A DNA stretch of 64,000 nt. Source: Bradyrhizobiaceae bacterium PARB1. GTDB lineage: Bacteria > Pseudomonadota > Alphaproteobacteria > Rhizobiales > Xanthobacteraceae. A model generated the notes under the pieces. It searched no databases. It saw only the letters and a program-made list of their open reading frames with translations, and was not told the DNA's origin. The DNA is taken from NCBI GenBank assembly GCA_002256345.1, contig NKIY01000002.1, positions 62,001 through 126,000 of the forward strand, read 5' to 3'. This document shows positions 1-64,000 of the stretch, in pieces (position 1 is the stretch's first letter; each line of letters begins with the position of its first letter). The position numbers and the translations under genes were made by a program.

Positions 1-189
1 AAGACGTCCGTCGGCAACTGCATGGGCATGTCCTATGACAATTCGAACCCGGTCCGTTCGTCGGTGGGTGTCGGCTTGATCTGGCAGTCGCCGTTCGGTC
101 CGCTGCGCTTCGACTACGCCGTGCCGCTGACCAAGGGTGACTACGACCGAGTTCAGCAGTTCAGGTTCGGCGGCGGAACTTCGTTCTAA
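1..189 (+). CDS. bamA: BamA outer-membrane assembly factor, C-terminal fragment
   Basis: The window opens inside this gene; the last 62 codons are visible and end in TAA. The fragment has the final strands of an outer-membrane barrel, including [14 protein letters not shown], and ends in Phe (FRFGGGTSF), the usual terminal aromatic of the barrel signal recognised by the BAM complex. BamA inserts beta-barrel proteins into the outer membrane. A position directly upstream of lpxD and fabZ is the normal place for bamA in alphaproteobacteria, which supports the call although the POTRA domains are outside the window. Confidence 0.88.
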
Positions 190-221
190 TCTTGCCTGAC
201 GGCCGCACCGCGACGGATGGA

Positions 222-1304
222 ATGGCGCTGCCGACCTTCTTCAAGCAATCCCCTTCGTTGACGTTGGCTGATATCGCCGCGTCAACGAAGGCGCGTCTGG
301 TCGATGCCGCCAGGGCCGACCATGTGATCACGGGCGTAGCCTCGCTGGACGAGGCGGGCCCGCATCATCTGACCTTCTTCGAAAACGTCCGCTACGCCGA
401 CCAGCTCGCCCGCACGCATGCCGGCGCCGTGCTGGTCAGTGAGGGTTTCAAGGGTGAAATCCCGGCCCATGTGGCGGTTCTGCGCGCCAGGCGACCATTT
501 GCGGCTTTCGTTGAGCTCGCATCCGAGCTTCAGCCAGACGCGCTGCGGCCGGCCTCGGGCTTCGACGTTTCGGGCATTTCCGAGCAGGCGATCATCCATC
601 CGACGGCATTGATCGAGGACGACGTCACCATCGATCCGCTGGCGGTGATCGGCCCGGATGTGGAAATCGGCTCGGGCACGATTATCGGCTCGGGAGCGGT
701 CATCGCCGCCGGCGTGAAGATCGGCCGCGACTGCAATATCGGGGCTGGCAGCGTTCTGCAGTTTACGCTGATCGGCAACAACGTCCTCGTCCATCCCGGC
801 TGCAAGTTCGGCCAGGATGGCTTCGGCTTCGTATTCGGTCGCGACAAACATATCAAAGTACCGCAAACCGGCCGCGTGCTGATCCAGAACGATGTCGAGA
901 TCGGCGCCGGAACCACCATCGACCGCGGCAGCCTGCGCGATACGGTGATCGGCGAGGGCACTAAAATCGACAATCAGGTGCAGATCGGTCACAATGTGAC
1001 AATCGGACGACACTGCGTCATCGCCGCCAAATGCGGCCTTGCGGGCAGCCTGACCATCGGCGACAACGTGGCGCTGGGGGCTATGGTCGGCCTCAACAAT
1101 CACATCACGATCGGCGATGGCGCGCAGGTCGCGGCCATGGCGGGTGTCAAGGACAGCATCCCCCCGCGCGGGCGCTGGGGCGGCATCTTTGCCCGGCCGA
1201 CGAAGCAATGGTTCCGCGAGATTCTCGCGGTGGAAAAATTGGCCCGTGAGACGGCGCCCGGCGCCGACACGGACAAGCTGGATACGAAGGACGAGCGGGA
1301 ATGA
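222..1304 (+). CDS. lpxD: UDP-3-O-acylglucosamine N-acyltransferase LpxD
   Basis: Third step of lipid A synthesis: moves a hydroxyacyl chain from acyl carrier protein to the 2-amino group of UDP-3-O-acyl-glucosamine in the cytosol. The 360-residue product has an N-terminal uridine-binding domain (about 1-110) followed by a left-handed beta-helix of hexapeptide repeats ([16 protein letters not shown] and similar, about 120-320) and a C-terminal helix. I chose ATG 222 because it starts MALPTFF and gives the usual family length; a TTG at 192 in the same frame would add ten residues immediately after the bamA stop. The last codons overlap the fabZ start by 4 bp (ATGA), so the two are translationally coupled. 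Confidence 0.95.
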
Positions 1305-1762
1305 GCGAGGAGTCGCCGATCATCATCGAGGCGGTGGATATCAACACCATCCTCAAGACGCTTCCGCATCGCTATCCGTTCCTGCTGATCGACCGCGTTG
1401 TCGGCATCCGCAAGGATTTCAGCGGCATTGGCATCAAGAACGTCACCATCAACGAACCGGCCTTTCTCGGCCACTTCCCGGATCGTCCTGTCTATCCGGG
1501 CGTGCTGATGATCGAGGGGATGGCGCAAACGGCGGGTGTGATCGGTATTGCGTCGGTCGAAGGCACTGAGAAGCCGCGCGCGGTTTACTTCCTCACCATC
1601 GACAAGTGCAAGTTCCGCAAGCCGGTGATGCCGGGCGATACGGTCGAGTATCACATGCATCTGATCAACCGGAAGCGCGCCATGTGGTGGTTCCATGGCG
1701 ATGCCAAGGTCAACGGTGTGACGGTTGCCGAGGCCGATGTCGGCGCCATGCTGACGGACTGA
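1301..1762 (+). CDS. fabZ: 3-hydroxyacyl-ACP dehydratase FabZ
   Basis: Dehydrates 3-hydroxyacyl-ACP to trans-2-enoyl-ACP in type II fatty acid synthesis. The 153-residue hot-dog-fold protein carries the family signature [11 protein letters not shown] near residue 23 and the active-site segment [17 protein letters not shown], which places catalytic His58 and Glu72. It competes with the Lpx acyltransferases for hydroxyacyl-ACP, which is why it sits in the lipid A operon. The start overlaps the lpxD stop, and lpxA follows after 9 bp. Confidence 0.96.
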
Positions 1763-1771
1763 CGAGGCAAT

Positions 1772-2572
1772 ATGAGCAAGATCGATCCGATGGCGCGCGT
1801 CGCCGATGGCGCGGTGATCGGCGAGGGCGTCGAAATCGGGCCGTTCTGCACGATCGGCCCGCATGTCTCCATCGGAGCCGGCACCAAGCTGCTGTCGCAT
1901 GTGAATGTTACTGCGCAGACCTCGATCGGCGAGAATTGTACGATTTATCCGTTCGCGTCGCTCGGCACGCCGCCGCAGTCGCTTAGTTACAAGGGCGAAC
2001 TGACGAAACTCGTGATCGGCAACGGCTGCACGATCCGTGAAAATGTGACCATGAATGCCGGCACGGTCGCTGGCGGCGGTATCACCACGGTCGGTGATCG
2101 CGGCTACTTCATGAACTGCGCGCATGTCGGCCACGACTGCCATGTCGGCAATGACGTGATCTTCGCGACCTCAGCGACGCTCGGCGGTCACTGCGAGATC
2201 GGCGACTTCGTTTTCATGGGCGGTCTCTCGGCCGTGCATCAGTTCACCCGCATCGGTCCGCAGGCGATGATCGGCGGTGTCTGCGGCGTGCGCGGCGACA
2301 TCATTCCGTTCGGTCTCGTCAACGGCCAATATGCTGCGCTGGAGGGGTTGAACTTGATCGGCATGAAGCGCCGCAAGTTCACCAAAGACCGCCTCGCGAC
2401 CGTGCGCTCGTTCTATCAAAAGCTGTTCCACGGCGATGGTGTGTTCGCCGAGCGCCTTGAACGCGTTCAGCCGCTTGCGAGCGAGGATCCGGCGATCGCC
2501 GAAATCCTGGCCTTCATCGCGGGCGGCAAGCATCGTGCCCTGTGCCTGCCGGACGCCGGCGGCCAGTCCTGA
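1772..2572 (+). CDS. lpxA: UDP-N-acetylglucosamine O-acyltransferase LpxA
   Basis: Commits UDP-GlcNAc to lipid A by adding a 3-hydroxyacyl chain from ACP. The 266-residue product is almost wholly hexapeptide repeat beta-helix (IGEGVEIGPFCTIGPHVSIGAG onward), with the conserved AHVGHDCHVG segment near residue 118 that holds the catalytic His, and a helical C-terminal domain from about residue 190 (LNLIGMKRRKF). A GACGAGG ribosome site lies just before the ATG. It is the fourth gene in the bamA-to-lpxB run. Confidence 0.96.
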   Translation: MSKIDPMARVADGAVIGEGVEIGPFCTIGPHVSIGAGTKLLSHVNVTAQTSIGENCTIYPFASLGTPPQSLSYKGELTKLVIGNGCTIRENVTMNAGTVAGGGITTVGDRGYFMNCAHVGHDCHVGNDVIFATSATLGGHCEIGDFVFMGGLSAVHQFTRIGPQAMIGGVCGVRGDIIPFGLVNGQYAALEGLNLIGMKRRKFTKDRLATVRSFYQKLFHGDGVFAERLERVQPLASEDPAIAEILAFIAGGKHRALCLPDAGGQS

Positions 2573-2593
2573 TCCGGAAGAGCGAGGCCTGAC

Positions 2594-3463
2594 ATGAACG
2601 GCCAGCCCCCGCTGCAGCAACTCTCCATCGCTTCGCCGCTCGGCATCATCGCCGGCGGCGGCGCCATGCCCTTCGCCGTTGCGGATTCGTTGCAGGCGCG
2701 CGGCATCAAGCCGGTGATCTTCGCGCTCAAGGGCTTTTGTGATCCGGTACAGGCGGCGCGGTTCGCGCATCACTGGATTCCGATCGGCAAGTTCGGCGCA
2801 CTGCTGCGGCTGATGCGGAGCGCGCAGTGCCGCGATTTGGTCTTCATCGGCACGCTCGTCCGTCCGGCAATCTCCGAAATTCGCCTCGACTGGGGCACGC
2901 TGCGCGTGATGCCAAAGGTGTTTCGTGCCTTCCGCGGCGGCGACGATCATCTGCTCACCAGCGTCAGCCGTCTGTTCGAGCATGAGGGCTTTCGCCTGCT
3001 CGGTGTGAAGGATGTTGCACCGGATATGCTCATGCCTGCCGGCAGCATTACGCGCGCAATACCGGATGCGGACGCAGAAGCGGATATCGCGCGCGGGCGC
3101 GACGTGCTGGCGGCGCTCAGCCCGTTCGATATCGGGCAGGCCTGCGTGGTGATCGATGGCCACGTGGTCGGCATCGAGGATATCGGCGGCACGGATGCGC
3201 TGCTCGCACGCGTTGCAGAGTTGCGCGCCAATGGCCGCATTCGCGCCAGTGCGGGCAGGGGTGTATTGGTGAAGGCGCCGAAAAGCAGCCAGGACCTGCG
3301 CTTCGATCTACCGACCACCGGGCCGCGGACGGTGGAAGGTGCGATCGCTGCGAAGCTTGGCGGCATCGCGATTGTTGCCGGAAACACGATTGTCGCCGAA
3401 CCGCAGGCGATGATCGACGCTGCGGATGGCGCCGGGATGTTCGTGACAGGATTGCCAGCGTGA
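2594..3463 (+). CDS. lpxI: UDP-2,3-diacylglucosamine diphosphatase LpxI
   Basis: Cleaves UDP-2,3-diacylglucosamine to lipid X and UMP in the cytosol. The 289-residue protein matches the LpxI (formerly DUF1009) family: an N-terminal GIIAGGGAMPFAVA segment (residues 17-30), the middle motif RGGDDHLL, and the C-terminal VVGIEDIGGTDALLARV and GVLVKAPKSSQDLRFDLPT segments. LpxI replaces the unrelated LpxH in most alphaproteobacteria, and its place between lpxA and lpxB is typical. The stop codon overlaps the lpxB ATG in TGATG. Confidence 0.93.
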   Translation: MNGQPPLQQLSIASPLGIIAGGGAMPFAVADSLQARGIKPVIFALKGFCDPVQAARFAHHWIPIGKFGALLRLMRSAQCRDLVFIGTLVRPAISEIRLDWGTLRVMPKVFRAFRGGDDHLLTSVSRLFEHEGFRLLGVKDVAPDMLMPAGSITRAIPDADAEADIARGRDVLAALSPFDIGQACVVIDGHVVGIEDIGGTDALLARVAELRANGRIRASAGRGVLVKAPKSSQDLRFDLPTTGPRTVEGAIAAKLGGIAIVAGNTIVAEPQAMIDAADGAGMFVTGLPA

Positions 3464-4620
3464 TGCGGAAGATTCATCTGATTGCCACCGAGGAATCCGG
3501 CGATCGGCTCGGTTCGGCGCTGATGCGCGAATTGAAGCAGCGGTTCGGCGGTGATGTCGCCTTCTCCGGTATCGGCGGATCGTCGATGGCGCGAGAGGGA
3601 TTGCAGTCACTGTTTCCGATCGAGCAACTCTCCATCATCGGCCTTGCAGCCGTGCTGAAGAAACTGCCGTCGATCCTCAAGCTGATCGCGCAGGCGACCG
3701 AAGACGTGCTGCGGACGAAGCCGGACGTGCTCGTCATTATCGATAGCCCCGATTTCACGCAGCGCGTCGCCAGGCGCGTGCACAAGCGTGATGCCTCGAT
3801 CCCTATCGTCAACTATGTATCGCCAACCGTCTGGGCGTGGCGGCCGGGCCGCGCCAAGGCGATGCGTGCTTATGTCGATCACGTGCTGGCCCTGCTGCCG
3901 TTCGAACCCGAGGCGCATCGCCGGCTCGGCGGGCCGCCTTGCACCTATGTCGGTCATCCCCTGATCGAGCAGATCGACACGCTGCGGCCGACCGCTGACG
4001 AGCAGGCGCGGCGCGATGGCAAGCCACCGGTGCTGCTCGTGTTGCCCGGCAGCAGGCGCAGCGAAATCCGCCATCACATGGAAACGTTCGGTGCGACGCT
4101 CGATTTGCTGAAGAAGCGCGGGACGGATTTCGAACTGATCCTGCCGACCATGCCGCATCTCGTCGATGGTATCTCGGAGGCCGTCAAAGCCTGGCCCGTG
4201 CAGCCGCGGATCGTGGTCGGCGAAGCGGAGAAGCGTGCAGCTTTCCGTATTGCTCACGCGGCTTTTGCAAAATCCGGAACAGTGACGCTCGAACTCGCGC
4301 TGTCAGGCGTGCCCATGGTGACGGCCTACAAAGCCGGCAGCATCGAAGCCTGGATCATTCGCCGTCGTATCACTTCGTCCTCGGTGATCCTCGCCAATCT
4401 GGTGATCGGGGAGAACGTCATTCCCGAATTCATCCAGGAAGACTGCACGCCAGACAAGCTTGCCGCCTCGCTGCAGGATGTGCTCGCTGACACGCCGATG
4501 CGCCGCCGCCAGGTGGAGGCAATGTCGAGGCTCGATGACATCATGGGTGTCGGTCGTGCGGTGCCCAGCAAGGCTGCGACGGATATTGTCGTGCAGGTGC
4601 TCGGCACAGCACGGCGTTAA
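3463..4620 (+). CDS. lpxB: Lipid-A-disaccharide synthase LpxB
   Basis: Joins lipid X to UDP-diacylglucosamine to form the beta-1,6-linked lipid A disaccharide; a GT19 glycosyltransferase at the inner membrane face. The 385-residue product starts MRKIHLIATEESGDRLG and has the family motifs GIGGSSM, NYVSPTVWAWRPGRA, YVGHPL, LLVLPGSRRSEIRHH and the nucleotide-sugar segment AKSGTVTLELAL. I chose ATG 3463, which overlaps the lpxI stop; a GTG at 3460 would add one residue. This closes the lipid A operon; 138 bp without an obvious signal follow. Confidence 0.95.
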   Translation: MRKIHLIATEESGDRLGSALMRELKQRFGGDVAFSGIGGSSMAREGLQSLFPIEQLSIIGLAAVLKKLPSILKLIAQATEDVLRTKPDVLVIIDSPDFTQRVARRVHKRDASIPIVNYVSPTVWAWRPGRAKAMRAYVDHVLALLPFEPEAHRRLGGPPCTYVGHPLIEQIDTLRPTADEQARRDGKPPVLLVLPGSRRSEIRHHMETFGATLDLLKKRGTDFELILPTMPHLVDGISEAVKAWPVQPRIVVGEAEKRAAFRIAHAAFAKSGTVTLELALSGVPMVTAYKAGSIEAWIIRRRITSSSVILANLVIGENVIPEFIQEDCTPDKLAASLQDVLADTPMRRRQVEAMSRLDDIMGVGRAVPSKAATDIVVQVLGTARR

Positions 4621-4758
4621 TCTCTATTTTACGTTGCCGGTGTGCTGGCTGCGGGAACTCGCAACGAAATTTAAACCGGGTTCCCGTGATGGTGCATGTG
4701 CCCCATATCTCCGGGAGCATCTTCAGTTGCGGCTGATCGGCCGCCGATCAGGTGAAGT

Positions 4759-5385
4759 ATGAGCAAAGCGAACGAACGTGATACTCTCGATGCACTCTTC
4801 TCTGCGGCGCGCTCCATCGATCGCCGTCATTTCCTGGCTGCGGGCGCTGGCGGCATCGTCGCGGCGTCCGCCGGCTCCGATGCGATCGCCAAGCCGGCGG
4901 CGGAGACGTTCACCGATGACGACCGCAAATATATGGCGCTGGCGATCGAGCAGATGCGCAAGGCTGGCGTTGTCGAACGCACCGGCGGTGCCTTCGGCGC
5001 CGTGATCGTCCGCAACGGCGAGGTGCTGTCGTCCACCGGCAATAGCGTGCTGCGCGATAACGATCCGTCCGCCCATGCCGAGGTCAATGCCATCCGCGCG
5101 GCGTGCAAGAAGGTGGGGGCGCCAAACCTCAAGGGCGCCACCATGTATACGAGCTGCGAATGCTGCCCGATGTGTTACGCGACCGCCTATTGGGCGCGGC
5201 TCGATCGCATTGTCTATGCGGCCTCGTGGACAGACTATGCAGACCTGTTCGACGACCAGAATATCGGCACGGATATGAAGCTGCCTTACGCCAAGCGGAA
5301 GGTGAAGACCGTGCAGCTCATGCGCGGCGATGCGCAGAAGGTGTGGCAGGAATTCCGCAAGTTGCCGGATCGCGCGAAATACTAA
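4759..5385 (+). CDS. Cytidine/guanine deaminase-family protein with Tat-like leader
   Basis: A 208-residue zinc deaminase of the CDA/guanine deaminase/TadA fold. Zinc and catalytic residues are His106 and Glu108 in HAEVN, and Cys136 and Cys139 in CCPMC. Unlike cytosolic members it starts with about 45 extra residues holding DRRHFL followed by AAGAGGIVAASAG, which resembles a twin-arginine export signal with an AIA-K cleavage-like end. The substrate is not certain: the SCE-CPMC arrangement fits guanine deaminases, but cytosine or another base is possible. It is monocistronic, after lpxB on the same strand and convergent with gltA. Confidence 0.8.
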   Translation: MSKANERDTLDALFSAARSIDRRHFLAAGAGGIVAASAGSDAIAKPAAETFTDDDRKYMALAIEQMRKAGVVERTGGAFGAVIVRNGEVLSSTGNSVLRDNDPSAHAEVNAIRAACKKVGAPNLKGATMYTSCECCPMCYATAYWARLDRIVYAASWTDYADLFDDQNIGTDMKLPYAKRKVKTVQLMRGDAQKVWQEFRKLPDRAKY

Positions 5386-5391
5386 CTCCGT

Positions 5392-5512
5392 CCCTCATGG
5401 TGAGGAGCGCCGCCGCCGCTTGGCGCGTGTCTCAAACCATGAATTGGCCGGGCTCCCAGCCTGCCGCCATCCTTCGAGACGCGCGCCGTTGGCGCGCTCC
5501 TCAGGATGAGGG
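5392..5512. repeat. Composite palindromic intergenic repeat, copy 1
   Basis: Between two convergent genes. It begins CCTCATGGTGAGGAGC and ends CTCCTCAGGATGAGG, with an internal TTCGAGACGCGC segment and a GCGCGCC-GTT-GGCGCGC hairpin. An inverted copy of the same composite lies at 32621-32753, also between convergent genes. It resembles REP/BIME-like elements of bradyrhizobia. Confidence 0.75.
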
Positions 5513-5526
5513 CAGAGCGGAAAACA

Positions 5527-5556
5527 AAACCGGCGGATCTTGCGATCCGCCGGTTT
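5527..5556 (-). terminator. Rho-independent terminator downstream of gltA
   Basis: A perfect 13-bp stem (AAACCGGCGGATC and its complement) closes a TTGC loop. On the minus strand, which carries gltA, the stem is followed by a T-rich stretch (TGTTTT); on the plus strand it is followed by GCTTTT, so it may work both ways. Confidence 0.85.
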
Positions 5557-5579
5557 GCTTTTCAGTCTTGCTGCACGGC

Positions 5580-6884
5580 TCAGCCGCGCTTGGCGATGTC
5601 CGTGTAGTCGCGGCGGGCAGCGCCGGTGAAGAGCTGGCGCGGACGGCCGATCTTCTGCTGCGGATCGCCGATCATTTCGCTCCATTGGCTGATCCAGCCG
5701 ACGGTGCGGGCGACGGCGAACAGCACGGTGAACATCGACGTCGGGAAGCCCATCGCCTTCAGCGTGATGCCCGAATAGAAGTCGACATTCGGGTACAGCT
5801 TGCGGTCGATGAAGTACTGGTCCGACAGCGCGATCTTCTCGAGCTCCATCGCAACGGCAAGCATCTCGTCGCCGCCATGGCCGGTTTCCTTGAGAACCTC
5901 GTGGCAGGCCTGCTGCATCAGCTTGGCGCGCGGATCGTAGTTCTTGTAGACGCGGTGACCGAAGCCCATCAGGCGGACGGACGAGTTCTTGTCCTTCACC
6001 TTGGTGATGAATTCCGGAATCTTGTCCACGGTGCCGATCTCGGCGAGCATCTGCAGGGCAGCTTCGTTGGCGCCGCCGTGAGCGGGGCCCCACAGGCAAG
6101 CGATGCCGGCGGCGATACAAGCGAACGGGTTGGCGCCCGACGAACCGGCGATGCGGACCGTCGAGGTCGATGCGTTCTGCTCATGGTCGGCATGGAGCGT
6201 GAAGATCTTGTCCAGCGCCTTGGCCAGCACCGGATTGACCTTGTACTCCTCGCACGGCACCGCGAAGCACATCTTCATGAAGTTCGACGCGAAATCGAGC
6301 GTGTTGGTCGGATACACGAAGGGCTGGCCGATCGTGTACTTGTAGGCCATCGCAGCGAGGGTCGGGATCTTCGCGATCATGCGGATCGAGGCGATCTCGC
6401 GCTGCTTGGCGTCGTTGATGTCGGTGGAGTCATGATAGAATGCGGCGAGGGCGCCGACCGAGGCAACCATGACGGCCATCGGATGTGCGTCGCGGCGGAA
6501 GCCGGTGAAGAAGCGCGTCATCTGGTCGTGAACCATCGTGTGGTTCGTGACGAGGTGATCGAATTTGGCTTTCTGCGCCTGGGTCGGAAGTTCCCCGTAC
6601 AGCAGGAGATAGCAGGTCTCGAGGAAATCGCCCTTCTCGGCGAGCTGTTCGATCGGGTAGCCGCGATATTCCAGGATGCCGGCGTCGCCGTCGATATAGG
6701 TGATCTTGGACTGGCAGCTTGCGGTCGAGGTGAAGCCGGGATCGTAGGTGAACATGCCCGACTGACCGTAGAGCTTGCCGATATCGATCACATCGGGGCC
6801 GACGGTCCCGCTATGGATCGGCAGATCGAAACTCTTGCCATCGACTGTCAGCGTTGCGGTTTTGGTGTTTGTTTTCGCGTCCAT
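5580..6884 (-). CDS. gltA: Citrate synthase (type II)
   Basis: Condenses acetyl-CoA with oxaloacetate to citrate, the entry step of the TCA cycle. The 434-residue product has the N-terminal beta-rich domain of the hexameric type II enzymes and the catalytic-site segments [21 protein letters not shown] and [14 protein letters not shown]. Start ATG 6884 gives [16 protein letters not shown]. It stands alone on the minus strand, 156 bp downstream of gltX, with its own terminator at 5527-5556. Confidence 0.97.
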
Positions 6885-7040
6885 CGCATAGTCCCCGATG
6901 AGATCGTTGAGGGGCCGTCAAACCACCGTCATTCAAGGAGAAAATGGCGATGGTCAGACGGGAATTCCAGAGCATTCGGCAGAATGCGTAGCGTATTGCT
7001 GTGTGCGCTGCAAGGCAGGCAAAAGTAGCCTACAGCTATG

Positions 7041-8468
7041 CTAAACAGCGGCCTGATCGGCCAGCCGGTCGAGGCATTCCTGCCGTCCCAGTACCGCCAG
7101 CACATCGAAGATACCGGGCGATGTGGTCTTGCCGGTCAACGCGACCCGCAGGGGCTGTGCGACACCGCCGAGTTTCAGGCCTGCTTCTTCAGCGAAGCCG
7201 CGGGCCGCGGCCTCGGTCTTGGCGGCAGTCCAGTCCGTCACGGTCTCCAGCGCGGTCCGCAACTTGCCCAGCAGCACACGCGTCTCGGGTGTCAAAATAG
7301 CCACGGCTTTCGGCTCGGTGATCTCGAGCGGGCGATCGGCGAAGATGAAATCGGCGCCCTTCACCAGTTCGAGCAGCGTCTTGGCGCGCTCTTTCAGGCC
7401 CGGCATGGCGCGCAGCAGTTGCGCACGGGTGGCGTCATTGAGTTTGGCCTGAATGGCCGAGCCGCCTTCAGCATAGGGCAGGATTTCCTCGAACATGGTC
7501 ACGAGAGCTTGATCGTCGCTATGACGGATATAGTGCCCGTTGATGCTTTCGAGCTTGGCGAAATCAAACCGTGCGGCCGATCGCCCGATACCGGACAGAT
7601 CGAAGGCGTCGATCATCTCCTGCGTCGTGAAGATTTCCTGGTCGCCATGACTCCAGCCGAGGCGGACGAGGTAATTCCGCAGCGCGGCGGGCACATAGCC
7701 CATCGCGCGATAGGCATCGACGCCCAGCGCGCCATGGCGCTTCGACAGCTTCGAGCCATCCGGCCCGTGGATCAGCGGGATATGCGACATGCTGGGCACG
7801 TCCCAGCCGAGGGCATCGTAGATTTGTTTCTGGCGCGCGGCGTTGATCAGGTGGTCGTCACCGCGGATGACATGGGTGACGCCCATGTCATGGTCATCCA
7901 CCACCACGGCCAGCATGTAGGTCGGCGTACCATCGCCGCGTAGCAGCACGAGGTCGTCGAGATTCTCGTTCTGCCAGACGACGCGGCCCTGCACCTGATC
8001 ATCGATCACGGTCTCGCCGGTGAGCGGCGCCTTGAGGCGGATCGTCGGTTTGACGTCCGGCTTCGGATCGGACGGATCGCGGTCGCGCCACAGGCCATTG
8101 TAAAGCTTCGAACGGCCCTCGGCGCGTGCGGCGTCGCGCATCTGCTGCAACTCCTCGGCGGAAGCATAGCAATAATAGGCCTTGCCCTCGGCGAGCAGTT
8201 GCTCGGCAACTTCACGATGCCGGCCGGCGCGCGCGAACTGGTAGACGGTATCGCCATCCCAGTCGATGCCGAGCCACTTCAAGCCGTCGAGAATCGCGTC
8301 GATGGCCGCTTCGGTCGAACGCTCGCGATCGGTGTCTTCGATCCGCAGCAGCATCTTGCCGCCGTGCTTCTTGGCATACAGCCAGTTGAACAGCGCGGTG
8401 CGGCCACCGCCGATATGGAGGAAGCCGGTTGGCGAGGGCGCGAAGCGGGTAACGACGGGTGCGGTCAT
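7041..8468 (-). CDS. gltX: Glutamyl-tRNA synthetase
   Basis: Class I synthetase charging tRNA(Glu). The true start is ATG 8468 ([15 protein letters not shown]), giving 475 residues; the frame stays open upstream to 8732, but that stretch has no synthetase sequence and runs into glnS. HIGH-type motif is HIGG at 18-21; the KMSKS-type motif is KLSKR in the middle of the protein. The anticodon-binding helical domain fills the C-terminal third. It is divergent from glnS with a 175-bp shared upstream region. With GlnRS encoded next door, this GluRS need not mischarge tRNA(Gln), though the sequence alone does not prove discrimination. Confidence 0.96.
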
Positions 8469-8643
8469 CGGGCAAAGTCGATCTGTTCGGATGGGACGAT
8501 CGCGGCCGTTTAACACACCCCCGTGCCGCTGCCCAATGGGCAAAAATGCCTGTCTTTCCGCCCGGAACCTTTGGGGGCCGATCGGCTCCCCTTGGCGGGA
8601 GCGCTCGGATTTGGCACATAGGGCACAATCTGAAAGGCAGCTT

Positions 8644-10326
8644 ATGACAGACGAATCGACCGCGGGCAGCGCCAGTGAGGCCGGCCGCGACTTCATCCGC
8701 GACATCGTGGCGGCGGACCTCGAGACCGGCAAACACCAGAGCGTGGTGACGCGGTTTCCGCCGGAGCCGAACGGCTATCTGCATCTCGGCCATGCCAAGT
8801 CGATCTGCCTGAATTTCGGCGTCGCTGCCGAATTCGGTGGCCATTGCAACCTGCGTTTCGACGACACCAATCCGACCAAGGAAGAGCAGGAATATATCGA
8901 CGCCATCCAGCGCGACGTACGCTGGCTCGGTTTCGAATGGGGCGAGGGCAATCTGCATTTCGCCTCGGATTATTTCGAGCAGCTCTATGACTGGGCGGTG
9001 TATCTGATCCGCGCCGGCAAGGCCTATGTGGACGACCAGTCGCCGGACGAAATGCGGATCGCCCGCGGCACGCTCACCGAGCCCGGCAAGAACAGTCCCT
9101 TCCGCGATCGCAGCGTCGAGGAAAATCTCGATCTGTTCGTACGCATGCGTGCCGGTGAATTCCCGAACGGCGCACGCGTGCTGCGCGCCAAGATCGACAT
9201 GGCTTCGGGTAACATCAATCTCCGCGATCCGGTGATCTATCGCATCCTGCATGCGCATCACCCGCGAACTGACGAGGCCTGGAAAATCTATCCGAGCTAC
9301 GACTTCGCTCATGGCCAGTCGGACGCCATCGAGCATGTGACGCATTCGATCTGCACGCTGGAGTTCGAGGATCACCGGCCGCTCTACGACTGGTGCCTGG
9401 ATAATCTGCCGGTGCCATCCAGGCCGCATCAGTATGAGTTCGCGCGCCTCAACATGACTTACACGCTGCTGTCCAAGCGCGTGCTCACCGAGCTCGTGCG
9501 CGGCGGCCATGTCTCGGGTTGGGATGATCCGCGCATGCCGACGCTGGCCGGCCTGCAGCGCCGCGGCATTCCCGCCGAAGCCTTGCGCGAATTCATCAAG
9601 CGTATTGGTGTTGCCAAAGCGAATTCGATGGTTGACTTGTCGATGTTCGATTTCGCTGTGCGCGAGACTTTGAACCGCACCGCGCAGCGCCGCATGGCGG
9701 TGCTGCGGCCGCTGAAGGTGGTGATCGAGAATTATCCGGAAGGACAGGTCGAGCACCTCGACGCCGTCAATCATCCCGATGACGCCTCGCTCGGTACCCG
9801 CCAGATCCCGTTCAGCCGCGAGCTCTATATCGAGCACGAGGACTTTATGGAGGATCCGCCGAAGAAGTTCTTCCGCATGGCGCCGGGCCGCGAGGTGCGT
9901 CTCCGCTACGGCTATTTCATCACCTGCAAGGATGTGGTGAAAAACGATGCCGGCGAGGTGGTGGAGCTGCGCTGTACCTACGATCCCGAGACGCGCGGCG
10001 GTAACGCCCCGGACGGCCGCAAGGTGAAGGCGACGATCCACTGGGTCAGCGCATCGCATGCGGTGCCGGCCGAGGTGCGCGTTTATGAGCAGCTGTTCGC
10101 AACACCGACGCCGGAAGCGGCGAATTTCGCTTCGCAGCTCAATCCGAATTCGCTGGAAGTCTTGTCCGGTGCGATGCTGGAGCCCGCGCTGGCGAGCGAC
10201 AACCATGACGGCGCGATGCAGTTCGAGCGGCAGGGCTATTTCTGCCGCGACAAGGACAGTGCGCCCGGCAAGCCGGTGTTCAACCGCACCGTCGGCCTGC
10301 GTGACAGCTACGCCAAGCTGGCCTGA
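8644..10326 (+). CDS. glnS: Glutaminyl-tRNA synthetase
   Basis: Charges tRNA(Gln) directly. The 560-residue product starts at ATG 8644 ([10 protein letters not shown]), preceded by AAAGG. It has the GlnRS signature [15 protein letters not shown] with the HLGH motif at 47-50, the following [14 protein letters not shown], the KMSKS equivalent LLSKR, and a two-barrel anticodon-binding C-terminus ending [14 protein letters not shown]. Many alphaproteobacteria lack GlnRS and make Gln-tRNA by GatCAB transamidation, so this gene is a lineage marker. It lies between gltX and comEC. Confidence 0.96.
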
Positions 10327-10422
10327 GCGCGAGAATAGTTCGCGCATTCTGCATCCGTTCCGCTAGCCGCGCGCTGCCCTTCCGATAGCATTCGCGAGGG
10401 CAGGCGTGCGAGCGGACGGCTC

Positions 10423-12690
10423 ATGGCGCAAGGCGGGGGACGGCAGCGCAATCAGGTGAGGGCGGTGACATGGCCGCCGTCTGCGACGGCCGGCGCGCTC
10501 GCCCCGAACCGTTCCTGGATAGTGCCATTCGACTGGCTGCGGGCCTGGGCACAGGCGGAGGCTGGACCAGGTCGCTTGCTGCCATGGGTGCCGGTGGCCT
10601 TTGGCGCCGGCATCGCATTGTACTTCGCGGCGGCGCACGAGCCTGTTGCGTGGGTGGTGGCCACAACGGCCTGTTTGCTCGCTTTGGCAGCCGCACTGCT
10701 GCGACGGTCTTTTGCTTTTCCCTATGTGCTGCTCGTCGCAGCCATGGCTGCAGGCTTTGCCACGGCAACATGGAAGAGCACGCGCATCGCGCATGAGGTG
10801 TTGGCGAAGCCGTTGTTCGGCGTGGCGCTGACGGGATTCGTCGAGACCCGTGAGGAGCGCGAACGCAGCGATCGCTTCGTTCTGCGCGTTGCGACGATGG
10901 AAGCGCAGCGGGAAGCCATCAAGCTGACGCGTGTCCGCCTGTCCGTCAAGAAAGGCACGGCGCCGGCGGTCGGCAGCTTCGTGACGCTGAAGGCGCGGCT
11001 GCAGCCGCCGCTCGCGCCGCTGCGGCCGGGCGGCTACGACTTTGCGCGCGACCTCTATTTTCAGGGCATTGGCGCATCCGGTTTCGTCACCGGATCGATC
11101 GGGAAGCTCGATCCGCCGACGCCGCCGTCGTGGCGCCTGCGCTATGTCGCGACCATGCAGGGGATGCGCGATGCCATCGATACGCGCATTCGTGCGTCGC
11201 TCACCGGGGACAGCCGCGCGATCGCAACGGCTTTGCTCACCGGACGGCGCGATGCGATCTCGTCCGACGTCAACGATGCCATGTTCATCTCCGGCCTGGG
11301 CCATGTGCTGTCGATTTCCGGCTATCACATGGCGGTCGTCGCAGGCGTCGTGTTCTTCGTCGTGCGCGCATTGCTGGCCTTGGTCCCGGTGTTGACGGTG
11401 ACGTTTCCGATTAAGAAGGTCGCAGCGGTGGCCGCGCTGCTTGCTGCGCTGTTTTATCTGCTGCTGTCCGGTGCGGAGGTGGCGACGCAGAGATCGTTCA
11501 TCATGACGGCGGTGGTCTTGATCGCCATCATGGTCGATCGCCGCGCCATCACCTTTCGCACGCTGGCAATCGCGGCGCTGGTCGTGTTGATTGTCACGCC
11601 GGAGGCGTTGGTCCATCCAAGCTTCCAAATGTCGTTCGCAGCGACGCTTGGCCTTGTCGCACTGGTGCAGATCGGGATGCCCACGCTGTTCGCGACATCC
11701 GAGCATTCGATCACGGCACGCATCGCTCTATGGGGCGGGCGCGAAGTCGCACTGCTGCTGCTGGCATCGCTGGTCGCCGGTCTCGCGACCATGCCTTACG
11801 CGGCCTATCATTTCCATCGCATCACGCCTTACGGGATTGTTGCCAACCTGCTGGCGATGCCGGTGGTGTCGGCGTTGGTGATGCCGGCAGGCCTGCTTGG
11901 GCTTGCTGCCATCCCGTTCGGTTTCGATGCCGTGTTCTGGCACATCATGGAGATCGGCCTGCAATGGATGATCTTCGTGTCCAAATGGGTCGCAGCACTG
12001 CCCGGAGCCATCGGCCGCGTGCCGGCCTTCGGGACGGGGCCGTTGATCGTGGCCAGCTTCGGCATCGTCCTGCTGGCATTGCTGCGGACGCCGCTCCGCT
12101 ATTCCGGAGTGATTGCGCTCGCAGCGGCGACATTCTGGGCCGCATCGACGAGGCAGCCCGACGTCGTGATTGCCGGCGATGGCCACAGCATGGCCGTGCG
12201 CGGGCGCGACGGACGGTTGCATGTGATGCGCACCGCCAAAGACGCGTTTCTGGTGAAGGAATGGCTAGGCGCGGACGCAGACGCAAGATTGCCCGCCGAT
12301 GCATCGCTCGGTGACGGCGTGTCGTGCGATCCGTCAGGTTGCGTGACAATGCTCCGCGACGGCGCCCTGGTCGCCCTCACATTGCAGCCGGACGCATTCA
12401 GCGACGACTGCGAACGGGCGGTTTTGATCGTCACGGTACGCCAGCCGCCCGCAGATTGCCGGGCCACGGTGATCGATCGCGAGACCTTGCGAGGTCAGGG
12501 AGCAACGAGCCTGCACCGCTTTGGCGATGGCTTTGTCATCGAAGCCTCGCGAGCTCGCGGTCTCGACCGGCCTTGGGCGCGCGGCCCGATCGAAATCAAG
12601 GAAGCAGAAGCATCGACCGGCAACGGCTCGCGATCCCGGCCAGTCGATGCGACGCCGGCGGAGACGGATCTCCAACCGGGCGATCAGTGA
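10423..12690 (+). CDS. comEC: ComEC/Rec2-family membrane protein
   Basis: A 755-residue polytopic membrane protein of the ComEC/Rec2 family, whose characterised members form the inner-membrane channel for single-stranded DNA in natural transformation. Order of parts: cytoplasmic N-tail; membrane helices from about 45-115; an OB-like DUF4131 region (about 125-240); the competence domain with many helices (about 270-560, including GLGHVLSISGYHMAVVAG); and a C-terminal soluble segment. That segment has no visible metal-binding HxHxDH, so the metallo-hydrolase domain of full ComEC proteins is absent or degenerate. It is convergent with lexA, with 7 bp between stops. Confidence 0.88.
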   Translation: MAQGGGRQRNQVRAVTWPPSATAGALAPNRSWIVPFDWLRAWAQAEAGPGRLLPWVPVAFGAGIALYFAAAHEPVAWVVATTACLLALAAALLRRSFAFPYVLLVAAMAAGFATATWKSTRIAHEVLAKPLFGVALTGFVETREERERSDRFVLRVATMEAQREAIKLTRVRLSVKKGTAPAVGSFVTLKARLQPPLAPLRPGGYDFARDLYFQGIGASGFVTGSIGKLDPPTPPSWRLRYVATMQGMRDAIDTRIRASLTGDSRAIATALLTGRRDAISSDVNDAMFISGLGHVLSISGYHMAVVAGVVFFVVRALLALVPVLTVTFPIKKVAAVAALLAALFYLLLSGAEVATQRSFIMTAVVLIAIMVDRRAITFRTLAIAALVVLIVTPEALVHPSFQMSFAATLGLVALVQIGMPTLFATSEHSITARIALWGGREVALLLLASLVAGLATMPYAAYHFHRITPYGIVANLLAMPVVSALVMPAGLLGLAAIPFGFDAVFWHIMEIGLQWMIFVSKWVAALPGAIGRVPAFGTGPLIVASFGIVLLALLRTPLRYSGVIALAAATFWAASTRQPDVVIAGDGHSMAVRGRDGRLHVMRTAKDAFLVKEWLGADADARLPADASLGDGVSCDPSGCVTMLRDGALVALTLQPDAFSDDCERAVLIVTVRQPPADCRATVIDRETLRGQGATSLHRFGDGFVIEASRARGLDRPWARGPIEIKEAEASTGNGSRSRPVDATPAETDLQPGDQ

Positions 12691-12697
12691 GTGTCCC

Positions 12698-13408
12698 TCA
12701 GTAGCGGCGATAGAGGCCGGTGAGTTTGCCTTGGATGCGGACGCGGTTGGGCGGCAGAATGCGAACCTCGTAGGCCGTATTCGCCGGTTCCAGCGCGATG
12801 GAGGCGCCGCGGCGGCGGAAGCGCTTCAGCGTGGCTTCCTCATCATCGATCAACGCGACCACGATATCGCCGGTATCGGCACTGTCGGCCTTCTGAATCA
12901 GCGCCATGTCGCCATCGAGAATGCCGGCGTCCTGCATGGAGTCGCCGCGCACTTCCAACGCATAATGCTCGCCGCTGCCGAGCATGTCCTGCGGCACGCT
13001 GATGGAGTGGCTACGGGTCTGCAGCGCCTCGATGGGCGTGCCGGCCGCAATCCGGCCCATGACCGGTACCAAGATGGTGCGACCGCCGTCATCGTCGCTG
13101 GCGACAGGGGCCGGAGCTGGCCGGCTCTTGCCGAGATTGCCTTCGATGACGCTGGGCGTGAAGCCACGGCGTCCACCCGCGGGCGCTGCGTTTAGCTCCG
13201 GCAGCTTGATCACCTCGATGGCGCGCGCGCGGTTTGGCAGGCGACGGATGAAGCCGCGTTCCTCCAGTGCCGTGATCAGGCGATGAATGCCGGACTTTGA
13301 GCGCAGATCGAGCGCATCCTTCATTTCATCGAAGGAGGGCGGTACGCCAGCTTCCTTAAGCCGTTGATCGATGAAACGAAGCAGTTCGTATTGTTTTCGC
13401 GTGAGCAT
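12698..13408 (-). CDS. lexA: LexA SOS repressor
   Basis: Represses DNA-repair genes and self-cleaves when RecA filaments form. The 236-residue product has an N-terminal winged helix (residues 1-65: [19 protein letters not shown], then the recognition helix around [16 protein letters not shown]), a linker, and the S24 peptidase domain. Cleavage site is Ala122-Gly123 ([10 protein letters not shown]); the catalytic dyad is Ser157 (RGDSMQ) and Lys195 (ATLKRF). A GTTC-N7-GTTC box 165 bp upstream fits autoregulation. lexA beside comEC and near gltX is standard alphaproteobacterial order. Confidence 0.97.
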
Positions 13409-13572
13409 CTGAAGCCATCCTCAGTTGACGGTGTCGGGCCGCCGCGTGTGTTTCAGGACCTCGGTGCCTGCAGCCGGTCAGGGCTCTTTGGTCGAGGGCA
13501 GTCGCGAGTTTGGGCAATCTCGATTTCACTAAGCCACAGAATCTCGAAACAAATCATGAACGAACACTATAT

Positions 13573-13587
13573 GTTCCAGTTGTGTTC
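13573..13587 (-). promoter_or_regulatory. LexA box (GTTC-N7-GTTC)
   Basis: Exact match to the direct-repeat operator known for alphaproteobacterial LexA: GTTC, seven bases (CAGTTGT), GTTC. It lies in the 239-bp gap between lexA and the upstream acetyltransferase gene, in a locally AT-richer stretch suited to a promoter. Both flanking genes are on the minus strand, so it most likely controls lexA itself. Confidence 0.75.
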
Positions 13588-13647
13588 CGCAACGGCTTTT
13601 TTCGCTTCAAAGCTGCGTTTTATGGGCGCTGAGAGCGGTGGCTCCTT

Positions 13648-14226
13648 TCAGAGGATGCGCTCCGACAGCGGCATCGGCGGAGGTGGTGTGGTCGATCCCG
13701 ATGCCAGCGAGCGTTGCACCATCACCGTGTCGGCCCAGCGGCCGGAGCGATAGGCGACGCCGGGGAGCACGCCGATGCGCGCGAAGCCGAAGTGATCGTG
13801 CAGGCCGAGCGAGGCGACATTGTCGGCGTCGATGTAGCCGATGATCTGACGGAAACCGGCGGCGGCGCAGACGTCGATCAGCTCGCGCAGCAGTTTGCCG
13901 CCGACGCCCTTGCCGGTGTGTTCGTGATGCACATAGATCGAGTGCTTCACGGCGTAGCGATAGGCGGGCCGTTTGCGAAACTGGACCACATAGGCATAGC
14001 CGACCACTTCGCCGCCGCGGGTCGCCACGATATGCGGGAAGCGCTTGTTCTTGAGATTCTTGCGGCGGTCGCGCAGATCGTCCGGCTGCATCGCATCGGC
14101 GTCGCTGACGCCTTCCTCCACGCCCTGGCGGATGTGGCGGCGATAGATCGACAGCATCGCATCGACATCGCTGTCGCGTGATGGCCGGACGATGATCGGG
14201 GTGTCGTTCGCGTCCTGCAAACTCAC
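13648..14226 (-). CDS. GNAT-family N-acetyltransferase
   Basis: A 192-residue acetyl-CoA-dependent N-acetyltransferase. The acetyl-CoA loop is HTGKGVGGKLL and the downstream fold segment is IIGYIDADNVASLGLHDHFGF, which closely resembles phosphinothricin/methionine-sulfoximine acetyltransferases (Pat/MddA type). The start is GTG 14226, overlapping the TGA of the upstream decarboxylase (GTGA), so translation is coupled. The pairing suggests that the substrate is the decarboxylase product or a related amine or amino acid, but the family also acetylates amino-acid analogues. The last 20 residues, rich in Pro and Ser, look unstructured. Confidence 0.82.
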   Translation of the reverse strand: MSLQDANDTPIIVRPSRDSDVDAMLSIYRRHIRQGVEEGVSDADAMQPDDLRDRRKNLKNKRFPHIVATRGGEVVGYAYVVQFRKRPAYRYAVKHSIYVHHEHTGKGVGGKLLRELIDVCAAAGFRQIIGYIDADNVASLGLHDHFGFARIGVLPGVAYRSGRWADTVMVQRSLASGSTTPPPPMPLSERIL

Positions 14227-16598
14227 TTCCCGGGATCCCGTTCTTCGGAGACCACGTAAGTGTAGAGCCGGATGCGCCCGCTGGCATCCACCTTGCGATA
14301 GATGCCCTGGATCTCGACCTCGAAGCCCGGGAAGGTGTTGAAGCAGGTCTCGAACATCTTGAGGTAGTCGATCATCGGCTGCGCGCGTTCGGTCAGGCGC
14401 TCGCCCGGCACGATGGTGGCGATACCCGGCGGATAGACCACGAAGGGCGTGGTCGCGATGCGGCCGGCGATCTCGTCGATCGGCAGATAGTCGACGTCGT
14501 TGCGAACCAGCAGGCGCGCAGCGTCGTGCGGCGACATGGCGATTTCCGGCAGATGCTGATCCATGAACTGTTTCGCCTGCAGGCCGCTGACGTCGGCATT
14601 GCGATAAAAGCGATGCATGTCGCCGCAGAGATCGCGCAGACGCACGCCGGCATAGCGGGCCGGGCGGCGGCGGGCGAATTCCGGAATCACATCTTCGAGC
14701 AGGGCGTTCTCGTCATGGAATTTCTTGAAGGCCACAAGGCCCGACACCAGCGTGCCGGCCTTGCTGGCCTCGACGCCGGGCGTCAGCAGGAAGAGCAGCG
14801 AATTGAGGTCGTTTTTCTCCGGAACGATCTGGTTTTCGCGCAAATATTGCGCAACAACCGGGGCGGGAATGCCGTGTTCGGCATATCCGCCGGTGGCGCG
14901 ATCGAAACCGGGCGTCAGCACCGTCAGCTTGTTCGGATCGGTCATGGCGAAGCCGGCTTCCATGTCCGGAAAGCCATGCCATTTGGCCTCCGGCGAAAGC
15001 TGCCAGAAGGCGGGATTGGTGGCGAGCTGGTCGGTGCCGATGCTCTCCCACGGCACGCTATGCACGGCCCCCGGCTGCGCGACGTCCGGGATGTCGACCC
15101 GTTCCGGCACGAAGGGTTCGAAGAACCAGCGACGTTCCGTGCGGGATTCCTTTTCCTCGAATTCGCGGCGCACCGCGCGCATCTTCTTGCGCAGCTCGAT
15201 GCCGAGTCGGATCGTATCGTCCCACAGCACCTCGCCCGAGCGGCCTTTCATCATCTGCGCGCCGACGTCGAGCGAGGCAAACAGCGGATAGAACGGTGAC
15301 GTCGATGCGTGCTGCATGAAGCTTTCGTTGAAGCGGCGGTGCTCGACGCGGCGCTTCTGGCCGCGGATGTGGCGGTCCTTCATGTGGATCTGCGACGCCT
15401 GCGAGAAGCTGGCGAGCTGCTTGTGCGTCGACTGCGTCGCGATGATGCCGGGCGAATCCGGGCCGAGGTCCTTCAGGCCCATGGCGAAGCGGCCGGCATA
15501 GAGCGGGTGGAATTTCATGAAGCCCGCCCAGGCCTCGTCGAACAGGATGTAATCGCAGAGATGGCCAATGCGCTTGATGATCATCTCGGCGCTGTAGATG
15601 GTGCCATCATAGGTGCACTGTTCGATCACGGCCACGCGGAACGGGCGCTCGCGCTTCCAGGCATCCTTGTCGGTGACCAGCGGATTGCTACGGATGCGCT
15701 CGCGCAAGCTCTCTTCGCTGAAGGCGTCCCAGTCCATCGGGCCGATCAGGCCCCAGGGATTGCGCACGGTCGGCACATAGATCGGTGTGCCGCCGGAGAT
15801 CATCAGCGCGCCATGCAGCGCGGCCTTGTGGTTGTTGCGGTCGAACAGCACGAGATCGCCGTCAGTGACGAGGGCAGAGAGCGCGACCTTGTTGGACGTC
15901 GAGGTGCCGTTGAGCACGAAATAGGTCTTCTCCGCGCCAAAGATCTGAGCGGCTTCCTTCTGCGCCTGCAGGGCGGGGCCTTCATGGGTCAGGAGATCGC
16001 CGAGATCGAGCACGGAATTGTCGAGGTCGTCGCGGAACACGGCTTCGCCGAGATGTTCCATGAAGACGCGGCCGATCGGACTGCGGCTGTAGAACACGCC
16101 GCCATTGTGGCCGGGGCAGGTCCAGAGCTGGTTGCCTTCCTCGGCATAATCGACGAGCGCGCCGAAGAACGGCGTCTTCAGCGTTTCGGCATATTGCTTG
16201 AGCCGGCTGATCAGATTCTTGGCGATGAAGGGCGGGGTTTCTTCCGACAGGAAGATGTAACCGTCGATGAAATCGAGCACTTCGACCGGGATGTCCTCGA
16301 AACGCTGGCGGCGGATCAGGAGCATGATCGGGAAATCGAGACCGCGGCGACGCATCAGGTTGATCAGCGCCGCGGTCTTGCCTTCGAGGCCCTTCTTGCC
16401 CCAGTCCACGACCATGCAGCCGATGGCGGCGTCGGTCTGCACCGCGATGGCGGCGTCTTCGAGCTTGCGCGCCTTGACCACCTCAAAGCCCGATTTCTCG
16501 ATTTCCTCGACGATCTGATTGAGGCGTACGCCTTCGAGGTCGTCGGCGTCGAAGGTCGGCATGGCGAAGAGGAAGTTGAAGCGCTTGAAGTAGTCCAT
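14223..16598 (-). CDS. Orn/Lys/Arg-type PLP decarboxylase
   Basis: A 791-residue fold-type I PLP decarboxylase of the bacterial biodegradative family (arginine, lysine or ornithine). Parts: N-terminal response-regulator-like wing domain (1-135), PLP core with CPGHNGG at 161-167, DEAW at 354-357 and the PLP lysine Lys393 in ATQSTHKQ, and a C-terminal domain (about 600-791). The exact substrate cannot be read from motifs. The product would be agmatine, cadaverine or putrescine plus CO2, used in polyamine synthesis or acid resistance. It is the first gene of a pair with the GNAT at 13648-14226, and lies between lexA and moeA. Confidence 0.88.
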   Translation of the reverse strand: MDYFKRFNFLFAMPTFDADDLEGVRLNQIVEEIEKSGFEVVKARKLEDAAIAVQTDAAIGCMVVDWGKKGLEGKTAALINLMRRRGLDFPIMLLIRRQRFEDIPVEVLDFIDGYIFLSEETPPFIAKNLISRLKQYAETLKTPFFGALVDYAEEGNQLWTCPGHNGGVFYSRSPIGRVFMEHLGEAVFRDDLDNSVLDLGDLLTHEGPALQAQKEAAQIFGAEKTYFVLNGTSTSNKVALSALVTDGDLVLFDRNNHKAALHGALMISGGTPIYVPTVRNPWGLIGPMDWDAFSEESLRERIRSNPLVTDKDAWKRERPFRVAVIEQCTYDGTIYSAEMIIKRIGHLCDYILFDEAWAGFMKFHPLYAGRFAMGLKDLGPDSPGIIATQSTHKQLASFSQASQIHMKDRHIRGQKRRVEHRRFNESFMQHASTSPFYPLFASLDVGAQMMKGRSGEVLWDDTIRLGIELRKKMRAVRREFEEKESRTERRWFFEPFVPERVDIPDVAQPGAVHSVPWESIGTDQLATNPAFWQLSPEAKWHGFPDMEAGFAMTDPNKLTVLTPGFDRATGGYAEHGIPAPVVAQYLRENQIVPEKNDLNSLLFLLTPGVEASKAGTLVSGLVAFKKFHDENALLEDVIPEFARRRPARYAGVRLRDLCGDMHRFYRNADVSGLQAKQFMDQHLPEIAMSPHDAARLLVRNDVDYLPIDEIAGRIATTPFVVYPPGIATIVPGERLTERAQPMIDYLKMFETCFNTFPGFEVEIQGIYRKVDASGRIRLYTYVVSEERDPGK

Positions 16599-16737
16599 GA
16601 ACGGGCACCGAATCTGTTGTCTGTGCTCTCTGTCGCCGCTGTACGTGACAACTTGGTGACCGGGAGCCGGAGGAATTCATGAGACGTCATGTCCGGTCGG
16701 GCAAAGCCCGGGGATCATGTCGGCTCGCGGTATTCAA

Positions 16738-17943
16738 TTAGGTCGGAAGACGGATGATCTGGCAGGCGTCGCCGGCTTTGGCGGCTGCGGCATGCGGTGG
16801 GCGCACCAGCAGGCCCTCGGCGATGGCAAGGTTGCCGAGCAGCGAGGAATCCTGCTTGAGAACGGGGGTCGCGACCAGCGCGCCGTCCTGCCACTCGAGG
16901 CGCGTGCGCAGGTAGTCCTCGCGATGGTCGTTTGCCGCCAGGTCGCGGCCGAGCACCGCGGTTTCGCGATGATGCTGGACCGCGCTGCGGCCGGACAGTG
17001 CGCGCAATAGCGGCACCATGAACAGAAATCCGCAAACATAGGACGAGACCGGGTTGCCGGGCAGGCCGATCACCCGCATGGCGCCGCGGCGGCCATGCAT
17101 CATCGGCTTGCCGGGCCGCATCGCGATCTTCCAGAACGACATCTCGACGCCGGCTTCGACCAGCGATTGCTGGACGAGATCGTGGTCGCCCACCGATGCG
17201 CCGCCGGTGGTGATGAGGACATCGACATTGAGATCGATGGCGCGCCGGATCGCCGCTGTCGTCGATTCCAGCGTGTCGCAGGCGATACCAAGATCGATCA
17301 CACTGGCGCCTTCGGCGCGCGCCAGCGCACGCAGGGCAAAGCCGTTGGAGAGCACGATCTGGCCGGGGCCGGGCGTGACGCCAGGCATCACCAGTTCGTC
17401 GCCGGTGGCGAGCATGGCGACCACCGGACGGCGTTGCACCGGCAGCAGCGGATGGTTCATGCCGGCGGCAAGGGCGAGATCGCGATCGGCGAGGCGGGTG
17501 CCGGCGCGTAGCAGCACGTCGCCTTGCTTGAAGTCCACGCCGGCGGGGCGGATGTGTCTGGCGGCGATCGCGGCCTCGTTGATGACGACGACGTCACCGT
17601 CACGCGTCGTGTCTTCCTGGATGACGATGCCGTCGGCTCCATCGGGCACCACGCCGCCGGTGAAGATCCGCGCTGCCTCTCCAGCGGCGATGGCCCGGTC
17701 GAACGGTTTGCCGGCGGAAATTTCCCCGATCACGGTCAGCGTTGCGCCAAGGGTGGCATCGGCAGCGCGCACGGCATAGCCGTCCATCGCCGACATTGCC
17801 TCCGGCGGCTGAGTCCGCCGCGCGGCGACATCACGCGCCAGCACGCGATGAAAGGCGTCCTCCAGCGGAACCATTTCTTCGGGTAGCGCCGCGGCACCGC
17901 TGAGAATTGCTGCCATGGCATCGGCAAACGGCATCAAGGCCAT
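16738..17943 (-). CDS. moeA: Molybdopterin molybdenumtransferase MoeA
   Basis: Inserts molybdate into adenylylated molybdopterin. The 401-residue product begins MALMPFADAMAAIL at ATG 17943, with a TCGGAGACA ribosome site 8 bp before; the frame is open 25 codons further upstream without MoeA sequence. Recognisable segments are the N-terminal PLEDAFHRVLARDV, AMDGYAVR near residue 80, and the MoCF-binding TTGGASVGDHDLV. The C-terminal beta-barrel domain ends IIRLPT. moaC usually sits next to moeA in this group; here they are 5.8 kb apart with an accessory block between. Confidence 0.94.
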   Translation of the reverse strand: MALMPFADAMAAILSGAAALPEEMVPLEDAFHRVLARDVAARRTQPPEAMSAMDGYAVRAADATLGATLTVIGEISAGKPFDRAIAAGEAARIFTGGVVPDGADGIVIQEDTTRDGDVVVINEAAIAARHIRPAGVDFKQGDVLLRAGTRLADRDLALAAGMNHPLLPVQRRPVVAMLATGDELVMPGVTPGPGQIVLSNGFALRALARAEGASVIDLGIACDTLESTTAAIRRAIDLNVDVLITTGGASVGDHDLVQQSLVEAGVEMSFWKIAMRPGKPMMHGRRGAMRVIGLPGNPVSSYVCGFLFMVPLLRALSGRSAVQHHRETAVLGRDLAANDHREDYLRTRLEWQDGALVATPVLKQDSSLLGNLAIAEGLLVRPPHAAAAKAGDACQIIRLPT

Positions 17944-18042
17944 CGGCGTGTCTCCGACATGAAGTGAGATATCGTCATAACGGAGGAGACCGGCCGAGGC
18001 AAAACCGATCCTGCTCAAGGTCGGGGCATTGATCCCGGCAAT

Positions 18043-19491
18043 CTACCGGGCCCCCAGAATGGTCCGGAACGCGCTGGGCAATGTGGTGTGCCGGAATACG
18101 AAGCCGCTCTGCAAAGCGCGGTGTGGCAGAACCCGTTGGCCGCCCAGAAGCAACTCGTCGGCAAAAGCACCGGCGACGCCATGCAGCAGACTCGCTGGCA
18201 CGCGAAAGATCGCGGGACGATGCAAGCTGCGGGCAAGTTCGCTGGTGAAATCCGCATTGGTCAGCGGAACCGGAGCGGTGGCGTTGAGAGTTCCGGAGAG
18301 TTCGGGATGCGACAGCGCATGGGCGATCAGCCGGATCAGATCGTCGCGTTCGATCCATGACATCCATTGCTTGCCTGATCCGAACGGTCCGCCGAGCCCG
18401 AATTCGAATGGGGTCAGCATACGCGTCAGAATGCCCCCTTCGGTGCCGAGCACGAGGCCAATCCGCAGCGTGACGACGCGGACGCCAAGAGCGGTCGCTC
18501 TTGCTGCTGCCTTTTCCCAGGCATCGCAAAGTTCATGACTGAATGAGGCGCGGCCGTCGGCGTCTTCGGTCAGGGGCTGATCGTCGCGGATGCCGTACCA
18601 GCCAATCGCCGAGCCGCTGATCATGACGGCAGGCTTTGAGGCGAGCCGCGCAATCAGATCGACGAGATGATTGGTCATGTCGATCCGCGAGGCCATGATC
18701 TTGCGGCGCTTGGCGGTGGTCCAGAGGCCGTTACTGATCGGCTCGCCGGCAAGGTTGATGATGGCGTCGATTCTGATCCGATCGGATATTTGGTCGAGCG
18801 CTGTGATCAGCATGATCGGCGGCTGCAACTGATCGGCCTTCGCTGGATCGCGCACCAGAGCGATGACGCGATGGCCGGCCGCAGTCAGAGCCGCAACCAG
18901 CCGGCGGCCGACAAATCCGGTCGCACCGGTGACGAGAACGGTCTGCTCGGGCGGCAGGCCTTCGATCAATCCCGTCGTGTCGTTGCCCACCAGCCGCAGG
19001 ACGCGACGGGACGCGATGAGATCGCGCACGCCAAAAACCGCGACGCCGAATGCGGCCAGCGCGGACAGGATACTCCAGAAACCATAGAAGGCCGGCACGA
19101 TAGCGCTGTCGCGTTCGCTCCATGCGATCAGCACCGGCAGAATGAGCACGAGAATGCCACCGTAATTGAGCGCAAGCAGCGTGTGGTTGACGCGCTCGCT
19201 GGCTGGAAGCTTGCGGCTCATGTCCTCCTCGACGAAATCCATCAGCGTGATCATCACCTCGATCAGGAGGATCGCGATGATCAGAAGCGCCCAGTTGCCG
19301 TGGACCTCGGCCCAGCCTAAGGTCAGGAACAGAAGGGCGTAGAAGAAATTGCGGATGCCGTGCAGGACCAGTTCGCGACTCTGCGACGGCCGCCAGGCCA
19401 GGCGCTCGGTCATTTCGTGATGATAGAACGTGTCGAACGCGCCCATTGCGATCTGGATGGCGATCAAGGTCCACAACAATGATGACGTCAT
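18043..19491 (-). CDS. Membrane-anchored TIGR01777-type SDR epimerase
   Basis: A 482-residue two-part protein. Residues 1-160 contain about four hydrophobic segments (starting LLWTLIAIQIAMGAFDTFYHHEMTE). From residue 185 a Rossmann domain begins (VLVTGATGFVGRRL, GATGFVG at 189-195) with the SDR39U1/YfcH features NLAGEPI, SGSAIGWYG and LRIGLVLG and the C-terminal DUF1731-like tail (PASLLHGVAGAFADELLLGGQRVLP). The substrate of these epimerase-like proteins is unknown. The start overlaps the DUF4166 stop by 4 bp, and the upstream regulator is 22 bp from DUF4166, so the three form one operon. Confidence 0.85.
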   Translation of the reverse strand: MTSSLLWTLIAIQIAMGAFDTFYHHEMTERLAWRPSQSRELVLHGIRNFFYALLFLTLGWAEVHGNWALLIIAILLIEVMITLMDFVEEDMSRKLPASERVNHTLLALNYGGILVLILPVLIAWSERDSAIVPAFYGFWSILSALAAFGVAVFGVRDLIASRRVLRLVGNDTTGLIEGLPPEQTVLVTGATGFVGRRLVAALTAAGHRVIALVRDPAKADQLQPPIMLITALDQISDRIRIDAIINLAGEPISNGLWTTAKRRKIMASRIDMTNHLVDLIARLASKPAVMISGSAIGWYGIRDDQPLTEDADGRASFSHELCDAWEKAAARATALGVRVVTLRIGLVLGTEGGILTRMLTPFEFGLGGPFGSGKQWMSWIERDDLIRLIAHALSHPELSGTLNATAPVPLTNADFTSELARSLHRPAIFRVPASLLHGVAGAFADELLLGGQRVLPHRALQSGFVFRHTTLPSAFRTILGAR

Positions 19492-20138
19492 AGGGAAGCC
19501 TCGCGAAAAACGGCTGATTGCCGGATCAGGACGCCGAACAGCGGATGAAGGAGTTGCAGGGCGAAACGGAAACGGTCGGTGCCGACATCCTCATGCGTGA
19601 CGGTCAGCTTGCCGGGGGTAAGCCAGTCCGGAAGGCGAAGTCGAAACGGACCGATCTGCAGCAGATATGCGGCGCTGGTGAACACCAATGCGCCATTCTC
19701 CGCGGAAACACGCAGCGCGATCGCGATGCCGCAGCCGATATATTCTTCCAGGCCGGTCGGACCTGCGAAGCGCTTGGATGAGTGGATCACCTGCGGGAAA
19801 TCGTGGCGGCGTGTATAGATGCGGCTCCAGATCTGGCCGCCTGTTGCCATGTCTTCGGTCACGGTGACGATACCGGGGACGCCGGCATCGGTGCCCGTGG
19901 GCAGTGGTCCTCCGATCAGTCGCGTTGCCTGGGCGAGCCACCAACCCAACCGGCTGAAATGGGCTTCGGCGATCTCGCCAACATAAGTGGCGGTCTTGCC
20001 ATCGGCGAGCCGCTTGGAGAAACGCTTCTGGATCGCCGGGGACAGCGTGCGCCACGCCGGTTCGGGTAACAATGCGCGAAAGCGAGGGTCGTAAGACTCG
20101 GCGGGAAGGACATTGAGGGCGTTTCCTTGCAGTCCCAT
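19488..20138 (-). CDS. DUF4166 domain protein
   Basis: A 216-residue protein matching the DUF4166 family: an N-terminal lead-in with FSKRLADGKTATYVGEI, then conserved WSRIYTRRHDFPQVIHSSKRF and GIAIALRVSAENGALVF, and a C-terminal LPDWLTPGKLTVTHED segment, a beta-rich layout. No catalytic motif or membrane helix is clear. DUF4166 is often fused or adjacent to SDR epimerases of the TIGR01777 class, and here it overlaps one by ATGA, so it probably acts with it. The function is unknown. Confidence 0.8.
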   Translation of the reverse strand: MGLQGNALNVLPAESYDPRFRALLPEPAWRTLSPAIQKRFSKRLADGKTATYVGEIAEAHFSRLGWWLAQATRLIGGPLPTGTDAGVPGIVTVTEDMATGGQIWSRIYTRRHDFPQVIHSSKRFAGPTGLEEYIGCGIAIALRVSAENGALVFTSAAYLLQIGPFRLRLPDWLTPGKLTVTHEDVGTDRFRFALQLLHPLFGVLIRQSAVFREASL

Positions 20139-20160
20139 GTGACGGCCCCCTGATCGATGG

Positions 20161-20715
20161 CTAGCTGTTCTTTCCGGTCGGCAGGAAGCTGACGATCCTT
20201 GCGCCGAGCCGCATCAAGGCGATCAGTTTCGGGCGCGGGACTTTCAGCATCTGCGTGAACCAGCCGTCCACGGTTTCGGTGAAGTCGAGCATCGCCTTGA
20301 GGCGCTTGCTTGCGACTGCGCTGATTTGAGGATCGCTCGCCGCATCGGCCATGCAGGCGCGCAGCGCCTCCACAGCAGGATCGATCTCGCGCTGCTTGCG
20401 GCCCGCGGCGATGCGGGCGGCTATCTCCCAGATATCAGTTTCCGCCTCGAAATGATCGCGGCGATCGCCCTTGATCGGAATGCGCCTGATCAGATTCCAG
20501 CTCAAAAGCTCCTTGATCGAGTTCGAGACATTGGAACGCGCAAGACCAAGCTGCTCTGCAATGTCCTCCGCTGTGAGTGGGGTCTCGGACACGTAGAGGA
20601 GGCCATGGATCTGGCTCACCGAGCGGTTGACGCCCCATTCCTCGCCCATGTCGCCCCAATGCAGGATGAACCGTTCAACGGCGGGGGAGAGCTTGTTGTC
20701 TGTATTTTCTGTCAT
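20161..20715 (-). CDS. GbsR/MarR-family transcriptional regulator
   Basis: A 184-residue DNA-binding protein. It starts MTENTDNKLSPAVERFILHWGDMGEEWG, typical of the GbsR branch of MarR regulators, followed by a winged helix (about 45-95: TAEDIAEQLGLARSNVSNSIKELLSW, RRIPIKGDRRDHFEAE) and a helical dimer part. ATG 20715 is chosen because the family sequence begins there; the frame is open further upstream. It heads an operon with DUF4166 and the membrane SDR. A perfect inverted repeat covers its start codon, so it probably represses itself. The ligand is unknown. Confidence 0.87.
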   Translation of the reverse strand: MTENTDNKLSPAVERFILHWGDMGEEWGVNRSVSQIHGLLYVSETPLTAEDIAEQLGLARSNVSNSIKELLSWNLIRRIPIKGDRRDHFEAETDIWEIAARIAAGRKQREIDPAVEALRACMADAASDPQISAVASKRLKAMLDFTETVDGWFTQMLKVPRPKLIALMRLGARIVSFLPTGKNS

Positions 20716-20723
20716 AACAGAAA
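20706..20723. promoter_or_regulatory. Inverted repeat over the GbsR-type regulator start, possible operator
   Basis: TTTCTGT-CATA-ACAGAAA is a perfect 7-bp inverted repeat with a 4-bp spacer, and the spacer contains the start codon complement. A second related half-site (TGTCAGACA) follows immediately. A MarR-type dimer bound here would block translation initiation or the promoter of its own operon. Confidence 0.5.
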
Positions 20724-20812
20724 TGTCAGACAAAACGGGTCGGGTGTCAAGCGCGGGTTTGGCCGCTTGGCCCTCCCGTGGCATGAACGGGTGACGGTGG
20801 GAGAGCGTTGGA

Positions 20813-21130
20813 ATGGACGGGCGTGGATCAGGCAGTGCTGCGACGGACACATCGGTGATGTGGCGTGCCGACGTCGACGCGCTGTCGTTCCGCCCGGAGG
20901 GGCATATCGGCGCCTGCATGGTGCATCGGCATGCATTCAGGACGCTGCTCAAGCAGATGCCGACGCCGGAGGCGTGTGCGGCGTTTTTCCGCGCCCAGGA
21001 GGCCGCATTCCATTTCGCGGCCCGGGCCAAGATCGCTCGCGCGAATCTCGCTCTCGACGCCAATCTGCATCTGACCAGCCGCGATCTCGCCCGTGCCATG
21101 GCGAAAATGGCGGTCGCATCAGAGCAATAA
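20813..21130 (+). CDS. Small hypothetical protein, possibly DUF1488-like
   Basis: A 105-residue soluble protein with a GGGAGAG ribosome site before ATG 20813. The pattern of an N-terminal strand (VDALSFRPEGHIGACMVHRHAFRTL), a helix (ACAAFFRAQEAAFHFAARAKIARA) and a closing LTSRDLA resembles the small DUF1488 proteins of proteobacteria, but I am not certain. It is divergent from the GbsR-type regulator and 36 bp upstream of cbtB on the same strand, so it may share a promoter with cbtBA. Confidence 0.6.
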   Translation: MDGRGSGSAATDTSVMWRADVDALSFRPEGHIGACMVHRHAFRTLLKQMPTPEACAAFFRAQEAAFHFAARAKIARANLALDANLHLTSRDLARAMAKMAVASEQ

Positions 21131-21166
21131 AGCGGCTAAATTGGCGGCCAACTGACGAGGAATCCC

Positions 21167-21349
21167 ATGCAGCAGACCCAGACCGCCCAGCTTTCCACCG
21201 CCGCCACCGACGTTAATGTCGTTGTGCAAGCCGTTCTCGCCATGGCACTCGGGCTGTTCATCGTCGGTGTGGTCGGGTTTTCGCATATGAGCGCAGTCCA
21301 CAATGCGGCGCATGACGTGCGCCACGCCAACGCTTTTCCCTGCCACTGA
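21167..21349 (+). CDS. cbtB: CbtB, small cobalt transporter subunit
   Basis: A 60-residue protein with one membrane helix (about 22-41, VLAMALGLFIVGVVGFSHM) and a His-rich C-terminus, HNAAHDVRHANAFPCH, which is the hallmark of CbtB. CbtB works with CbtA in predicted cobalt uptake for cobalamin synthesis. GAGGAATCCC precedes the ATG. cbtA follows after 28 bp. The pair is commonly under a B12 riboswitch, but only 36 bp separate cbtB from the upstream ORF, so none fits there. Confidence 0.9.
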   Translation: MQQTQTAQLSTAATDVNVVVQAVLAMALGLFIVGVVGFSHMSAVHNAAHDVRHANAFPCH

Positions 21350-21377
21350 TCCCGTCGACGAGCGGCAGCTGAGACCC

Positions 21378-22118
21378 ATGTCCGTTTTTCGTTCGATCGT
21401 GTTCTCGGCGGTGCTCGCCGGGGTCGTCGCTGGCGCAGCCACGACGGCCGTGCAGATGGTCGGCACCGTCAAGCTGATCCAGCAGGCCGAAGTCTATGAG
21501 AAGAAGGCCGAGGCCCCGGCATCCGCTGCATCACCAGCACCTGCGCCTGCTGCTGCAGGGCACGATCACGCCGCCCACCAGCACGCTGCCGTGGCAGCGG
21601 ATGCCGGCGGCGAATGGGAGCCCGAAGCGGGGTTTCAACGCAATGCCTTCACCGCCGGCGCCAATGTCCTGACGGCGATTGGCTTCGCTCTGCTGCTTGC
21701 GGGCATTTTCGCGCTGCGTGGTCGTCCGGTGGACTGGCGTGAGGGGCTGTTCTGGGGCCTTGGCGGCTTTGTCGTGTTCGTGGCGGCGCCGGGTCTCGGC
21801 CTGCCACCGGAAGTGCCGGGCCAGCCCGTGGCGGATCTGACACTGCGCCAGATCTGGTGGATCGCCACCGCCTGCGCAACTGCCGCCGGCCTCGCTCTGC
21901 TGGTGTTCCGCAATGCCTCCTGGGCGGCGCTGCTCGGCCTCGGCCTGATCGTGCTGCCGCATCTGATCGGCGCACCGCAGGCGCCCGCTGGCCATACCGA
22001 CGTGCCGGAGACGCTGGCACACAGTTTCGTCGTGGCTGCGGTCCTCACCGGGCTGATCTTCTGGGCGATGCTCGGTGTTCTCACCAGCATCGCATATCGG
22101 CGTCTCTCGCGCGCTTGA
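21378..22118 (+). CDS. cbtA: CbtA, cobalt transporter subunit
   Basis: A 246-residue inner-membrane protein with about five hydrophobic segments. It starts MSVFRSIVFSAVLAGVVAGAATTAVQ; an extended loop with an HDHAAHQHAA metal-binding-type stretch (about 60-75) follows the first helix, then helices within 95-246 including the GLGGFVVFVAAPGLGLPPE segment typical of CbtA. ATG 21378 is preferred over an upstream in-frame ATG at 21303 because the latter overlaps cbtB and adds non-family residues. It acts with CbtB in predicted cobalt import. Confidence 0.88.
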   Translation: MSVFRSIVFSAVLAGVVAGAATTAVQMVGTVKLIQQAEVYEKKAEAPASAASPAPAPAAAGHDHAAHQHAAVAADAGGEWEPEAGFQRNAFTAGANVLTAIGFALLLAGIFALRGRPVDWREGLFWGLGGFVVFVAAPGLGLPPEVPGQPVADLTLRQIWWIATACATAAGLALLVFRNASWAALLGLGLIVLPHLIGAPQAPAGHTDVPETLAHSFVVAAVLTGLIFWAMLGVLTSIAYRRLSRA

Positions 22119-22143
22119 GCGGTAGCGCCTTGGTCGGGCGCAT

Positions 22144-22779
22144 CTAGATTCCAAGTGCCTTCAACGTGTCGGCCACCGTGTTCGGCGAAGTGACGTGCAC
22201 AGTCTGCAAGCCGCATGCGCGCGCGCCGTCGATATTGTCGATGAGATCGTCGAAGAACAGGATTCGTCCGGCCGGCACGCCGATCTCTGCCACGACATGA
22301 TCGAAGCTTTCGGCATCCGGCTTGCGCATGCCGATCGACGACGACAGGAATATGTCGCGAAAATGCCCGAGCAGCTCGGCGTGGCGCGCGGAGAAATGCG
22401 TCACATGCGCCGGATTGGTGTTGGAAAAGGCGTAAAGGGGCCAGCGCCTGGCTGCGCGAGGCAGCAGTTCGGCGATGCCCGGCATCTCTCCGACGAAGAT
22501 CGCATTCCAGCCGTCGAGGAATTGCGCCGGCGTCAGATCGATGTCCAGCGTGTCGCGTAGATGCGCGAAGAAGGCGTCGTCCGAAATTTCCCCGCGTTCG
22601 TGGCGCATATACACATCACCGCGCGAGAAGCGGGCGATGATGTCATCCGGCATACGCCCGGAATGATCCGACCACACCTGCAGGACACGCGTAAAGTCGA
22701 TGTCGAGCACGACGCGGCCGATGTCGAACAGCAGGGCATCGATGGAGGATGCATCTAGGGCAGCAGGGGGAGAGTTCAT
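22144..22779 (-). CDS. HAD-superfamily hydrolase
   Basis: A 211-residue haloacid-dehalogenase-type hydrolase. Motif I is LLFDIGRVVLDID at about 16-28, with Asp19 as nucleophile and Gly in place of the second Asp common in phosphatases; the helical cap follows; motif II is AFSNTN, motif III is the Lys in GMRKPD, and motif IV is FFDDLIDN. The Gly at the +2 position is seen in the YihX/epoxide-hydrolase-N-type branch, so a phosphatase role is likely but the substrate is unknown. It is convergent with cbtA (25-bp gap). Confidence 0.85.
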   Translation of the reverse strand: MNSPPAALDASSIDALLFDIGRVVLDIDFTRVLQVWSDHSGRMPDDIIARFSRGDVYMRHERGEISDDAFFAHLRDTLDIDLTPAQFLDGWNAIFVGEMPGIAELLPRAARRWPLYAFSNTNPAHVTHFSARHAELLGHFRDIFLSSSIGMRKPDAESFDHVVAEIGVPAGRILFFDDLIDNIDGARACGLQTVHVTSPNTVADTLKALGI

Positions 22780-22960
22780 GCGCGTTCAATTCTGACTGAC
22801 ATGTGATGTTGGCATGCGACGCTAGCACGGCTTCGTGACGGTCCAAGAATGCGTGATTGGACCGTTCTATGTGCCGGGCGCATGGGAGGCCATCGAAACT
22901 TAAAATATTATTAAGCGTAATAGATTTGGTAGAAAGCTTTATTCAAATAGGATTTTGCAG

Positions 22961-23113
22961 ATGTGGACTTTGTTGGCATTGGCGATCGTGGTGTTCGGCG
23001 GTCGTTTTCTGGTGAAGCTCTATGAGCGTCATCTCGATAGGCAGGTGGGTCCCTGGATCGCGGCTGAATTGCAGCCGCACCGCAGCGGGCGCCGTAGCAT
23101 CGACTATCGTTAA
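22961..23113 (+). CDS. Small membrane protein, 50 residues
   Basis: A short frame starting ATG 22961, with AGGA nine bases before it. The product MWTLLALAIVVFGGRFLVKL then YERHLDRQVG has one N-terminal hydrophobic helix followed by a basic, soluble tail ending SIDYR. I do not recognise a family. The AT-rich stretch upstream (22900-22960) looks like a promoter and contrasts with the GC-rich surroundings. It could be a real small inner-membrane protein; a chance frame cannot be excluded. Confidence 0.45.
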   Translation: MWTLLALAIVVFGGRFLVKLYERHLDRQVGPWIAAELQPHRSGRRSIDYR

Positions 23114-23283
23114 GCCTATTCCGCCTGACTCTAGCGGTATTGAGGTTACCGACAAAGTTACAATTCGCACGCGTAGATACGTATGCGGCATTTACGCTTG
23201 GCGATACCTGGCTTGGTAGCGCTGGTGTTGCCACGCTCTCCGGCCCGGATGTCCCATCCTCCCGCCCGGTCGATTGACGTGGC

Positions 23284-23335
23284 ACCGGGACCGCCGCCAA
23301 CACCCCCATGCTTGTGTGCGGTCCCGGTCCATTTT
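23284..23335 (+). terminator. GC-rich hairpin with T run upstream of H-NS-like gene
   Basis: ACCGGGACCGC at 23284-23294 pairs perfectly (11 bp) with GCGGTCCCGGT at 23318-23328, and a run of five T follows at 23332. The spacer is 23 bases. No annotated gene ends nearby on this strand except the 50-residue ORF 170 bp upstream. It could end a small RNA encoded in 23140-23336, or be an attenuator in the leader of the H-NS-like gene that starts 25 bp later. Confidence 0.6.
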
Positions 23336-23360
23336 TCGCGATGGCGACAAGAGGGATCCG

Positions 23361-23720
23361 ATGGCGACAGGCTATAATTTCAGTGCGATGTCGGTCGACG
23401 CGCTTTGGGAAATTCACGAAGAGCTACGCATCGTGCTGGCCGCCAAAATGGCGGCGCAGCGGCAAGAGATCGACGAAAGACTACGCGATCTCGATCAGTT
23501 TTCCGCATCGTCGCAGCGTGCGGTGACGGCATTGCACCCGAAGGCCGGGCCGTTCTACCGCAATCCCGATCGACCGACGCAGATCTGGTCCGGTCGCGGT
23601 TTGCGCCCGCGCTGGCTCGTCTTTCAGCTCGCGTCAGGGCGCAAGCTCGACGAGTTTCGGATCGAGGCAGATAGCAGGATCGTCGAGACCGACGAGATGC
23701 ATGCGCGCAAGCTTGTCTGA
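23361..23720 (+). CDS. H-NS-family nucleoid-associated protein
   Basis: A 119-residue protein with an N-terminal helical oligomerisation region (about 10-50, VDALWEIHEELRIVLAAKM onward) and a C-terminal AT-hook-like DNA-binding part, YRNPDRPTQIWSGRGLRPRW, which is the core of the H-NS/HvrA/BpH3 family. Such proteins coat AT-rich, often foreign DNA and silence it. ATG 23361 has GAGGGA before it. The stop abuts the moaC stop, TGATCA giving TGA on both strands. It sits at the edge of the accessory block between moeA and moaC. Confidence 0.85.
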   Translation: MATGYNFSAMSVDALWEIHEELRIVLAAKMAAQRQEIDERLRDLDQFSASSQRAVTALHPKAGPFYRNPDRPTQIWSGRGLRPRWLVFQLASGRKLDEFRIEADSRIVETDEMHARKLV

Positions 23721-24233
23721 TCAGTCGATGGCGTTATCGGTCAGCAGATAGTGACCGGACTTGCCGCCCTTCTTCTCGACGAGGTGAATGCCCTCGATCC
23801 GGACGCCGCGTTCCACAGCTTTGATCATGTCGTAGATCGTGAGGCTCGCCACCGACACGGCGGTGAGCGCTTCCATCTCGACGCCGGTGGGACCAGTCAC
23901 TTTCACGGTCGCACGCACCCGGCAGCCCGGCAGCTTCTTGTCGGGAACGATGTCCACGGTGACCTTCGACAGCGCCAGCGGATGACATAGCGGGATCAGG
24001 TCGGAGGTTCTCTTTGCGGCCATGATGCCGGCGATCCGCGCGGTGCCGAGCACGTCGCCCTTCTTGGCATTGCCGGAGACGATCATGTCGAGGCTGGCCT
24101 TGCTCATGATCACGAGGCCTTCGGCGACGGCAATCCGTTCGGTGGCAGGCTTTGCCGAGACATCGACCATGCGGGCCTCACCCGAGGAATCGATGTGGGT
24201 GAGGGCTGGTGTAGATTTCGACTTTTTTGCCAT
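23721..24233 (-). CDS. moaC: Cyclic pyranopterin monophosphate synthase MoaC
   Basis: Converts 3',8-cH2GTP to cyclic pyranopterin monophosphate in molybdenum-cofactor synthesis. The 170-residue product begins [15 protein letters not shown] at ATG 24233; the longer frame to 24353 only reads through the upstream repeat. Signature parts are [31 protein letters not shown] with the conserved His, and [17 protein letters not shown], with the active-site Asp-Lys region in [11 protein letters not shown]. It follows trpC in the same direction, separated by a repeat pair. Confidence 0.95.
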
Positions 24234-24262
24234 GGCGGAATCCCTCAACGAAGCAGCGTTTT

Positions 24263-24402
24263 TTCCCTCTCCCCTTGTGGGAGAGGGTGGCCGCGCGAAG
24301 CGCGGACGGGTGAGGGGTAGCCACAAGCTCTGAGCTTCACGGCTACCCCTCATCCGTCACGGCCTGCGGCCGTGCCACCTTCTCCCACAAGGGGAGAAGG
24401 AA
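24263..24402. repeat. Head-to-head pair of intergenic repeats without cargo
   Basis: Two inverted copies of one element: 24263-24319 (TTCCCTCTCCCCTTGTGGG ... GGGTGAGGGGTA) and 24344-24402 (its complement), separated by a 24-bp nearly palindromic spacer centred on AAGCTC-T-GAGCTT. The whole could fold into a long hairpin between trpC and moaC. Two more copies in the same arrangement flank the DUF559 gene at 54376-54846. Confidence 0.85.
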
Positions 24403-24409
24403 GGGGAGC

Positions 24410-25204
24410 CTAGTTCTTCTTCAGCAGCGTCTTTGTCGCCGCCGTGACATCTGCCTGCCGCATCAGGCTCTCGCCGACCAGGAAGGTCGAGATGCCGACG
24501 CGCTCCAGCCGCGCGAGATCGTCGGGCGTAAAGATGCCACTTTCGCCGACCTTGAGCCGGTCCTTCGGCATCATCGGTGCCAGCTTCTCGCTGGTGGCGA
24601 GCGTGACCTCGAAGGTGCGCAGGTTTCGGTTGTTGATGCCGATCATCGGCGAGCGCAGGTTCAGCGCGCGTTCGAGTTCGGCCTCGTCATGGACTTCGAG
24701 CAGCACATCCATGCCGTGATCGATCGCGGCGTCCTCGATGTCGCGGGCGAGGCCGTCATCGAGTGCCGCCATGATGATCAGGATGCAGTCGGCGCCATGC
24801 GCGCGCGCCTCGGCCACCTGATAGGTGTCGAACATGAAGTCCTTGCGCAGCACCGGCAGCTTTGTCGCAGCGCGCGCCGCGACCATGAAATCGAGATGGC
24901 CCTGGAATGACGGCGTATCGGTAAGCACTGACAGGCACGCCGCGCCGCCATCCTCGTAAGCCTTCGCAAGTGTCGGCGGATCGAAATCGTCGCGGATCAG
25001 GCCCTTGGAGGGCGAAGCCTTCTTCACCTCGGCGATCAGCGCGAAGTCGCCCTTGTCGAGCTTGCGATGGATCGCAGTCATGAAGCCGCGCGGCGGAGAT
25101 GCGGTCTTGGCGAGCGCTTCCAGCGCGCTGAGCGGGTGTTCCCGCTTCGCTTTGGCGATTTCTTCGCGCTTATAGGCTTCGATCTTGGTGAGGATATCGG
25201 ACAT
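24410..25204 (-). CDS. trpC: Indole-3-glycerol-phosphate synthase
   Basis: Closes the ring of CdRP to indole-3-glycerol phosphate in tryptophan synthesis. The 264-residue TIM barrel begins [16 protein letters not shown] at ATG 25204 (ten more in-frame residues upstream are unlikely). Signature parts are [14 protein letters not shown] with the catalytic Lys, [23 protein letters not shown] and KVGESGIF. It follows trpD by 10 bp in the same direction, forming a trpDC pair; trpE/trpG are not in the window. Confidence 0.96.
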
Positions 25205-25214
25205 GTCGTTCGGC

Positions 25215-26228
25215 TCAGGCGTTGGAGACGGCAACGAGCTGCTTCAGCTTGGCGAGTGCCGCGCCGCTGTCGAGCGATTTCTGGCCCAGCGCGACCCCTT
25301 CCTTGATGTCCTTGGCTTTGCCAGTGACGAGCAGCGCCGCCGCGGCATTGAACAATGCCACGTCGCGGAACGCGCCGGGCTTGCCATCGAGCACCGCCTG
25401 CAGCGCCGCTGCGTTGGCGATGGCATCGCCGCCTTTCAGAGCTTCCGCTGTGGAGCGGGGCAGGCCGGCATCTTCCGGCGTGATCTCGAAATTGGTGATC
25501 TGGCCGTTCTCCAGGGACGACACAAAGGTCGGGCCGGTGAGGGTGATCTCGTCAAGACCATCGGAGCCATGCACGACCCAGGCACGGGCGGCGCCGAGAT
25601 TCTTCAACACCTGCGCCAGCGGCTGCACCCACTGCCGCGAGAACACGCCGACCATCTGGTATTTCACGCCGGCCGGATTGGACAGCGGACCGAGCAGATT
25701 GAAAATCGTGCGGGTGGCCAGCTCGACCCGGGTCGGGCCGACATTCTTCATGGCCGGATGGTGGGCAGGCGCGAACATGAAGCCGATCCCGGCCTCCCTG
25801 GCGCAGCGGCTCACATCGGCCGGCGTGAGCTCGATCTTGACGCCAAGCGCAGCGAGGACGTCGGCCGCGCCTGATTTCGACGACAGCGCGCGATTCCCGT
25901 GCTTGGCCACTGGCACACCGCAGCCGGCAACGATGAATGACGCGCAGGTTGAAACATTGACGGAACCCGAGCCATCGCCGCCGGTACCGACGATATCGAC
26001 GGCATCGGCGGGCGCCGTAACGCGCAGCATCTTGGCGCGCATCACTTCGACAGCGCCGGTGATTTCATCGACGGTCTCGCCGCGCACGCGCAGGCCCATG
26101 AGCAGGGCTCCCATCTGCGACGGCGTGGCTTCACCCGACATCATGCTGTCGAAGGCTGCCGAGGATTCCTCACGCGTCAGCGAGGCGCCGGTCGCGACCT
26201 TGGCGATGATTGCCCGAAGATTGTCCAT
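25215..26228 (-). CDS. trpD: Anthranilate phosphoribosyltransferase
   Basis: Transfers phosphoribose from PRPP to anthranilate. The 337-residue product has the N-terminal helical domain and the PRPP/anthranilate site motifs [15 protein letters not shown] (about 79-93), [17 protein letters not shown] and [10 protein letters not shown]. The start is ATG 26228. It precedes trpC. Upstream is a repeat element, then ppiD on the same strand; no leader peptide with clustered Trp codons is visible in the 125-bp gap. Confidence 0.96.
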
Positions 26229-26261
26229 GGGATGCTTCCGAAAGTGATGCGATGAAGAATT

Positions 26262-26343
26262 GTAGGATGGGTTGAGCGTCAGCGATACCCATCACCGCTA
26301 ACGCCCGGCCGTGATGGATATCGCTCCGTTCAACCCATCCTAC
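26262..26343. repeat. 82-bp inverted-repeat element
   Basis: Ends are perfect 14-bp inverted repeats, GTAGGATGGGTTGA at 26262 and its complement at 26330-26343; inside, GCGATA-CCATCAC pairs with GTGATGGATATCGC. The whole can form one long hairpin. It lies between trpD and ppiD. Elements with this end sequence are widespread in proteobacterial genomes, by memory. Confidence 0.8.
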
Positions 26344-26353
26344 GATCTTGAGA

Positions 26354-28261
26354 TCAGTTGTTGCTGGTTGCGCCGGTGGCCAGCGCAAAGGCTTCCTGAT
26401 TGATCTTGGTGCCGACCTGCTGCTCGAGCTTGGTGATGTACTGCGCCACCAACTCGTCGGTCAGGCCACGCTGCAGGCTTTCCTTCAGCTTCTTGGCGTC
26501 ATCCGAGGCCATGTCGATGGTCGGCGCGCTAATGTCGGTGATCCGATATACGATCCAGTCGGATGTACCGGCGCCGGGCGCCTGACCGGCGGCATCCTTG
26601 ACGCCGCGGAACACGGCCTGGATCACGCCCGGCGACAGGTCCGCCACGGTCGCGTCGCGCTTGAACGGCGCGGAGGTCGTGACCTTGAGGCCAGCGCCGG
26701 CTGCTTCGTCGGCGAGTTTGGCGCCGCCGTCGAGTTTCTTGACCATGTCTTCGGCCTTGGCACGCAGGCGCTTGGTGATCTCGTCCTCGCGCCAGCGTGT
26801 TTCGACCTGCGCCTTGACCTCATCGAGCGTGCGATCGCGCGACGGGGTGATGCCGAGCACGTCGTACCAGATGTAACCGCCGCCGGCCTGGATGGCGTCG
26901 TTGTCCACGCCGACATCGCTGTTGAACGCCTGTGCGACGATATCGGTGTTCGCCGGCAGTCCGGTAATCGGCTTGCCGTCCGGGCCCTGGCCCGAGCGAT
27001 CCACCGCTTCGATGGTCACGGCGGTGAGGTTCAGCTTCTTGGCAGCGTCCACGATGTTTGCACCGCCGCCGCGCTCGTCCTCGACCTTGTTGTGCATGTC
27101 GTTGATGACGGCGCGGGCACGCTCGATGGCCAGGTCGCGCTTGATGGTTGCGGCCACGCTGTCATAGCTCGGCGTGCTGCCAGCCTGGATCTTGCCGACC
27201 TTGACGATGGTTGTGCCGAAACGGCCGGTGATCGGCTGGCTGATCGAATCCGGCGCGAGCGAGAAGGCGGCATCGGCCACGTTCGGATCGAGGATGCCGG
27301 CGCGGGTGACCATGCCGAGCTCGATGTCGGCCGGTTTCAGGCCGCGCTCCTTGGCAAGATCGTCGAAGGAGAAGCTGCCGTTCAGCTTGGCGCGGGCTGC
27401 CTGCGCGTCTTCGGCATTCGGGAACACGATCTGCGAGATCTGGCGCTGTTCCGGCGCCGAGATGCGATCCTTGCGCTCGTCATAGATTTTCCTGGCGTCG
27501 TCGTCCGTCACCGTGGACCACTTCGCCATTTCTTCCGGCGTCATCGCGAGGAAGGCGATCTTGCGATATTCGGGTGCGCGGAACTGGGTCTTGCGCTCGT
27601 CGAAATAGGCGGCAAGGGCTTCGGGCGAGGGGGCGTCGATGGTGCCGGCCTGGGCGGCGTCAAGCTTCACGTAATCGATGACGCGCTGCTCGTTCTGGTA
27701 GCGGCTGAGCGCCTCGACCATGGGCTTCGGCGCATCGACGCCGGTGGTGAGGGTGGAAGCGATCTGGCGGCGCAGCGAGACCCGTCGCTGTTCGGCAATG
27801 TAGCGCGCCTCGGTATAGCCGAGCGAGCGGATCACCTGCTGGAAGCGGGCGCCGTCGAACTGGCCATTCATGCCCTGGAAATTCGGATCCGCCATGATCT
27901 GGCGCAGCACTTCCTGATCGGACACGCCAAGGCCCTTGCGGCGGGCGTCCTCATCGAGAGCGGCTTCCGCGACCGCCTGCTGCAACACCTGACGGTCGAG
28001 GCCGAAGGCGCGCGCCTGCTCCGGCGTCAGCGGGCGGCCGAACTGACGGCCGATCTGCTGCAGTTTGTCGCTGAAGAGCTGGCGGAACTGTTCCGTGGAA
28101 ATGTCGGTCGAACCGATTGTTGCCACCTTCGATTGCGTCGAGCCCTTGAAAACGTCGCCGATACCCCAGATGCCGAAGCTGATGATCAGCACGCCCATGA
28201 CGACGGTCATAATCGTCTTGCCAATCCAATTGGATGACGCTTTGCGCATTCCTCGAAGCAT
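26354..28261 (-). CDS. ppiD: Periplasmic folding chaperone/peptidyl-prolyl isomerase PpiD-type
   Basis: A 635-residue envelope protein anchored by one N-terminal helix (about 14-36, TIMTVVMGVLIISFGIWGIGDVF), followed by a SurA-N-like chaperone domain (about 40-200) and one parvulin-type (PpiC) region around 250-390 (QISQIVFPNAEDAQ ... DPNVADAAFSLAPDSISQP). It helps newly exported proteins leave the Sec channel and fold. ATG 28261 (MLRGMRKASSNW) is preferred to ATG 28249, whose ribosome site would be too close. A place upstream of trpD and downstream of tpiA is normal in this order. Confidence 0.9.
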   Translation of the reverse strand: MLRGMRKASSNWIGKTIMTVVMGVLIISFGIWGIGDVFKGSTQSKVATIGSTDISTEQFRQLFSDKLQQIGRQFGRPLTPEQARAFGLDRQVLQQAVAEAALDEDARRKGLGVSDQEVLRQIMADPNFQGMNGQFDGARFQQVIRSLGYTEARYIAEQRRVSLRRQIASTLTTGVDAPKPMVEALSRYQNEQRVIDYVKLDAAQAGTIDAPSPEALAAYFDERKTQFRAPEYRKIAFLAMTPEEMAKWSTVTDDDARKIYDERKDRISAPEQRQISQIVFPNAEDAQAARAKLNGSFSFDDLAKERGLKPADIELGMVTRAGILDPNVADAAFSLAPDSISQPITGRFGTTIVKVGKIQAGSTPSYDSVAATIKRDLAIERARAVINDMHNKVEDERGGGANIVDAAKKLNLTAVTIEAVDRSGQGPDGKPITGLPANTDIVAQAFNSDVGVDNDAIQAGGGYIWYDVLGITPSRDRTLDEVKAQVETRWREDEITKRLRAKAEDMVKKLDGGAKLADEAAGAGLKVTTSAPFKRDATVADLSPGVIQAVFRGVKDAAGQAPGAGTSDWIVYRITDISAPTIDMASDDAKKLKESLQRGLTDELVAQYITKLEQQVGTKINQEAFALATGATSNN

Positions 28262-28492
28262 AGGGCCAATCTTGTCTGTCAGGAGGGGAACCGGCTTGTG
28301 CCAGCGGCTCGAACCGCATGCGGCCATCGCCGAATAGGACGCGCATCATAAAGTGGCAACCCCCCCGTCGCAACCGGACGGAACGGGGCGGATTGAAGCG
28401 GTTTCAGATGCTTGGTCGGGTTTCGAGCGATGGAACTTCTGCCTGGCCAGCCACTTGATGGAGCAGGCCAGATGGCCGATCGGGGAGGCAGC

Positions 28493-28807
28493 ATGCGGAT
28501 TCGGGCACGAGCAGGGCTGGCCATCGCGGGCCTCTGGCTGGCCCTTTCGCCGGGATGGGCGCAGCAGAACCCGGCGATGGAAAATCCGGGTGTCGTGCGG
28601 CCGAATGCCGGTGGTTCGCTTTCGGTCGGCGCCAATAGTTTTTCCGAAGGGCAGGCGCGCGACCTCCTGAAATCCCAAGGCTATTCGGACGTTTCCCAAC
28701 TGACGAATGACAGCGACGGCATTTGGCGGGGCACCGCCATGAGCGGCACCAAGCGCGTCCGCGTGAGTGTCGACTACAAGGGCAACATCTCGGCGCAACC
28801 GGAGTGA
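28493..28807 (+). CDS. Secreted PepSY-like small protein
   Basis: A 104-residue exported protein. Residues 1-23 are a signal peptide (MRIRARAGLAIAGLWLALSPGWAQQ); the mature part has a PepSY-like alpha-beta pattern with FSEGQARDLLKSQGYSDVSQL, then a DGIWRGTA strand and VRVSVDYKGNISAQ. GGGGAGG sits four bases before ATG 28493. Similar proteins are common in bradyrhizobia but have no known role. It is divergent from ppiD and 14 bp upstream of the next gene, probably in one operon. Confidence 0.78.
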   Translation: MRIRARAGLAIAGLWLALSPGWAQQNPAMENPGVVRPNAGGSLSVGANSFSEGQARDLLKSQGYSDVSQLTNDSDGIWRGTAMSGTKRVRVSVDYKGNISAQPE

Positions 28808-28821
28808 GAGCGGAGAAGCCG

Positions 28822-29409
28822 ATGACCAAAGTGACGATTTCGCGCCTTTTTGACGATTATGCCGATGCGCAATCAGCCGTCCGCCAGCTCCGCGATGCAG
28901 GCGTCCCGGATGAGGATATCAGCGTTATCGCCAACAATGCCGACAAATGGTACGCGCCCGATTATGCCGCTGGCGCCGGCATGGGGGCCGCCATCGGTGC
29001 CGGTTTTGGCGGGTTCGGTGGCCTGCTGGCCGGATTGGGCCTGCTCGCGATCCCCGGTCTCGGCCCAGTGGTTGCCGCCGGGTGGTTCGCTGCGGCCGCG
29101 ACTGGTGCAGCGGTGGCCGGCGCTGCCGGAGGCGCGATCGGCATGCTGGCTGAAGCAGGCGTGGCTGTGAACGAGGCCGAGGTTTATGCCGAGAGCATCC
29201 GCCGCGGTGGCTCGCTCGTGAGTGCCCGCGTCGACGCGGAAAAGCGCGAAGATCTTGTGGCAATCTTGCAGCCGTCTTCCGTCGACATAGAGGCGCGGCG
29301 GGGTGAGCTGGCCTTGTCGGGCTGGCGCGGTTTCGATCCAAAAGCGCCGGATCCGACCTCCGATGAAGTCAGGGCATATCGCGACCAGCGCGGCACCAGG
29401 CCAGCTTGA
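28822..29409 (+). CDS. Membrane protein with general-stress 17M-like domain
   Basis: A 195-residue protein starting at ATG 28822 (CGGAGAAG ribosome site). The N-terminal domain (1-45, VTISRLFDDYADAQSAVRQLRDAGVPDEDISVIANN) is the YflT/GSP17M-like fold; the middle (about 50-115) is a glycine-rich pair of hydrophobic segments (GAGFGGFGGLLAGLGLLAIPG); the C-terminal domain (GVAVNEAEVYAESIRRGGSLVSARV) repeats the fold. The family is linked to stress response; its activity is not known. It is probably cotranscribed with the PepSY-like gene. Confidence 0.8.
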   Translation: MTKVTISRLFDDYADAQSAVRQLRDAGVPDEDISVIANNADKWYAPDYAAGAGMGAAIGAGFGGFGGLLAGLGLLAIPGLGPVVAAGWFAAAATGAAVAGAAGGAIGMLAEAGVAVNEAEVYAESIRRGGSLVSARVDAEKREDLVAILQPSSVDIEARRGELALSGWRGFDPKAPDPTSDEVRAYRDQRGTRPA

Positions 29410-29472
29410 GCCGTCCGGCTAGCTCTGTTAGCTCAAAGGCTTCTCCACATTCTTTGTTACAGGAAGCACCAC

Positions 29473-30246
29473 ATGACCGATGCCGTTCGTCCGTTGATCG
29501 CTGGCAATTGGAAGATGAACGGCCTCAAGGCATCTATGAGCGAGTTCGAGGCGATGCTTCGCGGTGCGCCAGAAGCGCTAGAAAAGGCTGATCTTTTGGT
29601 TTGTCCGCCAGTCACCCTGGTGGCCGCTTTCGCGGAAAAGGCCGCGAGCTTCGGCCAGGAGGGCTGCACGGTGGTCACCGTGGGCGCACAAGATTGCCAC
29701 CCGAAGGCCTCTGGTGCCCACACAGGTGACGTGGCGGCCGAAATGCTCGCCGATGCCGGTGCAACTGCAATCATCGTCGGCCATTCCGAGCGCCGCGCCG
29801 ATCATGGCGAGAGCGATGCCGTGGTTCGCGAGAAGGCGCTGGCTGCCTGGCGTGCCGGCCTGACCGCCATCGTGTGCATCGGCGAAACCCAGGCGGAGCG
29901 CGACGCCGGCAAGACGCTGGATGTCTGCGGCGCCCAACTCAAGGGCTCGCTGCCGGACGACTGCACCTCAGGCAACCTGATTGTGGCTTATGAACCGGTC
30001 TGGGCGATCGGCACCGGCCTGACGCCGACGGCAAAGGATATCGAGCAAGTTCATAAGTTTATCCGTGAAAATCTCAACCAACGTTTCAACAACGAGGGGC
30101 CGTCGATCAAGATCCTGTATGGCGGCTCGGTGAAACCCTCGAACGCCAAGGAACTTATGGCGGTGCCGAATGTGAATGGCGCGCTGGTCGGCGGAGCCAG
30201 CCTGAAGGCGGCGGACTTCCTGGCAATTGCGGCTGGTTGCCCATAA
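29473..30246 (+). CDS. tpiA: Triosephosphate isomerase
   Basis: Interconverts dihydroxyacetone phosphate and glyceraldehyde 3-phosphate. The 257-residue TIM barrel has the substrate-binding GNWKMNG (Asn12, Lys14), the catalytic His104 in GHSERR, the catalytic Glu in [11 protein letters not shown] (about 173) and the phosphate loop [15 protein letters not shown] precedes ATG 29473. secG follows after 169 bp. Confidence 0.97.
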
Positions 30247-30415
30247 ATCCCGATCAAGCTCACGGCTTTCACTTCACACGGGAGAGGTTTGAGGTTTCCG
30301 CCCAAAGGGTTGGCAATTTCAGCCTCCGTCGTGTAGACACCTGCGGATTCAAACCCCGCGAGCGCTCAGACTGCAGCCGGCGATCGGCGCGGCGTGCTTG
30401 CGATGGAAGGACACG

Positions 30416-30802
30416 ATGCAAAGCGTCATTATCATTATTCATCTCATGATCGTTGCCGCGCTGATCGGCGTCGTGCTGCTGCAGAAGTCGGAAGGCGGCG
30501 GCCTCGGCATTGGTGGCGGCGGTGGCGGCGGCGGTTTCATGACCGGCCGCGGCACGGCCAATCTGCTGACCCGCACGACCGCTTTCCTGGCGGTCGGGTT
30601 CTTCCTGACCAGCATGTTCCTGTCCTGGCTGGCGGCTTATAACCGCGGTCCGAGCTCTATTCTTCCGACCGGCGCACCGGCGACCCAGCAGGGCGCGCCA
30701 TCGCCGCTCACGGCTCCGACCTCGGGCGGCCTGCTCGACACGCTAAAGAAGGCCGACGAGCAGCAGGCTCCGAGTGCGCCGCAAGCGCCGCAATCTCGGT
30801 AA
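30416..30802 (+). CDS. secG: Protein translocase subunit SecG
   Basis: Third channel subunit of SecYEG. The 128-residue protein starts at ATG 30416 (GGAAGGACAC before it) and has the SecG layout of two membrane helices (VIIIIHLMIVAALIGVVLLQ at 4-23, and TTAFLAVGFFLTSMFLSWLA about 52-72) separated by a glycine-rich cytosolic loop with eight Gly in a row, then an alanine/proline/glutamine-rich tail. Two tandem hairpins follow. Confidence 0.94.
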   Translation: MQSVIIIIHLMIVAALIGVVLLQKSEGGGLGIGGGGGGGGFMTGRGTANLLTRTTAFLAVGFFLTSMFLSWLAAYNRGPSSILPTGAPATQQGAPSPLTAPTSGGLLDTLKKADEQQAPSAPQAPQSR

Positions 30803-30828
30803 TTCACGCGCTAACGCATTGGCGCCAT

Positions 30829-30852
30829 GCAGGATGGACGCTTCCATCCTGC
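30829..30852 (+). terminator. First hairpin downstream of secG
   Basis: GCAGGATGG at 30829-30837 pairs perfectly with CCATCCTGC at 30844-30852 around a 6-base loop. There is no T run directly after it, so alone it may only stabilise the transcript end. Confidence 0.55.
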
Positions 30853-30856
30853 CTCA

Positions 30857-30878
30857 GCAGCCCCCATCAAGGGGCTGC
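30857..30878 (+). terminator. Second hairpin downstream of secG
   Basis: GCAGCCCC at 30857-30864 pairs perfectly with GGGGCTGC at 30871-30878, followed by AATCATTT. With the preceding hairpin it makes a tandem terminator-like end for tpiA-secG, about 100 bp before pyrG. Confidence 0.6.
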
Positions 30879-30968
30879 AATCATTTCGGAATTCAAGTCA
30901 CCCACAGCCTCCCAGGAGATCTGGCGATGGCTGCGATTCGTTTTGGCGAATCGGCATTGAGGCGTTAA

Positions 30969-32612
<1,644 letters not shown>

Positions 32613-32620
32613 TTCTCCGC

Positions 32621-32753
32621 CCTCATCCTGAGGAGCCGCGTAGCGGCGCCTCCTTGCGAATGGCGAAGCCATTCGCTGGGGATGGCCGCACGCTCAGTGA
32701 GCCAGGCCACCTCATGGTTCGAGACGGCGCTGCGCGTCTCCTCACCATGAGGG
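32621..32753. repeat. Composite palindromic intergenic repeat, copy 2
   Basis: Reads CCTCATCCTGAGGAGCC at its left end and CTCCTCACCATGAGGG at its right end, with CTCATGGTTCGAGAC inside. This is the element at 5392-5512 in inverted orientation. It lies between convergent pyrG and the serine hydrolase gene and probably serves as their shared transcript end. Confidence 0.75.
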
Positions 32754-32779
32754 TGGGGCCTGATGAACGATCGGAGCAC

Positions 32780-33973
32780 TTACCCGCCGATCAGATCGCT
32801 CACGGCTTCCGCAAAACGCAGCGTCAGTTCTGTGAGATTTGCATCCAGCGGAGCCGCTTGCGACGACACCTTGGCGATCACCAATTCCTTCGCCGGCTCG
32901 ACAAAAATGTTCTGGCCGTGAATGCCGAGGCCAAGCGCCATCTTTCGGTCTCTCAGCACATACCATTTGTTGCGATAGTGCATCGAGCGGCCGCCGAAAT
33001 AGGGCGCGAGATCGCCGGCCGACCATGCGGCCGGATCGCCATTCGTGAAGATGTCCTCGATCCATTGGGATGGGATGATCGACGCGCCATTCCGCTGGCC
33101 ATCTTGCAGCATAAGCTGGCCGACACGCGCGAGGTCCAGAACCGCGGTGCAAATGCCGCCGGCGCAGCGCGGCGCGCCGAAACGGTCGATGGTGACATAA
33201 GCAGGATATTGCGCACCCATCGGCTGCCACAGATGCGCACTCATCAAATCCGCAAAGCGCTTGCCGCTTGCGCGCTCAATAATCCAGCCGAGCAGGTCGG
33301 AATTCGGAGAGACATAGTGGAAGGGGCCGTTGTCCGGACCTTCGCGATCTCTGAGGCCGGTGAGGAAGCTGCGCAGGTCACTCGGGCTCTCGCCAGGGCC
33401 GAGCGGATTCCAGCCGGTCGATTTGCGATATTCGACGATCGGACCTGAAGTCGCGAGATAGTTCTCGTCGAACCGAAGGCCGACACGCATGTCCAGTACG
33501 TGGCGGACGGTGGCGTCGGAATAGACCGAGGCGCGAAGCTCGGGAATGATCGAGACGATCGTCTGCTCTGGGGAGAGGGCGCCTTTCTCGACAAGGATGC
33601 CCGCCACAAGCGCGGTCATGGACTTGGACACCGACATCAGGATGTGCGGCGTGTTTTTGCTCATGCCGTTGGCGTAGCGCTCGAAGATCACCTTGCCGCG
33701 ATGCAGGATGGCGATGCCGTCCGTGTCGGTCGCGTCGAGCAGCCTGTCGATGGAATAGCTGGTGCCATCATGTTCGACGGACAGCGACGAGAGGTCGCTC
33801 GGGCGAGACTCCAGCTGCCAGACATCGCCGGCTGCGTTCGGAATATCGGCGGAAGGCACGACATCCCGGACATGATGAAAAGCCCATTTGTTGTAAGGAC
33901 CGGTGCGCCAGTTAGCCAAAGTGACCTGATCAGTCGAAGGCGACGGGAAACCGGACATCAGCGCAGACGGCAT
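32780..33973 (-). CDS. Beta-lactamase-family serine hydrolase
   Basis: A 397-residue class C beta-lactamase/penicillin-binding-protein-fold hydrolase. The nucleophile motif is SVSK (Ser114, Lys117) in LMSVSKSMTALVAG; the second motif is the Tyr in HYVSPNSDLLGW; a third-motif equivalent lies near LGIHGQNIF. I chose ATG 33973 with GGAGA ahead; a TTG two codons upstream is also possible. No signal peptide is evident, so it may be cytosolic, like the 6-aminohexanoate-dimer hydrolase and esterase branch (EstB-type). The substrate is unknown. It is divergent from the deacetylase gene. Confidence 0.85.
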   Translation of the reverse strand: MPSALMSGFPSPSTDQVTLANWRTGPYNKWAFHHVRDVVPSADIPNAAGDVWQLESRPSDLSSLSVEHDGTSYSIDRLLDATDTDGIAILHRGKVIFERYANGMSKNTPHILMSVSKSMTALVAGILVEKGALSPEQTIVSIIPELRASVYSDATVRHVLDMRVGLRFDENYLATSGPIVEYRKSTGWNPLGPGESPSDLRSFLTGLRDREGPDNGPFHYVSPNSDLLGWIIERASGKRFADLMSAHLWQPMGAQYPAYVTIDRFGAPRCAGGICTAVLDLARVGQLMLQDGQRNGASIIPSQWIEDIFTNGDPAAWSAGDLAPYFGGRSMHYRNKWYVLRDRKMALGLGIHGQNIFVEPAKELVIAKVSSQAAPLDANLTELTLRFAEAVSDLIGG

Positions 33974-34140
33974 CAGCAAATTCTCCAGAGAACGAACAAC
34001 GATGCGAAGTCTGACCGTTTACATCGGAGACGTCGAGAGGCGTTGATCGCGGGAAGCACACCGGCGTTTTCCGCCGGGCGGAAGCGTTGGCGACGATGGC
34101 CCGGTCTGCTAACTCATCGGTACGAGCGAAGGAGATTTCA

Positions 34141-35187
34141 ATGCGTGCTTTCTATCACCCGGATCAGGCGGTTCATTCGCCCCAGCAATTCATGCGCTAC
34201 GGCCGCTTCGTACCCATCAAGGACACGCCTGTTCGCACCGAGCGATTGCTTGGCGCGCTGGCGCGTCACGGGATTGCGCCCGAGATGCCGGCTGAATACG
34301 GCACTGCGCCAGCGCTCACCGTGCACACACCTGCTTATGTCCGCTTTCTCGAGACTGCATGGGAAAATTGGGCGAAGTTGCCTGACCACGGACCGGAAGT
34401 GTGGCCGCAATACTTTCCTTACTGGAGCGGGCGCGTGGAAGAGACGGCGCGGCCTGATTGCCCGGCGACAGGTTTCATCGGCCAGGTGGGCTGGTATCTC
34501 GGCGATCTCTCCGTTCCGATGGGACCGGATAGCTGGCGCTCCATCCTGCGCTCATCGGAAACGGCGGTGACGGCTGCGGACGCGATCCTGGCGGGTGATC
34601 GCGCGGCGTATGCGTTGTGTCGGCCGTCGGGCCATCACGCCCGCGCTGATCGCGGCACCGGCTTTTGCTATCTCAACAACAGCGCGATTGCGGCGCAGAG
34701 GCTGCGCAGCCGCTTCGCTAAGGTCGCGATCATCGATGTCGATATTCACCATGGCGATGGCACGCAGCAGATCTTCTACACGCGACCAGACGTGCTGACG
34801 ATTTCGATCCATGGTGATCCCATCGACTTCGTGCCGTTCTATACTGGTTTTGCGAACGAGGCCGGCTATGGCGCAGGCGAGGGCTGCAATCTCAATCTGC
34901 CGCTTCCCGCCGGCGCTGGCGGTGCCGAGATGAACGCAGCACTCGACAAGGCGATCGAGGCTGTCCGCGCATTTGGCGCCGATGCGCTGGTCGTGGCCCT
35001 GGGCTTCGATGCGCATCGCGACGATCCGATCGGCATCTTCAAGCTCGACGCGAAAGACTTTGGAAGTGTCGGCAGCAAGATGCAGTCCCTCGACCTGCCG
35101 ACGCTCGTCGTGCAGGAAGGTGGATATGGCATCGATGCGATCCAGGATTGCCTGGATTCCTTCCTGACCGGGTTCAGGAAGGCATAG
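34141..35187 (+). CDS. Acetylpolyamine amidohydrolase-like deacetylase
   Basis: A 348-residue zinc-dependent deacetylase of the arginase/HDAC fold. Start ATG 34141 with GAAGGAG upstream. Catalytic and metal sites are visible: the paired His in RPSGHHARAD, Gly-Phe-Cys-Tyr-Leu-Asn-Asn, the zinc ligands in VDIHHGDG, and FDAHRDDP followed by QEGGYG. The N-terminus MRAFYHPDQAVHSPQQFMRYG resembles the acetylpolyamine amidohydrolase branch rather than acetoin (AcuC) deacetylases. It would free polyamines from N-acetylpolyamines. It is convergent with the CHAT gene. Confidence 0.85.
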   Translation: MRAFYHPDQAVHSPQQFMRYGRFVPIKDTPVRTERLLGALARHGIAPEMPAEYGTAPALTVHTPAYVRFLETAWENWAKLPDHGPEVWPQYFPYWSGRVEETARPDCPATGFIGQVGWYLGDLSVPMGPDSWRSILRSSETAVTAADAILAGDRAAYALCRPSGHHARADRGTGFCYLNNSAIAAQRLRSRFAKVAIIDVDIHHGDGTQQIFYTRPDVLTISIHGDPIDFVPFYTGFANEAGYGAGEGCNLNLPLPAGAGGAEMNAALDKAIEAVRAFGADALVVALGFDAHRDDPIGIFKLDAKDFGSVGSKMQSLDLPTLVVQEGGYGIDAIQDCLDSFLTGFRKA

Positions 35188-35230
35188 TGGTTGCGGCCCG
35201 CATCAGCGAAGCTGACATGCAGGCCACGAC

Positions 35231-37912
35231 TCAACTCTCAAAGAATACGAAGGCCGCCCAGACCGATGGATCTTCGGCGGCCTTGATCTTGCCATGCATC
35301 GCTTCGATGCGAACCTTGCGCAGTGCGCTCGGATAATCGAGGTCGTTGTCCGCGAGCACCTGATAGAAGCGCGCCATGAAATTGGCGGTGCCTTCGTCGG
35401 CGACCTCCCAAAGCGTCAGCAATGACCGCCGCGCGCCCGAGATGGCGAGTGCGGTGGGGAGGCCGCGGACGCTGCCGACGCGGCTGGGGTCGCCCAGTGC
35501 GGTCTGGCATGCGGAAAGCACAACGAGATCGGCGGAGGACAGATCCCAGTTCATCAGCTCATGGGCATAGAGCACGCCGTCATTGTCGTCGCGCTGTGGC
35601 GGGCGGCTGAGATTGGGGCGTGACGCCACGAGACCGCTGCGCCAGAGGGCGTCGGTGCGGTCGGTAGCGGTCTTGTAGAAGCCGTGCGTCGCGAGATGGA
35701 TCAGCGAGGCGCCCTTGGCGTCATTGCGAATGACGGGCTCGCCGACGCCATCGCCGGTGAGCATGGTGACCTTGAGATCACGCTTCTTCAGGTCGGCTTC
35801 CACGGTGTCGATTTCGGTCCTGGTCGAAGGCAGCTGATTGGCCGCACCGGCATAATCGAGTCCGCCGACCAGCAGTGCCTTGTTGCCGGCCGTGAGCTTC
35901 GTGCCCCGGTCGGCGAAGAACAGCGCATCGGCGCGCGTCATGATGCGGGTATCGTAGATCTCGTCGAGATAGCGGCCGCCGGCATCCTGAAGCATCGCAA
36001 ACGGGAGGCTGTAGAGTTCGCTGTCGGGCACGAGGAACAGGCGCGTGACATCGGCGAGCTGCGGCTTCAGCGGGCCGAGCAGGGTGTCGTAGAGACGGCG
36101 GAACGTCCTGGCGCGATCGCTGGACGTGACATCGGCGCCGATGAAATTGTCGAGTGGGCCGAGATCCACCAGCGCCGGCGTTTTGTCATGGCGATGGATC
36201 ACCGCCTGCAAGCGCATCTCCGGCTTCGGGGCGATCGGCGTGACGCGGTTGCGGCGGCCGCTGACAAAAAAATCGACCAGTGCGTCCGTGCGTTCGAGTT
36301 TGTCCTCGATTGTCGGCAGCTTGAGATCGCCCGGCGCCTTCTCGCCCATACGCGCCGCGAGCGCGCGGCGCGCCTCCTGCAATTGCACGAGCACTTGCCG
36401 CGCATCGTCGTCGATCTTGCCGGAGGACAGCAGTTCCTGCTGCTGGCCGGAGAGGCGCAGTACGGTCTGCGCCAGCGTCCTGGTGGCATCGTCAGGAAGC
36501 CGATCGGCGGTGAGGCGAAGCAAAGTGCGGTCGCCGTCCTCCATGGTCTTCCAGCGCGTCACCGCTTCGGCATAGGCCTGTGCGGCGGCAGGTTCCTGCA
36601 GGGCGTAGCGGCCGAACTCATAGAGAATGTCGTCGGCGAGCTTGCGCATGGTTTCGGCGACATAGCGGTTGCCGGCGGTGCCGACCTCGCGCAGCATCCA
36701 GCGGAAAGACTGTTGCTCGACATCCCTGAAGGTCGCGAGCGTATCCTTGTCGCCGCGCTTCATGCGCGTCATGGCGACGCCGAGCAGGGCGTCGAAGGTC
36801 ATCGGATGCTGTTTGGCGATGGTCGCCTGCGAACGCCGATAGGCGTCGAGGCGCAACGCCAGTGCGCGGTCGGTGTCGCCGCGCATCTCGAACTGGTCGG
36901 CGGCGAGCTGCGCCGTCTTGATGCGCAGGATGTCCGGCGCGCCGTTCCAGTCCTTCACGCGTGCCATGGCGTCGAGATCGGCATTGCTCAGACGCCGGTC
37001 GGGATGGAACCATGCCTTGGTGTAGGCGATCCAGGTGTCGGCCTGGGCGACGTGTTCGGATGTCGGATCGGCGAGCGCGGCAGCCGCGCGCTTCTGCAGG
37101 TCGAGCGCTTTGAGCGTCTCGGCTTCGTTGCCCATGGCGAGATGGTTGAGGGCGAGATTGCTGGTGCTGACCAGGGCCTGGATGCTGCCGAGGCCGTAAT
37201 GGGCGATGCGCTTCTTGAGAAGCGGCTCGTCGATGCTGGCGGCAACGTCGGGATGGCCCACCATGCGCAATGCTTCGGCATAGTTGTTCTCGGTGCGCCA
37301 GGTCAGCGGCAGACGGTCGCCAAGCGCCTTGCGGGCGTTGAGATAGATCTCTTCCGACAGATTGAGGCCCGAGGCCACGGCGCCGTTATTGGTCAGCACG
37401 GTGGCGAGGATGTCGCCGCCGGCGATGTCCTCCTGCGAGTTCCTGCCATAGATCGCGCGCATACGGTCGCGGGCTTCGGTCGCAACGGGAATGCCGGCTT
37501 CGTATTGATTGGTGCGGTTGAGAAAACGCGCATATTCGAACCAGAGCGTGGCGGCGGCAGTGCCCGTCTCGCGCGCCGCGCGGGTTTTTGCGGCATCGGC
37601 GAACAGTTCGGAAGCGGCGGAAGTGTCACGGCGGCGTTCGAAGTAAGTGACGGCACTGAGATAGGCGCGGATCGTCAGGTCGGAATAATTGCTGTCGGCG
37701 ATGGCGCGCAGCGTTGCCTTCAGCCGTTGGCGGCTGCCGTCGTTATCGCTGGCCTGCAACACGCGAAAGCTGTCGTTGATGCGGTCCACCAGCTCGCGCT
37801 CGCTGGGCGCCTTGCGGCTCTGGGCCTGTGCGACATCCGGAATGACGGGAAGCGCAAGAAAGCCGGCGGCGAGGGCGCAAGCGAGCCGGCTGGCGCGGAG
37901 AGCGGGCAACAT
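35231..37912 (-). CDS. Secreted TPR-CHAT protease
   Basis: An 893-residue protein with an N-terminal signal peptide (about 1-30: ACALAAGFLALPVIPDVAQA), a long helical TPR-like region (about 40-480), and a C-terminal CHAT domain, the caspase/separase-like peptidase fold (about 590-893). The catalytic pair is His743 in LATHGFY and Cys802 in VVLSACQTALGD, both present, so it is predicted to be active. CHAT proteins are usually cytosolic; the signal peptide places this one in the periplasm or outside. It is 6 bp downstream of the PAAR-like gene, in one operon. The substrate is unknown. Confidence 0.85.
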   Translation of the reverse strand: MLPALRASRLACALAAGFLALPVIPDVAQAQSRKAPSERELVDRINDSFRVLQASDNDGSRQRLKATLRAIADSNYSDLTIRAYLSAVTYFERRRDTSAASELFADAAKTRAARETGTAAATLWFEYARFLNRTNQYEAGIPVATEARDRMRAIYGRNSQEDIAGGDILATVLTNNGAVASGLNLSEEIYLNARKALGDRLPLTWRTENNYAEALRMVGHPDVAASIDEPLLKKRIAHYGLGSIQALVSTSNLALNHLAMGNEAETLKALDLQKRAAAALADPTSEHVAQADTWIAYTKAWFHPDRRLSNADLDAMARVKDWNGAPDILRIKTAQLAADQFEMRGDTDRALALRLDAYRRSQATIAKQHPMTFDALLGVAMTRMKRGDKDTLATFRDVEQQSFRWMLREVGTAGNRYVAETMRKLADDILYEFGRYALQEPAAAQAYAEAVTRWKTMEDGDRTLLRLTADRLPDDATRTLAQTVLRLSGQQQELLSSGKIDDDARQVLVQLQEARRALAARMGEKAPGDLKLPTIEDKLERTDALVDFFVSGRRNRVTPIAPKPEMRLQAVIHRHDKTPALVDLGPLDNFIGADVTSSDRARTFRRLYDTLLGPLKPQLADVTRLFLVPDSELYSLPFAMLQDAGGRYLDEIYDTRIMTRADALFFADRGTKLTAGNKALLVGGLDYAGAANQLPSTRTEIDTVEADLKKRDLKVTMLTGDGVGEPVIRNDAKGASLIHLATHGFYKTATDRTDALWRSGLVASRPNLSRPPQRDDNDGVLYAHELMNWDLSSADLVVLSACQTALGDPSRVGSVRGLPTALAISGARRSLLTLWEVADEGTANFMARFYQVLADNDLDYPSALRKVRIEAMHGKIKAAEDPSVWAAFVFFES

Positions 37913-37918
37913 CCGCTG

Positions 37919-38233
37919 CTACTTGCAGCCCGATGTGGTGTCGCCGGCGCGGGCCATCGGCTTGCCGTTGACGAATACGCCATGGCTACCGGAGGTGGTC
38001 TTGGAGCCGCATTCGGTGCTGCCGCCGATCACCGCCACGGGTTTTCCGTTGATATAGACGCCCTTGGCGCCTTCGATGATCTTGCCGTCCGTGGTGGTGT
38101 CACCGACCCGTGCAGCGGGCTTGCCATTCACGGTCACGCCCGTCGCGCCGGAAGTGATCTGGCCGGGCTGCTGCGCCGTGGCTGCAGTGACCACGGTGAC
38201 CGTGAAGAACAAGGAGATGATGGTATGTCGCAT
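37919..38233 (-). CDS. PAAR-motif protein with signal peptide
   Basis: A 104-residue protein. Residues 1-20 form a Sec signal peptide ending ATA before QQ. The mature part has three imperfect repeats of the pattern G-V-x-x-N-G-K-P-x-A-x-x-G-D-T, the first with a literal PAAR motif at 39-42 (KPAARVGD). Cys75, His84 and Cys103 are the only plausible metal or disulfide residues. PAAR proteins normally cap type VI secretion spikes and are not exported by Sec, so this is atypical. It is the first gene of a two-gene operon with the CHAT protease; no T6SS gene is in the window. Confidence 0.8.
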   Translation of the reverse strand: MRHTIISLFFTVTVVTAATAQQPGQITSGATGVTVNGKPAARVGDTTTDGKIIEGAKGVYINGKPVAVIGGSTECGSKTTSGSHGVFVNGKPMARAGDTTSGCK

Positions 38234-38365
38234 CGTCGATCCGGGTGCAGTTGCGCCGAGGTGCGCATGATGTAAGCCTGTACCTGCGCGGGCAAGGGAC
38301 AATGCCGCAGCAAGCCATGCGCCAAGGCCGTGCGAGGCCGTCAAAAAGGGAAGGAACCAAATGCG

Positions 38366-38692
38366 ATGATCTACGAATTGCGGGTCTATCGGTGTTTGCC
38401 GGGTCGCTTGCCGGCGTTGCTCAAGCGTTTCGAAACCGCGACACTGAAGCTGTGGGAGAAACACGGCATCCGCCAGGCAGGTTTCTTCACCACGGTGATC
38501 GGCGAATCCAACAACGATCTGACCTACATGCTGCAATGGGAATCGCTGGCCGAGCGCGAAAAGCTCTGGACCGCCTTCATGACCGATCCGGACTGGATTT
38601 CGGCCCGTACCAGGTCCGAGGAGGACGGCCAGATCGTCGGCAATATCGTGAGCCAGTTCCTGGCGCCAACGGCGTTTTCGGCACTGAAATAG
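38366..38692 (+). CDS. NIPSNAP-family protein
   Basis: A 108-residue soluble protein of the NIPSNAP/dimeric alpha-beta barrel family: IYELRVYRCLPGRLPALLKRF at the N-terminus, then GFFTTVIGESNNDLTYMLQWES and a helix (AEREKLWTAFMTDPDW). Proteins of this fold bind small ligands or act as accessory oxygenase-like units; the role is not known. Start ATG 38366 has GGAAGG about 12 bases before. It is divergent from the PAAR gene and followed by an 18-bp palindrome. Confidence 0.85.
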   Translation: MIYELRVYRCLPGRLPALLKRFETATLKLWEKHGIRQAGFFTTVIGESNNDLTYMLQWESLAEREKLWTAFMTDPDWISARTRSEEDGQIVGNIVSQFLAPTAFSALK

Positions 38693-38706
38693 GCCGAGCC
38701 GGCGAT

Positions 38707-38724
38707 GCTGCCCGGCCGGGCAGC
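38707..38724. repeat. Perfect 18-bp palindrome
   Basis: GCTGCCCGG-CCGGGCAGC, 14 bp after the NIPSNAP stop. It lacks a T run, so it may act as a transcript-end stabiliser, a cruciform or a protein site; the function cannot be told from sequence. Confidence 0.5.
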
Positions 38725-38825
38725 GCCTGGTGCAACCCTGATATCCGAATGGGCGGACTGCAGGTCGATCGGACTTGCATCCCGCCCGCGGCTGCGGTTC
38801 ATGGTCGTTTCCTGAGGAGATCACC

Positions 38826-39680
38826 TTGACCGCACCGTCCACCGCCGCGCCCGTCGTCGAACTCGGCACCGTCCGCTTTGGCAATGACCTGCCGATCTCG
38901 GTGATCGCCGGGCCGTGTCAGCTGGAAAGCCGACAGCATGCGCTGGAGACCGCGCAGGCGCTGAAGGAGATCGCGGCGCGGCTCAAGATCGGGCTGGTCT
39001 ACAAGACGTCATTCGACAAGGCCAACCGCACCAGCGCCTCGGCTGCGCGCGGCATCGGCCTCGACGATGCCCTGCCGATCTTCGCGGAGATCCGCGAGAC
39101 ATTCGGCTTGCCCGTGCTCACCGACGTGCATGAGAACGAACAATGCGCGCGGGCTGCGGAGGCGGTCGATGTGCTGCAGATACCTGCCTTCCTGTGCCGG
39201 CAGACCGATCTGCTGCTCGCAGCGGCCGCGACGGGGAAGGCGGTCAATGTGAAGAAGGGCCAGTTCCTGGCCCCGTGGGACATGGCGAATGTCGTTAAGA
39301 AGCTGGTCGGCGGCGGCAACGACCGCGTGCTGGTGACCGAACGCGGCGCGTCCTTCGGCTACAATACGCTGGTCTCCGACATGCGCGCCTTGCCGATCCT
39401 GGCGCGGACCACCAAGGCTCCGGTGATCTTCGACGCTACTCACTCGGTCCAGCAGCCGGGCGGCAAGGGCGAGTCATCCGGCGGCGAGCGGGAATTCGTG
39501 CCGGTGCTGGCACGCGCGGCGGTGGCGGTCGGTGTTGCCGGGGTTTTCATCGAGACGCATCCCGATCCCGACAATGCGCCGTCCGACGGACCCAACATGG
39601 TGCCGCTTCGCGACTTCGAGGCGCTCGTCAAGAACCTGATGGACTTCGACGCGCTCGCCAAGCAGACGGCGACAGCGTGA
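38826..39680 (+). CDS. kdsA: 3-deoxy-8-phosphooctulonate (Kdo-8-P) synthase
   Basis: Condenses phosphoenolpyruvate with arabinose 5-phosphate to Kdo-8-phosphate for the lipopolysaccharide core. The 284-residue barrel starts from TTG 38826 with AGGAGA six bases before; a longer frame from 38775 would add 17 non-family residues. Signature parts are VIAGPCQLES, YKTSFDKANRTS, the catalytic TDVHE, DVLQIPAFLCRQTDLL, and VFIETHPDPDNAPSDGPNM. It links to the lipid A genes at the start of the window. Confidence 0.95.
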   Translation: MTAPSTAAPVVELGTVRFGNDLPISVIAGPCQLESRQHALETAQALKEIAARLKIGLVYKTSFDKANRTSASAARGIGLDDALPIFAEIRETFGLPVLTDVHENEQCARAAEAVDVLQIPAFLCRQTDLLLAAAATGKAVNVKKGQFLAPWDMANVVKKLVGGGNDRVLVTERGASFGYNTLVSDMRALPILARTTKAPVIFDATHSVQQPGGKGESSGGEREFVPVLARAAVAVGVAGVFIETHPDPDNAPSDGPNMVPLRDFEALVKNLMDFDALAKQTATA

Positions 39681-39711
39681 TCATGGAGCCTCGGTTCGCG
39701 GCGGCGCGCTG

Positions 39712-40890
39712 ATGCTGCCGCCGGTCATCAAGATCATTGCGCTGGCATCGTTTGCGGCTGCGCTTTCGCAGCGGGCACTCGATCCGGTGTTGCCGCATGT
39801 GGCGGACGACATGCTCGTCACGGTCGCCGTCGCTGCCGGCCTGTCTTCTGCGCTCGCATTCACCTTCGCCAGCGTGCAGCCGGTGCTCGGCGCCGCCGCC
39901 GACATCTTCGGCAAGGCGCGGCTGATGATCGTCTGTCTGGTGTTGCTCGGCGTCGCCAGCATCCTCGGCGCGTTGGCGACCAATTATTCGCTGCTGCTGG
40001 CGACACGCGTGCTTGCCGGCATCGGCGCGGGCGGAGTGTTTCCGGTGACGCTGGGACTGACCAGCGATCTCGTCGGCCCCGAGAAGCGGCAGATCGCCAT
40101 CAGCCGCGTTCTGGCCGGCGCAATGACGGGTAATCTCCTCGGCGCATCGGCGTCCGGCGTGATCGGAGATTTTCTCGGCTGGCGCGGTGTGCTCGCCATC
40201 CTCGGTAGCCTCGCAATCATCGCCTCGGTCGCCGTCTGGTGGGGGTTTCGCGGCGCGGCGATCAACAAGCCTGCCGGGACAGTGAATATCCGCGTGCTGG
40301 CAAAGGGCTATCGCACCATTTTCAGTAATCCGAATACGCTGGTCGTCTATGCTGCGGTCTTCGTCGAAGGATGCTTCATCCTTGGCCTGTTTCCCTATGT
40401 CGCCTCGTTCCTGTTCGAGCAGGGCATCACCAGCCTGACCATCGCCGGGCTGGTGCTGGGCAGCTTTGCCTTTGGCGGCCTGTTCTATACCGGGACGATC
40501 TCGCGCATGCTGCCGCGGCTCGGTATCAACGGCATGATGATCTGGGGCGGCGTGGTCGCGGCAGTGCAGCTCTCGATCGTCGCCTTCGGTCCCCCTTGGC
40601 AGGCTCAGGCGCTGGCTCTGCTCTTCATGGGCTGGGGCTTCTATATGCTGCACGGATCGCTGCAGATTTTCTCCAGCGAGCTGTCGCAGGAAGCCCGCGC
40701 CAGCGCCATGTCGCTGCACGCCTGCTGCTTCTTCATGGGGCAGACAGTCGGGCCGATCGCCTATGGTTTCGGGATCGGCCATCTCGGCAAGATGCCGACG
40801 CTTCTGATCGCCGCCGCGGTGGTGTTCATGCTCGGCTTTGCCGCGGCGAAGTTTCTCCAGTCGACAAAGCCGGCAGACGCGAACAGCTAG
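39712..40890 (+). CDS. MFS transporter
   Basis: A 392-residue major-facilitator carrier with 12 predicted helices in two halves; the loop between helices 2 and 3 has [14 protein letters not shown], and a later signature is [23 protein letters not shown]. It resembles sugar or drug efflux permeases of the AraJ-like type; the substrate is unknown. It is 31 bp after kdsA on the same strand. Its stop overlaps the stop of queF in the palindrome CTAG (40887-40890). Confidence 0.88.
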
Positions 40891-41366
40891 CCCCGCCCGC
40901 GATACGGAGCGACGCCTTGCTCGGGCACCCAGACACCCTTCGGCAGCCGTCCGGTCTGCCAGAACACGTCGATGGGGATGCCGCCGCGTGGATACCAATA
41001 GCCGCCGATGCGCAGCCACTTGGGCTTGATGGTGTCGGCGATGCGCTTGCCGATCGCCACCGTGCAATCCTCATGGAACGCGCCGTGGTTGCGGAACGAG
41101 GCGAGATAGAGCTTGAGCGCCTTCGACTCCACCAGCCACTGACCTGGCACATAATCGATCATCAGATGCGCGAAATCCGGCTGGCCGGTGATCGGGCAGA
41201 GCGAGGTGAACTCCGGCGCAGTGAAGCGCACGGTGTAATCGGTGCCCTTCTGCGGATTTGGCACCTTGTCGAGCTGGGCGGCTTCCGGGGAGGTGGGCCA
41301 TTCCACGGCGCGACCGAGCTGCAGCTCGGGGGCGGCCTTTGGGGATTTGCGAGGATTTTTTGACAT
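40887..41366 (-). CDS. queF: NADPH-dependent 7-cyano-7-deazaguanine reductase QueF
   Basis: Reduces preQ0 to preQ1 in queuosine synthesis. The 159-residue unimodular type has the tunnelling-fold catalytic segment [14 protein letters not shown], with Cys57 and Asp64, and the substrate-binding GAFHED. A lysine-rich N-terminus precedes the core. It is convergent with the MFS gene, sharing the overlapping stop codons, and divergent from eno. Confidence 0.95.
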
Positions 41367-41452
41367 TTCGGTCTCCGTTGCCGCGGTTCTTAGCCAATCC
41401 GCCGGCCGCAGTCATCCCAAGCGGGGTTTTCCCGTCCCGCACCATGGGCTAG

Positions 41453-42778
<1,326 letters not shown>

Positions 42779-42804
42779 GCGCCGCATCATCGCCGTCATG
42801 ATCG

Positions 42805-42836
42805 TCGCCGCTCGCAGAAATGCGGGCGGCGATTTT
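42805..42836 (+). terminator. Rho-independent terminator of eno
   Basis: TCGCCGCTCGCA pairs with TGCGGGCGGCGA (one G-T pair) around a GAAA tetraloop, followed by TTTT. It ends 58 bp after the eno stop. Confidence 0.85.
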
Positions 42837-42863
42837 CGTTTCGGTGAGACATCCGATCAAAGC

Positions 42864-42895
42864 AAAACGGCCGAGGTGTGTGCCTCGGCCGTTTT
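42864..42895 (-). terminator. Bidirectional terminator between eno and hydrolase
   Basis: A perfect 13-bp stem, AAAACGGCCGAGG and its complement, with a 6-base loop. Each side ends in a run of four A or T, so it can stop transcription from either direction; it most directly serves the minus-strand hydrolase that ends at 42916. Confidence 0.85.
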
Positions 42896-42915
42896 CGTCT
42901 AAAGGGGCAATCCGC

Positions 42916-43605
42916 TTACTGCGGCGCGGCCGAGACCTGGGCGGGCTTCGGTGCGGCCGGCTTGCGGCGGGCGCCGCCACCGGTCACCGCGAGCACGCGG
43001 GCGATGGCCTGGCGCTGCAGCGTATCGTCCTTGTCGATGGCGAAGTGGTTGGTGGTGCTGCTCTCGTTCACATTGGCGAGCTTGCCCTTGAAGCGCGGAT
43101 CGGCGGACACGGCGCGGCCCCAGCCGGCCGGAACGTAATAGTTCACGATCTGCTTCACATTGTTCGGAACGGCATCGGGTGCGACCGGATCGAAATTCAC
43201 GATCAGGGCCACGGGAATATTGTACTGCGCCAGCTTGCGGGCGACCGAGATGGTGGCGTCGGCGCCGGCCGAGTGGCCCATCAGGATGATCGGCTCGCGG
43301 TTGCCGGCCTGCCACCTGGCGATCATGTCATTGGCTTCGCTGCTCCACAGCGTGTGATTGCTCACGGATGTGGCAACGCCGGCGGCTTGAAGCTTGTACG
43401 CGATCTGGTCCATGCCGAGCGAGAACACGTTCATCAGGCCGCGATAGAGGTAGACCTTGCCGGGACGGCGGGCCGCGGCTTCAGCGGAGCTGGAACCGGC
43501 GAAGGTTGCCAGCATGAGAGAACCGAGAATCAACAGAACGGCGGCCGGAGAAGTCCAGGAAACGCGCGAAGACGGCCGTTGTAAGCCCTGCAGAACGATC
43601 GACAT
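42916..43605 (-). CDS. Exported alpha/beta hydrolase
   Basis: A 229-residue protein with a long signal peptide (about 1-45, hydrophobic core AAVLLILGSLMLATFAG, cleavage near AEAAA-R). The mature part is an alpha/beta-hydrolase-like domain with the nucleophile elbow LMGHSAGADA (Ser112), LIVNFDPVAPD as the acid segment and a C-terminal TNHFAID with a candidate catalytic His. It resembles lipase/thioesterase-like hydrolases; the substrate is unknown. The tail is rich in Pro and Lys. Confidence 0.78.
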   Translation of the reverse strand: MSIVLQGLQRPSSRVSWTSPAAVLLILGSLMLATFAGSSSAEAAARRPGKVYLYRGLMNVFSLGMDQIAYKLQAAGVATSVSNHTLWSSEANDMIARWQAGNREPIILMGHSAGADATISVARKLAQYNIPVALIVNFDPVAPDAVPNNVKQIVNYYVPAGWGRAVSADPRFKGKLANVNESSTTNHFAIDKDDTLQRQAIARVLAVTGGGARRKPAAPKPAQVSAAPQ

Positions 43606-43701
43606 TTTTCTTTCTTTCCAACGAGAAATCCTGCGACATGTTCAGACATAAGTTTGTCGCGTCAATCACAGTCCTGCATCGATTCCCGCATTTGTGATAG
43701 G

Positions 43702-43719
43702 GCCGGTTGCGAAACCGGC
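43702..43719. repeat. Hairpin with GCGA tetraloop
   Basis: GCCGGTT pairs with AACCGGC around GCGA, in the divergent gap between two hydrolase-like genes. There is no T run. It could be a leader structure of either transcript. Confidence 0.4.
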
Positions 43720-43814
43720 TCTGTGTGACCCTGGGGCGACAAAATACTGCCCGAAGTGGCTGGTTTGGGTAGCGATAGGTTTGTGACGCCGGGCGAATTT
43801 GCTATGCACCGGGC

Positions 43815-45101
43815 ATGACGATGCGTGATGCAATCGGGAGCGAACAAGCGATGATCGCGCGGCGACACGTCTTTCATATCGGCGGTTACGATCCGATCGC
43901 GCCGGACACCCAGCTCGAGCGGTTCCGGAAATCGCTGGCGACGTTTCAGAAGACCTGGGGCGTCACCGCAAGCGCGCCCGGTGTTCCCGATGCGGGGCAG
44001 GTCAGCGCCTCATGGCCGGCGCACGCGTCGGGCCCGAACTGGACCACCGACATCACCTACGAGATGCTGCGCTGGGACGATCTCATCAATGAGGACCATT
44101 CGCGGGGCATGCTGTCGCGGCTTGGCGCGGCTTTCGTCACGCTCGGCAACTGGCTGGTGACGGGAACCCTGTTCCGCTTCTTCTATTCGAGCTGGAAATA
44201 TGCCGGCTTCTTCCTGTTCTCTTATTTGTGGATCGCTGCCTTTGCGGCGGCGGGGGCGGTGGTTGGTTTCGGCCTGACCTGGCTGTTCGGCATGACCGGA
44301 GCGGCAGCGTGGATCGCGGGTGTTGTGGCCGCGGCGGCGGTATTCACCGCGTTGTTGCAGTATTACGGCTGGCGCAAACCGATCAATCATGTGTTCGACG
44401 ACTGGATCTTCTCGCGCCAATACGTCTATGGCCAGCGGCCGAAGATGAAGGCGCGTGTCGATGAATTCGCGAAGGCGCTGGTCGCCCGCGCGCAGAAGGC
44501 CGATGTCGATGAGATCGTCATTATCGGCCACTGTCTTGGCGCAGCGCTGGTGATGGAAACGGTGGCGCGGGCGCTGAAGCTCGACCCTGATCTCACCAAA
44601 CATGGCCCGACCATCTGCGTGCTCACCGTGAGTGCGACGATCCCGAAATTCGCGCTGCATCCGGCCGGTACCAGCGTGCGCGAGGCGTCACGTCTGGTCG
44701 CCGATACGCCGGCGGTGCGCTGGGCCGAGTATCACGCGCGCGACGACGTCATCAGCTTCTATCGCTTCGATCCGGTGACGCTGAAACGCGTCAGCCGCGA
44801 GCGCAGCGATGGCCGGCCGAATATCCGCCGCATCCAGATGCACGACATGATGGGCATGGAGCAGTTCAAGCGCTATCGCTTCAGCTTCATGCGCATCCAC
44901 TATCAGATGGTGATGGGCAACCAGCAGCGCGCGCCCTATGACTATTGCATGGTGCTGTGCGGGCCGCTGCCCTTCGATGAGATCACGGCGGTCGGCGGCG
45001 GCGTCACGCGCTTCGGTCCGGATGGGACGTTGCTGGACGCGGCGTCCGCAAAGGCTGTATCTCCTGCACCGCCGGCCGCGGTGGCCATCGGCGCCGCCTG
45101 A
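43815..45101 (+). CDS. Membrane alpha/beta-hydrolase-like protein with Cys elbow
   Basis: A 428-residue protein of unknown function with soluble N-terminal part (HIGGYDPIAP), two to three membrane helices (about 130-180, including FFLFSYLWIAAFAAAGAVV) and a C-terminal alpha/beta-hydrolase-like domain. The nucleophile elbow reads IIGHCLGAAL, with Cys240 (codon TGT at 44532) where lipases have Ser. The start is uncertain: ATG 43815 has no clear ribosome site, and ATG 43851 (MIARRHVF) has GGGAG ten bases before. A methyltransferase-like gene follows after 19 bp. Confidence 0.7.
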   Translation: MTMRDAIGSEQAMIARRHVFHIGGYDPIAPDTQLERFRKSLATFQKTWGVTASAPGVPDAGQVSASWPAHASGPNWTTDITYEMLRWDDLINEDHSRGMLSRLGAAFVTLGNWLVTGTLFRFFYSSWKYAGFFLFSYLWIAAFAAAGAVVGFGLTWLFGMTGAAAWIAGVVAAAAVFTALLQYYGWRKPINHVFDDWIFSRQYVYGQRPKMKARVDEFAKALVARAQKADVDEIVIIGHCLGAALVMETVARALKLDPDLTKHGPTICVLTVSATIPKFALHPAGTSVREASRLVADTPAVRWAEYHARDDVISFYRFDPVTLKRVSRERSDGRPNIRRIQMHDMMGMEQFKRYRFSFMRIHYQMVMGNQQRAPYDYCMVLCGPLPFDEITAVGGGVTRFGPDGTLLDAASAKAVSPAPPAAVAIGAA

Positions 45102-45120
45102 AGGCCTGAACGGAACATCA

Positions 45121-45708
45121 ATGACCGCATCTCTTCTCGGCAAATATGTCTGGGCGATCGGGCTCGTCGCCTGGTTCATCATTCGCTATCCCTATGCCCG
45201 CAAGGCGCGCAAGACCGCGACCGTGCGGGCGGTCGGCTGGAGTCGCGAGCGCGTGCTGCTGGCGGTCGCCGCCGTCGGCTTGTTTGTGGTGCCGGCGATC
45301 TGGCTCGCATCGGGCTGGCCGGCAGCGCTGAACTACGAACTGAACTATGCCGCCGTCGTGGTCGGTGCGCTGGTCTATGTGCTGTCGTTGTGGCTGTTCC
45401 GGCGCTCGCACAAGGATCTCGGTCGGCAATGGTCGGCCAGCCTCGAAATCCGCGACAGTCACCAGATCGTGCGTGCGGGCGTCTACCGCCGTATCCGGCA
45501 CCCGATGTATACGTCCTTCTGGTTATGGGCGCTGGCGCAGGCCTTCCTGCTGCCGAACGCCATGGCTGCGCTGAGCGGGCTGATCGCTATCGCCATTCTG
45601 TTCTTCACCCGCATCGACCATGAGGAGCGGATGCTGATTGAGGCATTCGGCGACGATTACCGTATCTACATGCGCGAGACCAAGCGCATCATTCCGGGCA
45701 TTTACTGA
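45121..45708 (+). CDS. Isoprenylcysteine methyltransferase-family membrane protein
   Basis: A 195-residue integral-membrane protein with about five helices and the C-terminal signature of the ICMT/phospholipid methyltransferase family: RIRHPMYTSFWLW, then DHEERMLIEAFGDDYRIYMRETKRIIPGI. The family binds S-adenosylmethionine; bacterial members methylate lipids or small molecules, and the substrate here is not known. It lies 19 bp after the Cys-elbow hydrolase and 34 bp before the dehydrogenase, so the four genes to 48120 may be one transcript. Confidence 0.85.
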   Translation: MTASLLGKYVWAIGLVAWFIIRYPYARKARKTATVRAVGWSRERVLLAVAAVGLFVVPAIWLASGWPAALNYELNYAAVVVGALVYVLSLWLFRRSHKDLGRQWSASLEIRDSHQIVRAGVYRRIRHPMYTSFWLWALAQAFLLPNAMAALSGLIAIAILFFTRIDHEERMLIEAFGDDYRIYMRETKRIIPGIY

Positions 45709-45742
45709 CGCGGCGAAGACCGCGGTATTTGGGGAGAGCGAC

Positions 45743-46882
45743 ATGACTGCGGACATCACCACCGGCCTCGAACTTCGATCCCTGATCAAGAGCAGCGGCG
45801 AACTCGAAATCTCGCTGCAGCAGGTTGCTATCCCGGCGCTTGGACCCGACGAGATCGTGGTCCGCGTTGAGGCTTCGCCGATCAACCCGTCCGATCTCGG
45901 GCTGCTGCTCGGCGCAGCCGATCCGGCGACCGCGAAGCTGGCGGGGGCGGGCGCGTCCGCCGTCGTCACCGCAACGGTCGCTCAGGCCAACATGAAGGCG
46001 ATGGCCGGCCGTCTCGACGAGTCGATGCCGGTTGGCAACGAAGGGGCCGGTACCGTGGTGAAAGCCGGTTCGTCGCCGGAAGCGCAGGCGCTGCTCGGCA
46101 AGATGGTCGCGATGATCGGCGGCGCCATGTATGCGCAATATCGGGTCATCAAGGCGAAGGAGGTGCTGCCGCTTCCGGATGGCACGACGGCCGCCGAGGG
46201 CGCTTCCTGCTTCGTCAATCCGCTGACCTCGCTCGGCATGACCGAGACCATGAGACGGGAAGGGCACACGGCGCTGGTGCACACGGCCGCCGCCTCCAAT
46301 CTCGGCCAGATGCTGAACAGGATCTGCCAGAAGGACGGCATCGATCTCGTCAACATCGTGCGTAGCGAGGCGCAGGAGAAATTGCTGCGCAATATAGGCG
46401 CGAAATATGTCGTCAACAGCGCGGCGCCGACCTTCTACGACGATCTCGTTGCCGCGCTGGAAGCGACCGGCGCCACGATCGCTTTCGATGCCACCGGCGG
46501 CGGCAAGCTGCAGGGCCAGATCCTGCATGCGATGGAAGCGGCGGCCGTGAAGGCCATGAAAGTCTATAGCCGCTACGGCTCGACGACCCACAAGCAGGTC
46601 TATGTCTATGGCCGGCTCGAGCCGCGCCCAATTGAGTTGTCGCCGCCGGGCATGGCCTGGGGCATGGGCGGCTGGCTGTTGTTTCCGTTCCTGCAGAAGA
46701 TCGGCAGGGAGGATGCGGCAAAGCTGCGTGCGCGCGTGGTCGCCGAACTCAAGACCACCTTCGCCAGCCACTACACCAAGACCATTTCTCTTCAGGATGT
46801 GCTCAACCTCGACAATCTGCGCGCCTATGCCAAGCGCGCCACGGGCGAGAAGTACCTGATCAATCCGAACATGCCGGGATGA
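45743..46882 (+). CDS. Zinc-type MDR dehydrogenase/reductase
   Basis: A 379-residue medium-chain dehydrogenase/reductase. GGGGAGAG precedes ATG 45743. The GroES-like part (about 25-150) includes VEASPINPSDLG and GNEGAGTVVKAG; the Rossmann part includes HTAAASNLGQM and FDATGGGK. Structural zinc cysteines are not evident, which fits quinone-oxidoreductase-like or enoyl-reductase-like members rather than alcohol dehydrogenases. The substrate is unknown. The stop overlaps the start of the downstream MFS gene (ATGA). Confidence 0.85.
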   Translation: MTADITTGLELRSLIKSSGELEISLQQVAIPALGPDEIVVRVEASPINPSDLGLLLGAADPATAKLAGAGASAVVTATVAQANMKAMAGRLDESMPVGNEGAGTVVKAGSSPEAQALLGKMVAMIGGAMYAQYRVIKAKEVLPLPDGTTAAEGASCFVNPLTSLGMTETMRREGHTALVHTAAASNLGQMLNRICQKDGIDLVNIVRSEAQEKLLRNIGAKYVVNSAAPTFYDDLVAALEATGATIAFDATGGGKLQGQILHAMEAAAVKAMKVYSRYGSTTHKQVYVYGRLEPRPIELSPPGMAWGMGGWLLFPFLQKIGREDAAKLRARVVAELKTTFASHYTKTISLQDVLNLDNLRAYAKRATGEKYLINPNMPG

Positions 46883-48120
46883 CACTCGCCGCCTCATCTG
46901 CCGAAGTCGTGAATGATGGCGCGCGTCTGCTGCTGCGCCATCCGCCTTATCTTTACTACATGGTGTCGCGCAGCTTTTCGCGATTCGCCTCGCAGATCGC
47001 AGCCGTAGCTGTCGGCTGGCAGATCTACGACATGACCGGCAGCGCCTTCCATCTTGGGATGGTGGGTCTCGCGCAATTCGCGCCCATGCTGGCGCTGGTG
47101 TTTTTCGCAGGCCACATCGCCGACCGCTACGACCGTCGCCGCGTGGTGATGCTGTGCCAGTTACTGCAGGGTGTCACCGCCGTGTTGATGGCGTGGGGCA
47201 CCTATGCCGGCTGGATCACCGCGCCGCAGATCTTCATCGCGCTAGTAGTGATCGGTGCCGCAACGGCGTTCGAGGCGCCGGCCGGCTCGGCGTTGCTTCC
47301 GGGCGTGGTGCCGGAAGGCCATCTGCAGAAGGCGACGGCGCTCTCCACCGGCGTGTTTCAGGTGGCGATGATCTGCGGACCGGCGCTCGGCGGCATCGCC
47401 TATGCGCTCTCGCCATCGACACCCTATGTGTTGATGGCGGCGTTCTGGATCATGGGCGGTCTGCTCAACGTTGCGATCCGGCTGGCGCGCGAGGTCGCGG
47501 TGAAGGACCCGCCGTCACTGCGGACGCTGTTCGCCGGTGTGACCTTCGTGCGGAGCAATCCGAATATTCTCGGTACCATTTCGCTCGATCTGTTTGCCGT
47601 GCTGCTCGGCGGCGCGACAGCGCTGCTGCCGATCTATGCGCGGGACATCCTGCAGACCGGTCCGTGGGGGCTCGGCATCATGCGTGCGGCTCCGGCCGTC
47701 GGCGCGCTGCTCACCACCATCGTGCTGACGCGCTGGTCGATCAGCCGCCGTGTCGGCATGCGCATGTTCCAGGCCGTGATCATTTTCGGGGTGGCGACCG
47801 CGGTGTTCGCGGTTTCGCAATGGCTGTGGTTATCGGTGGCTGCGCTCGCGATTCTCGGCGCAGCGGATACGGTGAGTGTCGTGATCCGTTTCTCGCTGGT
47901 GCAGCTCGCGACGCCCGACGAGATGCGCGGTCGTGTCGGTGCTGTGAATTATCTTTTCATTAATACCTCGAACCAGCTCGGCCAGTTCGAGAGCGGCGTC
48001 ACGGCGGCGTTGTTCGGCACCGTGCCGGCGGCACTCATCGGCGGTCTCGGCACAGTGGCCATCGCCCTGATCTGGATGAAACTGTTTCCGACGCTCCGCC
48101 AGATGGAGCGGCTGGAATAG
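46879..48120 (+). CDS. MFS exporter (EntS-like, MFS_3 type)
   Basis: A 413-residue carrier with 12 helices. The start overlaps the upstream stop (ATGA). Loop motifs include HIADRYDRRRVVMLCQLLQG between helices 2 and 3 and LATPDEMRGRVGAVNYLFIN in the second half, typical of the enterobactin-exporter-like MFS_3 family. It is translationally coupled to the MDR reductase, so the two may act on the same compound, but this is inference. Confidence 0.85.
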   Translation: MTLAASSAEVVNDGARLLLRHPPYLYYMVSRSFSRFASQIAAVAVGWQIYDMTGSAFHLGMVGLAQFAPMLALVFFAGHIADRYDRRRVVMLCQLLQGVTAVLMAWGTYAGWITAPQIFIALVVIGAATAFEAPAGSALLPGVVPEGHLQKATALSTGVFQVAMICGPALGGIAYALSPSTPYVLMAAFWIMGGLLNVAIRLAREVAVKDPPSLRTLFAGVTFVRSNPNILGTISLDLFAVLLGGATALLPIYARDILQTGPWGLGIMRAAPAVGALLTTIVLTRWSISRRVGMRMFQAVIIFGVATAVFAVSQWLWLSVAALAILGAADTVSVVIRFSLVQLATPDEMRGRVGAVNYLFINTSNQLGQFESGVTAALFGTVPAALIGGLGTVAIALIWMKLFPTLRQMERLE

Positions 48121-48145
48121 GAATCTGCTGTAGCCCGGCCGGAGC

Positions 48146-48760
48146 TTAGCGATCTGCCAGCGCCAGTTTTGCACCGAGAGCCGCGAAGGCGCCGGCAAAT
48201 GTCCGGCGCATCCAGGTCAATACGCGAGGGCGCGTGATGACGTGATTGCGGACCGCTGCGGCAAACAATCCATAGAGCGCGAAGACGACGAATGTCATCA
48301 GCATGAAGATGGCGCTGAGCAACAGCATCTGCGACAGCGGATGTGTTTCCTCGGTGCTGATGAATTGCGGCAGGAAGGCGAGGAAGAAGATCGACAGTTT
48401 CGGATTGAGGATATTGATCAGGATCGCCGTGGTCGTGACCTGCAGCGCGGATTGGCCGGAGAGACCGTCATTCTCGATCTTCAGTGTGCCATGCTCCTGC
48501 AGCGTCTTCCACGCCATGTAGAGAAGATAGGCGACACCGACATATTTGAAGATCTGGAACGCCAGCGCGCTCGTATGCAACAGTGCGGCAACGCCCAGGA
48601 TTGCTGCGGCCATATGGGGGATGATCCCCAGCGTGCAGCCGAAGGCGGCGACGATGCTGCTCCGTCCGCCGCGAGAGAAGCCGGTTGCCAGCGTATACAG
48701 TGCGCCGGTGCCGGGGGAGGCCACGACAATGAGCGACGTGATCAGGAATTCGATGGTCAT
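48146..48760 (-). CDS. LysE/RhtB-family amino-acid exporter
   Basis: A 204-residue membrane protein with six helices. The N-terminus MTIEFLITSLIVVASPGTGALYTLATGFSRGGRSSI and the NPKLSIFFLAFLPQFI segment are diagnostic of LysE/RhtB exporters, which expel amino acids such as lysine, homoserine or threonine. The substrate is not resolvable. It is convergent with the MFS gene and divergent from the FMN reductase, with a 252-bp gap upstream. Confidence 0.9.
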   Translation of the reverse strand: MTIEFLITSLIVVASPGTGALYTLATGFSRGGRSSIVAAFGCTLGIIPHMAAAILGVAALLHTSALAFQIFKYVGVAYLLYMAWKTLQEHGTLKIENDGLSGQSALQVTTTAILINILNPKLSIFFLAFLPQFISTEETHPLSQMLLLSAIFMLMTFVVFALYGLFAAAVRNHVITRPRVLTWMRRTFAGAFAALGAKLALADR

Positions 48761-49012
48761 GGTGGCCCTGTTTTATCGAAGGGCCGTGAGCATGTTCATT
48801 GCAGGCCGCCCGCGCAAGCCCGGTCTCAATTGACGTCCCGGCATTTGCGTCGAGGCGGCCACGTCGTCACGTAGTTGTGTATGTAATCGCTGCGCTGGAC
48901 CTTGGTCACTGGTTGAATGATGGGTTCATGCACTTGCATGGTTTGAGCGGATGGGCCAAAGAACCGACGTGTTGGCTCGCCTCCCAGCGGTGGCCATTTC
49001 AGGGGAAATTTC

Positions 49013-49567
49013 ATGACCACTCACCACGTTGCCGTCGTTGTCGGTAGCCTCCGCAAACAATCGTTTTCGCTCCGCGTCGCGCAGGCGCTCGCCAAGCTGG
49101 CGCCAGCTTCGCTGAAGCTCAACGTGGTGACGCTGAACGACCTGTCGTTCTTCAATCAGGATCTGGAAGCCAATCCGCCGGCCGACTGGCTCAAGTTCCG
49201 GGAGACGATCCAGGCGTCGGACGCTGTGATCTTTGTCGCGCCGGAATACAACCGGTCGATGTCGGGTGTGCTGAAGAACGCCATCGATGTCGGCTCGCGT
49301 CCCTATGGCAAGAGCTCGTTCCTCGGCAAGCCGACCGGCCTCGTGACCTCGTCGCCGGGCCCGATCGGCGGCCTTGGTGCGGCGCTGGCGCTTCGCCAGA
49401 CGCTGCCGGGCATCACCGGGCCGATCATGGGGCAGCCAGAAATCTATCTGAACGCCGTGGCTGACGCATTCGACGAGCATGGCGAGATCGCCAAGGAGTT
49501 GATCCGTCCGGTCTTGCAATCCTATATCGACGCCTTCGCCGCCTGGGTCGCGCTTCACAAGAAATAA
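49013..49567 (+). CDS. NADPH-dependent FMN reductase (flavodoxin-like)
   Basis: A 184-residue flavodoxin-fold reductase of the ChrR/YieF/ArsH-like family. FMN-binding segments: GSLRKQSFSLRVA at the N-terminus, APEYNRSMSGVLKNAIDV (about 81-98), and TSSPGPIGGLGA. Such enzymes reduce quinones, chromate or FMN. GGGGAAATTTC precedes the ATG. In the divergent gap a CATGCA-CT-TGCATG palindrome (48927-48940) is a possible operator. Confidence 0.9.
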   Translation: MTTHHVAVVVGSLRKQSFSLRVAQALAKLAPASLKLNVVTLNDLSFFNQDLEANPPADWLKFRETIQASDAVIFVAPEYNRSMSGVLKNAIDVGSRPYGKSSFLGKPTGLVTSSPGPIGGLGAALALRQTLPGITGPIMGQPEIYLNAVADAFDEHGEIAKELIRPVLQSYIDAFAAWVALHKK

Positions 49568-49583
49568 GCGCTTCGTTGCGCGC

Positions 49584-49619
49584 ACGGCCCGGTTGTTAGC
49601 CTCGCTTTAACCGGGCCGT
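49584..49619 (+). terminator. Terminator-like hairpin after FMN reductase
   Basis: ACGGCCCGGTT pairs perfectly (11 bp) with AACCGGGCCGT around a 14-base loop; CGCATTTT follows. It lies 16 bp after the reductase stop and 13 bp before ftsB. Confidence 0.65.
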
Positions 49620-49632
49620 CGCATTTTCAGGC

Positions 49633-49950
49633 ATGGTCAAACATACCCGCCTGAAATCGGTCCTGACCGGCCTCGCGCTCTATGCCGTGGCCGCGCTCCT
49701 GGTCAGTTATTTCGGCATGAACGCCTATACCGGCAAGTATGGCCTCAATGCGCGGCAGGAGCTCGACCAGGAGATCACCGCGCTGACCTCGGAGCTGGTG
49801 CAGCTCAAGAAAGAGCGAGCCAAGGCCGAACAGCGCGTGGCGCTGCTGCGCTCCGGCAGCCTTGATCCCGATATGCTCGATGAGCGAGTCCGCTGGCAGC
49901 TCGACTACGCGCATTCGCGCGATGTGGTCCGCGTCATCAAGCCGAACTGA
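49633..49950 (+). CDS. ftsB: Cell-division protein FtsB/DivIC
   Basis: A 105-residue bitopic membrane protein: short cytosolic start, one helix (about 13-30, ALYAVAALLVSYFGM), then a coiled coil (about 40-75, LDQEITALTSELVQLKKERAKAEQRVALL) and a conserved tail, LDPDMLDERVRWQLDY. FtsB joins FtsL and FtsQ at the division site. ftsB between eno and pdhA is the usual alphaproteobacterial order, here with an accessory block inserted after eno. Confidence 0.92.
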   Translation: MVKHTRLKSVLTGLALYAVAALLVSYFGMNAYTGKYGLNARQELDQEITALTSELVQLKKERAKAEQRVALLRSGSLDPDMLDERVRWQLDYAHSRDVVRVIKPN

Positions 49951-50230
49951 GATTCAGCAAACAGCGTTGTGAGTCGTTGCTGTGGAGAGCAACACAGCTG
50001 TGCGTGAATGCGATGGTTAGCTCTTCGTTGCCTCATATGGCGATGAAATGACAGCGTAGCTCATTTCTATTCCGGAAATTACAAGACGGCGCGCGATCGC
50101 GTTCGAATGTTTCACATTCTCGCTGCAGTGCGAAATAACGGTGTGGCATTCCGCGCGACGCAATCCCTTTCACGGCGCTGGCAGTTGGAGTAGGAAGAAC
50201 CTCACTTCCTCTCTCGCATCCGGAATTTTC
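49951..50230 (+). promoter_or_regulatory. Leader and presumed promoter region of the pdh operon
   Basis: A 280-bp gap, AT-richer than its neighbours. It holds a GTTGCT/AGCAAC stem (49976-49993) overlapping a perfect palindrome CACAGCTGTG (49993-50002), which could form alternative structures or bind a regulator. I see no convincing sigma-70 pair. An open frame from 50141 continues into pdhA but is not needed for the protein. Confidence 0.4.
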
Positions 50231-51256
50231 ATGGCCGCAACGAAGAAAAGCGCTCCCGCAGGGCAGGCATCGAGCAATGACGCCAAAACGTCACCGCCAG
50301 AGTTCACCCGCGATCAGGAGATGCGCGCACTGCGCGACATGCTGCTGATCAGGCGCTTTGAAGAGAAGGCTGGCCAGCTCTACGGCATGGGCGCGATCGG
50401 CGGCTTCTGCCACCTCTACATCGGCCAGGAGGCCGTCGTCGTCGGTATGCAGATGGCGCTCAAGGAAGGCGATCAGATCATCACCGGTTACCGCGATCAC
50501 GGCCACATGCTTGCTTGCGGCATGGATGCCAATGGCGTGATGGCCGAGCTCACGGGGCGCCGCGGCGGCTACTCCAAGGGCAAGGGTGGCTCGATGCACA
50601 TGTTCAGCCGCGAGAAGAATTTCTACGGCGGACACGGCATCGTCGGTGCGCAGGTCTCGCTCGGCACCGGTCTCGCATTCGCCAACCGCTATCGCGAGAA
50701 CGACAACGTCTCGGTCGCTTACTTCGGCGACGGCGCGTCGAACCAGGGCCAGGTCTATGAGAGCTTCAACATGGCGGAGCTCTGGAAGCTGCCGGTGATC
50801 TACGTCATCGAGAACAACCGTTACGCCATGGGCACCTCGGTGGTGCGCTCCTCGGCGCAGACGGATTTCTCCAAGCGCGGTGTGTCGTTCAACATTCCCG
50901 GTGAGCAGGTCGACGGCATGGATGTCCGCGCGGTGAAGGCCGCTGCCGACAAGGCGGTCGCCTGGTGCCGCGCCGGCAAGGGTCCGTACATTCTGGAAAT
51001 GCAGACCTATCGCTATCGCGGTCACTCGATGTCCGACCCCGCGAAGTATCGTACGCGTGAGGAGGTCGAGAAGATCCGACATGATCAGGATCCGATCGAG
51101 CAGGTGCGCAACCGCCTGCTGGAAGCGAAAGTCAGCGAGCAGGACCTGAAGACGATCGACGCCGAAGTGCGCGAGATCGTCAATGCGTCGGCCGACTTCG
51201 CCCAGAACGATCCCGAGCCGGATGCGTCCGAGCTTTACACCGACATCTACCGCTAA
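50231..51256 (+). CDS. pdhA: Pyruvate dehydrogenase E1 alpha subunit
   Basis: Thiamine-diphosphate-dependent decarboxylation of pyruvate, with E1 beta. The 341-residue product starts MAATKKSAPAG at ATG 50231. It has YGMGAIGGFCHLYIGQEAV, YRDHGHMLACG, and the ThDP motif GDGASNQGQVYESFN, with the regulatory-loop YRYRGHSMSDP. The N-terminal 30 residues are low-complexity, typical of alphaproteobacterial PdhA. pdhB follows after 33 bp. Confidence 0.97.
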   Translation: MAATKKSAPAGQASSNDAKTSPPEFTRDQEMRALRDMLLIRRFEEKAGQLYGMGAIGGFCHLYIGQEAVVVGMQMALKEGDQIITGYRDHGHMLACGMDANGVMAELTGRRGGYSKGKGGSMHMFSREKNFYGGHGIVGAQVSLGTGLAFANRYRENDNVSVAYFGDGASNQGQVYESFNMAELWKLPVIYVIENNRYAMGTSVVRSSAQTDFSKRGVSFNIPGEQVDGMDVRAVKAAADKAVAWCRAGKGPYILEMQTYRYRGHSMSDPAKYRTREEVEKIRHDQDPIEQVRNRLLEAKVSEQDLKTIDAEVREIVNASADFAQNDPEPDASELYTDIYR

Positions 51257-51289
51257 GAAGCGCGCAAGCTAGAGCGATCCGGAGTTACT

Positions 51290-52684
51290 ATGGCAATTCA
51301 AGTGCTGATGCCCGCGCTGTCTCCCACGATGGAAAAGGGCAACCTTTCGAAGTGGCTGAAGAAGGAAGGCGACACCATCAAGTCCGGCGATGTCATCGCC
51401 GAGATCGAGACCGACAAGGCGACGATGGAAGTCGAAGCGACCGATGAGGGGACGCTCGGCAAGATCCTGGTGCCGGAAGGCACCGCGGACGTCGCGGTCA
51501 ACACGCCGATCGCAGTGATCGTCGCCGAAGGCGAAGACGCCTCTGCGGCCAGCGCGGCCGCGCCGGCCAAGCAGGAGAAGGCGGAAGCCGCGCCTGCCGA
51601 AGCGAAGTCGGAAGCCAAGGCCGAAGCTCCGAAAGCTGAGGCTGCCCCGGAAGCGCCGAAGACCGCGCTGCTGCCCGATCCGGATATTCCGGAAGGCACC
51701 GAGATGGTCACCATGACCATCCGTGAAGCGCTGCGCGATGCCATGGCCGAGGAAATGCGCCGTGACGCCGACGTGTTCGTGATGGGCGAGGAAGTCGCCG
51801 AATATCAGGGCGCCTACAAGGTTACCCAGGGCCTGCTGCAGGAATTCGGCGCCCGCCGCGTCATCGACACGCCGATCACCGAACACGGTTTTGCCGGTGT
51901 CGGCGTCGGTGCGGCCATGGCCGGCCTGAAGCCGATCGTCGAATTCATGACCTTCAACTTCGCCATGCAGGCGATCGATCAGATCATCAACTCCGCTGCC
52001 AAGACGCTCTACATGTCCGGCGGCCAGATGACCTGTCAGATGGTGTTCCGCGGCCCCAATGGCGCCGCCGCCCGCGTCGCCGCCCAGCACAGCCAGGACT
52101 ACTCGGCCTGGTACTCGCAGATCCCCGGTCTCAAGGTGATCGCGCCGTCGAACGCCGCCGACTACAAGGGCCTGCTCAAGGCTGCGATCCGCGATCCCAA
52201 CCCGGTGATCTTCCTCGAGCATGAAATGCTCTACGGGCAGTCCGGCGAAGTGCCGAAGCTCGACGACTACGTGTTGCCGATCGGCAAGGCGAAGATCGTG
52301 CGCGCCGGCAAGGACGTCACGCTGATCTCGTGGTCGCATGGCATGACCTACACGCTGAAGGCCGCCGAGGAACTCGCCAAGGAAGGCATCGAGGCCGAGG
52401 TCATCGACCTGCGCACGCTGCGTCCGCTCGACAGCGAGACGGTCATCGAGTCCGTGAAGAAGACCTCGCGCGCCGTGACGGTGGAAGAGGGCTGGCAGCA
52501 GAACGGCGTTGGCGCCGAGCTCGCCGCGCGCATCATGGAAGGCGCGTTCGACTATCTCGATGCGCCGGTGACGCGCGTGTCGGGCAAGGATGTGCCGATG
52601 CCCTATGCCGCCAATCTCGAAAAGCTCGCGCTGCCCTCGGTGGCCGAGGTCGTCGCTGCCGCCAAGGCGGTCTGCTATCGCTAA
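51290..52684 (+). CDS. pdhB: Pyruvate dehydrogenase E1 beta subunit with lipoyl domain
   Basis: A 464-residue subunit with an extra N-terminal lipoyl domain (1-80), lipoyl Lys43 in [12 protein letters not shown], followed by an alanine/glutamate/proline/lysine linker (about 85-135) and the transketolase-type E1 beta core (about 145-464: [31 protein letters not shown]). The lipoyl-E1 beta fusion is a known alphaproteobacterial trait. The domain is almost identical in sequence to that of pdhC downstream, suggesting a duplication. Confidence 0.97.
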
Positions 52685-52701
52685 CGCTGGGGAAGGCTGA
52701 C

Positions 52702-53007
52702 ATGGCCGGTCCGAAGGAACAGTCGCTGCCGCCGGATGTCGAGGGACGCGAGGACGCAACCGAAGTGTTGCGTGCTTTCGTCGTCGATGGCGGGTTGTCG
52801 ATCGCGTTCATGCGCGCCTTCGAGGACCCGGAAATGTGGGGCATGCTGCTGGTCGATATCGCGCGCCACGCCGCGCGCGCCTATGGGCGCGAGAGCGAAT
52901 TCACCGAGGACGAGGCGCTGCGCCGCATCGTCGATATGTTCGAATCCGAGATTGCTCGTCCGACCGACATGGGCGCCACCACGCCGCGGTCGCAACAAGG
53001 TCACTGA
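52702..53007 (+). CDS. DUF5076 domain protein in the pdh operon
   Basis: A 101-residue soluble protein. Start ATG 52702 (GGGGAAGG before it), stop 2 bp before pdhC. Sequence features: [42 protein letters not shown] and an acidic C-terminal helix ([16 protein letters not shown]). It fits the DUF5076 family, small proteins of unknown function found beside pdh genes in alphaproteobacteria. The conserved position suggests a role with the pyruvate dehydrogenase complex, but no activity is known. Confidence 0.8.
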
Positions 53008-53009
53008 CA

Positions 53010-54365
53010 ATGCCGATTAACATTCTGATGCCTGCGCTGTCGCCCACGATGGAGAAGGGCAACCTTGCCAAGTGGCTCAAGAAAGAGGGCGACAAGGTCA
53101 AGTCCGGCGACGTGATCGCGGAGATCGAGACCGACAAGGCGACGATGGAAGTCGAAGCCGTCGATGAAGGCACGATCGCGAAGATTTTGGTCGCAGAAGG
53201 CACCGCCGACGTACCGGTGAACGACGTCATCGCGATCCTCGCCGCCGACGGCGAGGACGTGAAGGCGGCCGCGAGCGGCGGCGGTGCGCCGAAGGCCGAG
53301 GCGAAGCCCGAGCCAAAGGCGGAAGCCAAATCAGAAGCCAAGCCCGAGCCGAAGGCTGAAGCCAAGCAGGAGGCACCGAAGCCGGCCGCTGCGCCAGCGC
53401 CCGCTCCGGCGGCTGCAGCCAGCAATGGCGCCCGCGTGTTCTCGTCGCCGCTGGCCCGTCGTCTTGCCAAGGAAGCCGGAATCGATCTCGGCCGGATCAA
53501 CGGCACCGGCCCGCGCGGCCGCGTGGTGGCAGCGGATGTCGACAAGGCCAAGTCCGGTGGCGCGTTGAAGGCGCCCGCGGCCGGTGCTGCCGCGGCTTCT
53601 GCGGGCGCTGTCGGTGCACCCGCGATGTCCGATCAGGCGATCCTCGGCCTGTACGAGCAGGGCTCCTACGAGACCGTGCCGCATGACTCCATGCGCCGCA
53701 CGATCGCGCAGCGTCTCACCGCTGCGACCAATTCGATGCCGACCTTCTATCTCACCGTCGATTGCGATCTCGGCAAGCTCTCCGCCGCCCGCGAGGAGAT
53801 CAACGCCGCCGCCGGCAAGAATGCCGAAGGCAAGCCGAACTACAAGCTGTCGGTCAACGACTTCGTCATCAAGGCGATGGCGATCGCGCTGCAGAAGATC
53901 CCGGAAGCCAATGTGTCGTGGACGGAAGCTGCGATGCTGCGCCACAAGCATTCCGACATCGGCGTCGCCGTTGCGCTGCCATTCGGCCTGATCACGCCGA
54001 TCATCCGCAGTGCCGAGATCAAGACGATTTCGCAGATCTCCAACGAGATGAAGGAACTCGCCGCGCGCGCCAAGGCGAAGAAGCTGAAGCCGCATGAATA
54101 TCAGGGCGGCGCGTCATCGGTCTCGAACCTCGGCATGTTCGGCATCAAGGATTTTACCGCGGTGATCAATCCGCCGCAGTCCTCGATCCTCGCGGTCGGC
54201 ACCGGCGAGGAGCGGGCGGTTGTGCGCAATGGCCAGATCGTCGCCGCGACCATGATGAGCGTGACTCTCTCCTGCGACCACCGCGCCATCGACGGCGCGC
54301 TCGGTGCGGAGCTGATCACGGCGTTCAAGAAGCTGATCGAAAATCCCGTGATGATGGTGGTTTAA
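53010..54365 (+). CDS. pdhC: Dihydrolipoyllysine acetyltransferase (E2 of PDH)
   Basis: Core of the pyruvate dehydrogenase complex, moving the acetyl group to CoA. The 451-residue product has a lipoyl domain (1-80, Lys43), a Lys/Glu/Ala/Pro linker, a peripheral-subunit-binding domain (about 143-180, [19 protein letters not shown]), a second linker, and the catalytic domain (about 220-451) with the active-site pair His424 and Asp428 in [11 protein letters not shown] 53010 lies 2 bp after the DUF5076 stop. The gene ends just before the repeat that flanks the DUF559 gene. Confidence 0.96.
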
Positions 54366-54375
54366 GGATTCTTGT

Positions 54376-54437
54376 TTCCCTCTCCCCTTGTGGGAGAGGG
54401 TGGATCGGACGCGAAGCGGCCGAGACGGGTGAGGGGT
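54376..54437. repeat. Intergenic repeat, left copy flanking the DUF559 gene
   Basis: TTCCCTCTCCCCTTGTGGG at its outer end and GGTGAGGGGT at its inner end, the same element as at 24263-24402. Its inner end supplies the GTGAGGGG that acts as the ribosome site of the DUF559 ATG at 54438. Confidence 0.85.
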
Positions 54438-54866
54438 ATGCACCAGCCTGTGTCCTATCAGAAGCGCGCCTTCGCAAAATCGCTGCGCGTGAATGCGACC
54501 GAGACTGAAAAGACACTGTGGCGCCTGCTGCGATCTCGCCGTCTGACTAATTTAAAGTTTCGCCGGCAAGTGCCGATCGGTCCGTGGATCGTCGATTTCG
54601 TGTCGTTCGAATGTCGCCTGATCGTCGAAGCCGATGGCAGTCAGCATGTGGAAAGCGAGCGCGATGAGAAACGTGACCGTGATCTAACCGAACGAGGCTT
54701 TCGCGTTCTACGGTTTTGGAACAACGATATTCTGAAACGCTCGGATCAGGTGCTCGAAGCCATCTATGACGCAGCCCAGAATTACCCCTCACCCGTCTGC
54801 GCGCCAACGGGCGCGCATCCACCCTCTCCCACAAGGGGAGAGGGAAGAAAAGAAGCAAGCGAGTAA
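54438..54866 (+). CDS. DUF559 (Vsr/MutH-like nuclease fold) protein
   Basis: A 142-residue protein of the DUF559 family, related to very-short-patch-repair-type endonucleases. Core motifs: RVNATETEKTLWRLLRSR, FRRQVPIGPWIVDFVSFE with the acidic Asp, LIVEADGSQH (Glu-x-Asp) and FRVLRFWNNDIL. ATG 54438 is set directly after the repeat end. The last 28 residues ([14 protein letters not shown] and around) are encoded by the right-hand repeat copy, so they are probably not functional. It interrupts the pdh operon, ending 3 bp before lpd. The role (DNA repair, defence or mobility) is unknown. Confidence 0.85.
   Translation: MHQPVSYQKRAFAKSLRVNATETEKTLWRLLRSRRLTNLKFRRQVPIGPWIVDFVSFECRLIVEADGSQHVESERDEKRDRDLTERGFRVLRFWNNDILKRSDQVLEAIYDAAQNYPSPVCAPTGAHPPSPTRGEGRKEASE
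54783..54846. repeat. Intergenic repeat, right copy flanking the DUF559 gene
   Basis: Inverted copy of 54376-54437: starts TACCCCTCACCCG and ends CTCCCACAAGGGGAGAGGGAA. It is read through as the C-terminal codons of the DUF559 ORF. Confidence 0.85.
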
Positions 54867-54869
54867 CCC

Positions 54870-56288
54870 ATGTCCGACAATTCCTTCGACGTCGTCGTCA
54901 TCGGCTCCGGTCCCGGCGGCTATGTGACGGCCATTCGTGCCGCGCAGCTCGGCTTCAAGACGGCCATCGTCGAGAAGGCCTATTTCGGCGGCATCTGCAA
55001 CAATTGGGGCTGTATCCCGACCAAGGCGCTGCTGCGCTCGGCGGAAATGTATCACGCCTTCCAGCATGCCAAGGATTACGGCCTGTCCGCCGACAACGTC
55101 TCCTTCGACATCAAGGCCGTCATCGCGCGATCGCGCGGCGTCGTGAAGCGCCTCAATGGCGGCGTCGAATTCCTGATGAAGAAGAACAAGATCACCGTGA
55201 TCTGGGGCGAGGCCACGCTGGACGCGCCCGGCAAGTTCTCGGTGAAGAAGTCTCAGGCCGAGGCGCCGAAGGGCGCGCTGGGCGAGGGCAGCTACACCGC
55301 AAAGCACATCATCGTCGCCACCGGTGCGCGCCCGCGCGTGCTGCCGGGTCTCGAGCCCGACAAGAAGCTTGTCTGGACCTATTTCGAGGCGATGAACCCG
55401 GACAAGATGCCGAAGTCGCTGCTGGTGGTCGGCTCCGGCGCCATCGGCATCGAATTCGCTTCGTTCTATCGTTCCTTCGGCGCCGAAGTGACGGTGGTCG
55501 AAGTGCTGCCGCAGATCCTGCCGGTGGAGGACGCCGAGATCGCCGCCTTCGCCCGCAAACAATTCGAGAAGCAGGGCATCAAGGTCCTTGCTAACACCAA
55601 GGTCACAAAACTCGACAAGAAGGCCGACAGCGTCGTCGCGACCATCGATGACGGCAAGAAGCCGGTGACGCAGGAATTCGACCGCGTCATTTCCGCGGTC
55701 GGCGTGGTCGGCAATATCGAAGGCTTCGGCCTCGAGAAGCTCGGCGTGAAGACCGAGCGTGGCTGCATCGTCATCGACAAACATGGCAAGACCAATGTCC
55801 CTGGCATCTATGCCATCGGCGACGTCGCCGGTCCCCCGATGCTGGCCCACAAGGCCGAGCATGAGGGCGTGATCTGCGTCGAGGCCATCAAGGGCATGAA
55901 CCCCCATGGCATGGACAAGACGCTGATCCCGGGCTGCACCTATTGCCACCCGCAGATCGCCTCGGTCGGCCTCACCGAAGCCAAGGCCAAGGAAGCCGGC
56001 AAGGACATCCGCGTCGGTCGCTTCCCCTTCGTGGCCAATGGCAAGGCCATTGCCCAGGGCGAGGATCAGGGCATGGTGAAGGTGATCTTCGACAAGAAGA
56101 CCGGTCAGCTGCTTGGCGCTCACATGGTCGGCGCCGAGGTCGTCGAGATGATCCAGGGATTCGTGGTCGCCATGAACCTCGAGACGACGGAAGAAGAGCT
56201 GTTCCACACCATCTTCCCGCATCCGACCATCTCGGAGACGATGAAGGAAGCGGTGCTGGACGCCTATGGACGCGTTCTGAACACCTGA
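54870..56288 (+). CDS. lpd: Dihydrolipoyl dehydrogenase (E3 of PDH)
   Basis: Reoxidises dihydrolipoamide with FAD and NAD+. The 472-residue product has the FAD-binding GSGPGGYV (12-19), the redox disulfide Cys43/Cys48 in GICNNWGCIP, the NAD-binding VVGSGAIGIEFASFY, and the C-terminal FPHPTISE that holds the His-Glu acid-base pair. The CNNWGC form of the redox motif, in place of CLNVGC, is typical of PDH-linked alphaproteobacterial E3. It closes the pdh operon after the DUF559 insertion. Confidence 0.96.
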   Translation: MSDNSFDVVVIGSGPGGYVTAIRAAQLGFKTAIVEKAYFGGICNNWGCIPTKALLRSAEMYHAFQHAKDYGLSADNVSFDIKAVIARSRGVVKRLNGGVEFLMKKNKITVIWGEATLDAPGKFSVKKSQAEAPKGALGEGSYTAKHIIVATGARPRVLPGLEPDKKLVWTYFEAMNPDKMPKSLLVVGSGAIGIEFASFYRSFGAEVTVVEVLPQILPVEDAEIAAFARKQFEKQGIKVLANTKVTKLDKKADSVVATIDDGKKPVTQEFDRVISAVGVVGNIEGFGLEKLGVKTERGCIVIDKHGKTNVPGIYAIGDVAGPPMLAHKAEHEGVICVEAIKGMNPHGMDKTLIPGCTYCHPQIASVGLTEAKAKEAGKDIRVGRFPFVANGKAIAQGEDQGMVKVIFDKKTGQLLGAHMVGAEVVEMIQGFVVAMNLETTEEELFHTIFPHPTISETMKEAVLDAYGRVLNT

Positions 56289-56303
56289 GCCGGACCAGAT
56301 GCT

Positions 56304-56373
56304 GTCATTCCGGGGCGCGCCGCAGGCGTGACCCCGGAATCTCCGCGCGCTCAGCTCCGCGCCGCGGAATGAC
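56304..56373. repeat. 70-bp intergenic repeat after lpd
   Basis: Ends are near-perfect inverted repeats: GTCATTCCGGGGCGCG on the left and CGCGGAATGAC on the right, with ACCCCGGAATCT inside. Elements with the sequence GTCATTCCGGGGCGCG are common in bradyrhizobial genomes, by memory. Likely an REP-like element at the end of the pdh transcript. Confidence 0.7.
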
Positions 56374-57145
56374 GCGTATGACCATGGTTGCCCTTGCGCA
56401 ACGCCTGTGTCGTCTGCGCCACAGTTCCTCAAGATTTAACCCTGTCAACCTGTGGTGTCCGCAACCGCCGCTATTTAGCCACACGCCTTCGTGAGATCAT
56501 TTGTCGTCAGCCAGAAGGCTGGACGCTTCGAGATCGGCGGGATGTCAGTGGGATTTTCCCGGATCCTTGGAGCGGCCTGAGAAACCAGGTTCACGATGAA
56601 CGTCGGGACGAACATCAAGTCGCAGATGCCGGGTCGCCAAGGGGCGACGGGTGGCCAGCGACCGTTCGTGATCGGACACGATTCGATATCCAAATCTCTC
56701 GAAGTCTTCAAAAAGACTCCGTTTATCTCCGGTTTGCACGCAATCAGCCGTGATGTCGTCAAAGACATACCGGACATTGTCAGCGTCCCGTTGCTGACAA
56801 CAACAAGACTCGATCAGGACGTCCCGCAGGACTTCGTTATCGCGGGCCGGGCGATTGCAGAGAGTTCGACGGTCGTGAAGCCATATCCCCACCAGAGCGT
56901 TTTTCGTTCTGCCGACGAGTGGACAGCCGCTGGCGGCGATGCCGTCGGACTGAGGGGGAAACAGGCGACGATGGTCCCGTCAGGGACGGGGATTTCTAAC
57001 GGAAAGTTGACCGACAGCCCATTTGATGCGCGCACGTCCAAGCCTCTGGCTTGCGCGACCAACCACCTGTCACCAACGCACCAGACTGTTGCGCACCAAG
57101 TAGAATTGACCAGTGCGGGCGCCTTGAGCCCTTCGGGCGGCGACC
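56374..57145. other. 772-bp region without a recognisable gene
   Basis: Between lpd and the exoR-like gene. It has lower GC than the flanks and no family-like frame. One open frame (56596-57174) has moderate codon bias but no known domain and is listed separately. No hairpin terminator with a T run is clear. Confidence 0.6.
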
Positions 57146-57174
57146 ATGAGAACCATAATTATGCGGATATTTGA
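56596..57174 (+). CDS. Open frame of uncertain reality, 192 residues
   Basis: ATG 56596 with a weak CAGG before it. The product starts MNVGTNIKSQMPGRQG and includes FVIGHDSISKSLEVFKKTPF and DIVSVPLLTTTRLDQD, but I recognise no domain, signal peptide or membrane helix. Third-position GC is lower than in the core genes. It overlaps the exoR-like start by 29 bp. It may be an orphan gene, a degenerate remnant, or a chance frame. Confidence 0.25.
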   Translation: MNVGTNIKSQMPGRQGATGGQRPFVIGHDSISKSLEVFKKTPFISGLHAISRDVVKDIPDIVSVPLLTTTRLDQDVPQDFVIAGRAIAESSTVVKPYPHQSVFRSADEWTAAGGDAVGLRGKQATMVPSGTGISNGKLTDSPFDARTSKPLACATNHLSPTHQTVAHQVELTSAGALSPSGGDHENHNYADI

Positions 57175-57979
57175 GCGTATCGTTTTCGTCGCGTTGGCGT
57201 GGGGGGCGGCCGTTGCAGCCGGACCTGCGGTGGCATTTGATGGCTCGCCGGTTGGCGGCAGCGATGTTGCGCCGTCCGTGATTCCAGTGATGCCCGGCGC
57301 ATCGGCGCCGGTTGCCAGGAAGCCGGCCGCAAAGGCGGACAACTCGCTTTCCGCCCTGCAATATGCCGCGGAAGGCGGTCACCCCATCGCCCAATGGAAG
57401 CTCGGCCGGATGTACGCCGATGGCAACGGGGTCGCGCAGGACGATCTGCGCGCCTTCGAATATTTCAGCCGCATCGCCAATGCCCATGCGGAGGATTCGC
57501 CGTCGGCGCCGCAGGCGGCGATCGTGGCGAACGCTTTCGTGGCGCTCGGCCGTTACTATCTCGACGGCATTCCGAATTCGAAGATCAAGGCGGATGCCGA
57601 ACGTGCACGCGAGATGTTCTCTTACGCCGCGTCCTATTTCGGCAATGCCGACGCCCAGTACGACCTGGCTCGCCTTTATCTGAAGGGCATCGGCACGCCG
57701 CGCGACGCCAAATATGGTGTGCGCTGGCTCGGTCTCGCTGCGCAGAAGGGGCAGCATCAGGCGCAGGCGCTGCTCGGCCAGATGCTGTTCAACGGCGACA
57801 TGCTTCCGCGCCAGATGGCCCGCGGCCTGATGTGGCTGACGCTGGCCCGTGACAATGCTGGCCCGGACGACACCTGGATCCGCGACAGCTACGCCAAGGC
57901 CATCGCCAAGGCCTCTGAAGACGACCGCGCCATGGCGCTGCAGATGCTCGAGCACTGGGTGCAGGGCAAGCGGGACTGA
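57146..57979 (+). CDS. exoR: ExoR-like periplasmic Sel1-repeat regulator
   Basis: A 277-residue exported protein: signal peptide at about 1-31 (IVFVALAWGAAVAAGPAVA), a Pro/Ala-rich spacer, then Sel1-type TPR repeats (about 65-235: AAEGGHPIAQWKLGRMYADGNGV; ALGRYYLDGIPNSK; ADAQYDLARLYLKGIG). The pattern AAEGGHPIAQWKLGRMYADGNGV and YYLDGIPNSKIKAD closely follows ExoR, the periplasmic inhibitor of the ChvG/ExoS sensor that controls exopolysaccharide and motility in rhizobia. The two-component partners are not in the window. The start is uncertain between ATG 57146 and ATG 57161. Confidence 0.75.
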   Translation: MRTIIMRIFERIVFVALAWGAAVAAGPAVAFDGSPVGGSDVAPSVIPVMPGASAPVARKPAAKADNSLSALQYAAEGGHPIAQWKLGRMYADGNGVAQDDLRAFEYFSRIANAHAEDSPSAPQAAIVANAFVALGRYYLDGIPNSKIKADAERAREMFSYAASYFGNADAQYDLARLYLKGIGTPRDAKYGVRWLGLAAQKGQHQAQALLGQMLFNGDMLPRQMARGLMWLTLARDNAGPDDTWIRDSYAKAIAKASEDDRAMALQMLEHWVQGKRD

Positions 57980-58071
57980 CATCCGCCGCCTGCGTCACAG
58001 GAAGACGCCCAACGGCTGGTCCTGGACCATACCGAGCGGCCATTTGCGCTGAAGGCGAAGTACAAGAGCTG

Positions 58072-58638
58072 CTAAAGTTTCCACATGGGCGTGCGGATGA
58101 TCGGGCGGTGCAGGTAGCTGCGATTTCTGCATGATCTCAATGCGGATGGCGACGGCATGAGCCTGCGTGCTCTTGCAGCGAAGCCGTTCGGTGCTGCGCC
58201 GGGCGTTGGTCCGAGAAGTGTCGTTGCCTCGGGCAACAGCCGAGACACATCGGCGACGTAGCCGGGAAACGGGCAATCGCCGGCGTCTGCAATATACGAG
58301 ATGTAACCGGCGGAATCGGCGCTGTAATCCTGCCATTTCCCGTAAGGCGCCGCGGGGCTGGTGATGAAATGCCAGTAGCCCTCGATGAAATTCGTCAGCG
58401 AAGCGAACTTGCAATAAGTGGTCGTCTCGTGATCGACGCGCGTATAGGTCACGGGGGTCGCATACATGGCCATTTCGTCCCGGTACTTCAGCCCGGCGAA
58501 ATTGAGATGGTCCTTTGCGAGAGAGCGAGTCCCGCGATCGGATTCAAATATCCATTGCGCAAGCGACGCCGCTTTCAACTGTGCCGACTTGCCGGTGTGG
58601 CCGCGGTAGACCGTGACGAGTTCCTGCCAGATGGGCAT
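58072..58638 (-). pseudogene. Glucosaminidase-domain protein, probably frameshifted
   Basis: ATG 58638 (GGGAGAG before it) begins MPIWQELVTVYRGHTGK, and the core SLAQWIFESDRGTRSLAKDHLNFAGLKY is that of the peptidoglycan N-acetylglucosaminidase family, with Glu in ESDRG as the likely catalytic residue. After about residue 155 (LLPEATTLL) this frame becomes unlike a protein and stops at 58072. In the -1 frame the continuation AHAVAIRIEIMQKSQL to DQPLGVFL is protein-like and stops at 57995. A single-base loss near 58165 would explain it. The intact protein would have been about 214 residues. Confidence 0.65.
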
Positions 58639-58840
58639 GGGCGTACTCTCCCGAAAACACACGCGGAGATCGTGCGTTTGGTTCGGTTGATAAGTCAATA
58701 TATTACACGCATGGGTGCGTATAAAATTCGCCTGAGAGGTGTCCCGCTGCCGACTTTTCAAAGTCGCCAATAGACGTCTGGATGCTCGCTGCCCAAAGGT
58801 CCGTAGCCGCGCACCGGTTGGTTCGCGGTTTTATGATCGC

Positions 58841-59632
58841 CTAGGCCGCTGCCAGATCCAGATCGACCCACACCGGCACATGATCGCTCGGCTTCTCCCA
58901 GGCCCGGACATATTTGTCGATGCCGACATCGATCAGCTTGTCGCTGGCCTGCGGCGACAGCAGCAGATGATCGATGCGGATGCCCCAGTTCTTCTGCCAG
59001 GCGCCGGCCTGATAGTCCCAGAACGTGTACTGGCCCGCTTCATCCGTCACGGCGCGCAGCGCGTCGGTCATGCCGAGGCCGAGCAGGGACTGGAAGCTCT
59101 CGCGGGTTTCCGGCTTGAACAGCGCGTCGTTGATCCAGGCTGCCGGATTGTGCACGTCGCGGGCGTTCGGGATGACGTTGAAGTCGCCGGCGAGGATCAA
59201 CGGCTCCTCGGTTTTCAGGCGGAGCTTCGTGAACTCGCGCAGCCGCTCCATCCAGCGCAGCTTGTAGGGATACTTCTCGGTGTCGACCGGATTGCCGTTC
59301 GGCAGATACAGGCAGGCCACGCGGACTACGCCGGATTTCAGCGAGACGACGCCCTCGATGAAACGGGCGTGCTCGTCGAGATCGTCACCGGCGAGGCGAG
59401 GGGTCGCCTCATCGAGCGGATACTTGGAAAGCAGGGCGACGCCATTGAATGTCTTCTGGCCGTGGGTGACGACGTTGTAGCCGAGTGCCTCGATGGGCTC
59501 GCGCGGGAAGGCGTCGTCCATGCATTTGATTTCCTGCAGGCAGACGATATCCGGCTGGCATTCCTGCAGCCATGTCAGCAGATGGTCCAGCCGCTGGCGG
59601 ATGGAATTCACGTTCCAGGTGGCAATTCTCAT
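58841..59632 (-). CDS. xth: Exodeoxyribonuclease III
   Basis: AP endonuclease and 3'-5' exonuclease of base-excision repair. The 263-residue product begins MRIATWNVNSIRQRL and has the catalytic Glu in CLQEIKCMD, AGDFNVIPNARD with catalytic Asp and Asn, and the C-terminal SDHVPVWVDL with the catalytic His. It is divergent from the RND adaptor. Confidence 0.96.
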   Translation of the reverse strand: MRIATWNVNSIRQRLDHLLTWLQECQPDIVCLQEIKCMDDAFPREPIEALGYNVVTHGQKTFNGVALLSKYPLDEATPRLAGDDLDEHARFIEGVVSLKSGVVRVACLYLPNGNPVDTEKYPYKLRWMERLREFTKLRLKTEEPLILAGDFNVIPNARDVHNPAAWINDALFKPETRESFQSLLGLGMTDALRAVTDEAGQYTFWDYQAGAWQKNWGIRIDHLLLSPQASDKLIDVGIDKYVRAWEKPSDHVPVWVDLDLAAA

Positions 59633-59813
59633 CTAATGGGATTCCGATAACAACGATGGCAAAATTGCGTCACGGTGGCATACCATCCCCTGCGACGTCA
59701 TGATACGCTTTAAGCCTAAAGCGCACGGGCGCCGAGAAAAACAGCCAGGGACGGGAGCCGGGGAGCGACACCCGAGCTTCGACCAAAAGATTGTTACAGG
59801 TGACGAAGGCCAC

Positions 59814-60938
59814 ATGAAGAAACAAACGTTGATCGCTCTTCTCTTCATCTCAGGCGTCGCCGTCGCTGGCTATGTCACACGATCACAATGGATGGGAGGC
59901 GACAAATCGCCTACCCAGCCCCGCGCGCGCGTTGTCGCCGTGGAGCTCGCCAAGGCCGAGCGCAAGCCGGTGCCGGTCGATGTGGACGCCATCGGCATGG
60001 TAACGCCGATCTCCTCGGTGGCGTTGAAGTCCCGGCTCGAAACCACCATCACCTCCGTGCATTTCGAGGATGGAGCGAAAGTGAACGAGGGCGATCTCCT
60101 CTTCACGCTCGATTCGCGCCAGATCGACGCCCAGATCGAGCAGGCCGAGGGGACGCTGGCGCGCGATCAGGCCCAGCTCGCCGGTGCCGAGCGCGATGTG
60201 CGCCGTTTTGCCGACCTGATCGGCAAGGGCGCCACGACCCAGGTCAGCCTCGACAACGCCAAGACCCAGACGGACATTCTGGCCGGCACCATCAAGGCCG
60301 ACCAGGCGATGCTCGACAATCTCAAGGTCCAGAAAAGCTACACCATGATCCGCTCGCCGTTTTCGGGCAGGATCAGCGCTGCCAACGTCAAGGTCGGCAA
60401 TTTCGTCAGGCCGGCAGATACGGCGCCGCTAGCGACCATCAACCAGATGGCGCCGGTCTATGTCACCTTCACCGTGCCGCAGCGCGTGCTTGCCGATCTG
60501 CGTGATGCCATGACTGCCGACACCACCAAGGTGATCGCGACCATTCCCAACAGCGAGCGCTCCGAGACCGGCAAGGTCGCCATGGTGGAGAACACCGTCG
60601 ATTCGACGACCGGCATGGTCACGGTGCGCGGCATCATGAACAATGCCAGCGAGATCCTGTGGCCGGGTACCCTCGTGCAGACCAAGCTCATCGTGCGGAT
60701 CGAGCAGGGGGTAGTCGTGCCCACGGTCGCCGTGCAGCGCAGCCAGACCGGTAACTTCGTTTTCGTGGTGAAGGACGGCAAGGCCCAGATCCAGCCCGTG
60801 GAGGTTGACCGCACCTTCCAGGGGCAGTCAGTGATCACCACCGGCCTGTCAGGTAATGAGGATGTGGTGGTGGACGGCCAGCTGCTGCTGACGCAAGGCA
60901 CGCAGATCGAGGCCCGCACCCGCAAGGCTGGGGCATAA
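59814..60938 (+). CDS. RND efflux periplasmic adaptor (membrane-fusion protein)
   Basis: A 374-residue protein that bridges the RND pump and the outer-membrane channel. GAAGG precedes ATG 59814 (MKKQTLIALLFISGVAVAGYV, an N-terminal signal/anchor). Order: barrel strands (about 45-75), lipoyl half and hairpin (about 80-175, FEDGAKVNEGDLLFTLD then IDAQIEQAEGTLARDQAQLAGAERD), second lipoyl half (IRSPFSGRIS), and C-terminal barrels. The frame stays open upstream to 59700, but the signal-like start is at 59814. The RND gene follows 4 bp later. Confidence 0.93.
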   Translation: MKKQTLIALLFISGVAVAGYVTRSQWMGGDKSPTQPRARVVAVELAKAERKPVPVDVDAIGMVTPISSVALKSRLETTITSVHFEDGAKVNEGDLLFTLDSRQIDAQIEQAEGTLARDQAQLAGAERDVRRFADLIGKGATTQVSLDNAKTQTDILAGTIKADQAMLDNLKVQKSYTMIRSPFSGRISAANVKVGNFVRPADTAPLATINQMAPVYVTFTVPQRVLADLRDAMTADTTKVIATIPNSERSETGKVAMVENTVDSTTGMVTVRGIMNNASEILWPGTLVQTKLIVRIEQGVVVPTVAVQRSQTGNFVFVVKDGKAQIQPVEVDRTFQGQSVITTGLSGNEDVVVDGQLLLTQGTQIEARTRKAGA

Positions 60939-60942
60939 CGCC

Positions 60943-63900
60943 ATGACGCTGTCGGAGCTCTGCATCCGCCGTCCGGTGATGACCACGCTCATCACCGCCA
61001 CCATCATCGCTTTCGGCATTTTCGGCTTCCGCCTGCTGCCGGTCTCGGCACTGCCGAAGGTCGATTTTCCGACCATCGCCGTGACGGCAACGTTGCCAGG
61101 GGCGAGCGCCGACACGATGGCGGCCTCCGTCGCTGGCGTCATCGAGCGCCAGCTCTCGACCATCGCCGGCATCTCGTCGATGTCGTCGTCGTCGTCGCAG
61201 GGCACGACGCAGATCACGATTCAGTTCGATCTCAACCGCAATATCGATGCTGCGGCGCTCGACGTGCAGACCGCGCTCACCATCGCGCAGCGGCGGTTGC
61301 CGATCGAGATGACGATCCCGCCAAGCTTTCGCAAGGTGAACCCGGGCGACTTCCCGATTCTGTTCATTTCGCTGAGCTCATCCACACTGCCACTCTCCGC
61401 AGTGAACGAATTCGGCGATATCACCATCGGTCAGGCCCTGTCGCAGATCCCCGGCGTCGCCCAGGTGCTGATCTACGGCACCCAGAAATTTGCGATCCGC
61501 GTCCAGGCTGATCCGGAGGCCGCGGCTGCCCGCGGTCTGTCGCTCGAAGATATCCGCACCGCGGTGTCGCGTGCCAATTCCTCGACGCCTGTGGGTACAC
61601 TGAACGGACCCAAGCAGGATATCTCGCTGCAGGCGTCCGGGCAGATGAGCAAGGCTTCGGACTACAGCCAGATCGTGGTCGCATGGCGCAATGGCTCGCC
61701 GGTCAAGCTCAACGAAGTCGCCAAGATCTATGACGCCGTCGAGAACGACAAGGTCGCAACCTGGCTGAACGGCCAGCGCGCCATCGTGCTGGCCATTCAG
61801 AAGCAGCCCGACGCCAACACCGTCGCGGTGGTCGACGCCGTGCGCGAGCGCCTGCCATCGCTGCGTGCCCAGATCCCGGCCTCGGTCGAGGTCAACACCA
61901 TGATGGACCGCTCGGTTTCGGTCCGCGAGGCGGTGGCGGACGTCGAAGAGACGCTGATGATCGCCGTGGTGCTGGTGATCATCGTGATCTTCCTGTTCCT
62001 GCGCTCGGCCTCGGCGACGTTCATCCCTGCGCTGGCGGTGCCGATCTCGATCCTCGGTACGTGTGCAGTCATGTACATGATGGATTACTCCATCAACAAC
62101 ATGACGCTGCTGGCGCTGACGCTGTCGGTCGGCTTCGTGGTCGACGACGCCATCGTCATGCTGGAGAACATCGTCCGCCATATCGAGCTCGGCATGAAGC
62201 CGTTCGAAGCTGCGCTGAAGGGGGCGCGCGAAATCGGATTCACGATCATCTCGATCACATTCTCGCTGATCGCGGTGTTCATTCCGGTGCTGCTGATGGG
62301 TGGCATCGTCGGCCGCGTGTTCCGCGAATTCGCCGTCACCATCTCGGTCGCCATCATCGTCTCCGGCTTCGTGTCCCTGACATTGACGCCGATGCTGTGC
62401 GCGCGCGTGCTCAAGGCGCATGATCCCCATCACAAGGATAATATCGTCCTGCGGCTGTTCGAGCGCATGTTCGCCGCGTGGCTGCGCGGCTATGAGTGGA
62501 CGCTCGACCGCGTGCTGGCCTACAAGGCTTTGATGCTGATGGTGACTTTCGCCACCCTTGGCGGCACCATCTGGCTCTACATGGTCGTGCCGAAGGGGTT
62601 CTTCCCGCAGGAAGACACGGGCTTCCTGACCGGCATCACCGAAGCGGCCACCGATACATCATTCGAAGCCATGAGGGTGCGCCAGCAGGCGCTGGTGGAC
62701 GTTCTCAAGTCCGATCCGGCCGTCGATTACATCAACTCCACCGTCGGTTCCGGTGGCCCCAACGCGACCGCCAATTATGGCCGCCTGTTCGTCGCGCTGA
62801 AGCCGAAGAAGGAACGCGATGCGGCGCCTGTGGTGATGGCGCGGCTGCGTCAGAAGGCGACGGCGGTGCCGGGCTTGCAGGCCTTCTTCCAGAGCATCCA
62901 GAACCTCAATATCGGCGGTCGCCCGTCGAAGAGCCAATATCAATACGTCCTGCAGAGCAGCGACACCGAACAGCTCTACCGGCTCGCACCGGAAATGCGT
63001 GAGGCGATCTCCAAGGTGCCGGGTCTGCTCGACGTGACGACGGACCTGTATATCAAGAACCCGCAGATGACCGTCGATATCGATCGCGAGAAGGCGGCGG
63101 TCTACGGCATCACTGTGGATCAGGTGCGCAACCAGCTCTACAACGCGTTCGGCGCGCGGCAGATCGGGACCATCTATACCGCGACCAACGACTATCAGAT
63201 CATCCTCGAAGCCCAGCCGCAGTTCCGCGTCGACCCGAGCGATCTCTCCAAGCTCTACATGAAGACCTCAGGCAACCAGACCATCCCGCTGAGCGCAGTG
63301 GCGAAGCTGGTGCCGTCGGTCGGCCCGCTGCAGATCAATCATCAGGGCCAGCAGCCCGCAGTGACGATCTCGTTCAATCTGCAGCCCGGTTATTCGCTGG
63401 GCTATGCGGTGGACCAGATCACGAAGATCGAAAGCGACAGCAAGCTGCCGGTGACCATTGCCACCGGATTCTCCGGCACTGCGCAGGTGTTCCAGGATAG
63501 CTTGCGCGGGCAGGGCGTGCTGATCCTCGCGGCGGTCTTCGCGGCCTTCGTGATCCTCGGCATTCTCTATGAGAGCTTCATCCACCCGATCACTATCATC
63601 TCCGGCCTGCCGTCGGCCGGTATCGGCGCCATCCTGACGCTGATGCTGTTCAAGATGGAGATGTCTGTCATCGCCATGATCGGCATCGTGATGCTGGTCG
63701 GCATCGTCAAGAAGAACGCCATCATGATGGTGGACTTCGCGCTGGAGCGGCGGCGTGTCGGTTTGTCTGCCGAGCACGCCATCCGCGAAGCGGCGCTGCT
63801 GCGTTTCCGCCCGATCATGATGACCACATTTGCAGCAATTTTCGGTACGCTGCCGATTGCTATCGGTGCGGGTGCCGGCGCCGAATTGCGGCAGCCGCTC

Positions 63901-64000
63901 GGCGTGGCCGTGGTTGGCGGCCTCTGCCTGTCGCAATTGCTGACGCTGTACATCACTCCGGTGATCTACATCTATCTCGATCGTATCGATCGCAAGCTGA
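60943..64000 (+). CDS. RND efflux permease (MdtB/MdtC-like), partial at window end
   Basis: Reading frame from ATG 60943 (MTLSELCIRRPVMTT) with no stop before the window ends; 1019 codons are visible and the family length is about 1030, so only a few residues are missing. Features: helix 1 at 10-30, the large porter domain with RAQIPASVEVNTMMDRS, the proton-relay pair in SVGFVVDDAIVMLENI, PVLLMGGIVGRVFREFA, and a second half beginning VPKGFFPQEDTG. It belongs to the AcrB/MdtBC-type tripartite exporters; the substrate is unknown. It forms an operon with the adaptor upstream; no outer-membrane channel gene is in view. Confidence 0.93.
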   Translation, partial: MTLSELCIRRPVMTTLITATIIAFGIFGFRLLPVSALPKVDFPTIAVTATLPGASADTMAASVAGVIERQLSTIAGISSMSSSSSQGTTQITIQFDLNRNIDAAALDVQTALTIAQRRLPIEMTIPPSFRKVNPGDFPILFISLSSSTLPLSAVNEFGDITIGQALSQIPGVAQVLIYGTQKFAIRVQADPEAAAARGLSLEDIRTAVSRANSSTPVGTLNGPKQDISLQASGQMSKASDYSQIVVAWRNGSPVKLNEVAKIYDAVENDKVATWLNGQRAIVLAIQKQPDANTVAVVDAVRERLPSLRAQIPASVEVNTMMDRSVSVREAVADVEETLMIAVVLVIIVIFLFLRSASATFIPALAVPISILGTCAVMYMMDYSINNMTLLALTLSVGFVVDDAIVMLENIVRHIELGMKPFEAALKGAREIGFTIISITFSLIAVFIPVLLMGGIVGRVFREFAVTISVAIIVSGFVSLTLTPMLCARVLKAHDPHHKDNIVLRLFERMFAAWLRGYEWTLDRVLAYKALMLMVTFATLGGTIWLYMVVPKGFFPQEDTGFLTGITEAATDTSFEAMRVRQQALVDVLKSDPAVDYINSTVGSGGPNATANYGRLFVALKPKKERDAAPVVMARLRQKATAVPGLQAFFQSIQNLNIGGRPSKSQYQYVLQSSDTEQLYRLAPEMREAISKVPGLLDVTTDLYIKNPQMTVDIDREKAAVYGITVDQVRNQLYNAFGARQIGTIYTATNDYQIILEAQPQFRVDPSDLSKLYMKTSGNQTIPLSAVAKLVPSVGPLQINHQGQQPAVTISFNLQPGYSLGYAVDQITKIESDSKLPVTIATGFSGTAQVFQDSLRGQGVLILAAVFAAFVILGILYESFIHPITIISGLPSAGIGAILTLMLFKMEMSVIAMIGIVMLVGIVKKNAIMMVDFALERRRVGLSAEHAIREAALLRFRPIMMTTFAAIFGTLPIAIGAGAGAELRQPLGVAVVGGLCLSQLLTLYITPVIYIYLDRIDRKL

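What the first reader, a model, noticed from the sequence alone, without database searches (positions are those of the whole stretch)
54376..54846. DUF559 gene carried precisely between an inverted repeat pair inside the pdh operon
The DUF559 frame starts at the inner edge of the left repeat and its last codons run through the right copy. The same inverted pair occurs at 24263-24402 with only a 24-bp spacer. The two loci look like an empty and a loaded form of one element. The repeat supplies both the ribosome site (GTGAGGGG before ATG 54438) and the C-terminal tail of the protein. This suggests a small mobile or self-mobilising unit in which the nuclease is the cargo or the mover, and it sits between pdhC and lpd without breaking the operon order.
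Basis: partly seen in the sequence, partly recalled or inferred. Interest (0 to 1): 0.7.

Follow-up and report, generated by a model that had tools for sequence, protein, structure and literature searches.

The report
Nuclease genes nested in triplex repeats
A small bacterial nuclease gene of unknown role sits inside a pair of mirror-image DNA repeats of a kind scattered through many bacterial genomes, and the same nesting recurs in distant bacteria, which makes this nuclease a candidate for the enzyme that spreads those repeats.

Summary
In detail: a DUF559 (Vsr-like PD-(D/E)XK) gene lies exactly between an inverted pair of roughly 61-bp elements in the pdhC-lpd spacer. A gene-less pair of the same family lies at 24263-24402.

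The repeat has the layout of the known BoxC/PIT/"TM" intrastrand-triplex motif (pyrimidine arm, purine arm, third purine strand), for which a 2015 survey reported no mobility gene. Short DUF559 genes are bracketed by such pairs in distant bacteria: 113 of 166 loci against 3 of 734 shifted controls. Arm and third strand co-vary (67% perfect triads against 15% when swapped), and arm type follows DUF559 clade.

Genomes with DUF559 carry dispersed TM palindromes, others rarely: at least 3 copies in 33/57 against 7/184 in the window's class and 26/34 against 10/177 elsewhere in the phylum. RAYT-type transposases show no such link.

At the pdh site 3 of 15 genomes are loaded, 1 has a gene-less pair, 7 have no repeat.

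I read it as a RAYT/REPIN-like partnership with a different nuclease and DNA structure. Association is firm; mobility rests on comparison; cutting is untested. The papers searched do not report it.

The parts
54376..54437 (+). left triplex-motif (TM/BoxC/PIT-type) element: pyrimidine arm, loop, purine arm (54378-54400), second hairpin (about 54405-54423), third strand GGGTGAGGGG (54427-54436)
   Evidence: read directly; palindrome match; single-strand fold z -3.86
54438..54866 (+). DUF559 (Vsr-like PD-(D/E)XK) nuclease gene, 142 aa, ATG one base after the left third strand
   Evidence: ORF; Pfam PF04480 E 6.9e-39; NCBIfam DUF559 model below its cut-off and a weak Vsr match
54774..54863 (+). 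C-terminal tail (30 residues) past the DUF559 domain, encoded mainly by the right repeat
   Evidence: domain ends at residue 112; tail reads ...[26 protein letters not shown]
54783..54846 (-). right triplex-motif element, inverted: third strand (54785-54794), hairpin (about 54798-54817), palindrome (54822-54844)
   Evidence: 30-nt perfect inverted repeat with the left arm; fold z -6.66
24263..24402 (.). gene-less inverted TM pair of the same family (palindromes 24265-24287 and 24378-24400; third strands 24308-24317 and 24346-24355); right arm is the CCTTCTCCC subtype
   Evidence: fold z -11.78; site without a repeat in 10 of 16 examined congeners
52836..54365 (+). upstream host gene (pyruvate dehydrogenase E2, pdhC), not part of the element; the ORF as listed begins upstream of the likely start
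   Evidence: conserved order in congeners; name from the translation, not from a profile search
54870..56288 (+). downstream host gene (dihydrolipoamide dehydrogenase, lpd), starts 3 bp after the DUF559 stop; not part of the element
   Evidence: an Lpd-like match in 61 of 61 genomes searched, in some of them only a paralogue or fragment

Best explanation
The 471-bp stretch is one element: an inverted pair of triplex-motif repeats with a DUF559 nuclease gene between them, and the nuclease is the dedicated partner of that repeat family. Shown by comparison: the nesting, its recurrence, arm types that follow DUF559 clade, covariation of arm and third strand, co-occurrence with dispersed repeats, and site-to-site presence/absence. 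Inferred: the nuclease recognises the hairpin/triplex (or the long cruciform of a gene-less pair) formed by its own repeat, probably as single-stranded DNA at replication forks, nicks or cuts there, and host replication or repair copies the repeat pair to other intergenic sites. Gene-less pairs are the abundant non-autonomous form and loaded pairs the rare coding form. It would work like a REPIN/RAYT system built on a Vsr-fold nuclease instead of a Y1 (HUH) transposase. A homing variant is equally open: the gene interrupts its own recognition pair, and cutting of a gene-less pair lets a loaded copy convert it.
For: Flanks: inverted score >=40 in 29/40 (genus), 33/58 (class) and 51/68 (named genomes, after dropping one N-run artefact) DUF559 loci with frames under 300 codons, against 3/734 shifted controls. 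A later sample gave 13/28 against 1 of 116 control positions. The 404-449-codon DUF559 paralogue of the genus scores 17-26 at 8 of 8 loci. Orientation: third strands inward on both sides at 65 of 166 loci, outward on both at 8. Boundaries: units L045, L031 and L052 (82% and 81% identical over 461 and 458 bp) stop within 2 bp of the outer repeat ends, though L045 lies at another site. Cognate repeats: arm/third-strand type follows DUF559 clade in the genus tree; rank correlation of protein and arm similarity 0.19, 0 of 500 permutations as high; perfect third strand in 166/247 arms, 15% when swapped. Co-occurrence; within-family sign test 24 up, 3 down, 5 tied, p 5e-5. Y1_Tnp shows none, 7/51 against 33/190, and the window's genome has no Y1_Tnp match. 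Presence/absence at three sites. Solved chains: a DUF559 structure (3hrl, E 3.1e-35) and weakly a mobile-intron protein (3r3p, E 0.0024). E-x-D-G-x-x-H kept in 188 of 204 matched frames.
Against: No transposition, cutting or binding is shown. Within clades most copies sit at one orthologous site, so jumps are rare and flank counts are not independent. 53 of 166 loci lack a scored pair. Among the 113 with one, the direct-repeat score is as high or higher at 29, and at 6 of 13 in the later sample: the palindromic arm matches either way and some loci hold clusters. Only 13 of 189 unit pairs compared end within 5 bp of the repeat ends on both sides in both loci, and arms of like type could align without having moved together. 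Four loci (L291, L294, L295, L301) whose genomes carry 15-208 palindromes have no pair; E. coli ycjD has only a decayed repeat at its stop and one intact repeat about 165 bp on. 17 genomes have >=3 palindromes without a strong DUF559 hit, one with 142; 21 genomes with DUF559 have none of this arm type. The gene-less pair at the pdh site of G001 is of a sister subtype. Two DUF559 clades share one arm type. A hydrolytic nuclease alone cannot do strand transfer.
Confidence: 0.7

Rival explanations
1. Target rather than mover: TM repeats spread by other means, and the DUF559 gene is a small selfish (homing-type) gene that inserts into TM pairs because it recognises them.
For: IS elements that insert into REPs exist (ISPpu9, abstract start in a search listing). 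The gene interrupts a pair that elsewhere is intact. A weak sequence link to a mobile-intron protein. The gene is rarely duplicated within a genome: 3 of 59 within-genome pairs among the loci held exceed 70% protein identity.
Against: Then repeats should be common without the gene; genomes without a strong DUF559 hit have >=3 palindromes in only 7/184 and 10/177 cases. Arm types that follow clade need a separate reason.
Confidence: 0.17
2. Host maintenance: DUF559 is a Vsr-like repair nuclease that removes or repairs triplex/hairpin trouble caused by TM repeats, so hosts with many repeats keep it; nesting is incidental.
For: The DUF559 protein VsrA of Caulobacter causes a DNA-damage response when a cytosine methylase is missing and is proposed to be a repair enzyme (PMC12907096, passages read). 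TM motifs are linked with genome instability in E. coli (PMC4666352, sections read).
Against: A repair gene need not sit precisely inside the repeat pair, nor carry a repeat type that follows its clade, nor be patchy among congeners at a fixed site.
Confidence: 0.08
3. Ordinary annotation effect: short intergenic ORFs often have TM repeats on both sides because TM repeats gather after genes; the ORF tails through the repeat by chance.
For: In Enterobacter sp. 638 the palindromes are described as often lying at the 3' end of genes (PMC2869309, passages).
Against: Shifted controls in the same loci 3/734, and median inverted scores well above median direct-repeat scores in all three samples. Y1_Tnp loci 1/15. 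Genome-level co-occurrence and matched arm types are not explained.
Confidence: 0.03
4. Cargo: an unidentified transposase in trans moves the repeats, and the nuclease rides along, for example as an anti-phage gene.
For: Strand-transfer chemistry is not expected of a PD-(D/E)XK nuclease (general knowledge).
Against: PADLOC gives only a weak partial match, DpdF E 0.0083. One phage record of 50,697 has a tblastn match. In the three loaded pdh junctions read, DUF559 is the only gene inside. Y1_Tnp is not associated; other transposase families were not tested.
Confidence: 0.05

Closest known systems
RAYT/REPIN systems (REP-associated Y1 tyrosine transposases with REP/REPIN repeats)
   Same: Short palindromic repeats in inverted pairs scattered between genes; a coding gene flanked by the same repeats; gene rarely duplicated within a genome; repeat type follows protein clade.
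   Different: The gene is a Vsr-type PD-(D/E)XK nuclease, not an HUH/Y1 transposase; the repeat is a triplex motif with a third strand, not GTAG-tagged; the window's genome has no Y1_Tnp match. RAYT features are partly recalled, partly from passages of PMC3733652.
BoxC / PIT / TM intrastrand-triplex repeats (Holder et al. 2015, PMC4666352)
   Same: Same arm, purine arm and third-strand layout and often the same letters; inverted pairs of two subtypes in E. coli; widespread.
   Different: That paper reports no mobility gene near them, and 'endonuclease', 'nuclease' and 'Vsr' have 0 occurrences in its main text; 'ycjD' and 'DUF559' 0. Here they bracket a nuclease, and other arm sequences with matched third strands are added.
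DUF559 family: E. coli YcjD and Caulobacter VsrA (PMC12907096)
   Same: Same protein family.
   Different: VsrA is proposed to be a very-short-patch repair enzyme linked to a solitary methylase; 'palindrom' has 0 occurrences in that text.
CGTC-tagged REPs (PMC3733652)
   Same: Alphaproteobacterial paired palindromes said to lack a dedicated transposase; pairs of that look occupy the same pdhC-lpd junction in two congeners.
   Different: Different letters and stem layout. The exact word CGTCATTGCGAG lies within 400 bp of none of the 167 short-frame DUF559 loci scored, only of two long-paralogue loci, L034 and L063.
Vsr-like homing endonucleases (EDxHD family, recalled; mobile intron protein 3r3p)
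   Same: Related nuclease used for gene mobility, weak profile match.
   Different: No intron was looked for or seen; the gene lies between repeats in intergenic DNA.

Membership tests
RAYT/REPIN | Y1_Tnp (HUH) transposase encoded by the flanked gene | tested here: not met
   DUF559 instead; no PF01797 match in the window's genome
RAYT/REPIN | gene flanked by the dispersed palindromic repeat in inverted orientation | tested here: met
   window; general:
RAYT/REPIN | gene-less repeat pairs dispersed in the same genome | tested here: met
   11 pairs 113-118 bp apart (start to start) among the 37 palindromes, besides the loaded pair; my count from the list
RAYT/REPIN | GTAG tag at the repeat | tested here: not met
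   left and right window elements read directly
RAYT/REPIN | repeat type matched to protein clade | tested here: met
   two clades share one type
RAYT/REPIN | observed mobility of repeats | not testable with these tools
   only presence/absence between species
TM/PIT/BoxC triplex repeat | pyrimidine arm, purine arm, triad-compatible third purine strand | tested here: met
   both window elements; 166 of 247 arms perfect
TM/PIT/BoxC triplex repeat | triplex formed by the single strand in vitro | not testable with these tools
   reported for the E. coli motif (abstract and discussion of PMC4666352), not tested for these letters
DUF559 / PD-(D/E)XK nuclease | profile match over the curated cut-off | tested here: met
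   132.5 bits against 20.6
DUF559 / PD-(D/E)XK nuclease | conserved acidic/His set | tested here: met
   E55, D57, H61 invariant in 25 sequences, D44 at 90% or more; the catalytic assignment is inferred
DUF559 / PD-(D/E)XK nuclease | nuclease activity | not testable with these tools
   no assay; structure prediction failed and was then switched off
Insertion sequence / classical MITE | target-site duplication and DDE or other transposase | tested here: inconclusive
   no transposase in the window's unit; no duplication could be judged because the comparators' flanks are too diverged

The most novel reading that the evidence does not exclude
A new class of bacterial mobile element: a Vsr-type nuclease that recognises the intrastrand triplex (or the cruciform of two such hairpins) of its own terminal repeats and spreads both the loaded unit and gene-less pairs. 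This would explain the origin of BoxC/PIT/TM repeats, including those of E. coli, where the DUF559 gene ycjD lies beside one.
Probability: 0.5. Interest if true: 0.93.

Novelty: new variant of a known kind. Interest (0 to 1): 0.85.

Why it matters
[quoted passage not shown] the authors write that near the E. coli sites they never found activities that provide mobility (PMC4666352). DUF559 is still labelled 'unknown function' in Pfam. Linking the two gives each a testable role: a candidate mover for a major repeat class, and a candidate substrate for the nuclease. It would also be a second, independent solution to the problem RAYTs solve for REPs, and a case where DNA triplex geometry may be under selection, seen as covariation of arm and third strand. 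The E. coli K-12 gene ycjD makes it approachable in a standard laboratory strain.

Tried and rejected
RAYT/Y1 transposase as mover: no PF01797 match in the window's genome and no link with the palindrome in 241 genomes. As a method control the Y1_Tnp loci were scored too: only 1 of 15 with full flanks (of 20 held) has a pair, so they do not serve as a positive control. Rfam: nothing at gathering score in the window. Anti-phage cargo: only a weak partial PADLOC match; tblastn matches to the window's protein in 1 of 50,697 phage and 40 of 72,556 plasmid records. CGTC REPs as the same repeat: rejected on letters and stem layout. Same-site orthology as the sole cause of the arm-clade match: partly true, but clades keep the arm over several sites. 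A second repeat family in the genus (CCCTTCCCC...GGGGAAGGG): present in 4 of 4 genomes in which I hold the matching DUF559 clade and in 2 of 14 others, but many of those copies flank the gene itself: weak support. E. coli ycjD locus: a place covering at least 80% of the query in 3,333 of 5,426 genomes; one of the others (SX4) has other genes beside fabI; I drew nothing from this. Target duplications could not be read.

Dropped or limited before counts: of 201 loci given to the script, 193 were scored (flanks of at least 250 bp on both sides, and a match); L230 (N run) is counted and removed here; L037 and L054 also have N in a flank and are kept; L123 and L204 are identical and both are counted. 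Frames are stop to stop, so 26 loci with frames of 300 codons or more are outside the 166 even where the protein may be short; 14 of those 26 score 40 or more. From I hold 70 of the listed class matches, mostly the better ones. Hairpins were sought with all-pyrimidine arms only (156 of 193 loci gave one). Allowing one mismatch the third-strand contrast shrinks to 79% against 54%. Co-occurrence used one arm sequence only, with DUF559 presence set at E 1e-20; genome counts, families and sizes were typed by hand into scripts 42, 64 and 70.

Papers: PMC4666352 outline with abstract, passages, section 15 and part 1 of the Discussion; PMC3733652 outline with abstract and passages; PMC12907096 and PMC2869309 passages; all others search listing only. 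That the link is not in print rests on the searches in the held open-access library; of the 14 papers naming DUF559 I opened one.

Full report
Observation. The pdhC-lpd spacer of the window holds an inverted pair of about 61-bp elements with a DUF559 gene exactly between them. Each element is a perfect pyrimidine/purine palindrome (CCCTCTCCC, 5-nt loop, GGGAGAGGG), then a second hairpin of different sequence on each side, then GGGTGAGGGG. The gene's ATG follows the left GGGTGAGGGG by one base, and its C-terminal 30 codons run largely through the right element. A gene-less pair of the family lies at 24263-24402, 28 bp between the inner third strands, its right arm being a CCTTCTCCC subtype. The genome has 37 palindromes at up to 2 mismatches and none of the reversed control pattern; 11 gene-less pairs, 113-118 bp start to start, can be read off the list (my count), most of them of the CCCTCTCCC/CCTTCTCCC mixed kind.

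What the repeat is. The layout is that of the BoxC/PIT/"TM" intrastrand-triplex motif of E. coli, whose table of MG1655 copies shows the same letters, for example CCCTCTCCC...GGGAGAGGGTTAGGGTGAGGG. The third strand fits an antiparallel purine-motif triplex (G on G, A or T on A; rule applied by me). Holder et al. write that around the E. [quoted passage not shown] In MG1655 the DUF559 gene ycjD (b1289) has a decayed element running through its stop codon and an intact one about 165 bp downstream.

Is the nesting general? For each DUF559 gene the two 400-bp flanks were aligned as inverted sequences. Scores of 40 or more: 29 of 40 loci with frames under 300 codons in the 18-genome genus, 33 of 58 in a class sample, 51 of 68 in named genomes (52 of 69; one N-run locus removed), against 3 of 734 positions shifted by 800-1000 bp in the same loci and 109 of 1500 left/right flanks paired across loci. 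Median inverted scores are 48-56, median direct scores 24.5-29. Because the arm is itself palindromic, orientation rests on the third strand: it faces the gene on both sides at 65 of 166 loci and away on both at 8; by side 196 against 55. At 29 of the 113 scored pairs the direct score is as high or higher, some being clusters of several copies. A later sample of 28 gave 13 against 1 of 116 control positions (those positions include some from the E. coli locus), with the direct score as high at 6 of the 13. The long DUF559 paralogue of the genus has no pair at 8 of 8 loci. Named loci scoring 40 or more come from alpha-, beta- and gammaproteobacteria, Desulfobacterales, and single bins called planctomycete, Dehalococcoidia, Melainabacteria and FCPU426. 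These are loci, not independent events; many in the genus are orthologous.

Repeat type follows clade. In the tree of 38 DUF559 domains of the genus the window's clade (L001, L026, L042, L043; support 100/94) has GGGAGAGGG with third strand GGGTGAGGG; the loci next to it (L019-L023, branching unresolved) have GGGAGAGGG with GGGAGAGGG; a 99/96 clade has GGGGAGAGG/GGTGAGGGG; a 100/98 clade GGGGAAGGG/GGGATGGGG; a 98/96 clade GGGGAGGG/GGGTGGGG, a type also seen in a separate two-locus clade (L048, L056). Arms were not found by the strict search at some loci. Genomes with two to four DUF559 genes mostly carry a different arm or third strand at each. Over 124 loci, with pairs sharing over 700 bp of alignment left out, protein and arm similarity correlate at 0.19, 0 of 500 permutations as high; of 47 pairs above 70% protein identity 89% have identical arms. 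Flank comparison shows the 100/98 clade at one site, the window's clade at two, the 99/96 clade at three and the 98/96 clade at several, so part of the match is common descent at a site. Over 247 arms from 156 loci, 166 have a perfectly triad-compatible third strand, 67%, against 15% with third strands taken from another arm type. So arm and third strand change together.

Co-occurrence. In 241 genomes of the window's class, at least 3 copies of CCCTCTCCC-N2-8-GGGAGAGGG occur in 33 of 57 genomes with a DUF559 hit at E 1e-20 or better and in 7 of 184 others, p 1e-18. In the 211 genomes of other classes in a phylum sample the counts are 26 of 34 and 10 of 177, p 2e-18, with 2437 copies against 304. 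Neither test is corrected for phylogeny; comparing means within families that hold both states gives 24 up, 3 down, 5 tied, p 5e-5. PF01797 (RAYT-type) in the same 241 genomes gives 7 of 51 against 33 of 190, p 0.67. Against: 17 genomes have at least 3 palindromes without such a DUF559 hit, one with 142 copies, and 21 DUF559 genomes have none of this arm type.

Loaded, gene-less and empty sites. At pdhC-lpd, of 15 genus genomes with a resolved junction (the window's own included; 18 searched): gene present in 3 (G000, G009, G006), gene-less TM pair in 1 (G001, Lpd 99% identical, same right flank, but of the sister subtype with an A-type third strand), half an element in 2 (G016, G013), CGTC-type pair in 2 (G002, G012), no repeat in 7. 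The three loaded copies align together with their flanks at 84-88%, so they probably descend from one insertion; the patchiness then means losses or replacements. At the L045 site G012 is loaded, G001 and G014 have gene-less pairs, 6 have a short repeat-free spacer and 2 have other sequence, of 11 read. At the window's gene-less site, of 16 congeners examined, 2 align through the pair, 2 have a pair of another TM family, 10 have no repeat and 2 are unclear. Where the unit is compared at different sites, L045 against L031 and L052, identity ends within 2 bp of the outer repeat ends; this is the clearest case, and over all 189 unit pairs that passed the filter only 13 end within 5 bp at both sides in both loci. 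DUF559 genes are rarely duplicated inside a genome: 3 of 59 within-genome pairs among loci held exceed 70% protein identity.

Protein. E55, D57 and H61 are invariant and D44 nearly so over 25 sequences, which fits an active PD-(D/E)XK/Vsr-type nuclease (inference). E-x-D-G-x-x-H is kept in 188 of 204 matched frames. The best solved relatives are a DUF559 structure and, weakly, a mobile-intron protein. No structure could be predicted.

Mechanism, shown and inferred. Shown: nesting, generality, clade-following repeats, arm/third-strand covariation, co-occurrence, site variation. Inferred: that the protein cuts its own repeat, that cutting moves it, and whether movement is RAYT-like (single-strand excision) or homing-like (a loaded copy converting a gene-less pair). 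I favour a dedicated mover at 0.7. The main rival is a gene that targets repeats spread by something else.

Novelty. The repeat, the protein family and the REP/RAYT principle are known. Their union was not found in searches of the held library. I call it a new variant of a known kind, with a fair chance of being a new kind if triplex-directed cutting is shown.

Noticed in passing
L069 (G002) and L081 (G012), pdhC-lpd junction: The same junction carries an unrelated inverted pair beginning CGTCATTGCGAG (CGTC-type REP look), so this spacer is a landing place for several repeat classes.
   Followed up: partly
L287 1990-2900 (E. coli K-12 ycjD region): Downstream of ycjD there is a partial repeat of the gene's own 3' end before the intact TM copy, as if an element had been duplicated and decayed.
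   Followed up: no
E. coli genomes, ycjD-fabI: In 3,333 of 5,426 complete genomes one place covers at least 80% of the sapF-ycjD-TM-fabI query; one example outside these (SX4) has other genes beside fabI. The locus is variable in the species.
   Followed up: partly
genome G519: 142 palindromes but only a weak DUF559 hit (E 1.3e-5), while two congeners (G502, G610) with 208 and 100 copies have the gene: a possible recent loss to study.
   Followed up: no
genome G253: Six palindromes and a DUF559 match listed as two adjacent pieces; possibly a decaying partner gene.
   Followed up: no
window 5483-5517 and 32615-32649: A further inverted repeat (CTCATCCTGAGGAGC core), 35 nt, 80% complementary, 27 kb apart; perhaps another dispersed palindrome family.
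   Followed up: no
window 51287-51550 and 53007-53270: 264-nt direct repeat, 79% identical: start of two ORFs that look like E1-beta and E2, probably their lipoyl domains.
   Followed up: no
L132, L244 and others: Several DUF559 loci show both high direct and inverted flank scores, probably clusters of several TM copies around one gene.
   Followed up: partly
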